From Tubiluchus corallicola (taxonomy: Eukaryota > Priapulida > Priapulimorpha > Priapulimorphida > Tubiluchidae), in NCBI GenBank assembly GCA_030141605.1, contig JAQGDQ010000023.1:124001-188000 (forward strand): a stretch of 64,000 nt of DNA, in the 5' to 3' direction. The notes beneath the pieces were generated by a model. The model was given only the letters and a program-made list of their open reading frames with translations. It ran no database searches and was not told the origin of the DNA. Made by a program: the position numbers and the translations under genes. Shown here piece after piece: positions 1 to 64,000 of this stretch; within the stretch, counting starts at the first letter, position 1, and each line of letters opens with the position of its first letter.

Positions 1-890
1 ATTAGTAATTAGTTTCATGCACTGCTTCTCTTTGGCACATCTAAGCAGCAACATTACTTTGAACTAGAATTTATTGCTTTAGCGCTGTAGCTGTTAACGA
101 GAGCTTGTTAGAGGTTTATTTGAGCAAGAAATGTTTTACCGGTCTGTACAGTAACTTACACTGTTAATATCCGACTTCAAACGTTTCTGTGGCTTACTGT
201 TTTAACAAAGAAACAGCGCAGTTAACATCGTCAACATATGAAGTCCGTTTTTGTGATCATTGCTAATTAATAGCCACAACAAAAAGTGTTTAAACTAGAA
301 AGGACGTTTTGCAATAAAGCAGGTCATAAAGTGACTCAAGGTGTTCAACTGTTCTTCAGACTACATACACTGCAATATATGCAATACATAAAATTTAAGT
401 ATAGATACAAATGTAGTATTTAACCTGCCTCGTAGGCAGTGTTAGTATGAGGTAAGTTTCTCCAACAACAACAGTTGCCACATTTTTATCGCATAATTAT
501 TATCGGTGAAAGTGGTCTTTTGCAAATGGAAAATTGCCAAATGTTACACTTAAAATTGCTTTACTTACCTTTTGTTTAGTACAATTATAATTTTGTTTGG
601 TCACACTAATTCATCTGCTGTTGTCTCCAATCAAAGTGTTTATAAACATTATATTAGTCAATACATTTATACTGTTTGTCAATAGCTGGCACAAGCAGTC
701 AGATACTGGCATTCAGAACTGTGTCTAAAAGAGCGCAGACATCAACATTACAATTATTGCCCGAATTTTCCATTTTCTATTTTCAGTGTGAATTATGTAA
801 ACGAATTGGACATCAATTGTATACTGGATACCTGTTTAGGTATAGATAACTGAGAACAGACTAATGGTTAAAACATGTATTAAATGAATT
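1..890. other. Intergenic DNA, no feature recognised
   Basis: AT-rich sequence with no long open frame, no recognisable protein similarity and no clear repeat. The only structure near it is the retroelement-like 3-prime end that begins close to 895. Confidence 0.5.
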
Positions 891-894
891 GTTT

Positions 895-1053
895 TATTAC
901 AGTAATTGTAGTGTTTTTATTATTTTAACGATTGTAGCTTTAGATGTTCTTTGTATAATAATCTTTGTAAATGCATTTGTAACTAATTGTGTGTGTATTT
1001 CCTTGTATAATTTATGACCTAGCTGTCGAAATAAAAAATAATCTAATCTAATG
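895..1053 (+). repeat. Retroelement 3-prime end, copy A (AATCT tail)
   Basis: About 155 bp that match 11951-12094 along their length, with the shared block TAATTTATGACCTAGCTGT followed by AATAAA-like sequence and a short (AATCT)n tail. A conserved 3-prime segment ending in a short tandem tail is typical of CR1/L2-type non-LTR elements or the SINEs that borrow their tails. No coding part is attached here. Family assignment is inference; the repeat itself is seen directly. Confidence 0.6.
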
Positions 1054-1246
1054 CACTGGTTTAATAAGTTTAAAATTTGGTTCGCTTCCTTGCAACTTTG
1101 CGTTTTCTCACCTTTGTTATATTTTACCTATGACAGCCAGGGCCGGATTTATCTATTTGCGGGCTCTAGGTCAAACTCATGAGTGGGCTCCTAAATTTAA
1201 AGAAATGTTGACATTTTTGTGGTTTCAGTGTCCAATATAATTATTA

Positions 1247-1302
1247 TATACATACATACATACATACATACACGCGCGCGCGCGCGCACGCACGCACGCC
1301 CG
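1247..1302. repeat. Compound microsatellite (CATA)n-(GC)n-(GCAC)n
   Basis: Runs of CATA, then alternating C/G, then ACGC units. The alternating purine-pyrimidine stretch could adopt Z-DNA. The short frame across it is an artefact of the repeat. Confidence 0.9.
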
Positions 1303-1654
1303 CTTCATCTGTTCGACAAGAACAAAGTAATTAATAACAAAACAATACAGACAGAGTGTAAGTTTCGATTTCGTCAGGAAACCTCAGTTAAACGTCTCTA
1401 AAAGCAAATGAATCATCTAGGGTAATCGCCTTAGCAATGCTAGTATTAACCATAACCCGCAATAACCGAATACACAACGCCTCCTTACATTACATTGCAA
1501 TACTTAAAAGAAAACCGGACCCAATTTTAAACCATAGCTCAAAACAATCTATCCTATGAAATACTGAAACAAAACATACTGTTTTTTCAAGAATGATTTA
1601 TGTGAGATTTATTACCACAAAAACGTAATTTTGCATTCGTGCGGCTAGTTCTTT

Positions 1655-1862
1655 ACTTATATTCATTTCATATCGGAATTGCCATTTTTTGTGTATCACT
1701 CTGACTATTGTTTAGTAGCACTGTACTTTAATTTTCGCTTTGCAAACACGTGCAAAGCGCTCGTAGAATATTCGTGCTGTTAAACATTATGTTCAGTTGT
1801 GATGTCATCATTCGATTGAGCTCCACGGTCGTTAATGAAGTTCTTAACCCATAATTTAATTA
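1655..1862 (+). repeat. Interspersed repeat of unknown class, copy 1
   Basis: This stretch aligns with 36860-37072 in the same orientation. Shared landmarks are the block around GTA(G/C)T..CTGTACTT, a GTGATGTCATCA block and the AATTTAAT-like end, with an estimated quarter of positions differing. No terminal repeats or coding frame are visible, so the class is unknown. Confidence 0.55.
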
Positions 1863-2109
1863 TCGGACGTTTTGCCATTATATTAGGCTGTACAATGTAC
1901 ACTTTTACTATCCTTCAAAACGGGGTAGGATATGAAAAATCATCCTGTTTTCCTTTAACCTGATGATAATACTTTTGGCTTGTCATCTGCATTATTTTAG
2001 GACATTAACAAATAATAAGTGCACGTATAAGTTTTCCCATATAACCTTAGGCCGGTTTTCAGTTCTCAAATGGTAAATATTACTTGTCTGGCTGGTCCAA
2101 GATATCAAG

Positions 2110-2345
2110 GCACAGAAAACAAAAGAAACGAAACATGAAATGGGGAAGAAACTGTGTGAAGAACGGAGAGAAGAAAAACAAAAATAAGCGTACAAAATTA
2201 ACTTAAAATGTAGAAAAAATAAATAACACAGAGAGACAGAAGAAACGAAAGAAGAAATGTAGAAGAAATAAAATAAAGACAGATCAAAGAATGGACGAAC
2301 GGACGCCATAAAAAAGCTAGAAGGTGAACAACAAAAGGAAACAAA
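2110..2345 (+). repeat. Polypurine-rich tract
   Basis: Long A/G-rich stretch (GAAGAA-, AAGAAA- and GAGA-like words). The open frames on the opposite strand are only the S/F/L-rich translation of this bias, so I do not call a gene. Confidence 0.6.
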
Positions 2346-2956
2346 GAAATAAACTCTAAAATTTTAATAAAGTGCATAGTTTTATCAGTTTATGAAATTA
2401 TACAGTTTACTTAATGTAGGTGATGTGGGCAAAACAATTTAACAGCGAAAAACAGCAAAATAAATCATAGAAAAAAATAAAAAGCAGTAAGCAAAATAAG
2501 AAAGTTTTCAAAAACTGATAATAAAGCAGACATATGAACAAGTCAAAGTGAATTATTGGCACTTTGTCAAATTCAAATTGATCATTTGGATCACAGAGGT
2601 CAAATATGATTTGAACTGGGGGCATATAGAAGAGAAAGAGAACACAAGAAAATGAACAAGCATCAGAAAGTAAAAGAAATGCAGACTGCTACTAACAAAT
2701 TGCAGTAGTACATGCGTGTTATGTAACGCACATAATACATCATATATGTGTGTTAGCCTATATTAATATGCAGTTATGAGACCAGGTGCACTATCATTAT
2801 ACCTAGCATACAATTATTGAGTCTTACAATCCAGAGAACCTTTAACCTAATATGAAGATGGAATTAGTAGAAATTATATGCACCTGCTAAGTAATGATCA
2901 GATTAGGTATGCACGTAAGGTGTTATTTTATCATATATACGAGCACAGATAAACAA

Positions 2957-3104
2957 ATTACGTTTAAACAAACTACAATGCAAATAAATTTCATAAAAAT
3001 GAGAAAAAAATCTGTTGTTTTTGAAATACTATTACGTTTAAACAAACTACAATGCAAATAAATTTCATAAATATGAGAAAAAAATCTGTTGTTTTTGAAA
3101 TACT
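2957..3104. repeat. Tandem duplication, 2 x 74 bp
   Basis: Units 2957-3030 and 3031-3104 differ at about one base (CATAAAAATG versus CATAAATATG). It lies just beyond the 3-prime end of the small split gene on the minus strand and is a recent local duplication. Confidence 0.9.
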
Positions 3105-3126
3105 ATTGGAAGGAATAACAGATTTT

Positions 3127-3132
3127 TTTAAT
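3127..3132 (-). promoter_or_regulatory. Possible poly(A) signal ATTAAA
   Basis: Minus-strand ATTAAA 33 nt past the stop codon of the terminal exon at 3165-3258. A canonical AATAAA is not present close by. Six-base motifs are common in AT-rich DNA, so this is only compatible with a 3-prime end here. Confidence 0.3.
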
Positions 3133-3164
3133 GATTTGTACATCAGACATTTGACTCAAGAAAC

Positions 3165-3258
3165 TCACTGTATGGTGCTATACGAATCGTCTAAACTGGA
3201 AAGTAAATTCCGCAGCTGATTAATTTCTTGTCTTCGTTGTGATACACGTTCCAGTAAC
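3165..3258 (-). CDS. Small secreted peptide precursor, terminal coding exon
   Basis: Preceded on the minus strand by a pyrimidine-rich acceptor (TTTTTGCAG). Its phase, one leading G, exactly completes the split codon AG|G left by the exon ending at 7097. It encodes the last 31 residues of a 59-residue protein, starting RLLERVSQRRQEINQLRNLL and ending in ..STIQ then TGA. The segment is Leu/Ile-rich with heptad-like spacing and is predicted by eye to form an amphipathic helix. An Arg-Arg pair followed by Gln-Glu resembles a prohormone convertase site that would expose an N-terminal Gln, but no amidation Gly follows. I recognise no family. The matching splice phase and the clean stop are the main support. 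Confidence 0.6.
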
Positions 3259-3404
3259 CTGCAAAAAGATAAATTCTACGAATTATAATAATGATTACAA
3301 TTTACAATTAAGAAATCAGCCGCAATAGAGAACAAAACACCTACAAGCAGTTATAGGAGTGAAAGCGAAAGGAGCTATAATAGTAACAACGACGATATCT
3401 GGGC

Positions 3405-3506
3405 AACAGCAGCAGCAGCAACAACAGTGACAGCAACAGCAACAGTAGTAGCAACAGCAGCAGCTGTAGCTACAGCGATAGCAAAAGCAGTAACAGCAAC
3501 AGCAAT

Positions 3507-3545
<39 letters not shown>

Positions 3546-3780
3546 AACGACAACAACAGTGCAAACAGCAACAGCATCAACAGCAAGAACAACAATGACA
3601 ACGACGACGACGACGACGATAACAACGACAGCAGTAACAGCGACAGCAACAACGACGACGACAACAACAACAACAATAACAACAACAACAACAACAACGG
3701 CAGCAGTAGCAGCGACAGCAACAACCACAACAACAGCACCACCACCAACAACAAAAACAGCATGGAGGAGGAGAAGGAAA
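3405..3780. repeat. Complex trinucleotide repeat (CAA/CAG/GAC)n
   Basis: About 375 bp of CAA, CAG, CGA and ACA triplets interrupted by variants. All three frames on either strand stay open (Thr-, Ala-, Val-, Leu- or Cys-rich), as expected from the triplet period. It lies in the intron of the small split gene. No gene is called. Confidence 0.9.
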
Positions 3781-4249
3781 CGAAAGAGGAGGGCAAACAG
3801 AAGCAGGAGGACGCCGACAACAACGAACAAAACCGCAGGAGTAGGCCTATATTGCACAATGCGCTTCACTGAGTTGATTTTACTTTCAATTCAATCAATT
3901 TATTCCGCATAATAAACAAATACTTATGCATCACAAGTACATTCATAAATCTAATTTTCGTTAATGATTCCAAAATTAAAATACAGTCCGTAAGTTCTGC
4001 GCTAGAGACCTAAGAAGGAAGCTTATGTTAGGCCACTAGAATTAGTAGTGAGAAAAAAATTAACAACATATTATTACTATTAGTGTGAGTTACAGTAGGC
4101 GTTAATAGTATTTCATAATTGCAATGTAAACTGATGCACGCTGATGTACACATATACATACAAATACGTATAATATATATATACAGATGGGATCTAATAA
4201 CTATATTATTATCCTGGAGGGCAAGTTGTTGAAAATGAAAAACAAAAAC

Positions 4250-5355
4250 AAAGTCATAATTGTCATAATTGAGTGATCAGTTATATGTTCCAAGTAAGTG
4301 TGATTTATATTATTTTTTAAACATGGACAGTGAACAGGCATTTTTTAAAACTTTAGCAATTGAGTTTCATATGTAAGGGCCATTGTTGTAAGGGCCATTG
4401 TATTTAATAGAAAATTTTCTAACATTTGTGTTGCACTGTATGTAGTGATAATTAGTGACTTAAAAGTCTTTATCGTGTATTATAATTATGCATTTCAGCA
4501 TTCAAGCAAAAATAATCAGTAAATAAGAGTGTCAATAATTTATGAGTGAATTTGTACAAGAAAATGGCGGCTTGGAACTTGTTAATGTCTTACATGTTTA
4601 GCAAGTTTAGTCTGTGAAATATTGGTGACGTGTGGTCCTGATAACTGGCAAATGTTACAGCTCGCACTATTTTCTTCTGAATATTTTGATGTACTGGTGT
4701 ATGTGCTCCCCCAAACAATGTTTGAATTATTAAGATATGGTAAAAAAGAGAATTAGATAATAATACAAGTACTGACTTAGGCAATATGTATCTATATAAT
4801 ACGTATGGTTTTGGAGATCTTACTTTCGATAAATTTAAGGTGTTGTTGCCGAGTTAGGTGTTCTTCTATAATAATACGTATGAACTTAATCTGTTTTACT
4901 TTATTTATTGGGACTTCATGGGTTTTTACTATAAGATTCCTACATATTCTTTCATTTTTGCTTGTGAATGCAATAAATTTGGTTTTTCAATATTGCTTGA
5001 CAACTTATTTGCGTTGAACCTTGTGGAGCGGAATACAAGTCCTTGGTTGATAGTATTTACAATTGAGCCGTAGTTTGAGTGACTATAGAATACATTGGTA
5101 TCATCAGCAAATAAACTGAAGTCTGGCAGAGTGGAAACATAACGGAGATCATTAAGATAAAGAGGAAAAAACAATGGACCTAAAATTGAGCCTTGCGAGA
5201 CACCATAATTGATTTGCTTCGAAGAAGAAAATATGCTGTCTATTACTACTGATAGCTTTCTGTTATCTAAACAAAAAGTAAACCACTGTAAAGGCAGACC
5301 TCTGACACCATAGTTGCTTAATTTAACTAAGAGTATTAAGAATTATGATGTTTCA
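4250..5355 (-). mobile_element. CR1-like non-LTR retrotransposon relic (RT to C-terminus)
   Basis: Reading on the minus strand from 5355, broken frames give NYGVRGLPLQWF, then the RT core INYGVSQGSILGPLF, then FADDTNVFYSHSN (catalytic Y/FADD) within 4929-5174. The C-terminal part follows at 4590-4784 (QKKIVRAVTFASYQDHTSPIF), and the element tail continues to about 4265 with RKFSIKYNGP. Order and spacing fit the 3-prime half of a CR1-group ORF2. Several stops and frame changes show it is dead. A 15-bp duplication (TAAGGGCCATTGT) lies inside it. It sits in the intron of the small peptide gene on the same strand. Confidence 0.85.
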
Positions 5356-5399
5356 CGCAACTAACTTAGCGTTAAATACTAGAATAACTGCCTCATTCA

Positions 5400-6740
5400 A
5401 ACTTTTATATAATATAATAATAATAATTAGAAAAACAAAGCGATTATATTAAAAGCAAGCTCGATTGCAAGGCTGATAACAGAAATAAGAAACAATCAGG
5501 GCCAAAATTTTAGGAAAATTTTAGGCCACAAACCAAGTCTGGTTGTTCGAATAACTTGAACTTTCTATGCAAAATTTACTCTTTCATTTACAGCATTACT
5601 ACGTCGCATTACATTACTAATTCTTAAGTCGCGTAAAGCTGCAAATTTGCAATTTAGCAGCGCGGGATTAGTTTATACATGTGTGCAAATTCAATTTTTC
5701 TAATGTATCTTAAATCACGTTACTTGTGCTCTAGATGCAAACTGGAGAAGAGATTACTTCCGTTTTCTCACTACGTAATTGGCCTATACCTGTGAATTTG
5801 CGCAGTGTTTCCGACGAGTAATAATTGAGATTAAGCCTACCTTAATTTAAACAAGCTTGAATGAACTCAGATCCAATCCGCGAACATGCTAGTCTTTTTC
5901 ATTTGATTATACTTTGTCTAATGTGGCTTTCTCATGTCAAAAGCTGTGCTTATATTTTTTAAGTGTGACTACCCGGATATACGGTGCCTGGTCCAGTGCG
6001 ATTTGCTCATATGTGATTGTTGACTGAAAAGCTTTCCCAATTTTCACACTTTGGCTTTTAAACAATCGCAGCTTTTTTAACCATACCATTGTTTGAGCTC
6101 GATTTACGATTATAGTTTGAGAGTTGATGAAAACACATCTTTCAAGTAGAATGTTTATGGTAAAGTGAGCTAATGCCAGACATAAGCTAATGTCGGACAA
6201 TGAGTTTTACGTTTTTCTAAAACCCATTAAATTACCCGGACGTTGTCTTTTCCTTTCATTGTTGATACTGCCGCATCACATTTTTAGCCTGGAATATTCA
6301 CCATTGTCTAGTAGTTCGTTCTTCTGGTAGGCGTATGGTCGTGAACATACAAGCTAGTTCAGTGAGTGCGTTTATCTCTAATTGTATTAACTTTTTTGAT
6401 TTCCTGATGAACAGACATAGCGCATTAATTATTCACAGCAGTCTCTTCAGAAATGGTTTATTTTGGAAGTTACTTCTTCCCAGATGCATTCATGCCTCAC
6501 TTTGTAAAACACCATGTTTATTTAGCTATTATACAACTCACTGAAGCAGAGTCCGACTTCTCGCCGGAATTAATTGTTTGTGTAGGTAAATAACGTTGAT
6601 TTTTTTTGGCTACTTGCTCGACATTAGCCCATTTTACTCTATAACAAAAATGTTTGATTGGCCACGCACTGTGGTTTTGTCTTTTGGCTAAGTATGAGTG
6701 AATTGACAAACCCTCGTAGCCCATCATTTTGACTGCCAAT
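5400..6740. other. Intronic/intergenic DNA, nothing recognised
   Basis: No protein similarity, RNA gene or clear repeat is visible. Short open frames here show no codon structure. Confidence 0.4.
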
Positions 6741-6745
6741 CAATT

Positions 6746-6832
6746 TCTTTTATTTGATTTTTTTTATTTTATTTTATTTCATTTCATTTCATTTTATTTC
6801 ATTTTATTTTATTTTATTTATTTTATATTTTC
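6746..6832. repeat. Pentanucleotide repeat (ATTTT/ATTTC)n
   Basis: About 85 bp of ATTTT and ATTTC units. It lies immediately downstream of the donor-side intron sequence of the small split gene. Confidence 0.9.
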
Positions 6833-7096
6833 CTTGCTATGCCTAAAATGTAAAAATCATTACTCTTAGCGCAACTTACATTGTTAAAGCACTCATTTAA
6901 ACAGTCCGCTTAACTATTATAACGACTCAGTGTAAACATACAAATATAGATTAAAAGCCAAAAACTATGTCAACTCTGATAACAAGATAGGCCTTTTGGT
7001 CTCGTTTTAATAATATCCAAGATTATTTGATCAATTATATGATTATCTGCCACCCAAGTAACTCTGAAGGTTCTAAGCATCTGACAGAAAACGTAC

Positions 7097-7182
7097 CTTT
7101 CTAAATCACCTGTATTTTCAGCATTCGTTGCAAGAACAATAGAAAAAAATATTGCAAATACCAAAACCCCGAGTCCTTGCAT
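7097..7182 (-). CDS. Small secreted peptide precursor, signal-peptide exon
   Basis: The exon begins at 7186 after the acceptor CTTTTTTCAG, has ATG at 7182, and ends at 7097 before the donor AG|GTACGT. Its 28 codons start MQGLGVLVFAIFFSIVLA and continue TNAENTGDLE, a textbook signal peptide with likely cleavage after TNA. The 3-prime end leaves two bases (AG) that pair in phase with the acceptor at 3259; the intron would be 3,838 bp and contains a CR1-like relic and a trinucleotide repeat. The acceptor upstream of the ATG implies at least one further 5-prime UTR exon. Unspliced reading into the intron gives a 70-residue frame, which I consider the wrong product. Extra exons inside the intron cannot be excluded. 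Confidence 0.6.
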
Positions 7183-7445
7183 GTTCCTGAAAAAAGCAAA
7201 AAGAAATTACTTAATATAACAGTAAGCACTGCGACTAAACATTCACACAATTAATTGTAAACAAAACTTTATTTTTTACGTTACTTCCTGCAAGCATCTA
7301 TACTGGGCACAAATGTTAACTTTGTTTTACACGCACAAGCCTCGTTAATAGCACAGAGAACACGTTTCAATTAAAATATTCCACACCCAAAAGTATTTAA
7401 ACTCTTGTAACTCTAGTAGCAACTATGTACGTATTTACTTATTTA

Positions 7446-7490
7446 ACGCTATGTTACGTAGCTAGGCTAGCGTAGCTATGCTACGTATAA
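7446..7490. repeat. Imperfect palindrome
   Basis: TACGTAGCTAGGCTAGCG followed by TAGCTATGCTACGTA forms a near-continuous hairpin of TACGTAGC/GCTACGTA words. The function is unknown; it may be the remnant of a foldback element. Confidence 0.5.
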
Positions 7491-7839
7491 ATATTACTTT
7501 TAATTATAACCTATATATAAGAAGTATATTGAACTTGTCGTTAGTGACTCTGTATGATTAGAAAAACAACCACAGAAATATTGTTTTTATGACGCTTTTG
7601 GTAATGTGGTTTTATGATAATGCGCTGTAATATTGTTATTAAATAAGTGAACTATAAATAATCCTTGATATTATGAAAACACAGTACTACCACGAGTATT
7701 TGCTGAACTACCAACTATGAACTCAAAAATGAAGGTTAAAAATGATCTTTATCCCAAAAGAAGAAACGTCACCTTCTAGTATATACTTTTAACTATCTCC
7801 TCTTACTTAACCTCAAACTAATTTATTGATAACGATCTG

Positions 7840-8815
7840 TTATAGACAAAGAGCAGAAGGGTTTCATTAAGGATCGTAACACAAACTGATTTTTAGTAAA
7901 GCTGGTTTCTTTAATACAAGACAAGCTGCTAGTAGACGAAAAGCCCAGTTTGCTATCTGATGTGATTTTCAATGGACATTAGATAGCATTTGATTAGATG
8001 GTCTGCTAAACAAACTGTATCATGTTAATGTCAAAGGCAACATTTATATTAGGAGTAATTAAAATTTTCTTATATAGTAGACAAGTAAATGTTATATTAA
8101 ATAATTATAGTTCAGAAGCATATAATTGTAAAATTGATCTACCCCAGGGCTCAGTGCTTTGTCTCCTAATATGTTTCAAGAAATTAATAAAGTTTAAAGT
8201 ACACACAGCCTCAAATATGCCGATGAGTATCGAAAATAAACGAAATGGAAGCAGTTTACTGTGGCCAGAAATTCTGTGATAAACTCCACAAATGATGTTT
8301 CAAAAGGAGATTGTTGCGAAATAGTAACACAGGAAATTCCAGTTAATTTAACGAATCTTGCGCATTGACAACAGTGACATTAAGCATGTTCGGGACAACC
8401 GAGTTTTAGGTGTAATCATTGATAATAGGCTAAATTTTGACAGACAGGTTAAAAATGCCAGGAAAAAAAGCCTAGAACAGATGGTCCCAAATAAAATGAG
8501 AGAACATTTTATATAAAGATTTTAGATTAAATACTATTTTTGCGTTGATTAAGATGACAGTTTTGCCTACAGTTTTGTACGGATTGCAGGTAAACACAGC
8601 TACGTTGATGACTTGCTATATAATGTGACAAAACAAGTTTTGACACCTATCACCAGATAAACGAGGCTTAGTTTGTGCCCTACCACCTTTCGAAATAATG
8701 TGCAAAATAGCAACAGCAAAGTTCGTTTTAAAAAGTTTGCCTCTGGCAGAGAAGGATTTAGTTAAGCAACGCTTCATTTATGTGCATAAGAATGCCAACA
8801 AAGGACATAGACACT
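7840..8815 (+). mobile_element. Non-LTR retrotransposon relic (RT domain)
   Basis: Fragments in shifting frames follow RT order. First comes QKGFIKDRNTN, then a degraded DF..TLDSI, then LYSRQVNVILNNYSSEAYN with LPQGSVLC (the RT motif before the catalytic site). After that come VLGVIIDNRLNFDRQVKNA, TVLPTVLYGLQ, and SLPLAEKDLVKQRFIYVHK. This is the layout of a CR1/Jockey-like ORF2. Many stops and frameshifts show it is a pseudogene. It lies between the promoter-like cluster at 9074-9169 and the signal-peptide exon, so it would be intronic in the small peptide gene, in antisense orientation. Confidence 0.75.
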
Positions 8816-9073
8816 AAAATAACATCTGCAGTAACCAATGAATCTTTAAAAATTAGTAAAATTTTCATGTACGTGACATAGATCTAACTGCAATTTCTAA
8901 AAGTAATTAAATATTCTAAGCTGATATTGATAGATTTATTGTGTGATTATGAGCGAAGAGATATCAAAATCGCTACAAAGTGGTGTCCCATATTGTTGTA
9001 GAGAATGCACATTTGTGCCCGTTAAAACTATCAGAGATTGCGAACATACAAAAATGAGAAAGATTGGCATTTA

Positions 9074-9169
9074 CTTTATTTATGAGGGGAGGGGATACTT
9101 CAAGGGTTTTAGGTTCTGTTGATTGTAACTTGTGCGAATGACGTCATTTGCATCTTGCGTGTTTATTGG
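9074..9169 (-). promoter_or_regulatory. Promoter-like cluster: CCAAT, octamer, CRE, GC box, TATA-like
   Basis: On the minus strand, in order: a CCAAT box (reverse complement at 9165-9169), the POU octamer ATGCAAAT (9146-9153), a perfect palindromic CRE TGACGTCA (9139-9146, sharing one base), CCCCTCCCC (9086-9094) and the TATA-like CATAAATAAAG (9074-9084). All sites are seen directly. Spacing fits a class II promoter with a start near 9040-9055 reading toward the signal-peptide exon at 7186. That it drives the small peptide gene is inference; no 5-prime UTR exon or donor was identified between them. Confidence 0.45.
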
Positions 9170-9170
9170 T

Positions 9171-10930
9171 CAATTCAAATAAATGAAGTGCTTTCAGAAA
9201 TGCTTTTCCTCGCGTGTTAGATATGCTATTGTACGGCGAGACACAAAAAGCGTTTTCCATTTTAGTTCAAGATGAATTTTTAATAGATTTGCGTTAAATT
9301 AGGCGTAAAGTACTTTTAATCAATTAACGTAAAGTAGTCAATTATAAATAAATGTGGTTTGTAATATTTTTTGAATGATTTGAAGCAGTTGTTTATTGTA
9401 AGTTTTCAGTTAGTTTGCTACTTAAGTTACGTGCATATAGTTGCTATCTTTCGTTAAGATTATTTGTGTGTAATATAGGCTTGGTAATTGAATTGCTGTG
9501 CAAAAAGAGAGGGTTTACTTGTATATATGGAAAATTAAGTATACGTACATACCACGTAAAATAAATTTAGACTTATAACAATAGTAATGGTGATGACGAT
9601 GATGATATATGTTTGTAAAGCTCTCAACTAAGATTTATGTATGAAAGATAAGAACATATTTTCCCGTTCCATCCTGTTTTTACCTGGCCCTTCTGATTTT
9701 CAACCACCTGCTCTTTGTTCGTACAAGCAAATGCGCTATCAGTTTAACCTAACTGCTACTCATCAGCTAAATTTACCCTCTTAACGAAATGAGTATTACG
9801 AGTAAGTCAATTCGCAACAGGAAATCCTTCAAAGAGGTCATATCCGATAACGAAATTGTTTCAGTTTACGAGGTTTCAAATATTTATCCAAAGTATTATT
9901 ATCTTATCTGAAGCCATTTGGTATAACGACTTGCATCAGATGCTCACAAGCTGGCATGTAGTCGAACAAACGTACTGAAATTGCTAATATATTGTTTGGA
10001 GGTACATTTAAAATTAAAATAAGCATACACAGGAATGTGTAGTATAACATTTTGCTATAATAAATGGGTAGTACTCGTAGTAGCTTTAAAGTACAAGATA
10101 AGAGAATTGTAAAAGACTTCGAATTTATATTCTTTACACACATTCAGGGCAAGTGGTAAAATGGAACGGTGTCTGTTAATGTTGTTTATGAAACGGTTGT
10201 ACTTTTCAGGGAAAGAATCGTTTATTAAAGAATTCCTCAACCAAGAAGCCCGAGATAAAATTGATTTATAATTAGCTGTTTTTGGTGTCTGGTATCTTAC
10301 GAATAGGTGATGTATCTTATTATTGTTTTCGAGCTCTTACAAGCAAAATTCGAGACTGTACACCAAAATGAAAAATAATTCTAACATTAAATTGCAACAT
10401 TTGCAATTAATTTAATGTTACTTACAAAATGACTTACAATAAGTGTTTTATAAAACTATTCTCACTTCAGTTTAACTGCATTGCTAGATAAATGTTTAGG
10501 TTACGATATCCCTTACTATGATGTCATAGTTAGACTCTCAGCTTATTCTCTATTTGTTAGGCTACAAAATTCACAAGACTTCTATGTGAAACGCATTTTG
10601 AACTCAGATATCTATTTTCAGTATGAAGTATTTAAAAGCATTTGAAAAAACTACATATTTGATATTCATTTAGGCGTTTAGCTATAGGCAACTGAAAGTA
10701 GGCCGCAGGTTTAAAATGAAGGTAAAATGATAGACGTTCACTGAATGAATTGTTTTATATCTGTAACTATAATTATTAACATCATTTTATTTCGAATATA
10801 CTTTACAAAAGTAATTCATAATAAAAAGGCTAGCAGTCAAGATTATTTACACGATTAGTAATAAAAACAACATATCGATAGTAAAAAGAATTAATGGGCC
10901 TAGTATTTCTGAAAAAATATATAAGCAGTA
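9171..10930. other. Intergenic DNA with one unrecognised open stretch
   Basis: Mostly featureless AT-rich DNA. Minus-strand frames at 9904-10240 read in a protein-like way (for example RASWLRNSLINDSFPEKYN) but I recognise no family. The stretch may be another retroelement remnant. A short hairpin occurs at 10382-10422. Confidence 0.35.
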
Positions 10931-11945
10931 CAATTCCTTTCAACTTAACATGTTACAATGTAATTTAGAATTGATTGCAGCTGTGCTGTGTTTAAGAAAT
11001 TAAAATCATTATATTCTAAGCATTCGTCGTAGTCTTTAGCCACATTAACCATTATCTGTTGGTTTCCTATCAAAGCCTTTTTCCTCACTGATCTCCTTGC
11101 AAAAATATTATATTCATTTTCTAACTGATAACTACTACAGTTACAACATATATGTCGTAAATTAAAACCCATTGCTGATTTAACAGTAAACAGAACTTTA
11201 CAAATTTAACAACAGTGTTACTACTTTGTTTACAATTAAAACAGTATTTAATAAAACGCTCAACAAAATTTTGACTTTAATGTACAATATTGGCAATATA
11301 AGGTAATATATAAGTGTGCGCTAGATATGGGACGCACCATAACTTACGCACGGCAATATTCCAGGTGATATCGATAAATTGCAAATTACAATTAGCTAGA
11401 CGCCATGCTTGGCTTCCATAGAAACTGTAACAGTAAGTCATGAAAATTTTTGTTTTGATTTGGCTCTTTAAAAAACCAAAGTTACAAATGGTGCTGCTTG
11501 CGCGATAAACAAAATCTGCTCTTTTACGTAAAATGTCAATATCATCAGAGAGATCATAGGACAAAGTATGACCAACATGGACGACCGTATCACACCAGGT
11601 GAGAGGGGTGCCGCAAAGCATTACACATGGATATGGCAAATTTTTTCTTTAAATGGAGTAAATCTAATGTATTTACTTTTAATTTTATTTCACTGTATAT
11701 AAACAAAATTTATGTCTTCACAGATCAGGAGCAGAATTTGCAATGCCTTTGCACTAGGCGCTAAATTGTCAAATCGTCAGCATAGCTGACTGAGCCAGTG
11801 TACACATTGCCAATGTAGCAACCGCAGCCAGTTTCTTGAAGTTTTACCAGCAGATCATCTAAATATACCCCGAAAAGTGTGGGAGAAAGAACAGCCCCTT
11901 GCCGCGCCCCATTTGACACAGTAAAAGTGTTTGACATTTGATAAT
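10930..11945 (-). mobile_element. Non-LTR retrotransposon relic with YADD motif
   Basis: From 11945 the minus strand encodes SNGARQGAVLSPTLFGVYLDDL, then a stretch ending VSYADDLTI (RT catalytic YADD). The C-terminal ORF at 11277-11639 follows with HVGHTLSYDLSDDIDI, RADFVYRASSTICNFGFLKS, FYGSQAWRL and AVRKLWCVPYLAHTYILPY. Decayed sequence with the same family flavour continues to about 10930. A stop follows YADDLTI, so it is inactive. Its sequence differs clearly from the CR1-like relic at 4250-5355, so more than one non-LTR lineage is present. Confidence 0.85.
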
Positions 11946-11950
11946 CACAT

Positions 11951-12094
11951 TTTATGGGATATCATAATATCTTAATAGTTGTAGTTTTAGATGTTTTTAG
12001 TAATTATAATTGTAAAAGTATTTTGTAATTATGTATGTCTTTTTAGGTAATTTATGACCTAGCTGTTCGAGATGAAATAATAACCTAATCTATT
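11951..12094 (+). repeat. Retroelement 3-prime end, copy B (AATCT tail)
   Basis: Second copy of the segment at 895-1053: TTTTAGATGTT.., TAATTTATGACCTAGCTGT and a tail of CCTAATCTATT. It starts within a few bases of the 5-prime edge of the minus-strand RT relic, so the two elements are nested or abutting. Confidence 0.6.
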
Positions 12095-12399
12095 CTAAGA
12101 TTTAAACAGGTTCTTGGTAGTATAGAATTTCATTAATACTTTAAATAATACTAAAACCACTCGATGGTAAAGTTACGGCATTTACTGCACAGTGCACAGG
12201 TCATACACAGGTCATACGCAGTCATACAGTAACAACTCACTGTAGTAACAACAGTCAAATTGAAAGACATAAGACCTTTCAGCAGAGCTCTTCAGTAACT
12301 ACTTCTGCAATTATATCAAAATGTTAGGTAAAAGCACAAACTAAAATTGTTGCTGAAAGCAACCATGTTTGTTACTGGACAAAACTGGTACTAGATTCA

Positions 12400-12895
12400 G
12401 TAGTTAAAACAGACAAGTTAGTAACATGTTCTTTTTGTCTACATAAAAATGATTTTTGCCTCCAAAATCTTTGCATGAAAATTTGATCTGCACTTGGATA
12501 TAATTTTGAAATTTGAATCGTTGTAGTTATCTGCACATGACTGATTGTTGTGTAGATGCTAGGCTATGGCAGATGTGGCTTCGTCTTAGTTTGTAACTGA
12601 AATACTTTTTCTCTGTCTATGGGCTTTTATCTCATCTTTCAAATTCATAGGTAAAACAGTCTTAGAGGAATAAATAACTCTCAGCATACTGCAGGGGTAA
12701 GTATCATTTACGGTTTTCTTTAAGGAAGCTTCAAAGTGTCTGTTGTCGTCTCCCAGCCACGGTGGTCTAAGGTATACTGGACAGTGGTCTGGCCCGAATG
12801 TTTTGGATTTGTCCTGAACGTTTTTGAAACAGCTCTGCTGAAAAGTCTCATTGTCTTTAAATTTAGTTACTGTATGACTGCATTTACACATGCGC
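12400..12895 (-). mobile_element. Penelope-like element relic with GIY-YIG C-terminal half
   Basis: The minus-strand frame at 12586-12891 reads CPVYLRPPWLGDDNRHFEAS, VNDTYPCSMLRVIYSSKTVL and LKDEIKAH. This matches the linker between the RT and GIY-YIG endonuclease of Penelope-like elements (the YLRLPW / LRVVF / KD pattern). Past a stop, the next 150 bases give SCADNYNDSNFKIISKC and FHAKILEA, the C-terminal half of the same GIY-YIG domain. The Cys-rich and GIY..YIG part between them is missing, so the copy carries an internal deletion and is dead. Confidence 0.75.
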
Positions 12896-13198
12896 TGTAC
12901 ATTAAATGCTGAAACTTTACCATCATGGCCTTAGTATTATTTAAAATATTATTAATATAAGATTGCACTAAACATTGGGCTTTTGTAACTTAACTAAACA
13001 AGAAAATTATCGAAAGTAACTTAGTTGATCGCTAAAGCGTAATTATGTTAAATGATCATCCTTTACAATAAAGTCATGAAAATTTCAATTCAAATTTCAG
13101 ACAGGTTTCAACTTCCAAATTATGAATCTCAAGACTCAACTTTCATCTACCCTCACCCCTGAATCCATAAAATCATTAAGAATGTAAATTTTAAAAAA

Positions 13199-13349
13199 AT
13201 TATGTAATGTAATGCGTGTTATGTTAGTTGTTTAATGTCAAATGTATGAATAGTGTGAATGTAATGAGTGAAATTTATATAATGTAAAGCGTGTTTCTGT
13301 TAACTGTGTCATGTCAAATGTATATATAGTGTCAGTGTCATGTAAAATT
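13199..13349. repeat. Diverged tandem duplication, 2 x ~75 bp
   Basis: Period 75: GCGTGTT, ATGTCAAATGTAT and ATAGTGT words recur at the same spacing in 13201-13275 and 13276-13349. Confidence 0.7.
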
Positions 13350-13825
13350 TAATGTACTTTTATAATATTGGTTTGTAAAAATATTTTAATATAGTGTTTG
13401 TAAATATGTTCATTTATTGCATATCATTGGACCTTAGTTTTGCACTTAGTTTTTTTGGTATGCACTTGGACGCATTTTTCTTGAACAGTGTTGTTATTTT
13501 AATTTTCTTGAGTTGTACAAGCACTTTTTCTGCTGATATATGAACTGTTTCTTTACTATTTCTTTCTGAGCGCTTTGTTTAGTCTACTACTTCACTGTTC
13601 ACTGAGGACTGCATGGGTATAAATTAAGTCACTTTTTAATCTATTTCTATTATTGTTTTTAACCATATATTCAAAACCTCTATTTTAAAAAAATGTGAAA
13701 GAACATTTTAATTAGATATTATTAGTGTCATGGCCTGCTCATTGTATGTCCGTGTTTTATGTATTTTATCTTGTATTTTCTGTGAAAGATAATGCGAATG
13801 AAATAAATAAAAAATAAAAATGAAA
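13350..13825 (+). other. AT-rich DNA ending in an A-rich tail
   Basis: No coding frame. The stretch ends in GAATGAAATAAATAAAAAATAAAAA, broken here as AATAAATAAAAAATAAAAA, which could be the poly(A) end of a retroposed element. Only the A-rich end is seen directly. Confidence 0.3.
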
Positions 13826-14336
13826 ACTATAGATACATTTTGTCACTATTTGTTGTACATGACATTTAACTTTTTCAGTCTCATCGTGCTAGTCCGGCCA
13901 CTTCCCTGCCGTTTCCAAGAATTTGAAAAAGTATTTTCTGAAAAAACAGTGCAGCTGGCCGTCATTCGAAGGTTTCTGTGTTGACTGTCTCCAGATTTTC
14001 CAATTCTTGCAGGGTCTTGGCACAACAGTGGAGACAAGTGTATGAGTAGGATAAGTAATCTTGTAAGTAATTAGTACTAAGAAGCCACTCAGAGTATTTT
14101 CAAACGTAATCATCATCCACAATCGTCTTGCGTCCAACAAATTCCTTATATAAAGATTAATTCCTAATTGAAGGAAGGGCAGGCAAATTATATTATGGCT
14201 ACTCATCACGAACCCATGTTTGTTTTGGAAAGGCTATATAAAAACAGCTGCTATACAACAATTTTGGCTATACAACACGCCCAGTTTTAAAACCATTGTC
14301 TACCACAGTTTTTACTTTTACTTCTAAAATAAGATA

Positions 14337-15010
14337 TTTGATGTACCGCAAAATTATAGCGATGATTCGTGAAAGAACGCAAGTATCTCAGTAGTTTGCT
14401 TGCAACAGAAGACGACATTATCAAGACAGAAGATAGTGTCACTATCAGCATATACAAATACAAAAAACTCACTAAAGGTTTTGAGGATAGGAATATTTCT
14501 TTGGAAACAAAAATTAGAATATTCTTAGTCTTAGTTGAAACTATACTTTTGTACAACTCTAAGCTCTGGACTTTAAAAGCAAATCATAAAGCTCAAATTG
14601 ATGGGTTCAAAGGAGAAATTACAGAAACATTTTGAGTAAAAGATGGTCAAAGAAAATCTCAAATAAAAATCCGTGTGAAAAAATAAAAGAACCTTGGACA
14701 AGAAAATTAAAAAAGGCGCCGTTTAAGATAGATTTGGTATATGCTTAGACTACCTGATGATAATCCAGGGAAGATAGCTCTTCAACAAGCCATAGAAAAA
14801 GCAAGAAAACCTACAGAAAGATTTAAATACTTCAGCCATGATCTGTAGAAACAATGGACACTGCGGCGAGTAGGGAGTCCTGGCTTAAAGAGCTGAACAG
14901 AATCATATCCCTGGACGTGAATAGAATCAGAGTCCCATCGTTGGATGAGAGATGTGATGAAAATTGTAGTGAGACGTGCAGCCAAGCATAATTTTACAGT
15001 TAAGTTTACG
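14337..15010 (+). mobile_element. RTE-like non-LTR retrotransposon relic, C-terminal part
   Basis: The frame at 14369-14635 reads KERKYLSSLLATEDDIIK, then ISLETKIRIFLVLVETILLY and NSKLWTL, ending near IDGFKGE. Shifted frames then give RLPDDNPGKIALQQAIEKAR and finally a degraded WMRDVMKIVVRRAA. This order (LGSLL..D, K.R.F..LV...LLYNSE.WTL, RLPDD.P..IAL) is the C-terminal region of RTE-type reverse transcriptases. Stops and frameshifts show it is inactive. The minus-strand frames opposite it are shadows. Confidence 0.75.
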
Positions 15011-15599
15011 TACGCAAGATAAGACAGCACTTTTAACTGTAAACTGGTGGAAACGTTTAACAGAACTTATTACATTTTGTGATATAAAATATGAAATTCA
15101 TTCATCTACACACCGCTATGACCAGAATCTCTGTTACTAGAATATTGTAATAAATGATGCTGAATTACTGATCAGCTGCAAAAAAGAGTTTGTTTAATTT
15201 CTTGAACTTTTCTATGTTTGATATTAAACGGTCTTATGGCACCAATAATTTTTTAATATGTAATTTGGTTACCTATTGCGTTAAGAAGCACAAATCATGC
15301 CTGTCCGAATGTCTGACGGCTTGTTTTGGGCACATAATTTAATGTTTAAAGTGCTGGTGAAGCGCTGGTAGGCCTAATTAATTTTTGCCGGAACACTTCT
15401 AGTATCAATAATGTTTGTATAACAACTTGAATACCAAATGGTTAATTTAGGCCTACTACTCGCAGTGAGTAGTTCTATACGGTTTTGGAAAAAGATTGAA
15501 TGTTTTTGATTTAGTGAATTTTTTATGATGTTATCTTCAAAAAACAACAGAATACAGGTAAAAGACATAAAAATTTAATTTTGTGGTCACGCTTTGTAC

Positions 15600-16145
15600 T
15601 TATATCTATCACAAACCTAACGTATACAGGGTGGTACCTAACATTTTGCTGCAGGCGGGAGGGTACAGAAATAACGAGTAACAGTACAGAATAATGTATT
15701 ATGTCAAAGTATTGCTCAAAAAATAGAGGAGCTATCATTCACCAAATGTAGTGTGGAAGTCTCTTACATCTCCCAGCCTGAAATCTTGAGGGGTAACTCG
15801 AGCAGTGACTTGAAGAACTCAAGGTACTCCAACGCCTCTTTCAGGTATCTCACAAACTTATCTGTTGACATGTTTGTTTATCATCTTAGCGTCCCGTGTA
15901 TCTTTTCGGATACCGCCAGTGTGTTTGGCGGGGTTAAGGTCAGGTAAATTTTCAAACTATTCAGTTCAATCGAAAAAAATAATTTCCGGTTTTAGGTCAC
16001 CGCTCTGGTCATGCACCTCCAGACTGCAGGCTGTACGAGAAAGATGAGGTTTCTACACTAAAGTTTGGGGCATGATTCTCCAAGATTTGAGCAATACTTT
16101 GGTGTAATACACTGTTCTGTGCTGCTACTCGTTGTTCTTATGCCT
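15600..16145 (-). mobile_element. Probable Tc1/mariner-like transposase relic with inverted arms
   Basis: The minus strand at 15800-16000 contains NLPDLNPAKHTGGIRKDT, resembling the SPDLNP(I/A)E block around the third catalytic acid of Tc1/mariner transposases. A degraded QSGGA precedes it (family pattern QDGAP). Near 15640 the frame reads VPSRLQQNV, like the SLP.RL..V terminus. Arms at 15666-15720 and 16085-16140 are inverted copies of each other (CAAAGTATTGCTCAAA shared exactly). The arms themselves seem to carry transposase-derived sequence, so this is a rearranged relic and not a simple TIR element. Family call is tentative. Confidence 0.45.
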
Positions 16146-16224
16146 CCATGACAAGAGATTACCATTCTATAATCCAACAAGCGCACGAAATGCTGAATGC
16201 TAAAAGTCTGAAAAATGTTTGCAC

Positions 16225-16300
16225 CTACACTCGTATTCGAAGCCAGACCTTCTACTTTCCTTTCCTACTAACCACTAGACCACAGAGGCACGCTGACCAG
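16225..16300 (-). repeat. tRNA-derived SINE head
   Basis: On the minus strand an A-box-like TGGTCTAGTGG (reverse complement at 16272-16282) precedes a B-box-like GGCTTCGAATAC (16233-16244). Distances fit a tRNA promoter, but the sequence does not fold as a clean functional tRNA, so I call a SINE or tRNA pseudogene. Confidence 0.5.
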
Positions 16301-16666
16301 AGTATTTGATCGAGCCATCCGAACAGGTAAGTTCATGAGTTTTAGATTTCTATCATAATAAGATCCTATTATGGGGACTAGCAGTAATTATTTTGAGAGT
16401 CCATATGCGTGTTTATAAAGCTAGTGCTTAGTGTTTTTCCACCTGCTACCTGCGCGGCATCATTTTACTTTTGTCAGCTGCACAATGTCAATAGCAAACA
16501 CCTACCTGCTTTGCAAGGTGAATCAGGAACTCACAGGGAGGGTCTAATATTGGTTGATTTGCGCATAGCAATTTGGGTCCCAACTTTTACCAAGAACTTT
16601 AAATTTTATAAAAACGACTTGACCAAGCTTATTTAAGGTGATTTTACGAAACAATAGATTTTAGCT

Positions 16667-16927
16667 GTGCATCGTTTCAAGATATTAATGATTAGATTTT
16701 TATTAGGCGTCGAATGCAAAGCATTGGTTACTCGCACGCATGCGTCACGCAAGCACGCACGTACGCTTTGCTCGCATATAAAATGTACAGACCTAGTAAA
16801 ATGCTATATTTCCGGTGATGCCCTTCCATCGGCTCTTTTAAGTTGTTCATTAGATGAACAAGAACGAGAACGACGGCAACATCATGGCGAAACAGACCTC
16901 TTCATAGATTACTTCGCAAGCGAGTAA
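16667..16927 (+). pseudogene. Repeat-family coding fragment ending HHGETDLF..YFAS, copy 1
   Basis: An open frame ends QHHGETDLFIDYFASE then TAA. A second copy on the minus strand at 37787-37850 ends QHHGETDLFTCYFASK then TAA. The stop and the C-terminal codons are conserved between copies 21 kb apart in opposite orientation, which points to a protein encoded by a repeated element. The N-terminal part of this frame passes through GCAC-rich sequence and is probably not coding. I do not recognise the family. Confidence 0.4.
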
Positions 16928-16984
16928 CCGAAAAAGCAGCATTCTAAAACTTAAGCATTATATCGGTGGCTTAATATAATCTCC

Positions 16985-17530
16985 CTGTTTTTGACAGAAT
17001 CGCCAAGAATCCAGAACAGTTGATACACCAATGTCCTCGAGTCGACGTAAACAGGCGAAATCTATTATTAACGAACTGGGAAATGACAACTTAAATCTTG
17101 TGTATGGCGTCAAAAATGTAAATTTGGTACCAGCACTAACTCACTTTGTAAAGGATCCTTTTATTTTAAGACCTTGTTGATAAATTTGAGCAAAATAGGG
17201 ATTACATTTGTGTCGTTTTTGAGACTGATTGTGACTTATTGTGGTCTTGAATATTAAATTAGGATTTTATAATTTTGCATATTAATTTAACTGCATTTTT
17301 GTGTTACTAGACAGGAAACTTTCTTTATTAATGACATTCGATTGTAGCACTTATTTTAATACCTCTTATTTAGTATCACTGTAAACAAAGTTACACGCAC
17401 TGTTAGAAAAGATAATTACAGGAGGCGTAACATGTAGTATTGTAGAATTCACTCTATCTATGTAAAAGTGTACAGTATTTGCACAGTAATTTTTGTCTGC
17501 AAAAAGAGGTTAATAAAGACTCATCATCAT
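16985..17530 (+). mobile_element. Non-LTR retrotransposon 3-prime end (ORF C-terminus, UTR, CAT tail)
   Basis: PEQLIHQCPRVDVNR in one frame and SIINELGNDNLNLV..VPALTHFVKDPF in the next resemble the C-terminal Cys-region (T.EHLI..CP) of non-LTR ORF2 proteins, separated by one frameshift. About 340 bp of AT-rich sequence follow, ending GGTTAATAAAGACTCATCATCAT, a typical UTR with a (CAT)n tail. Confidence 0.5.
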
Positions 17531-17959
17531 CCTTGCTTTTTCCGATCTAGCTTCAGATGTCATGAATTAAGTTTACCACAGGAGCTTACACTGATACCGA
17601 CACACGAAAACCAGCCTCAAGCTCCTAATTAGAGACTGCAGCGTCTAATTAATCTTCCCCTCCCCGAATAAAAACTTTTAAAGTAATCTGTGTTTGTTGT
17701 AGTATCCTAATCCATATTTTGAGAATCCTCTTCCCTACAGCGAATATTTCGTATAGCTGAAGCACTCGGGTGCAAGCCAGCGCAGTGAGCTCAGACATAA
17801 AAGTTTAATTGTACTCCTGACAGTTCCTGTTCCATTGACTTCTCACGGTCATTTTGAAAATAGAATGATAATGTTTCTCTGGGCATTCCTGCAAATTAGG
17901 TACTTAGATTATTGCTGTTTCAGCTGCCGAAACATTCGAATATAAAAAATGAACGTCCA

Positions 17960-18062
17960 AATGATTGCTCAGTTAGTCACGCAAACGGTTAGCTCTTTGT
18001 ATTTGATCGATGCATGTAGCTAGGATTGCTAAGAAAGATTTTCCACGTTCGAATGCCGATCC
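17960..18062 (+). repeat. tRNA-derived SINE head
   Basis: A-box TGCTCAGTTAGT (17966-17977) and B-box CGTTCGAATGCC (18046-18057) in tRNA order. The spacing is longer than in an ordinary tRNA and no clean cloverleaf forms. Confidence 0.45.
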
Positions 18063-18984
18063 TCTAGCTACTTTTCAGTTCCACTATTATGTAAAACATA
18101 AATTAATTTTTTCAGTTACCGAGTTCACATGCAAGAAGCACACAAAGATTTCCATGCTGAGGTGGGGGTCAAACAACTAGAGTTCTGGATGGCTGCGTTA
18201 CTACTGAACAATTCACAGCTTTACAGTCAGTCGCTGTAGAGGATCAAAATTATTAAAAGAGCAAGATTCAGCAAGTGACCCCTTCGTCCCACCCTTGTGG
18301 ACGTTCATAACTACTTGGCGAGAATCAGCATTCACTGTGACTTCAACACAACTTATATTGTCATTTATTGAAGGTTTGCCATTTTAATCAATTCTTATTT
18401 CAAGCACAAAATAAGTGATTTCACTCAAAAATAAGTAATTTCACTCACGTTATTATTTCCGCTAATCGGTATGTGCAAATGAAGTAAACATCTCACATGT
18501 CAAGCTTGTAAGTTTTGCTGATATAATAACAATTGGATTCTTACAATAACGACCTCTGTTGTTGAATGTAATAAGAACTAATTAATCGTAACATTAACAC
18601 ATGTCCAGCTACCAATCCTGGAATATGAATAATAGTATCACACCTACAGATAACGAAGAAACGTGCGTCTATGTAAATGACACGTTTCCAAATAACACGT
18701 CGATGAAGAATTTAGAAATTACAATCAATCGCATGATTGTAATGAGAATGGTATGAGAACGACGTTATTAAATCACATAATGTCACTAAGCTTTATTGTT
18801 CTCTAGGGCACGTACAACAGAGATAAAGGGTAATAGGTAAAATTGACGCTGGTAGTAAAAATTTGTAGCATATTTCAGGATACTTGACATCAAAACTAAT
18901 TATGACAACGACACGATTGTGAACATTTTTAAAATGATCCCAGTCACGTGCTATAGGAAACAAAGTGTTCTTAAAAAAATATAT

Positions 18985-19092
18985 TAATAATCATGCAAAT
19001 TCTGTGTTGAAGGACCCATCTATAAACTCTTCCTAACAAATTATACTGATAATCATGCGAATTCTATGTTGACGGACCCATCTTTATTAAAT
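18985..19092. repeat. Tandem duplication, 2 x 62 bp
   Basis: AATCATGC(A/G)AATTCT(G/A)TGTTGA(A/C)GGACCCATCT occurs at 18989 and again at 19051, here given as one pattern of short blocks with few mismatches. Confidence 0.8.
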
Positions 19093-19379
19093 TAAATTAA
19101 AAAGTGTAAAGCCAAAAAGATAAAAACATCTTGTGATTTCCAATTGGAAGTAATTTTAATGTAACAGAAGATTTGAAATTATAATACTGAGACAGTACCC
19201 TGTGCTTGCGTACCAAAAAAATAAAAATTTCTATTTTTGTTTTTTAATTTAACCATATTTCAACCATCAATTTTGCTCAAAGATTTTTTAAATTCCTTCT
19301 GCGTTATTAAGCCTATATTTCTTAATAATGATATTTCTTGATAAATTTGATTCAACGGAAGTGGTGCTGACAAGCCACT

Positions 19380-19512
19380 GGCATAGTACTATCTAGTGTT
19401 TGCTGGACTAGCTGCTGTATTTATCTGTCTCGAGGGCAGATTTCTTTATTGCTAGGTTTCTGCTGCCCAGTGTCTGTAATAGACATTTGATGATGATGAT
19501 GATTGATAAAAA
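19380..19512 (+). repeat. Probable non-LTR 3-prime end with (ATG)n tail
   Basis: The segment ends CTGTAATAGACATTTGATGATGATGATGATTG, split here as AATAGACATTTGATGATGAT. A U-rich stretch closing in a short ATG repeat is a common CR1/L2-group 3-prime end. No coding part is attached. Confidence 0.4.
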
Positions 19513-19599
19513 TGAACATTTCATGTCGAAAAATTGAATATAAAAAAACCGATCAGTTGCTCACTGCAACAAGCCTTGTTAAATAGTTTATTTCTTTCG

Positions 19600-19690
19600 A
19601 TGGTATAAACTGACAGTTAAGTAAACCTGGAAAACAGGTTGTACCTTCAAACCAGAAGATTTCTGGTTCGAATCCAGGCTGCCGCACAAC
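19600..19690 (+). repeat. tRNA-derived SINE fragment
   Basis: Contains CAAACCAGAAGATTTCTGG followed by the B-box GGTTCGAATCC (19665-19675) and GGCTGCCGCAC. This anticodon-arm/T-arm half of a tRNA is clear; the A-box half is degraded. Confidence 0.5.
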
Positions 19691-20440
19691 TTTTCACATT
19701 TCCTGCCTTTAAAATTTGGTATCAAAATTTAATTAATTGTGAATTTGCGCTATCATTAATAATAGTCTTGACATTAACAACGTAATATCTAGTTCATTTA
19801 TTTATTTTATATGTTTTTTATATAAGCAACGAATATAGGATTAAATGACGCAAGTTTAATTTTTGATGACAAAAATAGTAACAATGAATAACAAATCCCA
19901 CAAGTAATAATCTAACAAATAACAATTGAACAAGGAAACTAGACAAATCGCACATAAAATAAGGCACATCGTTTCAAACTGCTACTGAAATTCTTCTTCA
20001 AGTGAACAAAAAAGGACAGAAGGAAGAATCCCAAAAAATTTACAAACTACGGAACCTATAGTTATTCTAGGAATTCCTTGTAATTTTTTCTCTTCTTTGT
20101 CATTTTTTGCCCCTCATAAAGAACTAATAAGGTCGTTCTTTCTTTTTCCTCGTTTTTAAACTTTGGGATTTCTTACTCAAATAAATTTCAAATAAAAACT
20201 ATACCAGGCGCAGTTTTATAAATGCTTTCTTCAGCTTTTATAGGGCTATGCGTCAACAGTCACGCAAGGTGTGAAGTTTTTACTGCGCTTTCTTCTGTAG
20301 TCGATAGAGCAACCTTACAAAAACAACATCGCTGTCAAACGGGTATAAACTTTAATTATAATCAGACGTAATGCGTTTATAATTAGACGTCAATTATAAT
20401 CAGACTCCAGACAGTGTGAGTATTATAGACATAGTCATTA

Positions 20441-20466
20441 ATTTACATAGATAGATAGATAGATAA
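20441..20466. repeat. (GATA)n microsatellite
   Basis: Six GATA-type units. Confidence 0.9.
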
Positions 20467-20690
20467 GTTCTTTAACGCCATACAATTGACAAGCAATTGA
20501 ATACAAAACGTACACTGCGACAAGCAATGTGGTAGCATGCAAGTCTGTCATTTTGTGATGACTAGACTGTTAATTGGCAATAGCGTCATTCTAAAAAACA
20601 ACTAAAACATGTTACAATTAAACGAAATATGGCTACTAAAATACAATTATTACAACCCACAATCTCACAATAGATTGGAAAATTATAACG

Positions 20691-20711
20691 CACGCACGCA
20701 CGCACGCACAC

Positions 20712-20756
<45 letters not shown>
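20691..20756. repeat. (ACGC)n-(CA)n microsatellite
   Basis: ACGC units followed by about 20 CA units. The Cys/Val-rich frame over it is an artefact. Confidence 0.95.
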
Positions 20757-20758
<2 letters not shown>

Positions 20759-21732
20759 AGTATATAGTATATAGTATTTACAGTATATAAACACACATAA
20801 TATATAGTAGACGTACGAAATTATACACATTATAGACATACTATACACAGTTTTTTACATATATACATACATACATATATATACACATGGACATATAGAC
20901 GTAAGAAGTTTATTGCGTAACTTCATTGAATAAATAAATCAATAAAAGCAAGTATAAAATTAATGATCAAATCTTATGGTCTTTGGGAAAACATATTCAT
21001 TATTTGAAGAGTCGTGTTTATACTGAGGAATATTATAGCAGTACAGATATTATAAACCAGATGTAGAGTACCTGAGTATGTTAATATTTTACTGTAATTT
21101 CACGAGAATGCTAAGCCCAAAGAAAACTCATAAGACGTTTGTATTAGTATTGAGCGAGTAGTATAAACAATAATGGCAGCGGATATTGTAGTGGGTTCTA
21201 TTTTAGTTTTGCACAATGATATTGTTGTTGTGCGTTCAATAATGGATGGAATAAAGATGATACAATTTAATCTCATCGATTCTGTCGTTCACATCAGACG
21301 TTGTTACTAAATCTTTCTTAGGTCTAATAATCTTCGTCAAACCACCACTGAATTACAACGTGCTACATATATAATGAAGTCTTAAGTCTTAAGAGCAGGT
21401 GAAGTTCCTTTTTCTTTTACTCCTGTGTATATAATTTTAGTTAGAATTTGCAATGACTCCAGTGTACCTCTGTAATGTATAGGACAAGTACCATACGTAT
21501 TGTTTGTTTGTAGTTTTTCTCGTCTCTGCATACATCTTGCTCGTCGGCTTGTAAATGTCCCTAAAGACGCCTTAACGTGTTTCGAGCAGCGTGTTGTAAA
21601 ACAGTTTGCTGCTCGTAAAAATTTGTGTTAAGTCATTTTCTAGAAATACGCCTTCGCATGCTTGTGCAAAGAGAGTATTTGTTCATTTTGTTGGTATAGA
21701 TTTTTGGCGTCTGTACATGTAAATACAAGTAT

Positions 21733-22113
21733 ATTAAATGATACGATGTATATTACAAACCTGTAATCTGTAAAGATGATACAATGTATATAGTGAATCT
21801 GTAATGTGAAAAGATGATACAATGTATAATGAATCTGCAATGTATGAAGATGATGCAATGCATAATGAACCTGTGATATGTAAAGATGGTACAATGTATA
21901 TAATGAACACATACTGTATAAAGATGATACAATGTATATAACGAAGCTGTAATGTGTAAAGATGACACAATGTATATAAGGAATCTGTCATATCTAAAGA
22001 TGATACAATGTATATAATGAATGTGTAATCTGCAAAGATGATGCAATGTATATAATGAACCTATAAAATCTAAAGATAATACAATGTATATAATATACCT
22101 GTAATGTGTAAAG
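21733..22113. repeat. Minisatellite, ~10 x 38 bp
   Basis: Degenerate copies of AGATGATACAATGTATATAA plus TGAATCTGTAATGTGTAA in tandem. Because 38 is not a multiple of three, each frame differs from unit to unit, and the three minus-strand frames (LYTLYHLY-like) are repeat artefacts. Confidence 0.9.
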
Positions 22114-24955
22114 AGAAAATTACTGTGTCGCAACTTAAAGATTTCGTCTCAGCGCACTTTCTAAAATTTATGGTCACAAAAACTAGTCAGCTCACTTTAT
22201 TAAACAAAACCACGTCTTTTAATTTGCCTGCTTGACAGCTTTCTTTCACAAGAAATTTATCCCCTTAATATCCTGCGTTGTTTTTTTTTCGTTGTTTTTA
22301 TTTATAGTTATAGAATTTGACGAAAGCCTGAGTTTGACCAGCTGTGTTTATGGCGAATAGTTTAATGCAGACACTTATATCATTATCAGTCATTTATTAT
22401 CAAACTAAGGTTTTGTTCATACAGCTGCCGGTCGTTAAATAAGATTACTTCTACCGATCATTAAGTTAATAAAATGCATTCACAAGTAGACAAATTAGCA
22501 TCATATGGCAGTGGGAGACCTCGTTAATTATGCATTTATTGTGATTCGCAAATAAAATCTCATTACTATTTTTTATTGTGCGTATATGCCATTAGACATC
22601 ATTTGACTAGCTGAAAGAGCTAAAAAGCATAGAAGAACGTGATCAGAACAAAATAATCAGTTCCTTTCATATAAGCACTTAGCACAAGCGGTTTTGTCAC
22701 GACCTGTGCACGTTTACTGAGAGTGAATGCAACAGATATGCGCGTCGAAAAAAAAACAGTAAAAAAGGAGCTTTTGTCTTTAGACAATCAGTTGTCCCGA
22801 CTCCCGAGCAAATTAGCAACGTCAATTAGATTCCGTTGGGTTCTGTCACGCCTTTCCTTTCCAAAGGCTTTTTGAATACATTTACATCTGGCACAGTTAC
22901 AACTATATTTTGCTACACATGAATACACGAATTTTTAACTGTTTATACTGTTTTTTCACTCTTTGTGTGATTTGTGATTGTAGTCGTTCTAGGGTATCGC
23001 GAAAATTATAAAATTAATGTTGAAAAATATTATTTTATTGTAAAATTCTAAAAAACCTAAGATCACTCTGTTGATTAACGACTACACATTTTTTGTTGTT
23101 AATACATGCTTATATAATGGGATATTTTTCTATGATGTTTTTGTACCAATTGAATATTAATAAACACTTTTAAACTCTATAATTTACGTGCCATATTTTC
23201 CCACTCATTTCTGCACAAACAGTTTAGTACAATTTTATTTGCCTATATGTAATTTTATAATTATACAGGTTTTTTATCTTGTGTGTCATATCCTGTCATC
23301 GTCTCTATATTCGCTCAGTTAATGTAAACGTTTTTAATGGTCTGTGTTACCGAACAAAAACAATGAATTCAAGAAAAAACAAAAACCACAGTGGCCTACA
23401 AAGAGCCTAAATTAAAATCGTTGTAAAAACAATAATTTTGTTTCATTGCATACGGTAAATACGTTCAGTAAATGAAAGGCTGATAACGAATCAGTGAATA
23501 TTTAAAGTTTCCGTACAAGAGATGCGAGGGTATTTCTGCAAATTATAGAGCAGGCAATGGCAAAAAAGGTACAAAAAAACTGTAAACCACGCTAACAAAA
23601 CAACCAACAAATATTTGCAAAAAATAGTCGAACAGACTGTGTCATGACTTGAACTAGGCAATCAGTCACTTAATAGTCCTAGTGTGAACCAGGCATGCAT
23701 GCTTTAAAATATTGCAAAACTTGACAGAGATAGCGCTTCCCATGGGACTGTGGGAAGAAAATGTGTCATTCACTTGATTATCGCAATCGGTGCAGCTCCT
23801 GCTAAGAGGAACTGAAGCATATAAAGTAAAATGAAACAATAATTTGTTCAAAAAGTTCTGGTGAATAAAATTTAAAAACTTTTTCAATTATTCGTTGGTT
23901 AGTTTTGTAACGTGCCAGCCTGTTTGTGCCGCCTTGTTGCAGAGAGTAATTTTTATTTTTTTTATTTTGGTTATTATTCCAATTTACACAATTTAAAGAA
24001 ATGATTTTACGGGTCTTGAAATCTTATACGGTTACTTTACGTATCTGGCGTAAGAAAATCATCTGAATTGAATAGACAGTATATTATGTATTTTAAAGAG
24101 AATTCAATTTGGCTCAGTCTTTTGCCAGACACTATGCCTACACTCGCTGGTTTGAAAATAAAATATTGCATATAAATCGTCCTTAAATTGGTTGCTCAAG
24201 GTAAAGGGGTTAGTGCTAGACGAAAGCGGATGAACGCAGAACTAGAAAACAGAATTATTATAATTAATTTGCCATGGTAAGAGGTTAAAGCAGTGAGGTT
24301 TCCGCAAGTAGGGAAACTTTCTGTTAAGTAATTCCAAATATAAGAGGCTCGATAGAAAAAATTGATTAACATTTCTTGAATCAGGGAGTTTTCAGGGTAA
24401 GACGATGAGAAGCAGTAGCAAAACTAGTACTCGTAGCGACCTATCGGCGTTTAGAAACTGCAAGGTAAAGTCTAAAAGCATCTTCACTGGTGCCATAAGT
24501 AGAAATATAAAGTCGATGCTGCAACAATGCTTAGACGAACAAAAAGAATTGTACATGAGAATTACATGAAATAAAACTTGATTGCTAAATTTAAGTGGTA
24601 AATGCCACAAAAATTCATTTCGTATTTTTTATTTACTGGCATGCTATTAGCTTTGCAAACACCCACATGATGATACATTTTAATTGACGTATCTTAATGC
24701 TACCCGGAAATTAGACATAATCTCAACAGTTTATCGACGACCAATCACCGCCGATGCCGAGGATCTTCTGTGATTAAATTTGTCTGACCTTATATAGTAG
24801 AACTGATTGACAACTGAACTGAAGAGAGAGACGTTCAGCTGCTAAAATGGGTTTTAATATAATTATAGCTATAGTTGGAAGGACATTAAGAAGACAAGAT
24901 CAAAAGACGATTTTAGGGACAACACACAACACTAATTTGCCATGAAGCCTACTTT
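22114..24955. other. Intergenic DNA, little recognisable
   Basis: AT-rich with no confident gene. The minus-strand frame at 23666-23887 contains SHSPMGSAIS, which recalls the G.PMGS.LSP motif of Penelope-like reverse transcriptases, but nothing flanking it supports the match. Confidence 0.35.
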
Positions 24956-25038
<83 letters not shown>

Positions 25039-25124
25039 TAACGACAATGACAATGACAACGACAACAACAACAACAATAACAATAATAATAATAATAACA
25101 ACAACAACAACAACAACAGTAATA
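24956..25124. repeat. (TAA)n-(CAA)n trinucleotide repeat
   Basis: About 28 TAA units grading into CAA, GAC and TAA variants. The poly-Ile and Thr frames are artefacts. Confidence 0.95.
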
Positions 25125-25511
25125 ATGACCATGAACTACATAAGGCTTGCCATCATGAACACTTTCAATTATGTACTCACATAATAGAATGAACCAACAG
25201 TTGTCTTCTATTGGCCATAACGTTGGTCTTGTAATTGAAAGGTCACCTGTTGTAATCCAAGCTTAGTGTTTCGCTTTCTGTTTAGTTTAATCGAACATTC
25301 ATTAAATTTAGACTGCAAACCAATTCATAAATAGGCTTCATTCCTTCTCCAATAAATAATTTTGAAATTTAAAATTATAAAAAAGTAATTAATTGCCCAG
25401 GATCTGAATTAATTAAAAGAAAAGAAATAGTGTGGATACGTTAGCGATTGGAAATGTTCTGTTGGCCGTTTGAGCTATTACAATTGCATTAAGATGTGCC
25501 ATGATTACAGA

Positions 25512-25605
25512 GCGCTGTGTGGCGCAGTAGTCATAGTGTTGACTTTGTAATCCAAAGGTAACTGGTTCAAATGCAGTGCAGATTCAGTCACGACTTTTCC
25601 CACAT
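25512..25605 (+). repeat. tRNA-derived SINE head
   Basis: A-box TGGCGCAGTAG (25520-25530), the anticodon-arm-like TTTGTAATCCAAAGG, and B-box GGTTCAAATGC (25564-25574), in tRNA order and spacing. Base changes in the arms argue for a SINE or pseudo-tRNA. A more decayed relative (TTGTAATTGAAAGGTCACC) lies at 25225-25260. Confidence 0.6.
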
Positions 25606-26296
25606 TTACTTCTTTTCGGTCAACTTTCGGTCTCAAAACTTCAATAAAGTGACTTCATTCAATCGCTAATAAGTAATGTTGAAATTAAGAAAATAAAAAA
25701 CTCATTACAAAAATCCATTTCAATACAAGTGACCTTGTAAGACAATACACAGAGAAAACACAGCCTACGTTTTGAGTATGTAAGTAACATAACAAAAAAC
25801 GATACAAGCCGCCTTTCGAACTACGGGTCAACGGGCTCTACTGATTTCTCACGGCAACGTGAAATACAAAGGAATTTATTTGTTCACTGTGGGGAATCAC
25901 TGGCCCGCAGTTCAAAAGAGAGACTTGCGCTTCTTAATTAACCGAATTAACTAGCAAATTAACGTTATAATTATTTTATATTATTTATTTCGCATAAAAT
26001 GCAGCTCCTTATGCTGCGTATGCAATAAAACGAATAACACAAAACAGTAAAATAGAGTACATGGGACAGCAGAATACACCTGCATGTCTTGTTTCACGCA
26101 GCTTAACTATAGATCTTTTCACATTGAAATTATAACTTGGCGCACAATCATACTTTAGTTTCTGCTCAAAATCACTGGCATGCGTAAAATATAAAAAATT
26201 CGGGACATACAGCTTTTACTACTGTTTTGCACCATACTTTAAAAAATTATCAGTTAATTGCTTATTATTAAAAATAGCGACGATCAGACTGCAATA

Positions 26297-26374
26297 AGGG
26301 CGTATTTACATGGTGCGTTTTTGGCGCATGAGTCAGACGCATGCGTGGAAAACGCACCGTGTAAATAGGCCCTA
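26297..26374. mobile_element. Short foldback element
   Basis: The outer arms AGGGCGTATTTACATGGTGC and the reverse complement AGGGCCTATTTACACGGTGC pair over about 28 bp including GTTTT, with a short GC-richer centre. The arm start resembles the hAT MITE terminus at 29918 (GGGCCTATTT). I see no convincing target-site duplication. Confidence 0.6.
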
Positions 26375-26744
26375 AGAAACCAGGCATTCGCAGCGACGTT
26401 CGATCATTTTAGCAGGTAAGAAAACTGGTTGTGGTTCAACGCCGAGCAAAGCTTAAGTTTTTTAGAGGACGCATGGGTCATTGGTTTAGATATTGATGCG
26501 CACACAGCAGTGAAAAAATAGGAATCTCTATTGCTTGAAGAAAGAGAAGAGGGAAGAGAAAAAGCCAAGCGGTTCTAGGAAATGCGGTTCCCGCTGTTAA
26601 AATAATACACGAAGTCTAGAAAAAGCGCTCAACGTGACCTTCAACTATAAATCAAAGTTCGATGGTTATCAAACGATGGCGCAAACTCAAAAAAAATATT
26701 TGAATTTTGATACAAATTTTAAAGATAAGAAATGCGAAAAGATT

Positions 26745-26815
26745 GCAATATAACTGGTCAGAACCAGGGACATTCTGCTTACAAAACAGACATCTTAGAC
26801 CACCAGGCCACCGTA
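26745..26815 (-). repeat. tRNA-derived SINE head
   Basis: The minus strand reads GGTGGCCTGGTGGTCTAAG (A-box) then CCCTGGTTCTGACC (B-box, 26756-26765), with a pseudo-anticodon arm between. The B-box carries T to C/G changes relative to a functional tRNA. Confidence 0.5.
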
Positions 26816-27280
26816 TTCCTCAGTGATCAAAGCAGTCCAAATTTCATCCTTTATTGAAGGCTAGTAAATATTTCTTTACCTGGTTTATTGCAATTGTCAC
26901 TATAGTTAGTGTAGTGTTCAAAATGAATACGGCACTATAAATTTAGCTATTTTTATTTTTGGCCTTACATTTCTTTAAATTTGTATTACAATTTAGCGTA
27001 CATATCAATGCACACAAACACTTCACGTTTGCGCTTTTGTCTGAGCAGCAGCAGCAGCGTTATAGTTGACGGAATTCTCAAGGAGAGTCGCACTAACGGG
27101 AAAAACCGCAGAAAACAGTGTCAATTATTAGCATCATTCCCTGCTGGACAATGCATGTCAAGTTGTAAAGAAATTACACATCCAGTAATTAGAATTAGTT
27201 ATTAAAACTGGGAAATGATGTCAAGTCACGCGCAAAACATCTAATTTTAATCGTAATTAGCGCAAGTAATTGTTTCGTAA

Positions 27281-28905
27281 GTTACTTAAACTCGGTAAAC
27301 GAATGATAGCTAAACTCAGTAAACGAATAATAGCTAAACTCAGTAAACGAATGATAGTTAAACTCAGTAAACGAATGATAGTTAAACTCAGTAAACGAAT
27401 GATAGCTGAACTCAGTAAACGAATAATAGCTGAACTCAGTAAACGAATGATAGTTAAACTCAGTAAACGAATGATAGTTAAACTCAGTAAACGAATGATA
27501 GTTAAACTCAGTAAACGAATGATAGCTGAACTCAGTAAACGAATAATAGCTAAACTCAGTAAACGAATGATAGTTAAACTCAGTAAACGAATGATAGCTG
27601 AACTCAGTAAACGAATAATAGCTGAACTCAGTAAACGAATGATAGTTAAACTCAGTAAACGAATGATAGCTGAACTCAGTAAACGAATAATAGCTGAACT
27701 CAGTAAACGAATGATAGCTAAACTCAGTAAACGAATGATAGCTAAACTCAGTAAACGAATGATAGCTAAACTCAGTAAACGAATGTTAGTTAAACTCAGT
27801 AAACGAATGATAGCTAAACTCAGTAAACGAATGATAGCTAAACTCAGTAAACGAATGATAGCTAAACTCAGTAAACGAATAATAGCTAAACTCAGTAAAC
27901 GAATGATAGCTAAACTCAGTAAACGAATGATAGCTAAACTCAGTAAACGAATGATAGTTAAACTCAGTAAACGAATGATAGTTAAACTCAGTAAACGAAT
28001 GATAGTTAAACTCAGTAAACGAATGATAGTTAAACTCAGTAAACGAATGATAGTTAAACTCAGTAAACGAATGATAGCTAAACTCAGTAAACGAATGATA
28101 GCTAAACTCAGTAAACGAATAATAGCTAAACTCAGTAAACGAATGATAGCTAAACTCAGTAAACGAATGATAGTTAAACTCAGTAAACGAATGATAGTTA
28201 AACTCAGTAAACGAATAATAGTTAAACTCAGTAAACGAATGATAGCTAAACTCAGTAAACGAATAATAGCTAAACTCAGTAAACGAATGATAGCTAAACT
28301 CAGTAAACGAATAATAGCTAAACTCAGTAAACGAATGATAGTTAAACTCAGTAAACGAATGATAGCTAAACTCAGTAAACGAATAATAGCTAAACTCAGT
28401 AAACGAATGATAGTTAAACTCAGTAAACGAATGATAGTTAAACTCAGTAAACGAATAATAGCTAAACTCAGTAAACGAATGATAGTTAAAACCAGTAAAC
28501 GAATGATAGTTAAACTCAGTAAACGAATAATAGCTAAACTCAGTAAACGAATGATAGCTAAACTCAGTAAACGAATGATAGTTAAACTCAGTAAACGAAT
28601 GATAGTTAAACTCAGTAAACGAATAATAGCTAAACTCAGTAAACGAATGATAGCTAAACTCAGTAAACGAATAATAGCTAAACTCAGTAAACGAATGTTA
28701 GTTAAACTCAGTAAACGAATAATAGCTAAACTCAGTAAACGAATGATAGCTAAACTCAGTAAACGAATAATAGCTAAACTCAGTAAACGAATGATAGCTA
28801 AACTCAGTAAACGAATGATAGTTAAAACCAGTAAACGAATAATAGCTAAACTCAGTAAACGAATGATAGTTAAAACCAGTAAACGAATGATAGTTAAACT
28901 CAGAG
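27281..28905. repeat. 24-bp minisatellite, ~67 copies
   Basis: The unit ACTCAGTAAACGAATGATAG plus CTAA is repeated in register for 1.6 kb. Variation is confined to a few sites (AATGAT/AATAAT, AGCT/AGTT, AAA/GAA and rare CC). Because the period is a multiple of three, one frame on the plus strand (KLSKRMIA repeats, 547 codons) and one on the minus strand stay open throughout. The open frame therefore carries no evidence of selection, and no gene is called. Variant units recur in blocks, suggesting multi-unit duplications. Confidence 0.97.
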
Positions 28906-29186
28906 CTGCTTAATGAGTGCATTTTTATATTTTTATATGCCTTTTTTACAAATTACGTTGTTCAATGTTATATACTTTCATATCACATCTAGGCAACTGT
29001 TTTTACTCTTATTCTTTATCTTGATCAATTCTAAGTGTATTGCGCACAAGTGTATGTATGCATCTCCATTGTATGTAGTTAGCCATTTTCGGCTTTTCAC
29101 TATGTTTAAATACATCACTCAGTTTTCACTCAATTTAAAGAATCTGCTGTAAATGCCTCTGTTTTTTATTTACTGAAAGTGTTTTA

Positions 29187-29440
29187 ATTGTATTGTACTG
29201 CACTGCACTGTATTGTATTGTATTGTATTGTATTGTATTGTATTGTATTGTATTGCATTGCATTGCATTGCATTGCATTGCATTGCATTGCATTGCATTG
29301 CATTGCATTGCATTGCATTGCATTGCATTGCATTGTATTGTATTATTGCATTATATTGTATTGTGTTGTGCTGTATTGTATTGCATTGCATTGCATTGTA
29401 TTGTATTGTACTTTACTGTTGCGTAGTGTATTGTGTTGCA
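29187..29440. repeat. Pentamer array (ATTGT/ATTGC)n
   Basis: About 50 units in homogeneous sub-blocks (TGTAT run, TGCAT run, mixed end) with a few ACTGC units. The Cys/Ile/Leu and Met/Gln/Cys frames are artefacts. Confidence 0.97.
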
Positions 29441-29917
29441 CTTACATCTCCATTGTATGTAACCGTCCTGCTGCTACCTTGGTCGTTCTTGACGTGATGT
29501 TTTTTCGCAGCTGCTTGCCAACGCGAAAACTTTTTAAAAGTGTCAATAAACGATTTTCTAACGCGAAAATACAACACCTAGTGGTCGTGTTGAATAGAAA
29601 AGGGTAAACATTTTCATCCATTATGCATGAGTTTAGAATAATATTCAATTTACGGGATTGATAGGATACTGTAGAAGCTGATTTATGCGACACTTAGCAC
29701 TCGCCTAATTTGGTTCTTGTAAGCAGCGCACCCTGATTTATGAGTGAGAAATTTCACGATCCCAAATTTATCAGCCAGAAATATGGTTTATGGGGTACTA
29801 CCCTAATACTTCCTAAGCAACTTTAGTCAAATAAGGTTAGTAGAGGTGGACTAGTGTTATAGAAAGTTATTACTATTCTATTCAAGCAGAAGCACTCACA
29901 AAAGTGAGTAGTGGGAT

Positions 29918-30353
<436 letters not shown>

Positions 30354-30529
30354 AGTGGGATCAGAATAAGTAATCGACGACTCACAGACTAAATATTCAG
30401 TTTTTAATGAATGTGTCACTACCAGAAAAAACTGTGAAATTGTTCCATAATTGCCATCCATTAATGTGCCATCTGTGACCTTCAAGTGATTCTAAATACA
30501 GGGGCGGAGGTGACAGAGACACCGTCAGT

Positions 30530-30600
30530 AGTACGGGTAGTGGTAGCAGCAGCAGTGGCGGCGGTGGCAGCTGCAGCAGTAGTAGTAATAGTAGTTATAT
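30530..30600. repeat. Imperfect (AGC/AGT/GGC)n triplets
   Basis: Short triplet-rich stretch just beyond the MITE, with no gene support. Confidence 0.8.
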
Positions 30601-31885
30601 ATTTCTCGTAAAGTTACTTTTTGGATATCACTGTAGTGTAGAATCATTAACACACTCTCCACAATCATCTATGTTGATTGTTGGCTTTTCTTCGGAAATA
30701 TATAGCCTAACAGATCAGCCTGTATTTTATGCAGCATGACGATAGTTATCATGAGCTACCACAATGATTATAAATGAACGAATGATTTGTGTAAGCTGGA
30801 AATTTTTCACAGCTAACATTATAAATTCTCGGCCAGACTACTCTAGCTACGATTAGTTCCCAGACACGTTAGCAAAGTGTTTCATATTCCATAAATCTGC
30901 CTTGCAATTACTGCTGTCCGGCTAAATACTATCATTAAAAAAAGAGAGTAATAGACTATCGCATGTCTATAAACCCGGTGATTCTAGATATCTGAAAGTG
31001 AACAGGTCATGTCCTGGACTGGACCAGCGATGTTGCGTTTCTTGGTATGCACATCAACTTAAATTCGATTAAATCAGTTGCAAAGGTGCAATAAATACCT
31101 TTAATAAATGGAAATTAAAGTTCATGTAAAAATTGAACCACGAGTCAAACTTCTACTTCTGCGCAAAGCATACAGTACCTGTAGTTAGGTAAACATGATA
31201 TTGCTGTATTTTTGTAATTTTAATAGTCATATACTAATTGAAATAGTCATTTCAATAACAAGCATTGTGTAATTTTAATAGTCTATCATATTTACTTTTT
31301 ACTAGTGTGATAATGCAATTTTTATAACGATTTTTCTTGTGCTTTAGATTTTAGGTAATTTTCTTTTATTTTTGTACAGCCCCATTAACAGTATTTCAAT
31401 ATTGTGATGAGTGCTTATCAATAATAATGTGTAACTGTAACATTGTAACTGTTGCATGGTATACGGTAGTTTTTTGTGCATTCTGTGCCATTACTATAAT
31501 ATAAACTTGCAGTAGAAATTTTTTGCTTTGATTGTACTGTATTTTACTGCATTTATATGCACTAAGATATAATAAAACATCTTGTATTCCTGTAACATAT
31601 CATTGCCCATACCCGGCACGTCCTGTCCCTCTAAATGAAAAAAATTTATGGTAACTTCGGTGAATTATTTACGTTATTAGTTGTGTTGTTTGATCAGTAT
31701 TAAATTTATACTTGGCTGGGCAGATTTGACATTTCTGTAAATACGCTAAGGAATTGATAATCTGGGGAGGCAAACACGTATAAATTTTCAAAAGTCACAA
31801 ACTTATGCTGCGCATCTCGCATGAAATACTTCGACGTTTCTACTGTCTGAGACTCTTGGTGAATCGTGAAGTTCAAATGATCGCC
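30601..31885. other. Intergenic DNA, nothing recognised
   Basis: AT-rich sequence without supported genes. An AATAAAA-containing end near 31570 could be a retroelement UTR, but there is no other evidence. Confidence 0.4.
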
Positions 31886-31889
31886 ACAT

Positions 31890-32045
<156 letters not shown>

Positions 32046-32104
32046 TTTATCACAGTCCCGACAAATAGGCGCGGTACCGTGATAAGCATGATCATGAAGT
32101 GCAG

Positions 32105-32250
32105 TATTCATCTGTGACGTCGTGTGACGTAGACCCCATTTTCGTGACATCACGTCAGAGTCTTATAGTTATCTTCGCACACGCAAACGTTGACGTACAA
32201 AGAAGATGCCTACCATAGCACAATTTGTGGTTTGTTTGTGACGTAAGCGA
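32105..32250. promoter_or_regulatory. Cluster of TGACG (CRE half-site) motifs
   Basis: TGACGTCG, GTGACGTAG, TGACATCACGTCAG, TTGACGTAC and GTGACGTAAG occur within about 145 bp of otherwise AT-rich DNA. Such density is unusual, but no transcript start or adjacent gene is identified, so a regulatory role is a guess. Confidence 0.25.
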
Positions 32251-32389
32251 TAGCTGCGTTCGGTTGCCGTCAATTAACTTTCCAAGCTGATTATTCAAAT
32301 ATAAGAAACAACTGCTAACTTTTTTAGACAAGAAAATGCATATCTCGGACAGTAAATTAAAATTAGAATGAGCCTAATCTATCGTACAG

Positions 32390-32610
32390 TTTTCCTTTAA
32401 GTGTTCCTGTTTATGATAATGACAATTCATTAGTAGAACTGCAAAACATTAAAGCTTGGTGAACGGAAATAAAATGTCTCAACATTTCTAAGACGAAAGA
32501 AATGGTGTTTGATTTTAGAAAATCTGCAACTTCTCCTAAAGAATCAGTTGGAGTAAAGAGACTACCGCATTTAAATCTACATGGAGTAACATTATTTACT
32601 AAAAATTACT
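32390..32610 (+). mobile_element. Non-LTR RT fragment
   Basis: Broken frame reading NDNSLVELQN then CLNISKTKEMVFDFRKSA and LPHLNLHGV. This matches the region just after the RT catalytic motif (LN..KTKEMVFDFR). It is a short dead fragment. Confidence 0.7.
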
Positions 32611-33152
32611 TTGTCTTATACACATTTTAGTATCCAAAGATCTGTCTTGATTAAAGTTTTTATTGATCTATTGTAAGTTTATTAGTAGATGTATTTTAAA
32701 CTGAAATATTGTAGGTCACTTTGTTTAAATATTAGGCTTTTTCTTTTTACACTATTGTAAATTAAGGAAGGAGAATGGTAACTTTTTCTTAAGGAAAATA
32801 AGATGACGTCAAACTAAAATTTTTGTCAGCTCAAAGGACTCAGAGATTCTTCACATTGTATGTAATTTGTACTAAAATATTTTAGCACCAGTATGTAATT
32901 ATGATGTAACTATGACTAACATATGTTGTATAAATTTAATACTGTATATATATGTGTGTGTGTGTGTGTAATTACGTGTGTATCTTTTACCTTTTGTATA
33001 TATGTAATGTTTGTTGTGTTGTGCGGGTCTTTACATCAAAGTTTGGTGTTCTGTCTTTGGTTTAAGCTTATGTACTTAACTCACATCATTGTGTTGTTAT
33101 TAATGTAGTAACAATTTTAATTTTTTTAGATATATATGTATTTATATTTTTG

Positions 33153-33441
33153 TATTATTGTATTGTATTGTGTTGTATTGCATTGCAGTGCATTGTATTG
33201 TACTGTACTGCACTGCACTGCACTGCACTGTACTGTACTGTACTGTACTGTACTGTACTGTACTGTACTGTACTGTACTGTACTGTACTGTACTGTACTG
33301 TACTGTACTGTACTGTACTGTACTGTACTGTACTGTACTGCACTGCACTGCACTGCACTGTACTGTACTGTACTGTACTGTACTGTACTGTACTGTACTG
33401 TACTGTATTGTATTGTATCGTACTGTATTGTGTTGTATTGG
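33153..33441. repeat. Pentamer array (ACTGT/ACTGC)n
   Basis: About 57 units, mainly TACTG with two blocks of CACTG, flanked on both sides by ATTGT units that match the array at 29187-29440. All Tyr/Cys/Thr/Val frames are artefacts. Confidence 0.97.
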
Positions 33442-33690
33442 GTGCATAGTGTTCATCCAATAAATATAAAATATTGCCTATTACACTACACCGTCTGGTC
33501 ATTTTCCTCAGGAAATGTATAAGCATGTGAACGTGTTTAAATTCGTTATCTCATCTTAAAAGATCATCCACAGTAATTGACAAGATACCAGTCTTGCTAC
33601 AATCAACAAAACAAGTAAAATTTGCTTTTCAGCAAGCAGGTTTATGTAAAACATCTTCATGTAATTTGATTTATCACGTAATCTTTGTTG

Positions 33691-34875
33691 TAAGCTTAAG
33701 TGGGAAACGGTGATAATCTGGGATAAGCCCAGTTGAAAAAGCTTATCTCAGAAAAAGTTTAACCATGAAAATTTTTCGTGACAATCACTCAACATTTTAG
33801 CGAGGTATTGCGGGGAAAACATGGTCAGGGGTCAAAACGTGATTTTGATATCCAACTCTAGTTTTTATTACTTAATTAGTGCATACTTGCTGATGATGGA
33901 GTTTGTGGCTTTGTACCTTTTTAGTTTTTACTCTGTAAAAATATTAATGGGTCCAGCTCATCACAAGATATTTTCTAATTACTCAGAAATAATGAGAAGA
34001 AAATGGGTAAAATATCAGAGATGCAGAATTTTCAATTTGCACCTGGTTTTGTCGTTACACGTGTATGAGAAGCGTGTGTGATTATATAAAGCTATTTATT
34101 AAGTCGTAAAGTTGTGTACCAGCAAAATGAGGTCTACTATACTTGCACGATGTCATAAACTGCATCAGCTATAGAAATAGACATGTACTAGTAACAACTT
34201 CACCATGATAACTGGTATCATATTAACAACACAAATCAACAACAATACGCCTTCAGCAAACAGTATCAGTGGAGGCAAGCAGTTCCACACAATCCAGTTA
34301 CTACCAGCATAATAATCATCAGTCACAGCCCCGTAATTAGCACAGTTGCCGTAATTAGTACATTCCCTTCAGCACCAACTGCAACAGGGTAAAAATGACG
34401 CCAATAATCCCTTGCTTCCCTAACAACAAAAATAATTCAATGACTCGTTTTAAAATTAAAAGCATTGTCCGAGCTCTGCAATCAGATAATGGGTACATTT
34501 TTGTTTGTAGATACAATCATAGATGTATTTTAGGTATTTTTGAATGTACGAAACAAATTTTAAATAATAAAAAACTTTGTTTAACTACCAGGTACATCTT
34601 GTCAATGAATAATCAAAATATTTAATAGCAAATTAAAATTCTTATCTTAGATAATAGATAATACGTTTTTTCTGCATTATAATTACAGCGATGCACCATA
34701 TTTCTAGGATAAGGAATCTTTTCAAGTTAAGAACAGTGATTATCAATGTTTATCAGCATTTCCACACTTGGCCACTTAAGCTTACAGGCCTAAACATAAG
34801 CAGGATGTTTTCTAGGATAAGAAATTTCTTCAAGAGTGACTATACAGGTTTATCACTGTTTCCCACTTAAGCTTA
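33691..34875. repeat. Inverted-repeat pair bounding ~1.19 kb
   Basis: TAAGCTTAAGTGGGAAACGG at 33691 is matched by the inverted TAAGCTTAAGTGGGAAACAG ending at 34875; weaker pairing extends 30 bp further inside. A third, diverged copy lies at 34701-34785. No transposase frame lies between the arms. It could be a DNA transposon remnant or two oppositely inserted copies of one repeat. No convincing target duplication is seen. Confidence 0.5.
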
Positions 34876-35738
34876 AAACAATATCTTATCTCAATGATTT
34901 GATTTTATTAGTTTTTATTTCTACAGCCACATAGACCAATATTAGTGATTGTAGGTACGTATGTATGAACAACGCACTGTAGAACTGATAGGCGTATCAT
35001 GTTGCAATAATTGCGATAAATGGCAACTTGACACAGATTTCCCAAATCTTATGGAAAATCGTTGGAGCTTTCAAATATCTTTATTTATTTAATGGCAAAT
35101 CGTCGTTGATAAGGAATGCCAGACACGATGACTGCTACCAATCTACGCAGGCGAAGTTTGGACAGTAGCCACTTTCAGCTGTCCAGCTATAACCTTGAGT
35201 GGCACTACTGTTTGCTATAATGCTCTTCCGTATAGTCTTCTGAAGATCGTATTATCCATTGATGAAGCCCATGTAAATATAGGTCGTAGAGAAATATAGT
35301 TTGTTACATCTGATAGGCTACAGAGCGCGAAAACATGCATAATTTTCATAAAAAAGAATTCAAAATGAGCACTTTCAAAATGGAAGCAATAGGAAAATAA
35401 AATTGCATCCAAAAAACTTTAGCAACGCCACTTTCAATTTCCAAAAGCGTTTTTATCTAGACTGGTCTCCGAGCGTGACGTGAATATTCAGTTGATATAA
35501 CGAAGTTCACAACATACATCTGCCCCTTTCTTTCTTCTGTGCAAGACGACAAAACTGCGCTCTATTTGCTTGTGTAACTATAACTTTTTAGTACGTTTAT
35601 TTTTCTGCGTTTGCTAGTATTAATATGCCCGTCGTTCTTAATGTTAACCACCACCAACAATAATTGTAATTATAAACCTATGTAAATTTTTTTCATAAAA
35701 GTACAATAAATTTATGTATTTATATTTTATATTTACAG

Positions 35739-35945
35739 CACAAAGAGTTATGTCTAATACTCGAAGTATTACAACTACTAATTTTGACAGTGGAACACTT
35801 TCACAAACGAAGAATCTACAGATCTAAAGATGATGTGTCTCCAGGGGTTGCAAACGACTCAAGATTCATCAGAAACTTCACGCTGAACGCGGCAATTCCA
35901 GCGTGTGATTTCAATAATAATGTCAATTTCAGATTGTTCAGTTAA
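35739..35945 (+). CDS. Possible terminal coding exon, unrecognised
   Basis: An acceptor-like pyrimidine/AT stretch ending ATTTACAG is followed by 68 open codons and a stop. The peptide begins HKELCLILEVLQLLILTVEH, continues with FHKRRIYRSKDDVSPGV, and ends NNNVNFRLFS. It has no in-frame Met near the start, so it would have to be spliced to an upstream exon, which I did not find. Protein-like composition and somewhat higher GC than the surroundings are the only support; a chance open frame of this length is possible. No family is recognised. Confidence 0.25.
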   Translation, partial: HKELCLILEVLQLLILTVEHFHKRRIYRSKDDVSPGVANDSRFIRNFTLNAAIPACDFNNNVNFRLFS

Positions 35946-36339
35946 TATTGCGTGATTTGAAGAGAAACGCTTTGGGTGATAATTTCAATTATAACGAGTG
36001 CTTTCATTAAAATAATAACCCAGGATTTTCAATAACGTAAAAGTAATAGGTAATTATAGTCGGACAGCCACCTAAAATAAATTCCTTACTTCCTTAGGAA
36101 CTGAATCAGATGCTTATGCATAGTCATGTAATTTTATGCTATCTGAGCTAAGTTTGATTTTTCGTCATTTTTGTGAATAATAGCACGCTAATTTTACAAT
36201 CACAAAACCGTGTTGCACGTCGCCATAAAGTATCACTTTCAAATGTTAAGCAAAAAGCATGGTGTTTCGCAAGTGTTTTCCGATTGTAACATTTTCATTG
36301 TATCGAGTAATAATTAGAAAATTCTGAAAATACTCTTTA

Positions 36340-36445
36340 GGTTTGTGGAACGATGATAATGATGGTGACATGGATGAAGATAATAATAGTGATTATGGTA
36401 ATGAAAAAATGGTGATAATGGTGATGATGATGACGCCGACGAGAC
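36340..36445. repeat. Imperfect GAT/GGT triplet repeat
   Basis: GATGATAATGATGGTGAC-type sequence. The Asp/Met-rich frame is an artefact. Confidence 0.7.
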
Positions 36446-36859
36446 TCAAAGCTACTTGTAGGCATGATGATGCATTTAACGCGTTTTCTCCGTCTGTAGG
36501 CAAATTTCAAACAGTATTAAACTTTGAAAATAGTTATAAGCCTTTAAGTAAAAAACGGTGCCAATCTTAAATTGTAAGTCAAAATAATCTACTCTTTAAA
36601 ATATTGAAAGGAGACATACCATTTGTTCCAGAATGCCTTACGTGAAAGAATTATTACCACGCAAACGCAATTTCGCGTTTGCGCCACCAGCTCTTCGCTG
36701 CTACGTGCATTTCGCCATTCTCTAGCTAGATGGGCGCTAGCGCCTACATTTCGAAAATGCGTTACACAAAAACAGGTGCTGTACATCTCAGTTCAAATAT
36801 GTTCGTTTCTGATGTACTGCACATCTTCGACAGCTCATGCGTGAGCATAACGGTAACTT

Positions 36860-37072
36860 TGAAATTTAAATTCATCTTAAAGCTTGCCGAGTTTTTTTAC
36901 AACCCACTGATCTCTTACAGTAGTACTGTACTTCAATTTTCTCTTTCACAAACACATGCAACACGCTCGTTGAATATTTTTGCTGTTGAAAATTATGTTT
37001 TTTGTGATGTCATCAATAGTTGGGTTCGCCCGCCGTCAATTAAGATTTTAATCTATTATTTAACTATTAGAA
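36860..37072 (+). repeat. Interspersed repeat of unknown class, copy 2
   Basis: Homologue of 1655-1862 in the same orientation (shared GTACTGTACTT, CACGCTCGT, TTGTGATGTCATCA). The (CATA)n at 37143 lies 70 bp past its end. Confidence 0.55.
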
Positions 37073-37142
37073 ACACAAACACAAAACACATAAATAAAAT
37101 TAGCCATTATGTAGACATATCTATACACATTGCAAACACATT

Positions 37143-37190
37143 TATACATACATACATACATACATACATACATACATACATACATACAGA
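37143..37190. repeat. (CATA)n microsatellite
   Basis: About 11 CATA units. Confidence 0.95.
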
Positions 37191-37448
37191 AGCTTTTGTA
37201 TAAAGATGTAAAGGCATAATTACACATGAAAGTACGTATGTTTAGGGCTTGCTTAAGATATTCATATAAAAATGGAAAGTATTTTACGCTTAAAACATCA
37301 TTAATTGCAACATAGTTACCGCCGCAGCTCCATAGTATCATCTAGTGGAGTTAATTGTAATTTAACAAACAAAGCAATACAAACAAAATAATATTCTAGC
37401 ATAATTATAAGCAGTCTGTGTTCAGTCCTTGTCAAATATGCTCGAATG

Positions 37449-37665
37449 CTGAAAACCGTTTATGGCGTTTTATAATTTAATAGCGGTTATTTAACAATCT
37501 AATCGTCGCTTCACTCTGCTGCTACGTATACAAACGGAGTAATTACATTTTCTGAAAAACCGTTTATGGCGTTATATAATTTAACAGAAATTATTTCTTT
37601 CTTGATCATCGTACTGCATTGTTATTTTAATATTTTAACAATCTAATCGTCTCTTCAGTCTGTCT
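37449..37665. repeat. Tandem duplication with internal insertion
   Basis: GAAAACCGTTTATGGCGTT...TTTAACAATCTAATCGTC occurs twice (from 37449 and from 37553). The second copy is longer by about 45 bp in its middle. Confidence 0.75.
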
Positions 37666-37786
37666 GAGTAAACTAGCATCCGAACCCAAAATCCTAATTT
37701 TGCAAATGTTCGAGAAAAGTTTCCAAGTTCACGTAAACAAATTATATTCTAGATCTGAAGGCTTGCGTTCAATTTTTAGTTACTTG

Positions 37787-37850
37787 CTTGCGAAGTAACA
37801 TGTAAACAGGTCTGTTTCGCCGTGATGTTGTTGCTGCTCTCGTTCGTCAT
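37787..37850 (-). pseudogene. Repeat-family coding fragment ending HHGETDLF..YFAS, copy 2
   Basis: The minus strand reads LPDDEREQQQHHGETDLFTC then YFASK and a stop, matching the C-terminus of the frame at 16667-16927. An in-frame stop lies about a dozen codons before LPDD, so this copy is broken. Family unknown. Confidence 0.4.
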
Positions 37851-39061
37851 CAGGTAATATGTTATTGAAAAAGGATGGTAGCTACACTTGTAGAGCGACT
37901 AGTCGGCTAAAATTTGGCACAAGGATGATAACATATTACACCTCGAAGCCGACGCGAATCGGGACAAAACTGGTTAAGCGACAAAAAACACAGTTTCATA
38001 AAAAACTTGATGCTGCATATAGAAATTTCGCAAAATGTGGCACAAACTGCTCTAATGTGCGTGTGTGCAACGATTAAGTAACCAAATCCTTCGCATTCTT
38101 GACTAGCTATCGAAATTAAAGCCATATTAGAGCCACTGACTGAAATAGATAATCGGTTACCGCTACAATGGAAACTCGAAAACTAACAACATTGGCTTTA
38201 TTACTAAAAATTAATCTTGTTTATTTAACTTTTAGTAGGTCTAAATTAGTGCACCAAAGCGACTCATTTTTGCAATGGAATAACATACTTTCCTGAGAGC
38301 TGGACCACCTGATTCCAAATGTAATTGTCCTGAAGGTTAGCTGACCTTTCTTCATCTCTGAATTTGCAACTTTAAGAACGCATGACTTTTTTACCGCGTC
38401 ATTGTTTGAGGTTATCTTTTGTAATTAACTGAAATTTGAAGTTGATTGTCTACGTCAACGGTAAATGTGAAATGTGAATTTAGACTTTGAAAATTCAAAA
38501 CATGGATCTGGAAACTCGTTAAGTTAGACAATTTCTTTGTGAAATTTCACCTTTTTCCCCTAGTGTAGAGTGTAGACTGCCGGGATTCGCATATTTCCTA
38601 CAGGTAGGTTTTAATGACGATTCTGATGACAAAAAATGGTCTTAGAAAAATCGACACAAACGTGGAAGGCATAATAACACGGAAGCAAAAAACTGGAACG
38701 TGCAGGCTAACAAAAAGCAATTGAAGAGATGATGTTTCAATGTACCAAATAACTTTAGTGCTAAGACAGCAAAGAAAATCAGTCTGCTCTATACCTATTT
38801 GAGATATTTGGTACAGATATTCACTTATATTATACATACTGTCCATGCACTGCCATGAAAGATTCACACATACCTCTAATTTTAAGCAAGTCTTACCCTA
38901 TAATTAGACAGCTGATAGTGGCTTTTTCACTACACTGATGTTTTCCTCAATCCTTCTCACACTAGTACAATATCCAGCTTTCCTTTGCAACACGTACACA
39001 AGCAGCTATTAGGTTGCGCGGTTGTTAGGAAGCCTAACTTCTCTGGTTGGCTAATTACGTA

Positions 39062-39069
39062 TGACGTCA
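39062..39069. promoter_or_regulatory. Perfect CRE palindrome TGACGTCA
   Basis: The surroundings are less AT-rich than average and include a CCAAT-like GCCAAC on the minus strand. A donor-like AGG|GTAAGA lies on the minus strand near 38895, so a 5-prime UTR exon on that strand is conceivable, but no coding exon was found to join it. Confidence 0.25.
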
Positions 39070-39189
39070 CTGAGCCTTGAGTACACTGTGCAACATAAAC
39101 TGATAAAGGTGAAGGAATGCAGGGTTTAGTTAATGCACGTGTTTCATTTATTTCAGAAAGATTGTAAAAATAATGATGATAGTTTTATA

Positions 39190-39535
39190 TTCTTGCTAAC
39201 TGGGTGCCCATAGATTTTATAACTTGATCTTTAGAATTGATAACCGTTTGAAAGCCTACTTCACTATTGAAATTGTACGAACTGATTCATATCTGATCGA
39301 TGTTAACCCATCTAATAACTGTCTCACTTTTAGCATCAATTCTACCCGGCGTCACGGATACAAATTGTTTCTGCCGCGTTGTTGTAAAATTGTAAGACAA
39401 AATAATTTGTTCGTACGTGCAATATCGTTGTGGAACGCACTACCAGAAGAATCTGTTCAGTCAAATTCACTTAAAGCTTTCAAATCTGCCTTAGACAGAT
39501 ATAATTTTAATGACAAATTGAAAATATTTCGTTAA
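39190..39535 (+). mobile_element. Non-LTR retrotransposon RT C-terminal fragment
   Basis: The frame at 39224-39535 reads STRRHGYKLFLPRC, QNNLFVRAISLWNALPEESV and LKAFKSALDRYNF then stops. RxNxF..R..LWN.LP followed by FK..L is the standard C-terminus of CR1/Jockey-type polyproteins. About 250 bp of AT-rich sequence, likely UTR, follow with AATAAA near 39756. It is truncated at its 5-prime side and lies about 600 bp downstream of the giant gene on the opposite strand. Confidence 0.8.
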
Positions 39536-39906
39536 CTTGTGTATTTTTTTCAGTTAATTTGTGGCGTACTTTAGTTTTGTTTCGTGTGTGTTTTCTACTA
39601 TAACTATTTTATTTTTTTACTGCAATTCACTCTTATGCGGATTGTAATCATATGTAAAGCTCTATTTTAATTAACTAATATTTTTAATTTTAGTGTAGTT
39701 GTGTGAATACTAACTAAAGTCACAAAAAAACGCGCTGGCTGTCAAATGTGCAAATAAATTTAATAACGCTAAACTGTAAAGTGTCTTTTCCTTTGAAACT
39801 TCTAAATATATTTTACAATTGTCAGCACTTTCAAACCTAGAACGAATTTTAGCTGTAGTCAGTACTGGTGTTTCTAACTGGACAGTTGAAGAACTATAAA
39901 AAATGT

Positions 39907-39926
39907 TTTATTACCAGAAATTTATT
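39907..39926 (-). promoter_or_regulatory. Tandem poly(A) signals for the giant gene
   Basis: Minus-strand AATAAA occurs at 39907-39912 and 39921-39926, about 200 and 215 nt after the stop codon at 40126. They are the nearest canonical signals, giving a short 3-prime UTR. Confidence 0.5.
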
Positions 39927-40125
39927 ATTTTCAATAGCTATACAAATTATTTCATTTTTCACTGTACATGACACGAAACGATCCTAATATGAAAGATGAT
40001 ATGATATCTAATAAATTATCGTTGCTTAAAATAAATAATATAATTTGGACTTTATAAGTCTACATAATTTTGAATATTAAGTGAACTCGCAGCTTTCACA
40101 TAGTTGTTTCATAAGCACAAAAAAG

Positions 40126-43100
40126 TCAATCAAGATCTTGAGTATCGCGACGTCTCTTAATACATTTTTTCTGTAAAATGCAAAAAATTCCAAAGCAGCA
40201 AGCAATTGCAGCGAGATAAATCCATACAAGTTTTTTGAAAGACGGAGCTTCCTCTTCTACGGTCTCCTTTCCAGTATCATCACCAGCAAAAACTCCTATT
40301 TCTTCTAAAGAAACACATTTGATAAGTTTTGGACAATTCTTTACCTGTGCACCACAATCTGCACTTGTTAGCACACACTTTTGGCTGTTTTTTGGACAAG
40401 CAACACGTTCGCATGGAGAAGCTTTGCATTTACAGATGGGGCAAAGAGTTTCAGCATGACTCTCATACCCATGTAGGCACTCGACTGCACATTCACTGCT
40501 TACACCACAGTTAACATCTCTAGCAACGGAGCATCCAATGAAGGGTGAACCTGATGTTTGCATTGTACCTGGAATTTTCTGCCCTTCGCTTGTAACGCAC
40601 CACAATCGCTTACTATGTAAGTTAATTTGCACTGACTGATAATCACCATTACTCAAACACTGTGGCCGGTACAGTTCTTCAGACATAATTCGTGTCTCTG
40701 TTCCTGAGAGCACGTCGAAGTTTGCTTGTTCCACTTGGCAGGGAGTTAAATGCGGAGCAGAGCAAACAGAACCACAGTTTATAAAATGACAACATTTTTT
40801 CTCTGCTACGCAATCTCCGTCATTGTCACAGAAATGTCTAGGACATTGTTTAACAGTAAACGTTTCTTCACTAGGGCAACTTCCAACCTTTCTTACTTTC
40901 TCAAAAAAACATTTCGCAAGTTTTGGACACACTCCAGATCGACATTGTACATTGATGGCTTTACACTGCTGTGACGGCAGACATTTGATTTTTTTACATG
41001 GAGACGGTTTGCATTTACAAGTAGGACAAAGATTAGTCCTCTCTACTGAATAACCAAAAATACATTTCGTGGGGCAGTTTGTTTCATCAAAGTCGCATAA
41101 ACTTTGACCAGTGACCAAAGGAATTGAGCACACCTTCCCGCAACGTAAACTCTCGCAGCACAGTTCTGTTTCATTACAGTCATTATCATGGTTGCAAAAA
41201 TGTTCTTGACACTCATCAAAATAATATTCTATAGAATTCCGGCACATCCTATTACTCCGTCTAGCTTGTATACACATTGTTGCTTGTAAAAAGTCTGTGG
41301 ACAGTTTTGTTCCGGGAATAGGATAACCCTGTTTCGTAACACACCAAGCATAACCACCCCTGGTATGAAACTGGAACGGACTATATTCTCCATTGCTTAG
41401 ACACTTCGGTGGATGAACGTAATCTAGTAGGTGTGACTCTAACAGTAAGTGGTCACCATTTGCCTGCTCAACCTGGCACTTGGTAAATATTGGTATGGAA
41501 CAAATTCGGCCACATGATTTAGATGAACAGCATTTTTCTTCTGCAGGACAATCCACATCAGTGTTACATGATAATCTGGGGCACTCACTCAAAGTCAGCT
41601 TATTAGAATCAGGACAGGTGCCTACTTTGTTTCTTTGAATGTCTTCGCATCTTACAAGCGCAGGACAAGAAATGCCTCCACACTTTACAATAACTGTATT
41701 GCAAACCTGCGAACCAGGACAGACGACACCTTCACATGGAGAATGTTTACACTTACAAAAAGGACAAAGTGTCTCAGCGTCAACTGCATATCCGAAGTCA
41801 CACTTTAGACTACACTCTTTTATATTGTAAGCACATAACTGCAAGCCCGCAAGCATTGGAATTGAGCACACATTACCACATCGAGCAGACGGACAACATT
41901 TTTCTAATCCTTGACAATCTGAATCTTTGACACATTTATGAAGAGGACACTTTCTCAAGCCAATTTTGTCAATACATATGCCAGGCTTTAGTTCAAACAT
42001 TAATGGGCTATAGCAAACAGTGCCACATGTGTCCAAATAACAACATTTTTTATCTGCAGGACAGTCAATGTCATTATAGCATGATTTATTAGGACAAAAC
42101 TTATCGTCTGGGTGTAAAAACGCAGGACAAATTCCTTCTTTATTTAGCGATAACATTGAAGTAGGGCAATTAGAACTGCAGGTTTTGAAACTACAGCATC
42201 TTTTCCCTTTTGGACATTCCTCGTCACATTGGTCACCAAAACACTTTAGATTTGTACTAGATTTATCACAACCTTTGTGCTCACTCACATTAAGTACAGC
42301 TTTATTGCACGTTGTTGCACATATTTGAATATCACAACACTTTTGCTCACCAAAGCATTCAGCATGTGAAACACAAGATTTTCCTACAGATTTCTTGACT
42401 TCACATAGCTCAGAATCATTGCACACAACAAAATTATTCAAACTTAACACTGGAGTAGAACAGACACTACCACATGCAACAAAATGACAACATTTCTGGT
42501 TTGATGGACAACTGATATCATTTCTGCATGACTGAGACGGGCACTGTGCCGCACTAAAATATCCTGGTTGGTGACACAGTCCAGGTTTATTAATATTTAG
42601 TAAAGGAGTAAAACAAACATTGCCACATACATCAAAATAACAGCACTTTTGGTCTCCCAAACAATCACTGTTTGTCTGGCAAGACTGTACTGGACACCCA
42701 TCTCGTTGAGTAAATGTATCAGAATTATAACAAACCCCAGCTTTGCTTCTTGTTGCTTCACAATCAAAGGGCGGTGAGTCTGCTAGCTGCTTGGTTCCTG
42801 GAATTGGATGACCCTCTGCTGTCACACACCAAGAGTAGCCTCGGTAAAACTGCATTGCACTATAATAACCAGTACTGGAACATTGAGGTCGATAAACATT
42901 GGCAGTAAACTGATCTTGGTATTGTAATTTCAGATCAACATTTGATTGTTCTATTAAGCATGCTGTTAACACAGTAACCTGACATACCATCCCACAGGAG
43001 CTAAAATTACAACATTTTCTTGCAGGTCCACAATCAATGTCTTTATCACATTTTTTTCTGGGACACAGCTTGCCTTCAAATGCTCTAAAATCTTGACAAA

Positions 43101-46100
43101 TTCCTTTAATTTCTAATAAGTTCTTTGTATCAATCACTTGTATGAGTGTAGGCATGCACTTTCCAAGTTTTGGACAAAAAGCCATTCCACACCCCGGAAA
43201 GTCAATTGTTCTACATTCTTCTGATGGAGGACATTTGACTCCTTCACATGGCGAAGGCTTACATTGACAGGTTGCACAAAGAGTAATATTGTTCACAGCG
43301 TACCCATAAATACATGAAAGCTGACAGTCATCTAGGTTAACATCACAGGTCAATGAAGTATTATATTCAGGGTCAGTACATACCATACCACAAACATCAA
43401 AATGACAACATTTCTGTTTGTCAGGGCAATCTACATCATTGCTACAAGAATTATGTGAACAACTTCTATTGCTAGATGAGTTTGGACAAAGTCCTGACTT
43501 TACTATGGATACAATAGGCATCACACAGACACTCCCACAATCACCAATATTGCAGCACTTCTCCTCCAATGGACATTCAATGTCATTGTAACAAAACTGA
43601 GATGGGCAAGACAATTTTTTATATTTTAATGACTGAGGACAAATTCCTCGCTTGTTGACTGAGAGAATTGACTTGAAACAGACATTCCCGCAGCCAATAA
43701 AAGAACAACACTTTTCGTCATCTGGGCAATCACTGTCAACTTTGCAAAATTTGCTTGGACATTCACTGTCTCTAAGTTTTTCAAAATTGTGACAAACTCC
43801 TGGTTTAGGATCATTTGGTATGGGGTCTAAGCAAACAAAGCCACAGTGTTTGAGCCAACAGCATTTTTCTTTTTGTGGGCACTCAGTATCACTGCTACAA
43901 GACTGAGGTGGGCACATTACAATATCCACATTCTTTACATTGTAGCATATACCAGGTTTGTTTGCAGTTGTTATTAAAGGAGACGAGCAAACCCATTCAC
44001 ACTCTCTGAATCTACAACATTTTTGCAAATTTGGACAATCGATATCATTAATGCAGGTCTGCAATGGACAGTCAGTTTTTTGATAATAGTGAGGAGCCAA
44101 ACAAATGCCAGGTTTGTTCACATTCAGTAGGGGACTAGAACACACACTCCCACATTCATCATTCCAACAACATTTATCATTCACTGGGCAATCACCATCG
44201 TTGTTACACTGGTATGAACAGTTAGTAAGATCAGTATCTTGAAAACTGTAGCAAGAGCCCTTTTTGGCTGTTATTGCAGCACAGTTAGGAGAAGACGATA
44301 CTAGACTCTTTTTTGTCCCAGGAATTGGCTCTCCTTTTAAAGTTACGCACCAGAAATAACCAGTACTGTCATCTATTTGAATTTGGCTATACATGCCATT
44401 ATTATCACACTGTGGGATATACATTTCACTTGTTTTTCCAGTACTTAACAATTTGTAAAGGGCACTAGCTCGATCAACTTGGCATGCCGTTAATATAGGA
44501 GTAATGCAAATCCACCCAGAATTTTCAAAATAGCAGCACCTTTCTTCTGCTTGGCAGCTTATATCATTGTTACAAGGCTGATGCAGAGAATCATTTCTGG
44601 CGAAGCTATAGGTGTTTGGACATGTTCCAGGTTTAGTTGGAGCATCAAAACATTTTGGAAGTTTTGGACAATAATTATAATCACAGTCCAAATCTACAAC
44701 GCTACACACCTGTGACCTATGACATTTTATCCTTTTGCAAGGAGAATCATTACAGCCATAAGTAGGACACAGAGTTTCATTATGAATTTGATATCCATAA
44801 ATGCACTTTTTTGGGCAGCCTTTTTCTTTAAAATGACATTCGTTTAGCCCAAATCTTGCTGGTTGTACACATATTTTCCCACATGATAATATATTGCAGC
44901 ATTTTTGCCTGCCAAAGCAATCAACATCATTCTGACATGGCTGGCCAAAACAGTCATCATTAGGAATTTTCACGGGACAAACTCCTTCTTTTATACCAGA
45001 TAATATAGGAGTGCAGCAAACAGTGCCACAACGATTAAATACGCAGCACTTCTCTGAAAATTTGCAATCAATGTCGTTTTGGCAAGTTCGTGAAGGACAA
45101 CTACTAGCATAAAATGTATTAAAATCTGGGCAGATACCTGGATTGTTTAAAGACAGTATGGGGACAGAGCAAACATTTCCACATTCATCTGAATGACAAC
45201 ACTTTTCTCCAGCTGAACAATCAAAATCATTTTTGCACAACTGCAGTGGACACTTCGCAAAGGTTTTGATATTAGAACAAATACCTGGTGTGCTTCTTAC
45301 CATGCTGGCTGCATAACAGACATGTCCACATCCCTTGAAAACGCAGCATTTCATAGACGAAGGACAGTCAAAGTCACTGCTGCATTGTTGCTTTGGACAA
45401 TCTTTACCTTTCAACTTATTAAACACATGGCAAGTACCAGGTTTGCTCACAACTGTGATGGGGTCAAAGCAAACTTGTCCACAAGCAAAAAACTGGCAAC
45501 ACTTCTTGCTGTCTTTGCAATAAATATCATTTGTGCATGGCTGAGGTGGGCACTTCTTTCCATCGAAATAATCTGGAGGCTGGCACACTCCTGGTTTGTT
45601 AATACTTAATAAAGATGTGTGGCAAACTTTTCCACAATGCTCAGTACCACAGCATTTTTCTTCTGCTGGACAATCGACATCTGTTGCACAAGAATATTTA
45701 GGACAGCCAACGCTACTATAATTTACAATACCATGACAAATTCCAGGTTTTTCCACTAAAGCAGCACAGTCAAATGGTAACAAACCTGGTGACCTTTTTG
45801 TACCTGGTACTGGTACTCCATCTTCTGTAACACACCAAGAGAAATTTTTATGAGTTTGTGAAGGATTGTAGTCTCCATTCTTCAGGCAGAGTGGTCGGTA
45901 GATTTCTGATAAATCTTTAGTCATACTTTGCATTCTGAAATTAAATATTGTTAATTCGGTTTGGCAAGCAGACAACATAGGGGTTGCACATACAGCCTCA
46001 ATTTTCTCAAACTGACAACACTTCTCCTCTGCAGGACACTGACTGTCAACTACACAACGCTTCGGCAAACCAGTTGCGGTCATATTTTGGGGACATTTTC

Positions 46101-49100
46101 CGACTTTTGTCACAACTAAACACCTTGCCAGTTTCGGACAGAAATCACTGTGGCAGTGCACATCGACGAGAACACATTCCTCTCCTTCACCGCATTTAAT
46201 AGCATTGCACGGAGAAGGTTTGCAATTGCAAGTGGGGCAAAGTGTTTGATTATCAAATACATAACCATGTACACATTTAACTGAACAATCTTCAATAGAC
46301 ACTTCACATAACTGATGTCTAATACCAATCACTATAGAGCATACTTTTCCACAAGAAATCGATGTGCAGCACTTCTGCACACCAGGACAATCAACATCTG
46401 CATTACAGCTACGATTATTACAATCAGTAATATTAACTTTGTCAGGGCACGTGCCTGACTTTCTTACATTAAGCAATGGCTCAGAACAAACCATTCCACA
46501 ACCTGCAACTTGACAGCATTTCTGCTCCAGAGGACACTCTATGTCATTAGCACAAGCCTGAATCGGACATCTGGCAGAACTGGTGGTAAGAGTAGGACAA
46601 AGACCCGGTTTGTTTTCAGAATATATAGGCAATGAGCAAATGTTTCCACATAGCTCAGAAAAACAGCACTTTTGGTTTCCAGAACAGTCATCATCTACAA
46701 CACAGGACTCAGTAAGACATTCTCTGTTTTCGTGTTTATCATCATTGGGACATAAGCCCTTTTTATTACCAGTAAACATAGGAGTAAAACAGACTTTGCC
46801 ACAGGCCTCAAAATGGCAACACTTGTCCCGAAGCGGGCAGTCTATATCATACTTGCAGTGAGCACTTGGACATATTCTCATGTCAAATGTTTGTGAATTA
46901 TGACATAACCCTGGTTTACTTACAACTGGAAAAGGATTGACGCAGACGCTTCCACAGTGACCAAACCGGCAGCACTTTTGTGAACCGTGACAATAAATAT
47001 CATTGCTGCAAGACTGAGGGGGGCAATTACTTTCAGAGAGCATAGCTGGCTCGGGACAAATTCCAAGTTTATTAAGCGACAATAGAGGTGGAATACAAAC
47101 TTTTCCACATGCATCAAATTGACAGCAGATTTCAGATACTAAGCAGTCACTATCATTGCTACACAAGCTTGAAGGACATTTGCCCTTTTCAAAATAATTA
47201 GCTTCATAGCAAAGTTTTGCATAGTTGCCTAATGAATGACAACTTATGAGAACTGGATCATATAATTCCAACTTTTGCTTTGAACCTGGTACAGGAAAAC
47301 CGTCCTTGTCAACACACCAGAAATCACCAAGGCTTTTATTAATTTGAACAGGATTATAGTAACCCTTGTTATGGCAATTGGGCTGAAAAATATCTGTAGT
47401 TTCATTATCAAAATCTGATATTACATTCATAAGTTTGAAATTAGCTTGTTCAATCTGACAGGCAGTGAGTACTGGAGTTACACAAACTCTTTCACAGCAT
47501 CTCTCTTCTGCGGGGCATTCAAAATCATCAACACATGGCTGACCGGAAAAGGTACTATCAAACGCTGCACTTCTCCTTGGACACACTCCTGGTTTAAAAA
47601 AGTTAGAGCACTCGGCTAGTTTAGGACAAAATTTGAAGCCACAATCAACATCAACCAACTCACATTGTTGTGAAACCAAACATATTACATCTTGGCACGG
47701 AGAAGGTTTACAGTCACAAGTTGGGCACAGAGTATTATTATCTACTATATAACCATGAATGCATTTTTTAGGGCATTTATCCAAGCTAATAGAACATTTG
47801 TGCGAATCTGTGATTTGATCGAACTTACAGACAATGTACAATGATTCTGGTGACTGTTTTGATCCCGGAATTGGAATACCATTCTTGTCAACGCACCAGG
47901 AATACCCTGTTTTATGCGACTTTTGGATAGGTTTAAAGTCGCCGTTATCCAAACATTCAGAAATTACTGAAACAGAAGGTTTGAACCGAGCATTAGCATA
48001 TTCTATTTGACAAGGTGTTAATACAGGTATAACACAGGTGCTACCACATGCTGCAAAGTAGCAGCAAAGTTCCACAACTGCACACTCCCTGTCAGAAGAA
48101 CAAGTACGAACAGGACAAGAACTGCTATTTAATAATCTTGGAGATGGACAAACTCCAGCTTTCTTCACTCTCTTACACTTAGCAAGTTTTGGACAAAAAG
48201 AAGCACCACAATCAGTGTCTACAACATCACATATCTGTGATTCTCTACATTTCACACTAAAACAAGGAGAAGGTTTGCATGTACAAGTAGGGCACAATGT
48301 TTCTGGGTCATTCTCATAGCCATAGATGCAATCCTTTTGGCAACTGTAGATACTAAAGTTGCATGCACTGTTAAATGGAATGACACACACTTGGCCACAA
48401 GGAAAAATTTGGCAACACCTTTTTTCTCCCAGACAGTCAAGATCATTTCTACAAACCTGTGGAGGACATACTCTGCCATTGAAAACAGATGGACAAATCC
48501 CCGGCTTTTCACCAACTGTGACTGGTTTATAGCAAACATTACCACACTTTCTAAAAGTGCAACATTTCTCTTCTGCAGGACAGTGAATATCATTATAACA
48601 TGATGCAATCGGGCATTTTCTGAAATCGAACTCATCATATCTATAGCATATACCAGGTTTATTTATGGATAATAAAGGTTTCATGCACACGTTTCCACAC
48701 TTACTAAAGTGGCAACATTTTTCAAGTTCATAGCAGTCTGTGTCAATCGTGCACATGTTGGTGGGACACTTTATGCCATAAAAGTAATTCTCATCATGGC
48801 AAATTCCTGGTTTAATTCCCAATATCAATGGTTTATAGCATATGTTACCACACAGTGTAAAATAGCAACATTTCTCTTCAAAGGGGCAATCGATATCAAA
48901 ACTACAAAGTGTAGACGGGCAGCTTTTACCGTCAAATTCATCAGATCTGTAGCACGATCCTGGTTTCTTAGTAGATTTTAAGGGAGAAATACAAATGTGC
49001 CCACAAGTTACAAAATAGCAACACTTTTGTTGTTTTAAACAATCAACATCATTATTACATTGAGGCAAATTTTGGCATTCACTTTTATTGTATGGAGGCA

Positions 49101-52100
49101 GAATAGGGCAAATGCCTGGTTTGTTCATGTTTAGTAATGGAGTGTAACAAATCTTCCCACATGCATCAAAATAGCAACATCTCTTATCTCCTGGGCATTC
49201 ACTATCACTGCTACAAAAATGAGTTGGACACTCGCTACTTTTCAACATACTGGAACTATGACAAATTCCAATTTTATTCCTTGCAACATTACAATCATAC
49301 GGCAAGTGTCGACCTTGCCGCTTTGTTCCAGGAATTGCAATGCCATTATAGGAAACACACCAAGAAGAACTGAAAATTTCATCAAACTGTAATGGTTTAT
49401 AATGGCCATTATTCAGACATTTTGACTTGGCTAGTCTTGGCAGTTCAGCACGTGTTCCTAACATGTGTAAATTTAAATTTGCTTGTTCAATTTGGCATGC
49501 GGTCAGTTCGGGTGAAACACAGACTCTTTTACAATTACGAAAAAAGCAGCACTTTTCCTCTCCTGGACAACCTGCATCCGTTCTACAAAGCTGAGATGGA
49601 CAGCTTACTTGAAGAAATTTGTCTGATCTTGGACACTTTCCTTCCTTTACATTTTCCATGCAGCTAGCCAGGTAGGGACAAAAAAGACTCCCACATTTCT
49701 TTTTGGTTAATTTGCATGTCAGTGAACCCGGGCATATAACATTGTCACATGGAGATGGTTTACAGTCACATGTAGAGCAAAGTGTTTTAGTATCTTTCAT
49801 ATATCCAAATATACATTTCTTCTTACAGTTTTCTACACTAAATTTGCAAGATTCCTGTAAACTGCTAACTACTGATATCAAGCAAACATTTCCACAAGAC
49901 ATAGTTCTACAACATTTTTGCAGTCCAGGACAATCAATATCATCAATGCAAGACTGTGATTGACACTCAACATCATTTACAAGGTTTGGGCAAGTACCAG
50001 GCTTTACACCATGATAAAACAATTTGCTACAGATAGTTCCACATTGTGCAGAGAAGCAGCATTTCTCTTCAGAGGAGCAATCTATGTCATTGTAACAGGT
50101 CTGGTTTGGACAAGAATATCCAAAGCCAATATCTGTAAAACAAATCCCGTGCCTTTCCTCCGACAATACTGGAGAAGAGCAAACACTACCGCAAGTATCA
50201 AACCAACAACATTTTTCTTTAGCTGGACAATCCTTATCAAGCTCACAAAATCGGCTTGGGCACTCAACATTGTCAAACTTACTAGGTTCATAACAATGAC
50301 CAGGCTTATTTCCATTCATCATAGCCGCATAGCACACTTTACCACACCCATCAAAATAACAGCATTTTTGCTTATCGGGACAGTTAATATCAGTACTACA
50401 ATACTTTGAAGGACACTCTAAATTCATTAATCTACTTGTATTATGGCATCTACCTGGTTTACTCTCAATTGTAATTGGAGACACACAGACATACCCACAT
50501 GCAAAAAACCTGCAACATTTTTTCTCTCCATTGCAATCATCATCAGCAGTGCATACTGCATTTGGGCACTCACTTTTGCCAATGTAATCTGGTACTGGAC
50601 AAAGTCCAAGTTTTTTTGAGCTTAACACAATGGAAGTGCAAACCTTCCCACATGCACCAATTATGCAACACTTGTGTTCAGGTAAACAATCATTATCGCT
50701 GCTGCATGACATACGTAGATGGTCAAGTGCAGAACAATTAATGTCTGGAAAATTTTCAGTGATGTTAGGACAAATACCCGGTCTCCTTATAAAAGTACTG
50801 CAATCAGAAGGTAAAATTCCCTTTTGCCTTTTAGTTCCAGGAATTGCATGACCGGATTGCAAGACACACCAAGTGAAACCATGGGCATCATGAAATTGCA
50901 AGGGACTATAGCCTGTTTGGGAACACTCTGGTCGATCAATTCCTGGATCAACTCCTAACAAGTGAAGATCAGCATTTGCTTGCTCGATTCCACATACCGT
51001 TAATGATGAAGATATGCAACTCAAACCATACTCAGGAACAGCAGTATTCAAGCGATCAGGTAAGCACCTTGTCTGAGAGCAGGTGAGCGTATAACCTAAT
51101 AAACAATTACAACTGTAATAATTTATACCATCCACACAAGTTTCATCCTTTAAACAAGGATTAGATGCACAATCATCTATATTTGTTTCACAGTAAGTGC
51201 CTGTATAACCTAGTTGACAACTACACTTAAAAGAGTTAACAAAATTTGTACATGTTGCATCATTCAAACAATGGTTAAGGTTGCAAAAATCAATGGTTTC
51301 TTCACAATTGATGCCTGTATATCCTGAGGCACAGTTACAAACATATAAATTGATACTGTCTGTGCATATTGCACCATTCAGACAAGGTTTAGATTTACAT
51401 TCATCTATATTTATTTCGCAGTTTATACCTGCGTAACCTGATACACATATACATGTAAAGGACTGCAAACTTCCCACACAGGTTGCTCCATTAAAACACA
51501 GCCCACACTCAGAGACACTTACTGGATCCTTACAAGTTGAACCTGTATAACCGAAAGCACATATACAAGAATATGAATGTCTATTATCCAAGCATGTTGC
51601 ACCATTTAAACAAGGTTTTGAATCACATTTGCCTGTATTTAATTCACAATTGTCACCACTATAACCAGGTACACACAAGCAGTGGTAAGAATTTATACTG
51701 TCAACACATGATGCACTATTTGAACACGGACTTGAGGCACATTCATCGATATTTGTCTGACAGTAAATGCCAGTATAACCAGCAGCACATATGCATCTGT
51801 ATGAATTCACATCATCTATACACATTGCTCTATTCAGACAAGGACTTGAAACACACTCATCAATGTTTACTTCACAGGTGATGCCTATGTAACCTGACAC
51901 ACAGATGCAGTTATAAGAGTTCACGTCATCCAAACACAGCGCACTATTTAAGCATGGATTTGAGGAACACTCATCAATGTTTATTTCACAGTTGATGCCT
52001 ATATAACCTGCGACACATGTACAGTTATATGAGTTAACGTCACCTAAGCATGTTGCACCATTTAAGCATGGACTAGAGGCACATTCATCAACGTTTATTC

Positions 52101-55100
52101 CACAGTTGGCACCCGAATACCCAGCCACACATGTGCAGCTGTATGAGTTTACATCATCTAAGCACACTGCACCATTCAAGCATGGACTTGAGGCACATTC
52201 ATCTACATTTATTTCACAGGTGACACCTGAATAACCAGCCACACATGTGCAGTTATATGAGTTACCGTCACCTAAGCATATTGCACCATTTAAGCATGGA
52301 CCAGAGGCACATTCATCAATGTTTATTTCACAGTTAGTTCCTGCATAGCCTGCCACACATGTGCAGTTATATGAGTTTACATCATCTAAGCATGTTGCAT
52401 CATTTAAGCATGGACTTGAGACACATTCATCAATATTTATTTCACAGTCAATGCCTGCATAACCTGCAACACATGCACAGTTATATAAGTTTACATCATC
52501 TAAGCATGTTGCATCATTTAAGCAAGGACTTGAGGCACATTCATCAATGTTCATTTCACAGTTGATGCCTGTATAACCTGCCACACATGTGCAGTTATAT
52601 GAGTTTACATCATCTAAGCATGTTGCACCATTTAAGCATGGACTTGAGGTACATTCGTTTATATTTATTTCACAGTTGGCACCTACATAACCAGCCACAC
52701 ATGTGCAGTTATATGAGTGTACATCATCTAAGCATAGTGCACCATTTAAGCATGGACTTGAGGCACATTCATCTACATTTATTTCACAGGTGACACCTGA
52801 ATAACCAGCCACACATGTACAGTTATATGAGTTACCATCACCTAAGCATATTGCACCATTTAAGCATGGACTAGAGGCACATTCATCAACGTTTATTTCA
52901 CAGTTAGTTCCTGCATGGCCTGCCACACATGTGCAGTTATATGAGTTTACATCATCTAAGCATGTTGCACCGTTTAAGCATGGACTTGAGACACATTCAT
53001 CAATATTTATTTCACAGTCAATGCCTGCATAACCTGCAACACATGCACAGTTATATGAGTTTACATCATCTAAGCACGCTGCACCATTTAAACATGGACT
53101 TGAGGCACATTCGTCAATGTTTGTTTCGCAGTTATTGCTTGCGTAACCTGCAACACATGTGCAGTTATATGAGTTAATATCATCTAAGCAAATTGCATCA
53201 TTTAAACATGGACTTGAGGCACATTCATCAATGTTTATTTCACAGCTGATGCCTGTATAACCTGCCACACATGTGCAGTTATATACGTTTANNNNNNNNN
53301 NNNNNNNNNNNNNNNNNNNNNNNNNNNTGCAGTTATATGAGTTTACATCATCTAAGCATGTTGCACCATTTAAGCATGGACTTGAGGCACATTCATCAAT
53401 GTTTATTTCACAGTTGATGCCTGTATAACCTGCCACACATGTGCAGTTATATGAGTTTACATCATCTAAGCATGTTGCATCATTTAAGCATGGACTTGAG
53501 GCACATTCATCTACATTTATTTCACAGTTGATGCCTGTATAACCGGCCATGCATGTGCAGTTATATGAGTTTACATCATCTAAGCATGTTGCACCATTTA
53601 AGCACGGACTTGAGGCACATTCATCTACATTTAATTCACAGTTGACACCTGAATAACCAGCCACACATGTGCAGTTATATGAGTCTACATCATCTAAACA
53701 TGTTGCACCATTTAAGCATGGACTTGAGGCACATTCATCAACGTTTATTTCGCAGTTCAAACCTGTATAGCCAGCCATACATGTGCAGTTATATGAGTTT
53801 ACATCATCTAAGCATGTTGCACCATTTAAGCACGGACTTGAGGCACATTCATCAATGTTTATTTCACAGTTGTTGCCTGTATAACCTGCCACACATGTGC
53901 AGTTATATGAGTTTACATCATCTAAGCATGTTGCACCATTTAAGCACGGACTTGAGGCACATTCATCTACATTTAATTCACAGTTGACACCTGAATAACC
54001 AGCCACACATGTGCAGTTATATGAGTCTACATCATCTAAACATGTTGCACCATTTAAGCATGGACTTGAGGCACATTCATCAACGTTTATTTCGCAGTTC
54101 AAACCTGTATAGCCAGCCATACATGTGCAGTTATATGAGTTTACATCATCTAAGCATGTTGCACCATTTAAGCACGGACTTGAGGCACATTCATCAATGT
54201 TTATTTCACAGTTGTTGCCTGTATAACCAGCCACACATGTGCAGTTATATGAGTTTACATCATCTAAGCATGTTGCACCATTTAAGCACGGACTTGTGGC
54301 ACATTCGTCAATGCTTATTTCACAGTTGATGCCTGTATAACCAGCCACACATGTGCAGTTATATGAGTTTACATCATCTAAGCATGTTGCACCATTTAAG
54401 CATGGACTTGAGGCACATTCATCAATGTTTATTTCACAGTTGATGCCTGTATAACCAGCCACACATGTGCAGTTATATGAGTTTACATCATCTAAGCATG
54501 TTGCACCATTTAAGCATGGACTTGAGGCACATTCATCAATGTTTATTTCACAGTTGATGCCTGTATAACCTGCCACACATGTGCAGTTATATGAGTTTAC
54601 ATCATCTAAGCATGTTGCACCATTTAAGCACGGACTTGAGGCACATTCATCTACATTTATTTCACAGTTGAAACCTGTATAACCAGCCAAACAAGTGCAG
54701 TTATATGAGTTTACATCATCTAAGCATGTTGCACCATTTAAGCATGGACTTGAGGCACATTCGTCAATGTTTGTTTCACAGTTGATGCCTGTATAACCAG
54801 CCACACATGTGCAGTTATATGAGTTTACATCATCTAAGCATGTTGCATCATTTAAACATGGACTTGAGGCACATTCATCTACATTTATTTCACAGTTGAT
54901 GCCTGTATAACCGGCCATGCATGTGCAGTTATATGAGTTTACATCATCTAAGCATGTTGCACCATTTAAGCATGGACTTGAGGCACATTCATCAATGTTT
55001 ATTTCACAGTTGTTGCCTGTATAACCTGCCACACATGTGCAGTTATATGAGTTTACATCATCTAAGCATGTTGCACCATTTAAGCATGGACTTGAGGCAC

Positions 55101-58100
55101 ATTCATCAATGTTTATTTCACAGTTGATGCCTGTATAACCTGCCACACATGTGCAGTTATATGAGTTTACATCATCTAAGCATGTTGCACCATTTAAGCA
55201 TGGACTTGAGGCACATTCATCTACATTTATTTCACAGTTGACACCTGAATAACCAGCCAAACATGTGCAGTTATATGAGTTTACATCATCTAAGCATGTT
55301 GCACCATTTAAGCATGGACTTGAGGCACATTCGTCAATGTTTGTTTCACAGTTGATGCCTGTATAACCAGCCACACATGTGCAGTTATATGAGTTTACAT
55401 CATCTAAGCATGTTGCATCATTTAAACATGGACTTGAGGCACATTCATCAATGTTTATTTCACAGTTGATGCCTGTATAACCTGCCACACATGTGCAGTT
55501 ATATGAGTTTACATCATCTAAGCATGTTGCACCATTTAAGCATGGACTTGAGGCACATTCATCAATGTTTATTTCGCAGTTGAAACCTGTATAGCCAGCC
55601 ATACATGTGCAGTTATATGAGTTTACATCATCTAAGCATGTTGCACCATTTAAGCACAGACTTGAGGCACATTCATCTACATTTATTTCACAGTTGACAC
55701 CTGAATAACCAGCCAAACATGTGCAGTTATATGAGTTTACATCATCTAAGCATGTTGCACCATTTAAACATGGACTTGAGGCACATTCGTCAATGTTTAT
55801 TTCACAGATGATGCCAGTATAACCTGCCACACATGTGCAGCTATATAAGTTTACATTATCTAAGCACGTTGCATCATTTAAGCATGGACTTGAGGCGCAT
55901 TCATCTACATTTATTTCACAGTTGATGCCTGTATAACCGGCCACACATGTGCAGTTATATGAATTTACATCATCTAAGCATGTTGCACCATTTAGGCACG
56001 GACTTGAGGCACATTCATCAATGTTTGTTTCACAGTTGATGCCTGTATAACCTGTCACACATGTGCAATTATATGAGTTTACATCATCTAAGCATGTTGC
56101 ACCATTTAAGCATGGACTTGAGACACACTCATCTACATTTATTTCACAGTTGAAACCTGAATAGCCAGCCATGCATGTGCAGTTATATGAGTTTACATCA
56201 TCTAAGCATGTTGCACCATTTAAGCACGGACTTGAGGCACATTCATCTACATTTAATTCACAGTTGACACCTGAATAACCAGCCACACATGTGCAGTTAT
56301 ATGAGTTTACATCATCTAAGCATGTTGCATCATTTAAACATGGACTTGAGGCACATTCGTCAATGTTTATTTCACAGTTGATGCCTGTATAACCTGCCAC
56401 ACATGTGCAGTTATATAAGTTTACATTATCTAAGCACGTTGCATCATTTAAGCATGGACTTGAGGCACATTCATCTACATTTATTTCACAGTTGATGCCT
56501 GTATAACCGGCCACGCATGTGCAGTTATATGAGTTTACATCATCTAAGCATGTTGCACTATTTAAGCATGGACTTGAGGCACATTCATCCACATTTATTT
56601 CACAGTTGATGCTTGTATAACCTGTCACACATGTGCAGTTATATGAGTTAACATCATCTAAGCATGTTGCACCATTTAAGCATGGACTTGAGGCACATTC
56701 ATCAATGTTTATTTCACAGTTGTTGCCTGTATAACCTGCCACACATGTGCAGTTATATGAGTTTACATCATCTAAGCATGTTGCACCATTTAAGCATGGA
56801 CTTGAGGCACATTCATCTATATTTATTTCACAGTTGGCACCTGAATAACCAGCCACACATGTGCAGTTATATGAATGTACATCATCTAAGCATGTTGCAC
56901 CATTTAAGCATGGACTTGAGGCACATTCATCTACATTTATTTCACAGTTGACACCTGAATAACCAGCCAAACATGTGCAGTTATATGAGTTTATGTCATC
57001 TAAGCAAGTTGCACCATTTAAGCATGGACTTGAGGCACATTCATCAATGTTTATTTCGCAGTTGAAACCTGTATAGCCAGCCATACATGTGCAGTTATAT
57101 GAGTTTACATCATCTAAGCATGTTGCACCATTTAAGCACGGACTTGAGGCACATTCATCTACATTTATTTCACAGTTGACACCTGAATAACCAGCCACAC
57201 ATGTGCAGTTATATGAGTTTACATCATCTAAGCATGTTGCACCATTTAAGCACGGACTTGAGGCACATTCATCTACATTTATTTCACAGTTGACACCTGA
57301 ATAACCAGCCACACATGTGCAGTTATATGAGTTTACATCATCTAAGCATGTTGCACCATTTAAGCATGGACTTGAGGCACATTCATCAATGTTTATTTCA
57401 CAGTTGTTGCCTGTATAACCTGCCACACATGTGCAGTTATATGAGTTTACATCATCTAAGCATGTTGCACCATTTAAGCATGGACTTGAGGCACATTCAT
57501 CTACATTTATTTCACAGCTGACACCTGAATAACCAGCCACACATGTGCAGTTATATGAGTTTACATCATCTAAGCATGTTGCACCATTTAAGCATGGACT
57601 TGAGGCACATTCATCAATGTTTATTTCGCAGTTGAAACCTGTATAGCCAGCCATACATGTGCAGTTATATGAGTTTACATCATCTAAGCATGTTGCACCA
57701 TTTAAGCACGGACTTGAGGCACATTCATCTACATTTATTTCACAGTTGACACCTGAATAACCAGCCAAACATGTGCAGTTATATGAGTTTACATCATCTA
57801 AGCATGTTGCACCATTTAAGCATGGACTTGAGGCACATTCTTCAATGTTTGTTTCGCAGTTGATGCCTGTATAACCTGTCACACATGTGCAATTATATGA
57901 GTTTACACCATCTAAGCATGTTGCACCATTTAAGCATGGACTTGAGGCACATTCATCAATGTTTATTTCACAGTTGATGCCTGTATAACCTGCCACACAT
58001 GTGCAGTTATATGAGTTTACATCATCTAAGCATGTTGCACCATTTAAGCATGGACTTGAGGCACATTCGTCAATGTTTGTTTCACAGTTGATGCCTGTAT

Positions 58101-60162
58101 ACCCAGCCACACATGTGCAGTTATATGAGTTTACACCATCTAAGCATGTTGCACTATTTAAGCATGGACTTGAGGCACATTCATCCACATTTATTTCACA
58201 GTTGATGCCTGTATAACCAGCCACACATGTGCAGTTATATGAGTTTACATCATCTAAGCATGTTGCATCATTTAAACATGGACTTGAGGCACATTCGTCA
58301 ATGTTTATTTCACAGTTGATGCCTGTATAACCTGCCACACATGTGCAGCTATATAAGTTTACATTATCTAAGCACGTTGCATCATTTAAGCACGGACTTG
58401 AGGCACATTCATCTACATTTATTTCACAGTTGATGCCTGTATAACCGGCCACGCATGTGCAGTTATATGAGTTTACATCATCTAAGCATGTTGCACCATT
58501 TAAGCATGGACTTGAGGCACATTCGTCAATGTTTGTTTCACAGTTGATGCCTGTATAACCTGCCACACATGTGCAGTTATATGAGTTTACATCATCTAAG
58601 CATGTTGCACCATTTAAGCATGGACTTGAGGCACATTCATCAATGTTTGTTTCACAGTTGATGCCTGTATAACCTGCCACACATGTGCAGTTATATGAGT
58701 TTACATCATCTAAGCATGTTGCACCATTTAAGCATGGACTTGAGGCACATTCATCTACATTTATTTCACAGTTGATGCCTGTATAACCGGCCATGCATGT
58801 GCAGTTATATGAGTTTACATCATCTAAGCATGTTGCACCATTTAAGCACGGACTTGAGGCACATTCATCTACATTTATTTCACAGTTGACACCTGAATAA
58901 CCAGCCAAACATGTGCAGTTATATGAGTTTACATCATCTAAGCATGTTGCACCATTTAAGCACTGACTTGAGGCACATTCATCTACATTTATTTCACAGC
59001 TGACACCTGAATAACCAGCCACACATGTGCAGTTATATGAGTTTACATCATCTAAGCATGTTGCACCATTTAAGCACGGACTTGAGGCACATTCATCTAC
59101 ATTTATTTCACAGTTGACACCTGAATAACCAGCCAAACATGTGCAGTTATATGAGTTTACATCATCTAAGCATGTTGCATCATTTAAACATGGACTTGAG
59201 GCACATTCGTCAATGTTTATTTCACAGTTGATGCCTGTATAACCTGCCACACATGTGCAGCTATATAAGTTTACATCATCTAAGCATGTTGCATCATTTA
59301 AGCACGGACTTGAGGCACATTCATCTACATTTATTTCACAGTTGATGCCTGTATAACCGGCCACGCATGTGCAGTTATATGAGTTTACATCATCTAAGCA
59401 TGTTGCACCATTTAAGCATGGACTTGAGGCACATTCGTCAATGTTTATTTCACAGTTGATGCCTGTATAACCAGCCACACATGTGCAGTTATATGAGTTT
59501 ACATCATCTAAGCACGTTGCACTATTTAAGCATGGACTTGAGGCACATTCGTCAATGTTTATTTCACAGTTGATGCCTGTATAACCTGTCACACATGTGC
59601 AGTTATATGAGTTTACATCATCTAAGCATGTTGCACCATTTAAGCATGGACTTGAGGCGCATTCATCTACATTTATTTCACAGTTGATGCCTGTATAACC
59701 TGCCACACATGCGCAGTTATATGAGTTTACATCATCTAAGCATGTTGCACCATTTAAGCATGGACCTGAGGCACATTCATCAATGTTTATTTCACAGTTG
59801 ATGCCTGTATAACCTGCCACACATGTGCAGTTATATGAGTTTACATCATCTAAGCATGTTGCACCATTTAAGCACGGACTTGAGGCACATTCATCTACAT
59901 TTATTTCACAGTTGACACCTGAATAACCAGCCAAACATGTGCAGTTATATGAGTTTACATCATCTAAGCATGTTGCACCATTTAAGCATGGACTTGAGGC
60001 ACATTCATCAATGTTTATTTCACAGTTGATACCTGTATAACCAGCCACACATGTGCAGTTATATGAGTTTACATCATCTAAGCATGTTGCATCATTTAAA
60101 CATGGACTTAGGCACATTCCGTCAATGTTTATTTCACAGTTGATGCCTGTATAACCTGCCAC
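40126..60162 (-). CDS. Giant EGF/thyroglobulin/WAP/antistasin membrane protein, main body
   Basis: This 6,678-codon uninterrupted frame is the body of one gene with 60238-62355. Order: about 80 EGF repeats (codons 1-3030), then nine thyroglobulin type-1 domains (each with ..WCV..G..(I/V)PG(T/S)K), about 45 WAP-like four-disulfide cores (pattern KPGxCP..C..D.DCP..KCC...CG.VC), nine antistasin-like segments (C.(F/Y/H)GY....LCP.C.CKPSPC) each followed by a Cys-rich piece, one transmembrane helix and a 15-residue tail rich in Lys/Arg. WAP, thyroglobulin-1 and antistasin modules inhibit serine or cysteine proteases in known proteins, so a tethered multi-headed inhibitor or matrix/adhesion role is inferred. 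No intron is needed anywhere. The apparent Met at 60162 is an accident of the indel cluster and not a true start. It contains the 36-base gap at 53292-53327. Confidence 0.93.
40174..40230 (-). other. Transmembrane helix near the C-terminus
   Basis: [19 protein letters not shown] followed by [15 protein letters not shown] and the stop. A single hydrophobic segment with a basic stop-transfer flank predicts a type I membrane protein with almost all its mass outside the cell. Cysteines at the membrane edge could be palmitoylated (inference). Confidence 0.88.
40231..51020 (-). repeat. Nine-fold supermodule array Tg1-WAP(6)-antistasin-WAP
   Basis: Thyroglobulin type-1 IPGT landmarks lie at about 50840, 49327, 47862, 47285, 45800, 44320, 42795, 41309 and 40568. 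Six intervals are 1.47-1.53 kb and hold six WAPs, an antistasin-like segment, a SPC..V.C....C piece and one WAP. The third round (47862 to 47285) has lost the six-WAP block, the eighth keeps one WAP before its antistasin segment, and the ninth has none. The array therefore arose by duplication of a ~500-residue block followed by deletions. Confidence 0.85.
53292..53327. other. Assembly gap (36 N)
   Basis: The gap lies in the EGF array at a repeat-unit junction. With 36 N the flanking units do not restore the 114-bp period, so the true length is probably different. 36 is a multiple of three and so does not disturb the frame. Confidence 0.99.
53650..54335 (-). repeat. Tandem duplication of a three-EGF block (2 x 342 bp)
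   Basis: Two successive 342-bp blocks share the same order of rare variants ([31 protein letters not shown]). They were duplicated as a unit, most likely by unequal crossing-over. Confidence 0.85.
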
Positions 60163-60240
60163 ATGTGCAGTTATATGAGTTTACATCATCTAAGCATGTT
60201 GCATCATTTAAGCATGGACTTACACATTCATCTACATTTA
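60107..60240. other. Indel cluster splitting the giant gene
   Basis: Compared with neighbouring repeat copies on the plus strand: GACTTGAGG becomes GACTTAGG (-1), ATTCGTC becomes ATTCCGTC (+1), GCCACACATG becomes GCCACATG (-2), GACTTGAGGCAC becomes GACTTACAC (-3), and TTTATTTCAC becomes TTTATTCAC (-1). The three deletions between the two frames sum to -6, so the register is restored. Confidence 0.85.
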
Positions 60241-62355
60241 TTCACAGTTGATGCCTGTATAACCGGCCACACATGTGCAGTTATATGAGTTTACATCATC
60301 TAAGCATGTTGCACTATTTAAGCATGGACTTGAGGCACATTCATCCACATTTATTTCACAGTTGATGCTTGTATAACCTGTCACACATGTGCAGTTATAT
60401 GAGTTTACATCATCTAAGCATGTTGCACCATTTAAGCATGGACTTGAGGCACATTCATCAATGTTTATTTCGCAGTTGAAACCTGTATAGCCAGCCATAC
60501 ATGTGCAGTTATATGAGTTTACATCATCTAAGCATGTTGCACCATTTAAGCACGGACTTGAGGCACATTCGTCTACATTTAATTCACAGTTGACACCTGA
60601 ATAACCAGCCAAACATGAGCAGTTATATGAGTTTACATCATCTAAGCATGTTGCACCATTTAAGCACGGACTTGAGGCACATTCATCTACATTTATTTCA
60701 CAGTTGATGCCTGTATAACCGGCCATGCATGTGCAGTTATATGAGTTTACACCATCTAAGCATGTTGCACTATTTAAGCATGGACTTGAGGCACATTCAT
60801 CCACATTTATTTCACAGTTGATGCTTGTATAACCTGTCACACATGTGCAGTTATATGAGTTAACATTATCTAAGCATGTTGCACCATTTAAGCATGGACT
60901 GGAGGCACATTCATCAATGTTTATTTCGCAGTTGAAACCTGTATAGCCAGCCATACATGTGCAGTTATATGAGTTTACATCATCTAAGCATGTTGCACCA
61001 TTTAAGCATGGACTTGAGGCACATTCATCAATGTTTATTTCGCAGTTGAAACCTGTATAGCCAGCCATACATGTGCAGTTATATGAGTTTACATCATCTA
61101 AGCATGTTGCACCATTTAAGCACTGACTTGAAGCACATTCATCTACATTTATTTCACAGTTGACACCTGAATAACCAGCCAAACATGTGCAGTTATATGA
61201 GTTTACATCATCTAAGCATGTTGCACCATTTAAACATGGACTTGAGGCACATTCATCAATGTTCGTTTCACAGTTGATGCCTGTATAACCGGCCACACAT
61301 GTGCAGTTATATGAATTTACATCATCTAAGCATGTTGCACCATTTAGGCATGGACTTGAGGCACATTCATCAATGTTCGTTTCACAGTTGATACCTGTAT
61401 AACCTGTCACACATATGCAGTTATATGAGTTTACATCATCTAAGCATGTTGCACCACTTAAACATGGACTTGAAGCACACTCATCTGTGTTTGTTTGGCA
61501 CCTAGTTCCCTCGTAACCAGAAAAACAAGTACAAGCATAGTAACCAAACCCATTAGTACAATCCCCATGAAGGCAAGGATTTGAATTACACTCATCGAGT
61601 GAATCTGTTTCGCACCACTGTCCAGTGACACCTGCTAGACAGGCACATATAAATGAACCAGGAATGTTGGTACATGTTCCATTATGTAAACATGGTTCCC
61701 ATACACACTCATTGAAATCTGTTTCACAATAGAAGCCTGTAAAACCCAGTTCACACTGGCACAAATAGACGCCTAAAAAATTGTTTGGATTTGTCCCGCA
61801 TGTACCATTTTGGCACATGTTATTGATACATGGATCCCCTCTTACAGATGGTACAGAAGTGACCCAAAATTCAAATCCTGTATGGCTGGTGTGTACACCA
61901 TCTGTCTGAAATCTTGTGTGAATATAGCCAACCGCTTTGTCCTTTGTTACATACCTCGTAAAAGGTGTTCCATAATGCTCACAAACCTGTTCATCCCACA
62001 CAACTGGATCACCATGTCCTATCTCAATATATTCATTAGGGCAGGCAAGATCTAACTTTATAAATCGAAGCAGGTAAAGGTTATACTTTGGTCCTGTATC
62101 ATTAGGGTATGAAAATCTGATGTAATTAAAACAGTTATGAGCAGGTACATTTTCGTAATTGCCAGGGGGTGAAGATATGACTGTTGCACCTAATTCTGTT
62201 GTCAGAATATTATCGGATTTATTATTTTTAAATACTGTCGAGCACATTTTCTGAAGAGGATAATATGGCCACGATAATGCATATATTACATTTACTGGAG
62301 AGTAGCACAAAAGTAAGTTAAACAGTAATCCAAAGTATTTATGTTGACTTAACAT
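60238..62355 (-). CDS. Giant EGF/thyroglobulin/WAP protein, N-terminal part (signal peptide, CUB, EGF)
   Basis: Start ATG at 62355 opens with a signal peptide ([20 protein letters not shown]..). A CUB domain follows at residues ~38-168 (Cys38, 75, 105, 125; [20 protein letters not shown]). Then come three divergent EGF modules (175-286) and about 11 homogeneous EGF repeats from residue ~289. The frame stops at TAA 60238-60240, created by loss of one A from the repeated TGTGAAATAAAT context. Downstream indels of 3 and 2 bases bring the frame back, and 40126-60162 continues the same repeat array in the same register: 62355 to 40126 is exactly 7,410 codons. I therefore regard this as the 5-prime end of the same gene, with the stop most likely an assembly error. 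Confidence 0.92.
61852..62244 (-). other. CUB domain
   Basis: Residues ~38-168, about 130 long with four cysteines, [20 protein letters not shown] (the SP..YP...C.W block), a [12 protein letters not shown] strand and a terminal GFEFWV strand. CUB domains bind proteins or carbohydrate, often with calcium; the EIGHGD and TDG regions could contribute acidic ligands. Confidence 0.8.
62278..62355 (-). other. Signal peptide of the giant protein
   Basis: Residues 1-26: a short polar start, then hydrophobic [10 protein letters not shown] and VNVIYA with small residues near the likely cleavage site. It directs the protein into the secretory pathway. Confidence 0.8.
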
Positions 62356-62834
62356 TGCAAAATAACTTGTTTATCATAATAATGTAGCATCTTTACATAC
62401 AAGTCATTTACAAAAATTCTTCTTTTCCTTCTTCTATGGTAAGCTGGCATTGGAAGCATTATACGTTTAAGCACTCAGTAACTGTTAATGATTCTACAAA
62501 ATAATGACTGAAATGTAATGAAATAGTAAATTCATGAAAACAGTTCAGGCAAAAAGATTGTTAATATATTTTTCGTTTTCTAAACAATTTGACAGGTTGC
62601 ATGTCAGTGTTCAGCACTTACTATTGCTTAACTTATTTTCATGGATATTGCATGACTGGATTGCCCTTAATTTAGCTTATTGTCCCAATAATCTTCTAAG
62701 ATGACATGTGCTGAATCAGCAGTGGTACCCAAATGTCTTAACCACATTTTGGCATAAATAATCTTCCCTCTATGCCTGGAGGCAGTATTACAAACAAACA
62801 CCAAAGTAATTTTCCGGTGGTCACATATCCAGGA
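62356..62834. other. 5-prime flank of the giant gene
   Basis: No convincing TATA or CCAAT arrangement and no clear splice site; the promoter was not identified. The stretch from 62981 to 64000 is likewise without recognisable genes. Confidence 0.4.
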
Positions 62835-62980
62835 TTTGCATAACCTGAAATACATACATGTGCAATTACAGGAAAGTGTGACATCGAAACATACATGTTG
62901 CACCATGTAAACAGGGACTTGGAGCTCATTCATCAATGTTCTTTTCATAGCAGATGCCTTTATAACCTGCAATACATGTG
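62835..62980 (-). pseudogene. Decayed EGF repeat upstream of the giant gene
   Basis: The minus strand reads KNIDE, a stop, then APSPCLHGATCMF, clearly an EGF unit of the same family. At the DNA level it aligns with the 114-bp unit over about 140 bp (TTGCACCATGTAAACAGGGACTTGG). Internal stops rule out function. It lies 480 bp 5-prime of the start codon, in the same orientation. Confidence 0.75.
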
Positions 62981-64000
62981 AATCAAAATCAGCTAAACTA
63001 AACTGATTTAGGGTTTTAACCACATTTAACCATATAAATCTTCCTTAGGGGGAGTTTGCAAATGAACTCAGAAGCGATTTTGGTGGCTACTGTCTATTTA
63101 TCAACCTGGCCAGGCTTTTGCTGACATTGATTGCTTAATTCCCAAACACTGTGACCACTCAGCTGTTATATATAATGTCTCTATTTGTAATTTCTACACA
63201 TCCATTTACTTAATAGTTAGTTAAGTTAAATAAGCAATAACACTATTTACATGTATGTATACATACAAAATAGCCACCGGTAGTGCAGAGATTTCACACA
63301 ATACTTATATTATATGTAGAAACTAAATGATGGGTAATAGATATCAAAAATTTTCATTTGTTTACTGTTTAGACCCAGATGTCATGAATACCTTTCATCC
63401 AATATAAATTGCTCCTTAGTTGCACTAGAATATACCATATTCTCTTGCTTTAAATTACAAATTTTATTAAATTATAAATATGATGTTTCATGTAAACAAG
63501 TAAGATAAATTTCTTAACAGAAAAAATATCTAAACTATTGACATTTGATAGTACACTCATTAAATCCAGGTTCATTTGGCAGATGGACAGGTGCATTTAC
63601 CACCTAAGCACCTGTTCCCTAGTTATAATCAGCATGAGGAATGCGGGAAATATTCTGGCTAGTTCTCACTTAAACTTTACGTTTTAACTTTTTACACTTC
63701 TCAGTCGATTTCTCAACAACAACAACATCTGCAATATGGTTTGATTGATCCAGATTTGAACCCTGGATCTCTTTGCCAACAATATATTAAATTTTGAGAA
63801 ATCTGTTCCTATAGTAAAACCAGTCACTTTCTTAATACATATAAAATGACACTATAAATTACTTAAAATAAAGACATAATGTTAAATTTTTAAATTTTAT
63901 ATAGCAAGAACAATATCCATTTCATACTAAATGAACTATATATTTTTTTCTGAAGATGACTGCTAGTATGCAGTGAAAAGGTCGATTATTTTAATAAAAA

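Follow-up and report, generated by a model that had tools for sequence, protein, structure and literature searches.

Background

The limpet shell-matrix proteins Lotgi1|201804 and Lotgi1|239125 are described, in the part of PMC3374290 that concerns them, as groups of WAP domains split by antistasin-like domains, with 8 and 11 WAPs and masses of about 85 and 103 kDa, respectively, and the same part gives three WAPs for abalone perlwapin. The sea-star footprint proteins Sfp3 and Sfp8 have WAP and antistasin domains, with repetitive EGF domains in Sfp3, and disulfide stability has been proposed for them in the corresponding section of PMC9382459. According to extracts of two mussel papers, fp-2 of the green-mussel byssus has 23 EGF repeats and two WAP-domain genes are among the highly expressed foot genes of the green mussel (PMC7971044), and WAP and EGF annotations are over-represented among mussel foot transcripts (PMC5549309). 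Excerpts of other papers mention fibropellin-like proteins with long EGF arrays in extracellular material (PMC12549020) and an antistasin/WAP-like inhibitor in a brittle star (PMC11310086).

Here, we describe the gene of a giant EGF/WAP/thyroglobulin-repeat membrane rod (62355-40126, minus strand; coding span about 22 kb) in a stretch of DNA of 64,000 nucleotides (the window). Its modules are individually familiar, and their combination looks new. The preliminary description of this DNA knew of no described protein with this combination, and the portions of the open-licence literature retrieved for thyroglobulin type-1 (Tg1), WAP, antistasin, EGF and CUB domains together contained none either.

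Results and discussion

Reading frame and coding evidence

Two open reading frames, 62355-60238 (705 aa) and 60162-40126 (6,678 aa), lie in a common register of the minus strand. The straight read-through of 62355-40126 comprises 7,409 codons including six internal stops, all of them at codons 706-725. The preliminary description gave one strand and one register over 22 kb; the strand is confirmed, but the register is broken by six in-frame stops and by 36 N. At the local base composition, chance would place about 248 stops in the C-terminal 3,629 codons; only the final one is observed, which excludes a chance open frame. When the protein was scanned with Pfam in three pieces, EGF, WAP and Tg1 were matched with very strong scores, and no families beyond EGF-type, WAP and Tg1 appeared at E<=0.01. 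Two protein searches by shared exact words, a method weak for demonstrating absence, found no relative at E<=0.001, and a third gave a single, weak WAP match (E 0.51). We conclude that this animal gene is real, that its repeats are under purifying selection (see below), that it carries one probable error patch and that it apparently has a single coding exon. A coding exon of about 22 kb is in the range of the largest known coding exons.

The translation begins with a start codon and a hydrophobic signal peptide (residues 1-26, the end being placed by eye; 62278-62355, minus strand), recognised in the translation and by hydropathy, and closes with a transmembrane helix (40168-40236, minus strand; mean Kyte-Doolittle hydropathy 2.61 over 19 residues from residue 7376), so that both ends are as previously described. 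The helix is followed by a short, basic tail of 15 residues, the stop codon (40126-40128) and, about 200 bases past the stop, two AATAAA polyadenylation-type signals (39907-39926, minus strand).

A prokaryotic or viral origin was rejected, since Tg1 domains are termed Metazoa-specific in the relevant part of PMC7349879, and the microsatellites, a weak reverse-transcriptase fragment and the AATAAA signals fit an animal chromosome. The microsatellites are a perfect GA repeat of 48 units (30135-30230) and a perfect CT repeat of 71 units (31891-32032). At 27287-28903, a satellite with a unit of 24 bp is repeated about 67 times, and about 550 codons are open in one plus- and one minus-strand frame, both translating into simple repeats. 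Among ten flanking open reading frames scanned, the only match to Pfam RVT_1 was at 4932-5342 on the minus strand (E 0.00012, 22.2 bits, under the curated cut-off of 29.6); this fragment is probably a retrotransposon remnant. No Rfam families and no tRNA genes were found in the 64-kb window.

The N-terminal domain

Residues 37-168 or so (61852-62247, minus strand) form a domain that, judged from its sequence, is CUB-like at best. The CUB domain of the preliminary description was not confirmed: with four cuts of the N-terminus in Pfam, and likewise with PDB sequences, CUB (PF00431) went unmatched in searches that admitted E values as high as 10. Our own profile of six CUB domains matched weakly, though collinearly, with 5.5 bits for the N-terminus of 185 residues and 6.6 bits for residues 36-175. 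The six members reach 75-117 bits when each is withheld from the profile in turn. Of 1000 shuffled versions of the 185 residues, 4 exceeded 6.6 bits. Single-sequence structure prediction of this end was unusable (pLDDT 31). Fibropellins have the module order CUB-EGF. An RGD at residue 172 was set aside as a signal, about 0.5 being expected by chance.

The EGF stalk

The stalk of about 94 EGF modules (residues 176-3764; 51064-61830, minus strand) was delimited by Pfam EGF matches (12 stretches in one and 78 in the other of the two array-carrying pieces) and by a strict pattern. The latter found 90 units, with 83 of 89 spacings of exactly 38 residues, and four units (the first, the broken, the gap-spanning and one irregular unit) were added by eye. 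The earlier figure of about 95 is close to this count, but in an array of near-identical units the copy number is only as good as the assembly. At the DNA level, Tandem Repeats Finder reported a tandem array of a 114-bp unit at 51712-61496 (minus strand), with 92% matches in its longer part, and the mean EGF unit identity was about 0.9. Comparisons of repeat with repeat gave a dN/dS of 0.28 (69 units) and 0.25 (18 units), indicating purifying selection. With a pS of 0.21, the main part of the array (51712-61496) is more uniform than the C-terminal part, where pS is 0.55, and over the 40 lags covered units further apart are no less alike, which suggests from sequence comparison that the array has been homogenised. 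A decayed EGF module, interrupted by an in-frame stop, lies upstream of the gene and on its strand (62872-62979, minus strand), about 520 bases from the start codon; over 36 residues it is 58% identical to the array units.

The EGF_CA profile was matched, and a calcium-binding pattern fits 80 of the 90 units. Notch-type glycosylation patterns fit 83 (O-glucose), 80 (O-fucose) and 76 (O-GlcNAc) of the 90; a shuffle control, made for the O-glucose and O-fucose patterns only, gave means of 1.7 and 20.4 units. Such patterns in most units would suit a Notch-like ligand or receptor that recognises a partner protein through its glycan-bearing EGF array and signals through its short tail. However, the tail after the helix has only 15 residues, the three pieces yielded only EGF-type families, WAP and Tg1 at E<=0.01, and the EGF repeats are homogenised rather than individually specialised, so we regard a Notch-like role as very improbable.

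The disrupted patch and the sequence gap

The in-frame stops (codons 706, 708, 712, 716, 722 and 725; 60181-60240, minus strand) fall within two adjoining EGF repeats, at a place where small indels are clustered, as judged from translation and repeat comparison, and the reading frame is regained downstream of this cluster. An intron was rejected by eye, the patch being clearly EGF-repeat DNA. Over about 245 bases around the patch, the best-matching paralogous stretch tested differs by six gap openings and five mismatches, a ratio that is a hint only, because choosing the best match keeps the mismatch count low. Gaps outnumbering base changes form an error-like, not a decay-like, pattern. Since gaps are in excess here and the frame is otherwise free of stops, the patch probably arose by error, in sequencing or in assembly, and not by decay. 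The array also contains 36 N (53292-53327, unstranded), which leaves the joining of its two parts unproven.

The same observations can be read as signs of a broken gene, in which the stops are real and the frame is recently dead or split, or the array is an assembly construct, so that no 7,400-residue protein exists. Six stops within 60181-60240, 36 N inside the array and near-identical repeats prone to bad assembly all fit such a reading, but the six gap openings against five mismatches over about 245 bases are error-like (with the best match chosen), the remaining frame has no stops and its repeats are under purifying selection. We therefore consider a broken gene improbable and retain the intact gene with one probable error patch.

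The super-repeat

The C-terminal half is built from one super-repeat, Tg1-WAP6-antistasin-WAP, which occurs nine times, in full in six cases and shortened in three. This order was absent from the first reading of the sequence and emerged here from pattern counts. With T, W and A for Tg1, WAP and antistasin, the module string past the EGF stalk is T-W6-A-W twice, T-A-W, T-W6-A-W four times, T-W-A-W and T-A, followed by the membrane helix. All units are on the minus strand, and their approximate edges were placed just before the first Tg1 cysteine. The full units (Tg1-WAP6-antistasin-WAP) are unit 1 (49507-51003), unit 2 (48022-49506), unit 4 (45976-47469), unit 5 (44494-45975), unit 6 (42970-44493) and unit 7 (41488-42969); the shortened ones are unit 3 (Tg1-antistasin-WAP, 47470-48021), unit 8 (Tg1-WAP-antistasin-WAP, 40750-41487) and unit 9 (Tg1-antistasin, 40300-40749). 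In these three of the nine (47470-48021 and 40300-41487), the WAP6 block is mostly or wholly gone, with Tg1 and antistasin kept.

The exact order and spacing of the modules, the distance between full units being 488-507 residues, is the main argument for duplication of whole units. Mean WAP identity was 0.408 for the same position in different units (124 pairs), compared with 0.391 within the same unit (127 pairs) and 0.385 for the others (739 pairs), and when the labels were shuffled within units 2000 times, a same-position identity as high as this never arose. The excess is small; it is found in WAP positions 2, 5 and 6, with none for positions 1, 3 and 4 or for the WAP after antistasin. The architecture probably grew at two levels, by unequal crossing-over of the 114-bp EGF unit and by an older duplication of the super-repeat of about 1.5 kb.

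Tg1, WAP and antistasin-like modules

The pattern count of Tg1 copies, nine, agrees with the number given before, and Pfam found 8 stretches in the piece holding eight of the nine; the profile match and, for one copy, the modelled fold assign them to the thyroglobulin type-1 family (PF00086). In all nine, two cysteines are missing, one just ahead of WCV and one behind the conserved Gln, and with them one disulfide pair; none shows the six Cys, three disulfides and CWCV of subtype 1A. By sequence, the domains fit the two-disulfide subtype 1B, as named in the part of PMC7349879 that treats these subtypes. Their C1-C2 spans are 18-27 residues. One modelled copy has a fold like those of saxiphilin, p41 and thyroglobulin, a likeness that does not separate inhibitors from non-inhibitors; a thyropin (I31) role would be compatible with the model, which is non-diagnostic.

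WAP (PF00095) was matched by Pfam with E 8.6e-192 over the C-terminal piece, in 5 and 39 stretches of two pieces overlapping by 100 residues. The figure of about 45 WAP cores also held, with 45 double-cysteine cores counted, 42 with eight cysteines and three irregular, and a comparison of 41 cores gave a pS of 0.83 against a pN of 0.32. Of the 42 eight-cysteine WAPs, 38 have a C2-C3 segment of 4 residues; in the others it measures 3 (one WAP), 5 (one) or 9 residues (two). Elafin has 8 residues here, as measured by alignment to one WAP copy only, in which its loop after C2 stands opposite a gap. A loop of elafin length is absent from most of the WAPs; the two 9-residue copies could qualify as elafin/SLPI-type.

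Nine antistasin-like motifs were found by pattern, the number of segments reported earlier, but Pfam support is below the cut-off in eight and missing in the fifth. Antistasin (PF02822) matched those eight with E 0.0008-0.028 and 15.4-20.3 bits, all below the curated cut-off of 21.2, and in the first segment an unrelated coiled-coil family (E 0.0043) scored better than antistasin (E 0.0094); for the fifth there was no antistasin match in Pfam. The P1 positions are not conserved. A second cysteine motif follows the antistasin-like motif, and both halves of bdellastasin align to the two motifs in the opposite order (E 0.68). The post-antistasin segment also matched a small peptide of venom type (2mva, E 0.0026), which was set aside as a short cysteine pattern. 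In the structural model, the antistasin-like half (model residues 1-70) was barely covered by fold matches.

The protease-inhibitor side of the earlier proposal, a membrane-anchored, multi-headed protease-inhibitor rod or matrix receptor, is supported by these modules only in part. Its membrane anchor stands and the Tg1 fold is compatible with it, but the C2-C3 segment is short in 38 of 42 WAPs and the antistasin P1 is not conserved. A multi-headed inhibitor on an EGF stalk, with Tg1 directed against cysteine cathepsins and WAP and antistasin against serine proteases, is accordingly a reading we entertain only tentatively.

Proposed function

The best explanation, in which we place about even confidence, is a giant type-I membrane protein that serves outside the cell mainly as a structural or adhesive rod and whose Tg1 domains perhaps bind cathepsins. 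Its EGF part would be a calcium-stiffened, O-glycosylated stalk pointing away from the cell, with a length of a few hundred nanometres estimated from module lengths. The membrane-near part would form a collar that is armoured by disulfides and resists proteases. Most of its WAP modules would be structural, whereas its Tg1 modules may have kept the ability to bind cathepsin-like cysteine proteases. The main work of such a rod is most likely mechanical and protective, with cathepsin binding by Tg1 possible. A bolder version, a "protease sponge" encoded by one exon of about 22 kb, in which nine Tg1 cathepsin traps and an armour of WAPs lacking an elafin-type loop are carried on a Notch-glycan calcium rod built by two-level duplication, seems doubtful.

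The structural rod would be an extreme case of repeat-built extracellular proteins, with two nested duplication levels and apparently one exon. The short C2-C3 segment in most WAPs and the loss of a disulfide pair in all nine Tg1 domains suggest that protease-inhibitor modules were apparently re-employed as building material, and caution that domain labels alone are insufficient for calling such proteins inhibitors.

Comparison with known systems

Byssal fp-2 resembles the present protein in its long extracellular EGF array, but that array is much shorter, and the extract of PMC7971044 mentions no Tg1/WAP/antistasin part. Sfp3 and Sfp8 are adhesive footprint proteins that also contain FAMeT domains, and no Tg1 super-repeat is mentioned in the section of PMC9382459 describing them. 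For the limpet WAP/antistasin proteins and perlwapin, the corresponding part of PMC3374290 mentions no Tg1, EGF array or membrane helix, unlike here, whereas Lotgi1|201804 and Lotgi1|239125 have WAP groups with antistasin-like separators as here, a likeness at the level of domain description.

Among known WAP proteins, the closest are Omwaprin, SLPI and elafin. The Tg1 fold is shared with the inhibitors (thyropins) saxiphilin domain 2 and the p41 fragment, and the disulfide missing here is, in the portion of the literature at hand, reported absent from saxiphilin domain 2 too. By the same source material, there are two Tg1 domains in saxiphilin and one in p41, compared with nine in the membrane rod described here.
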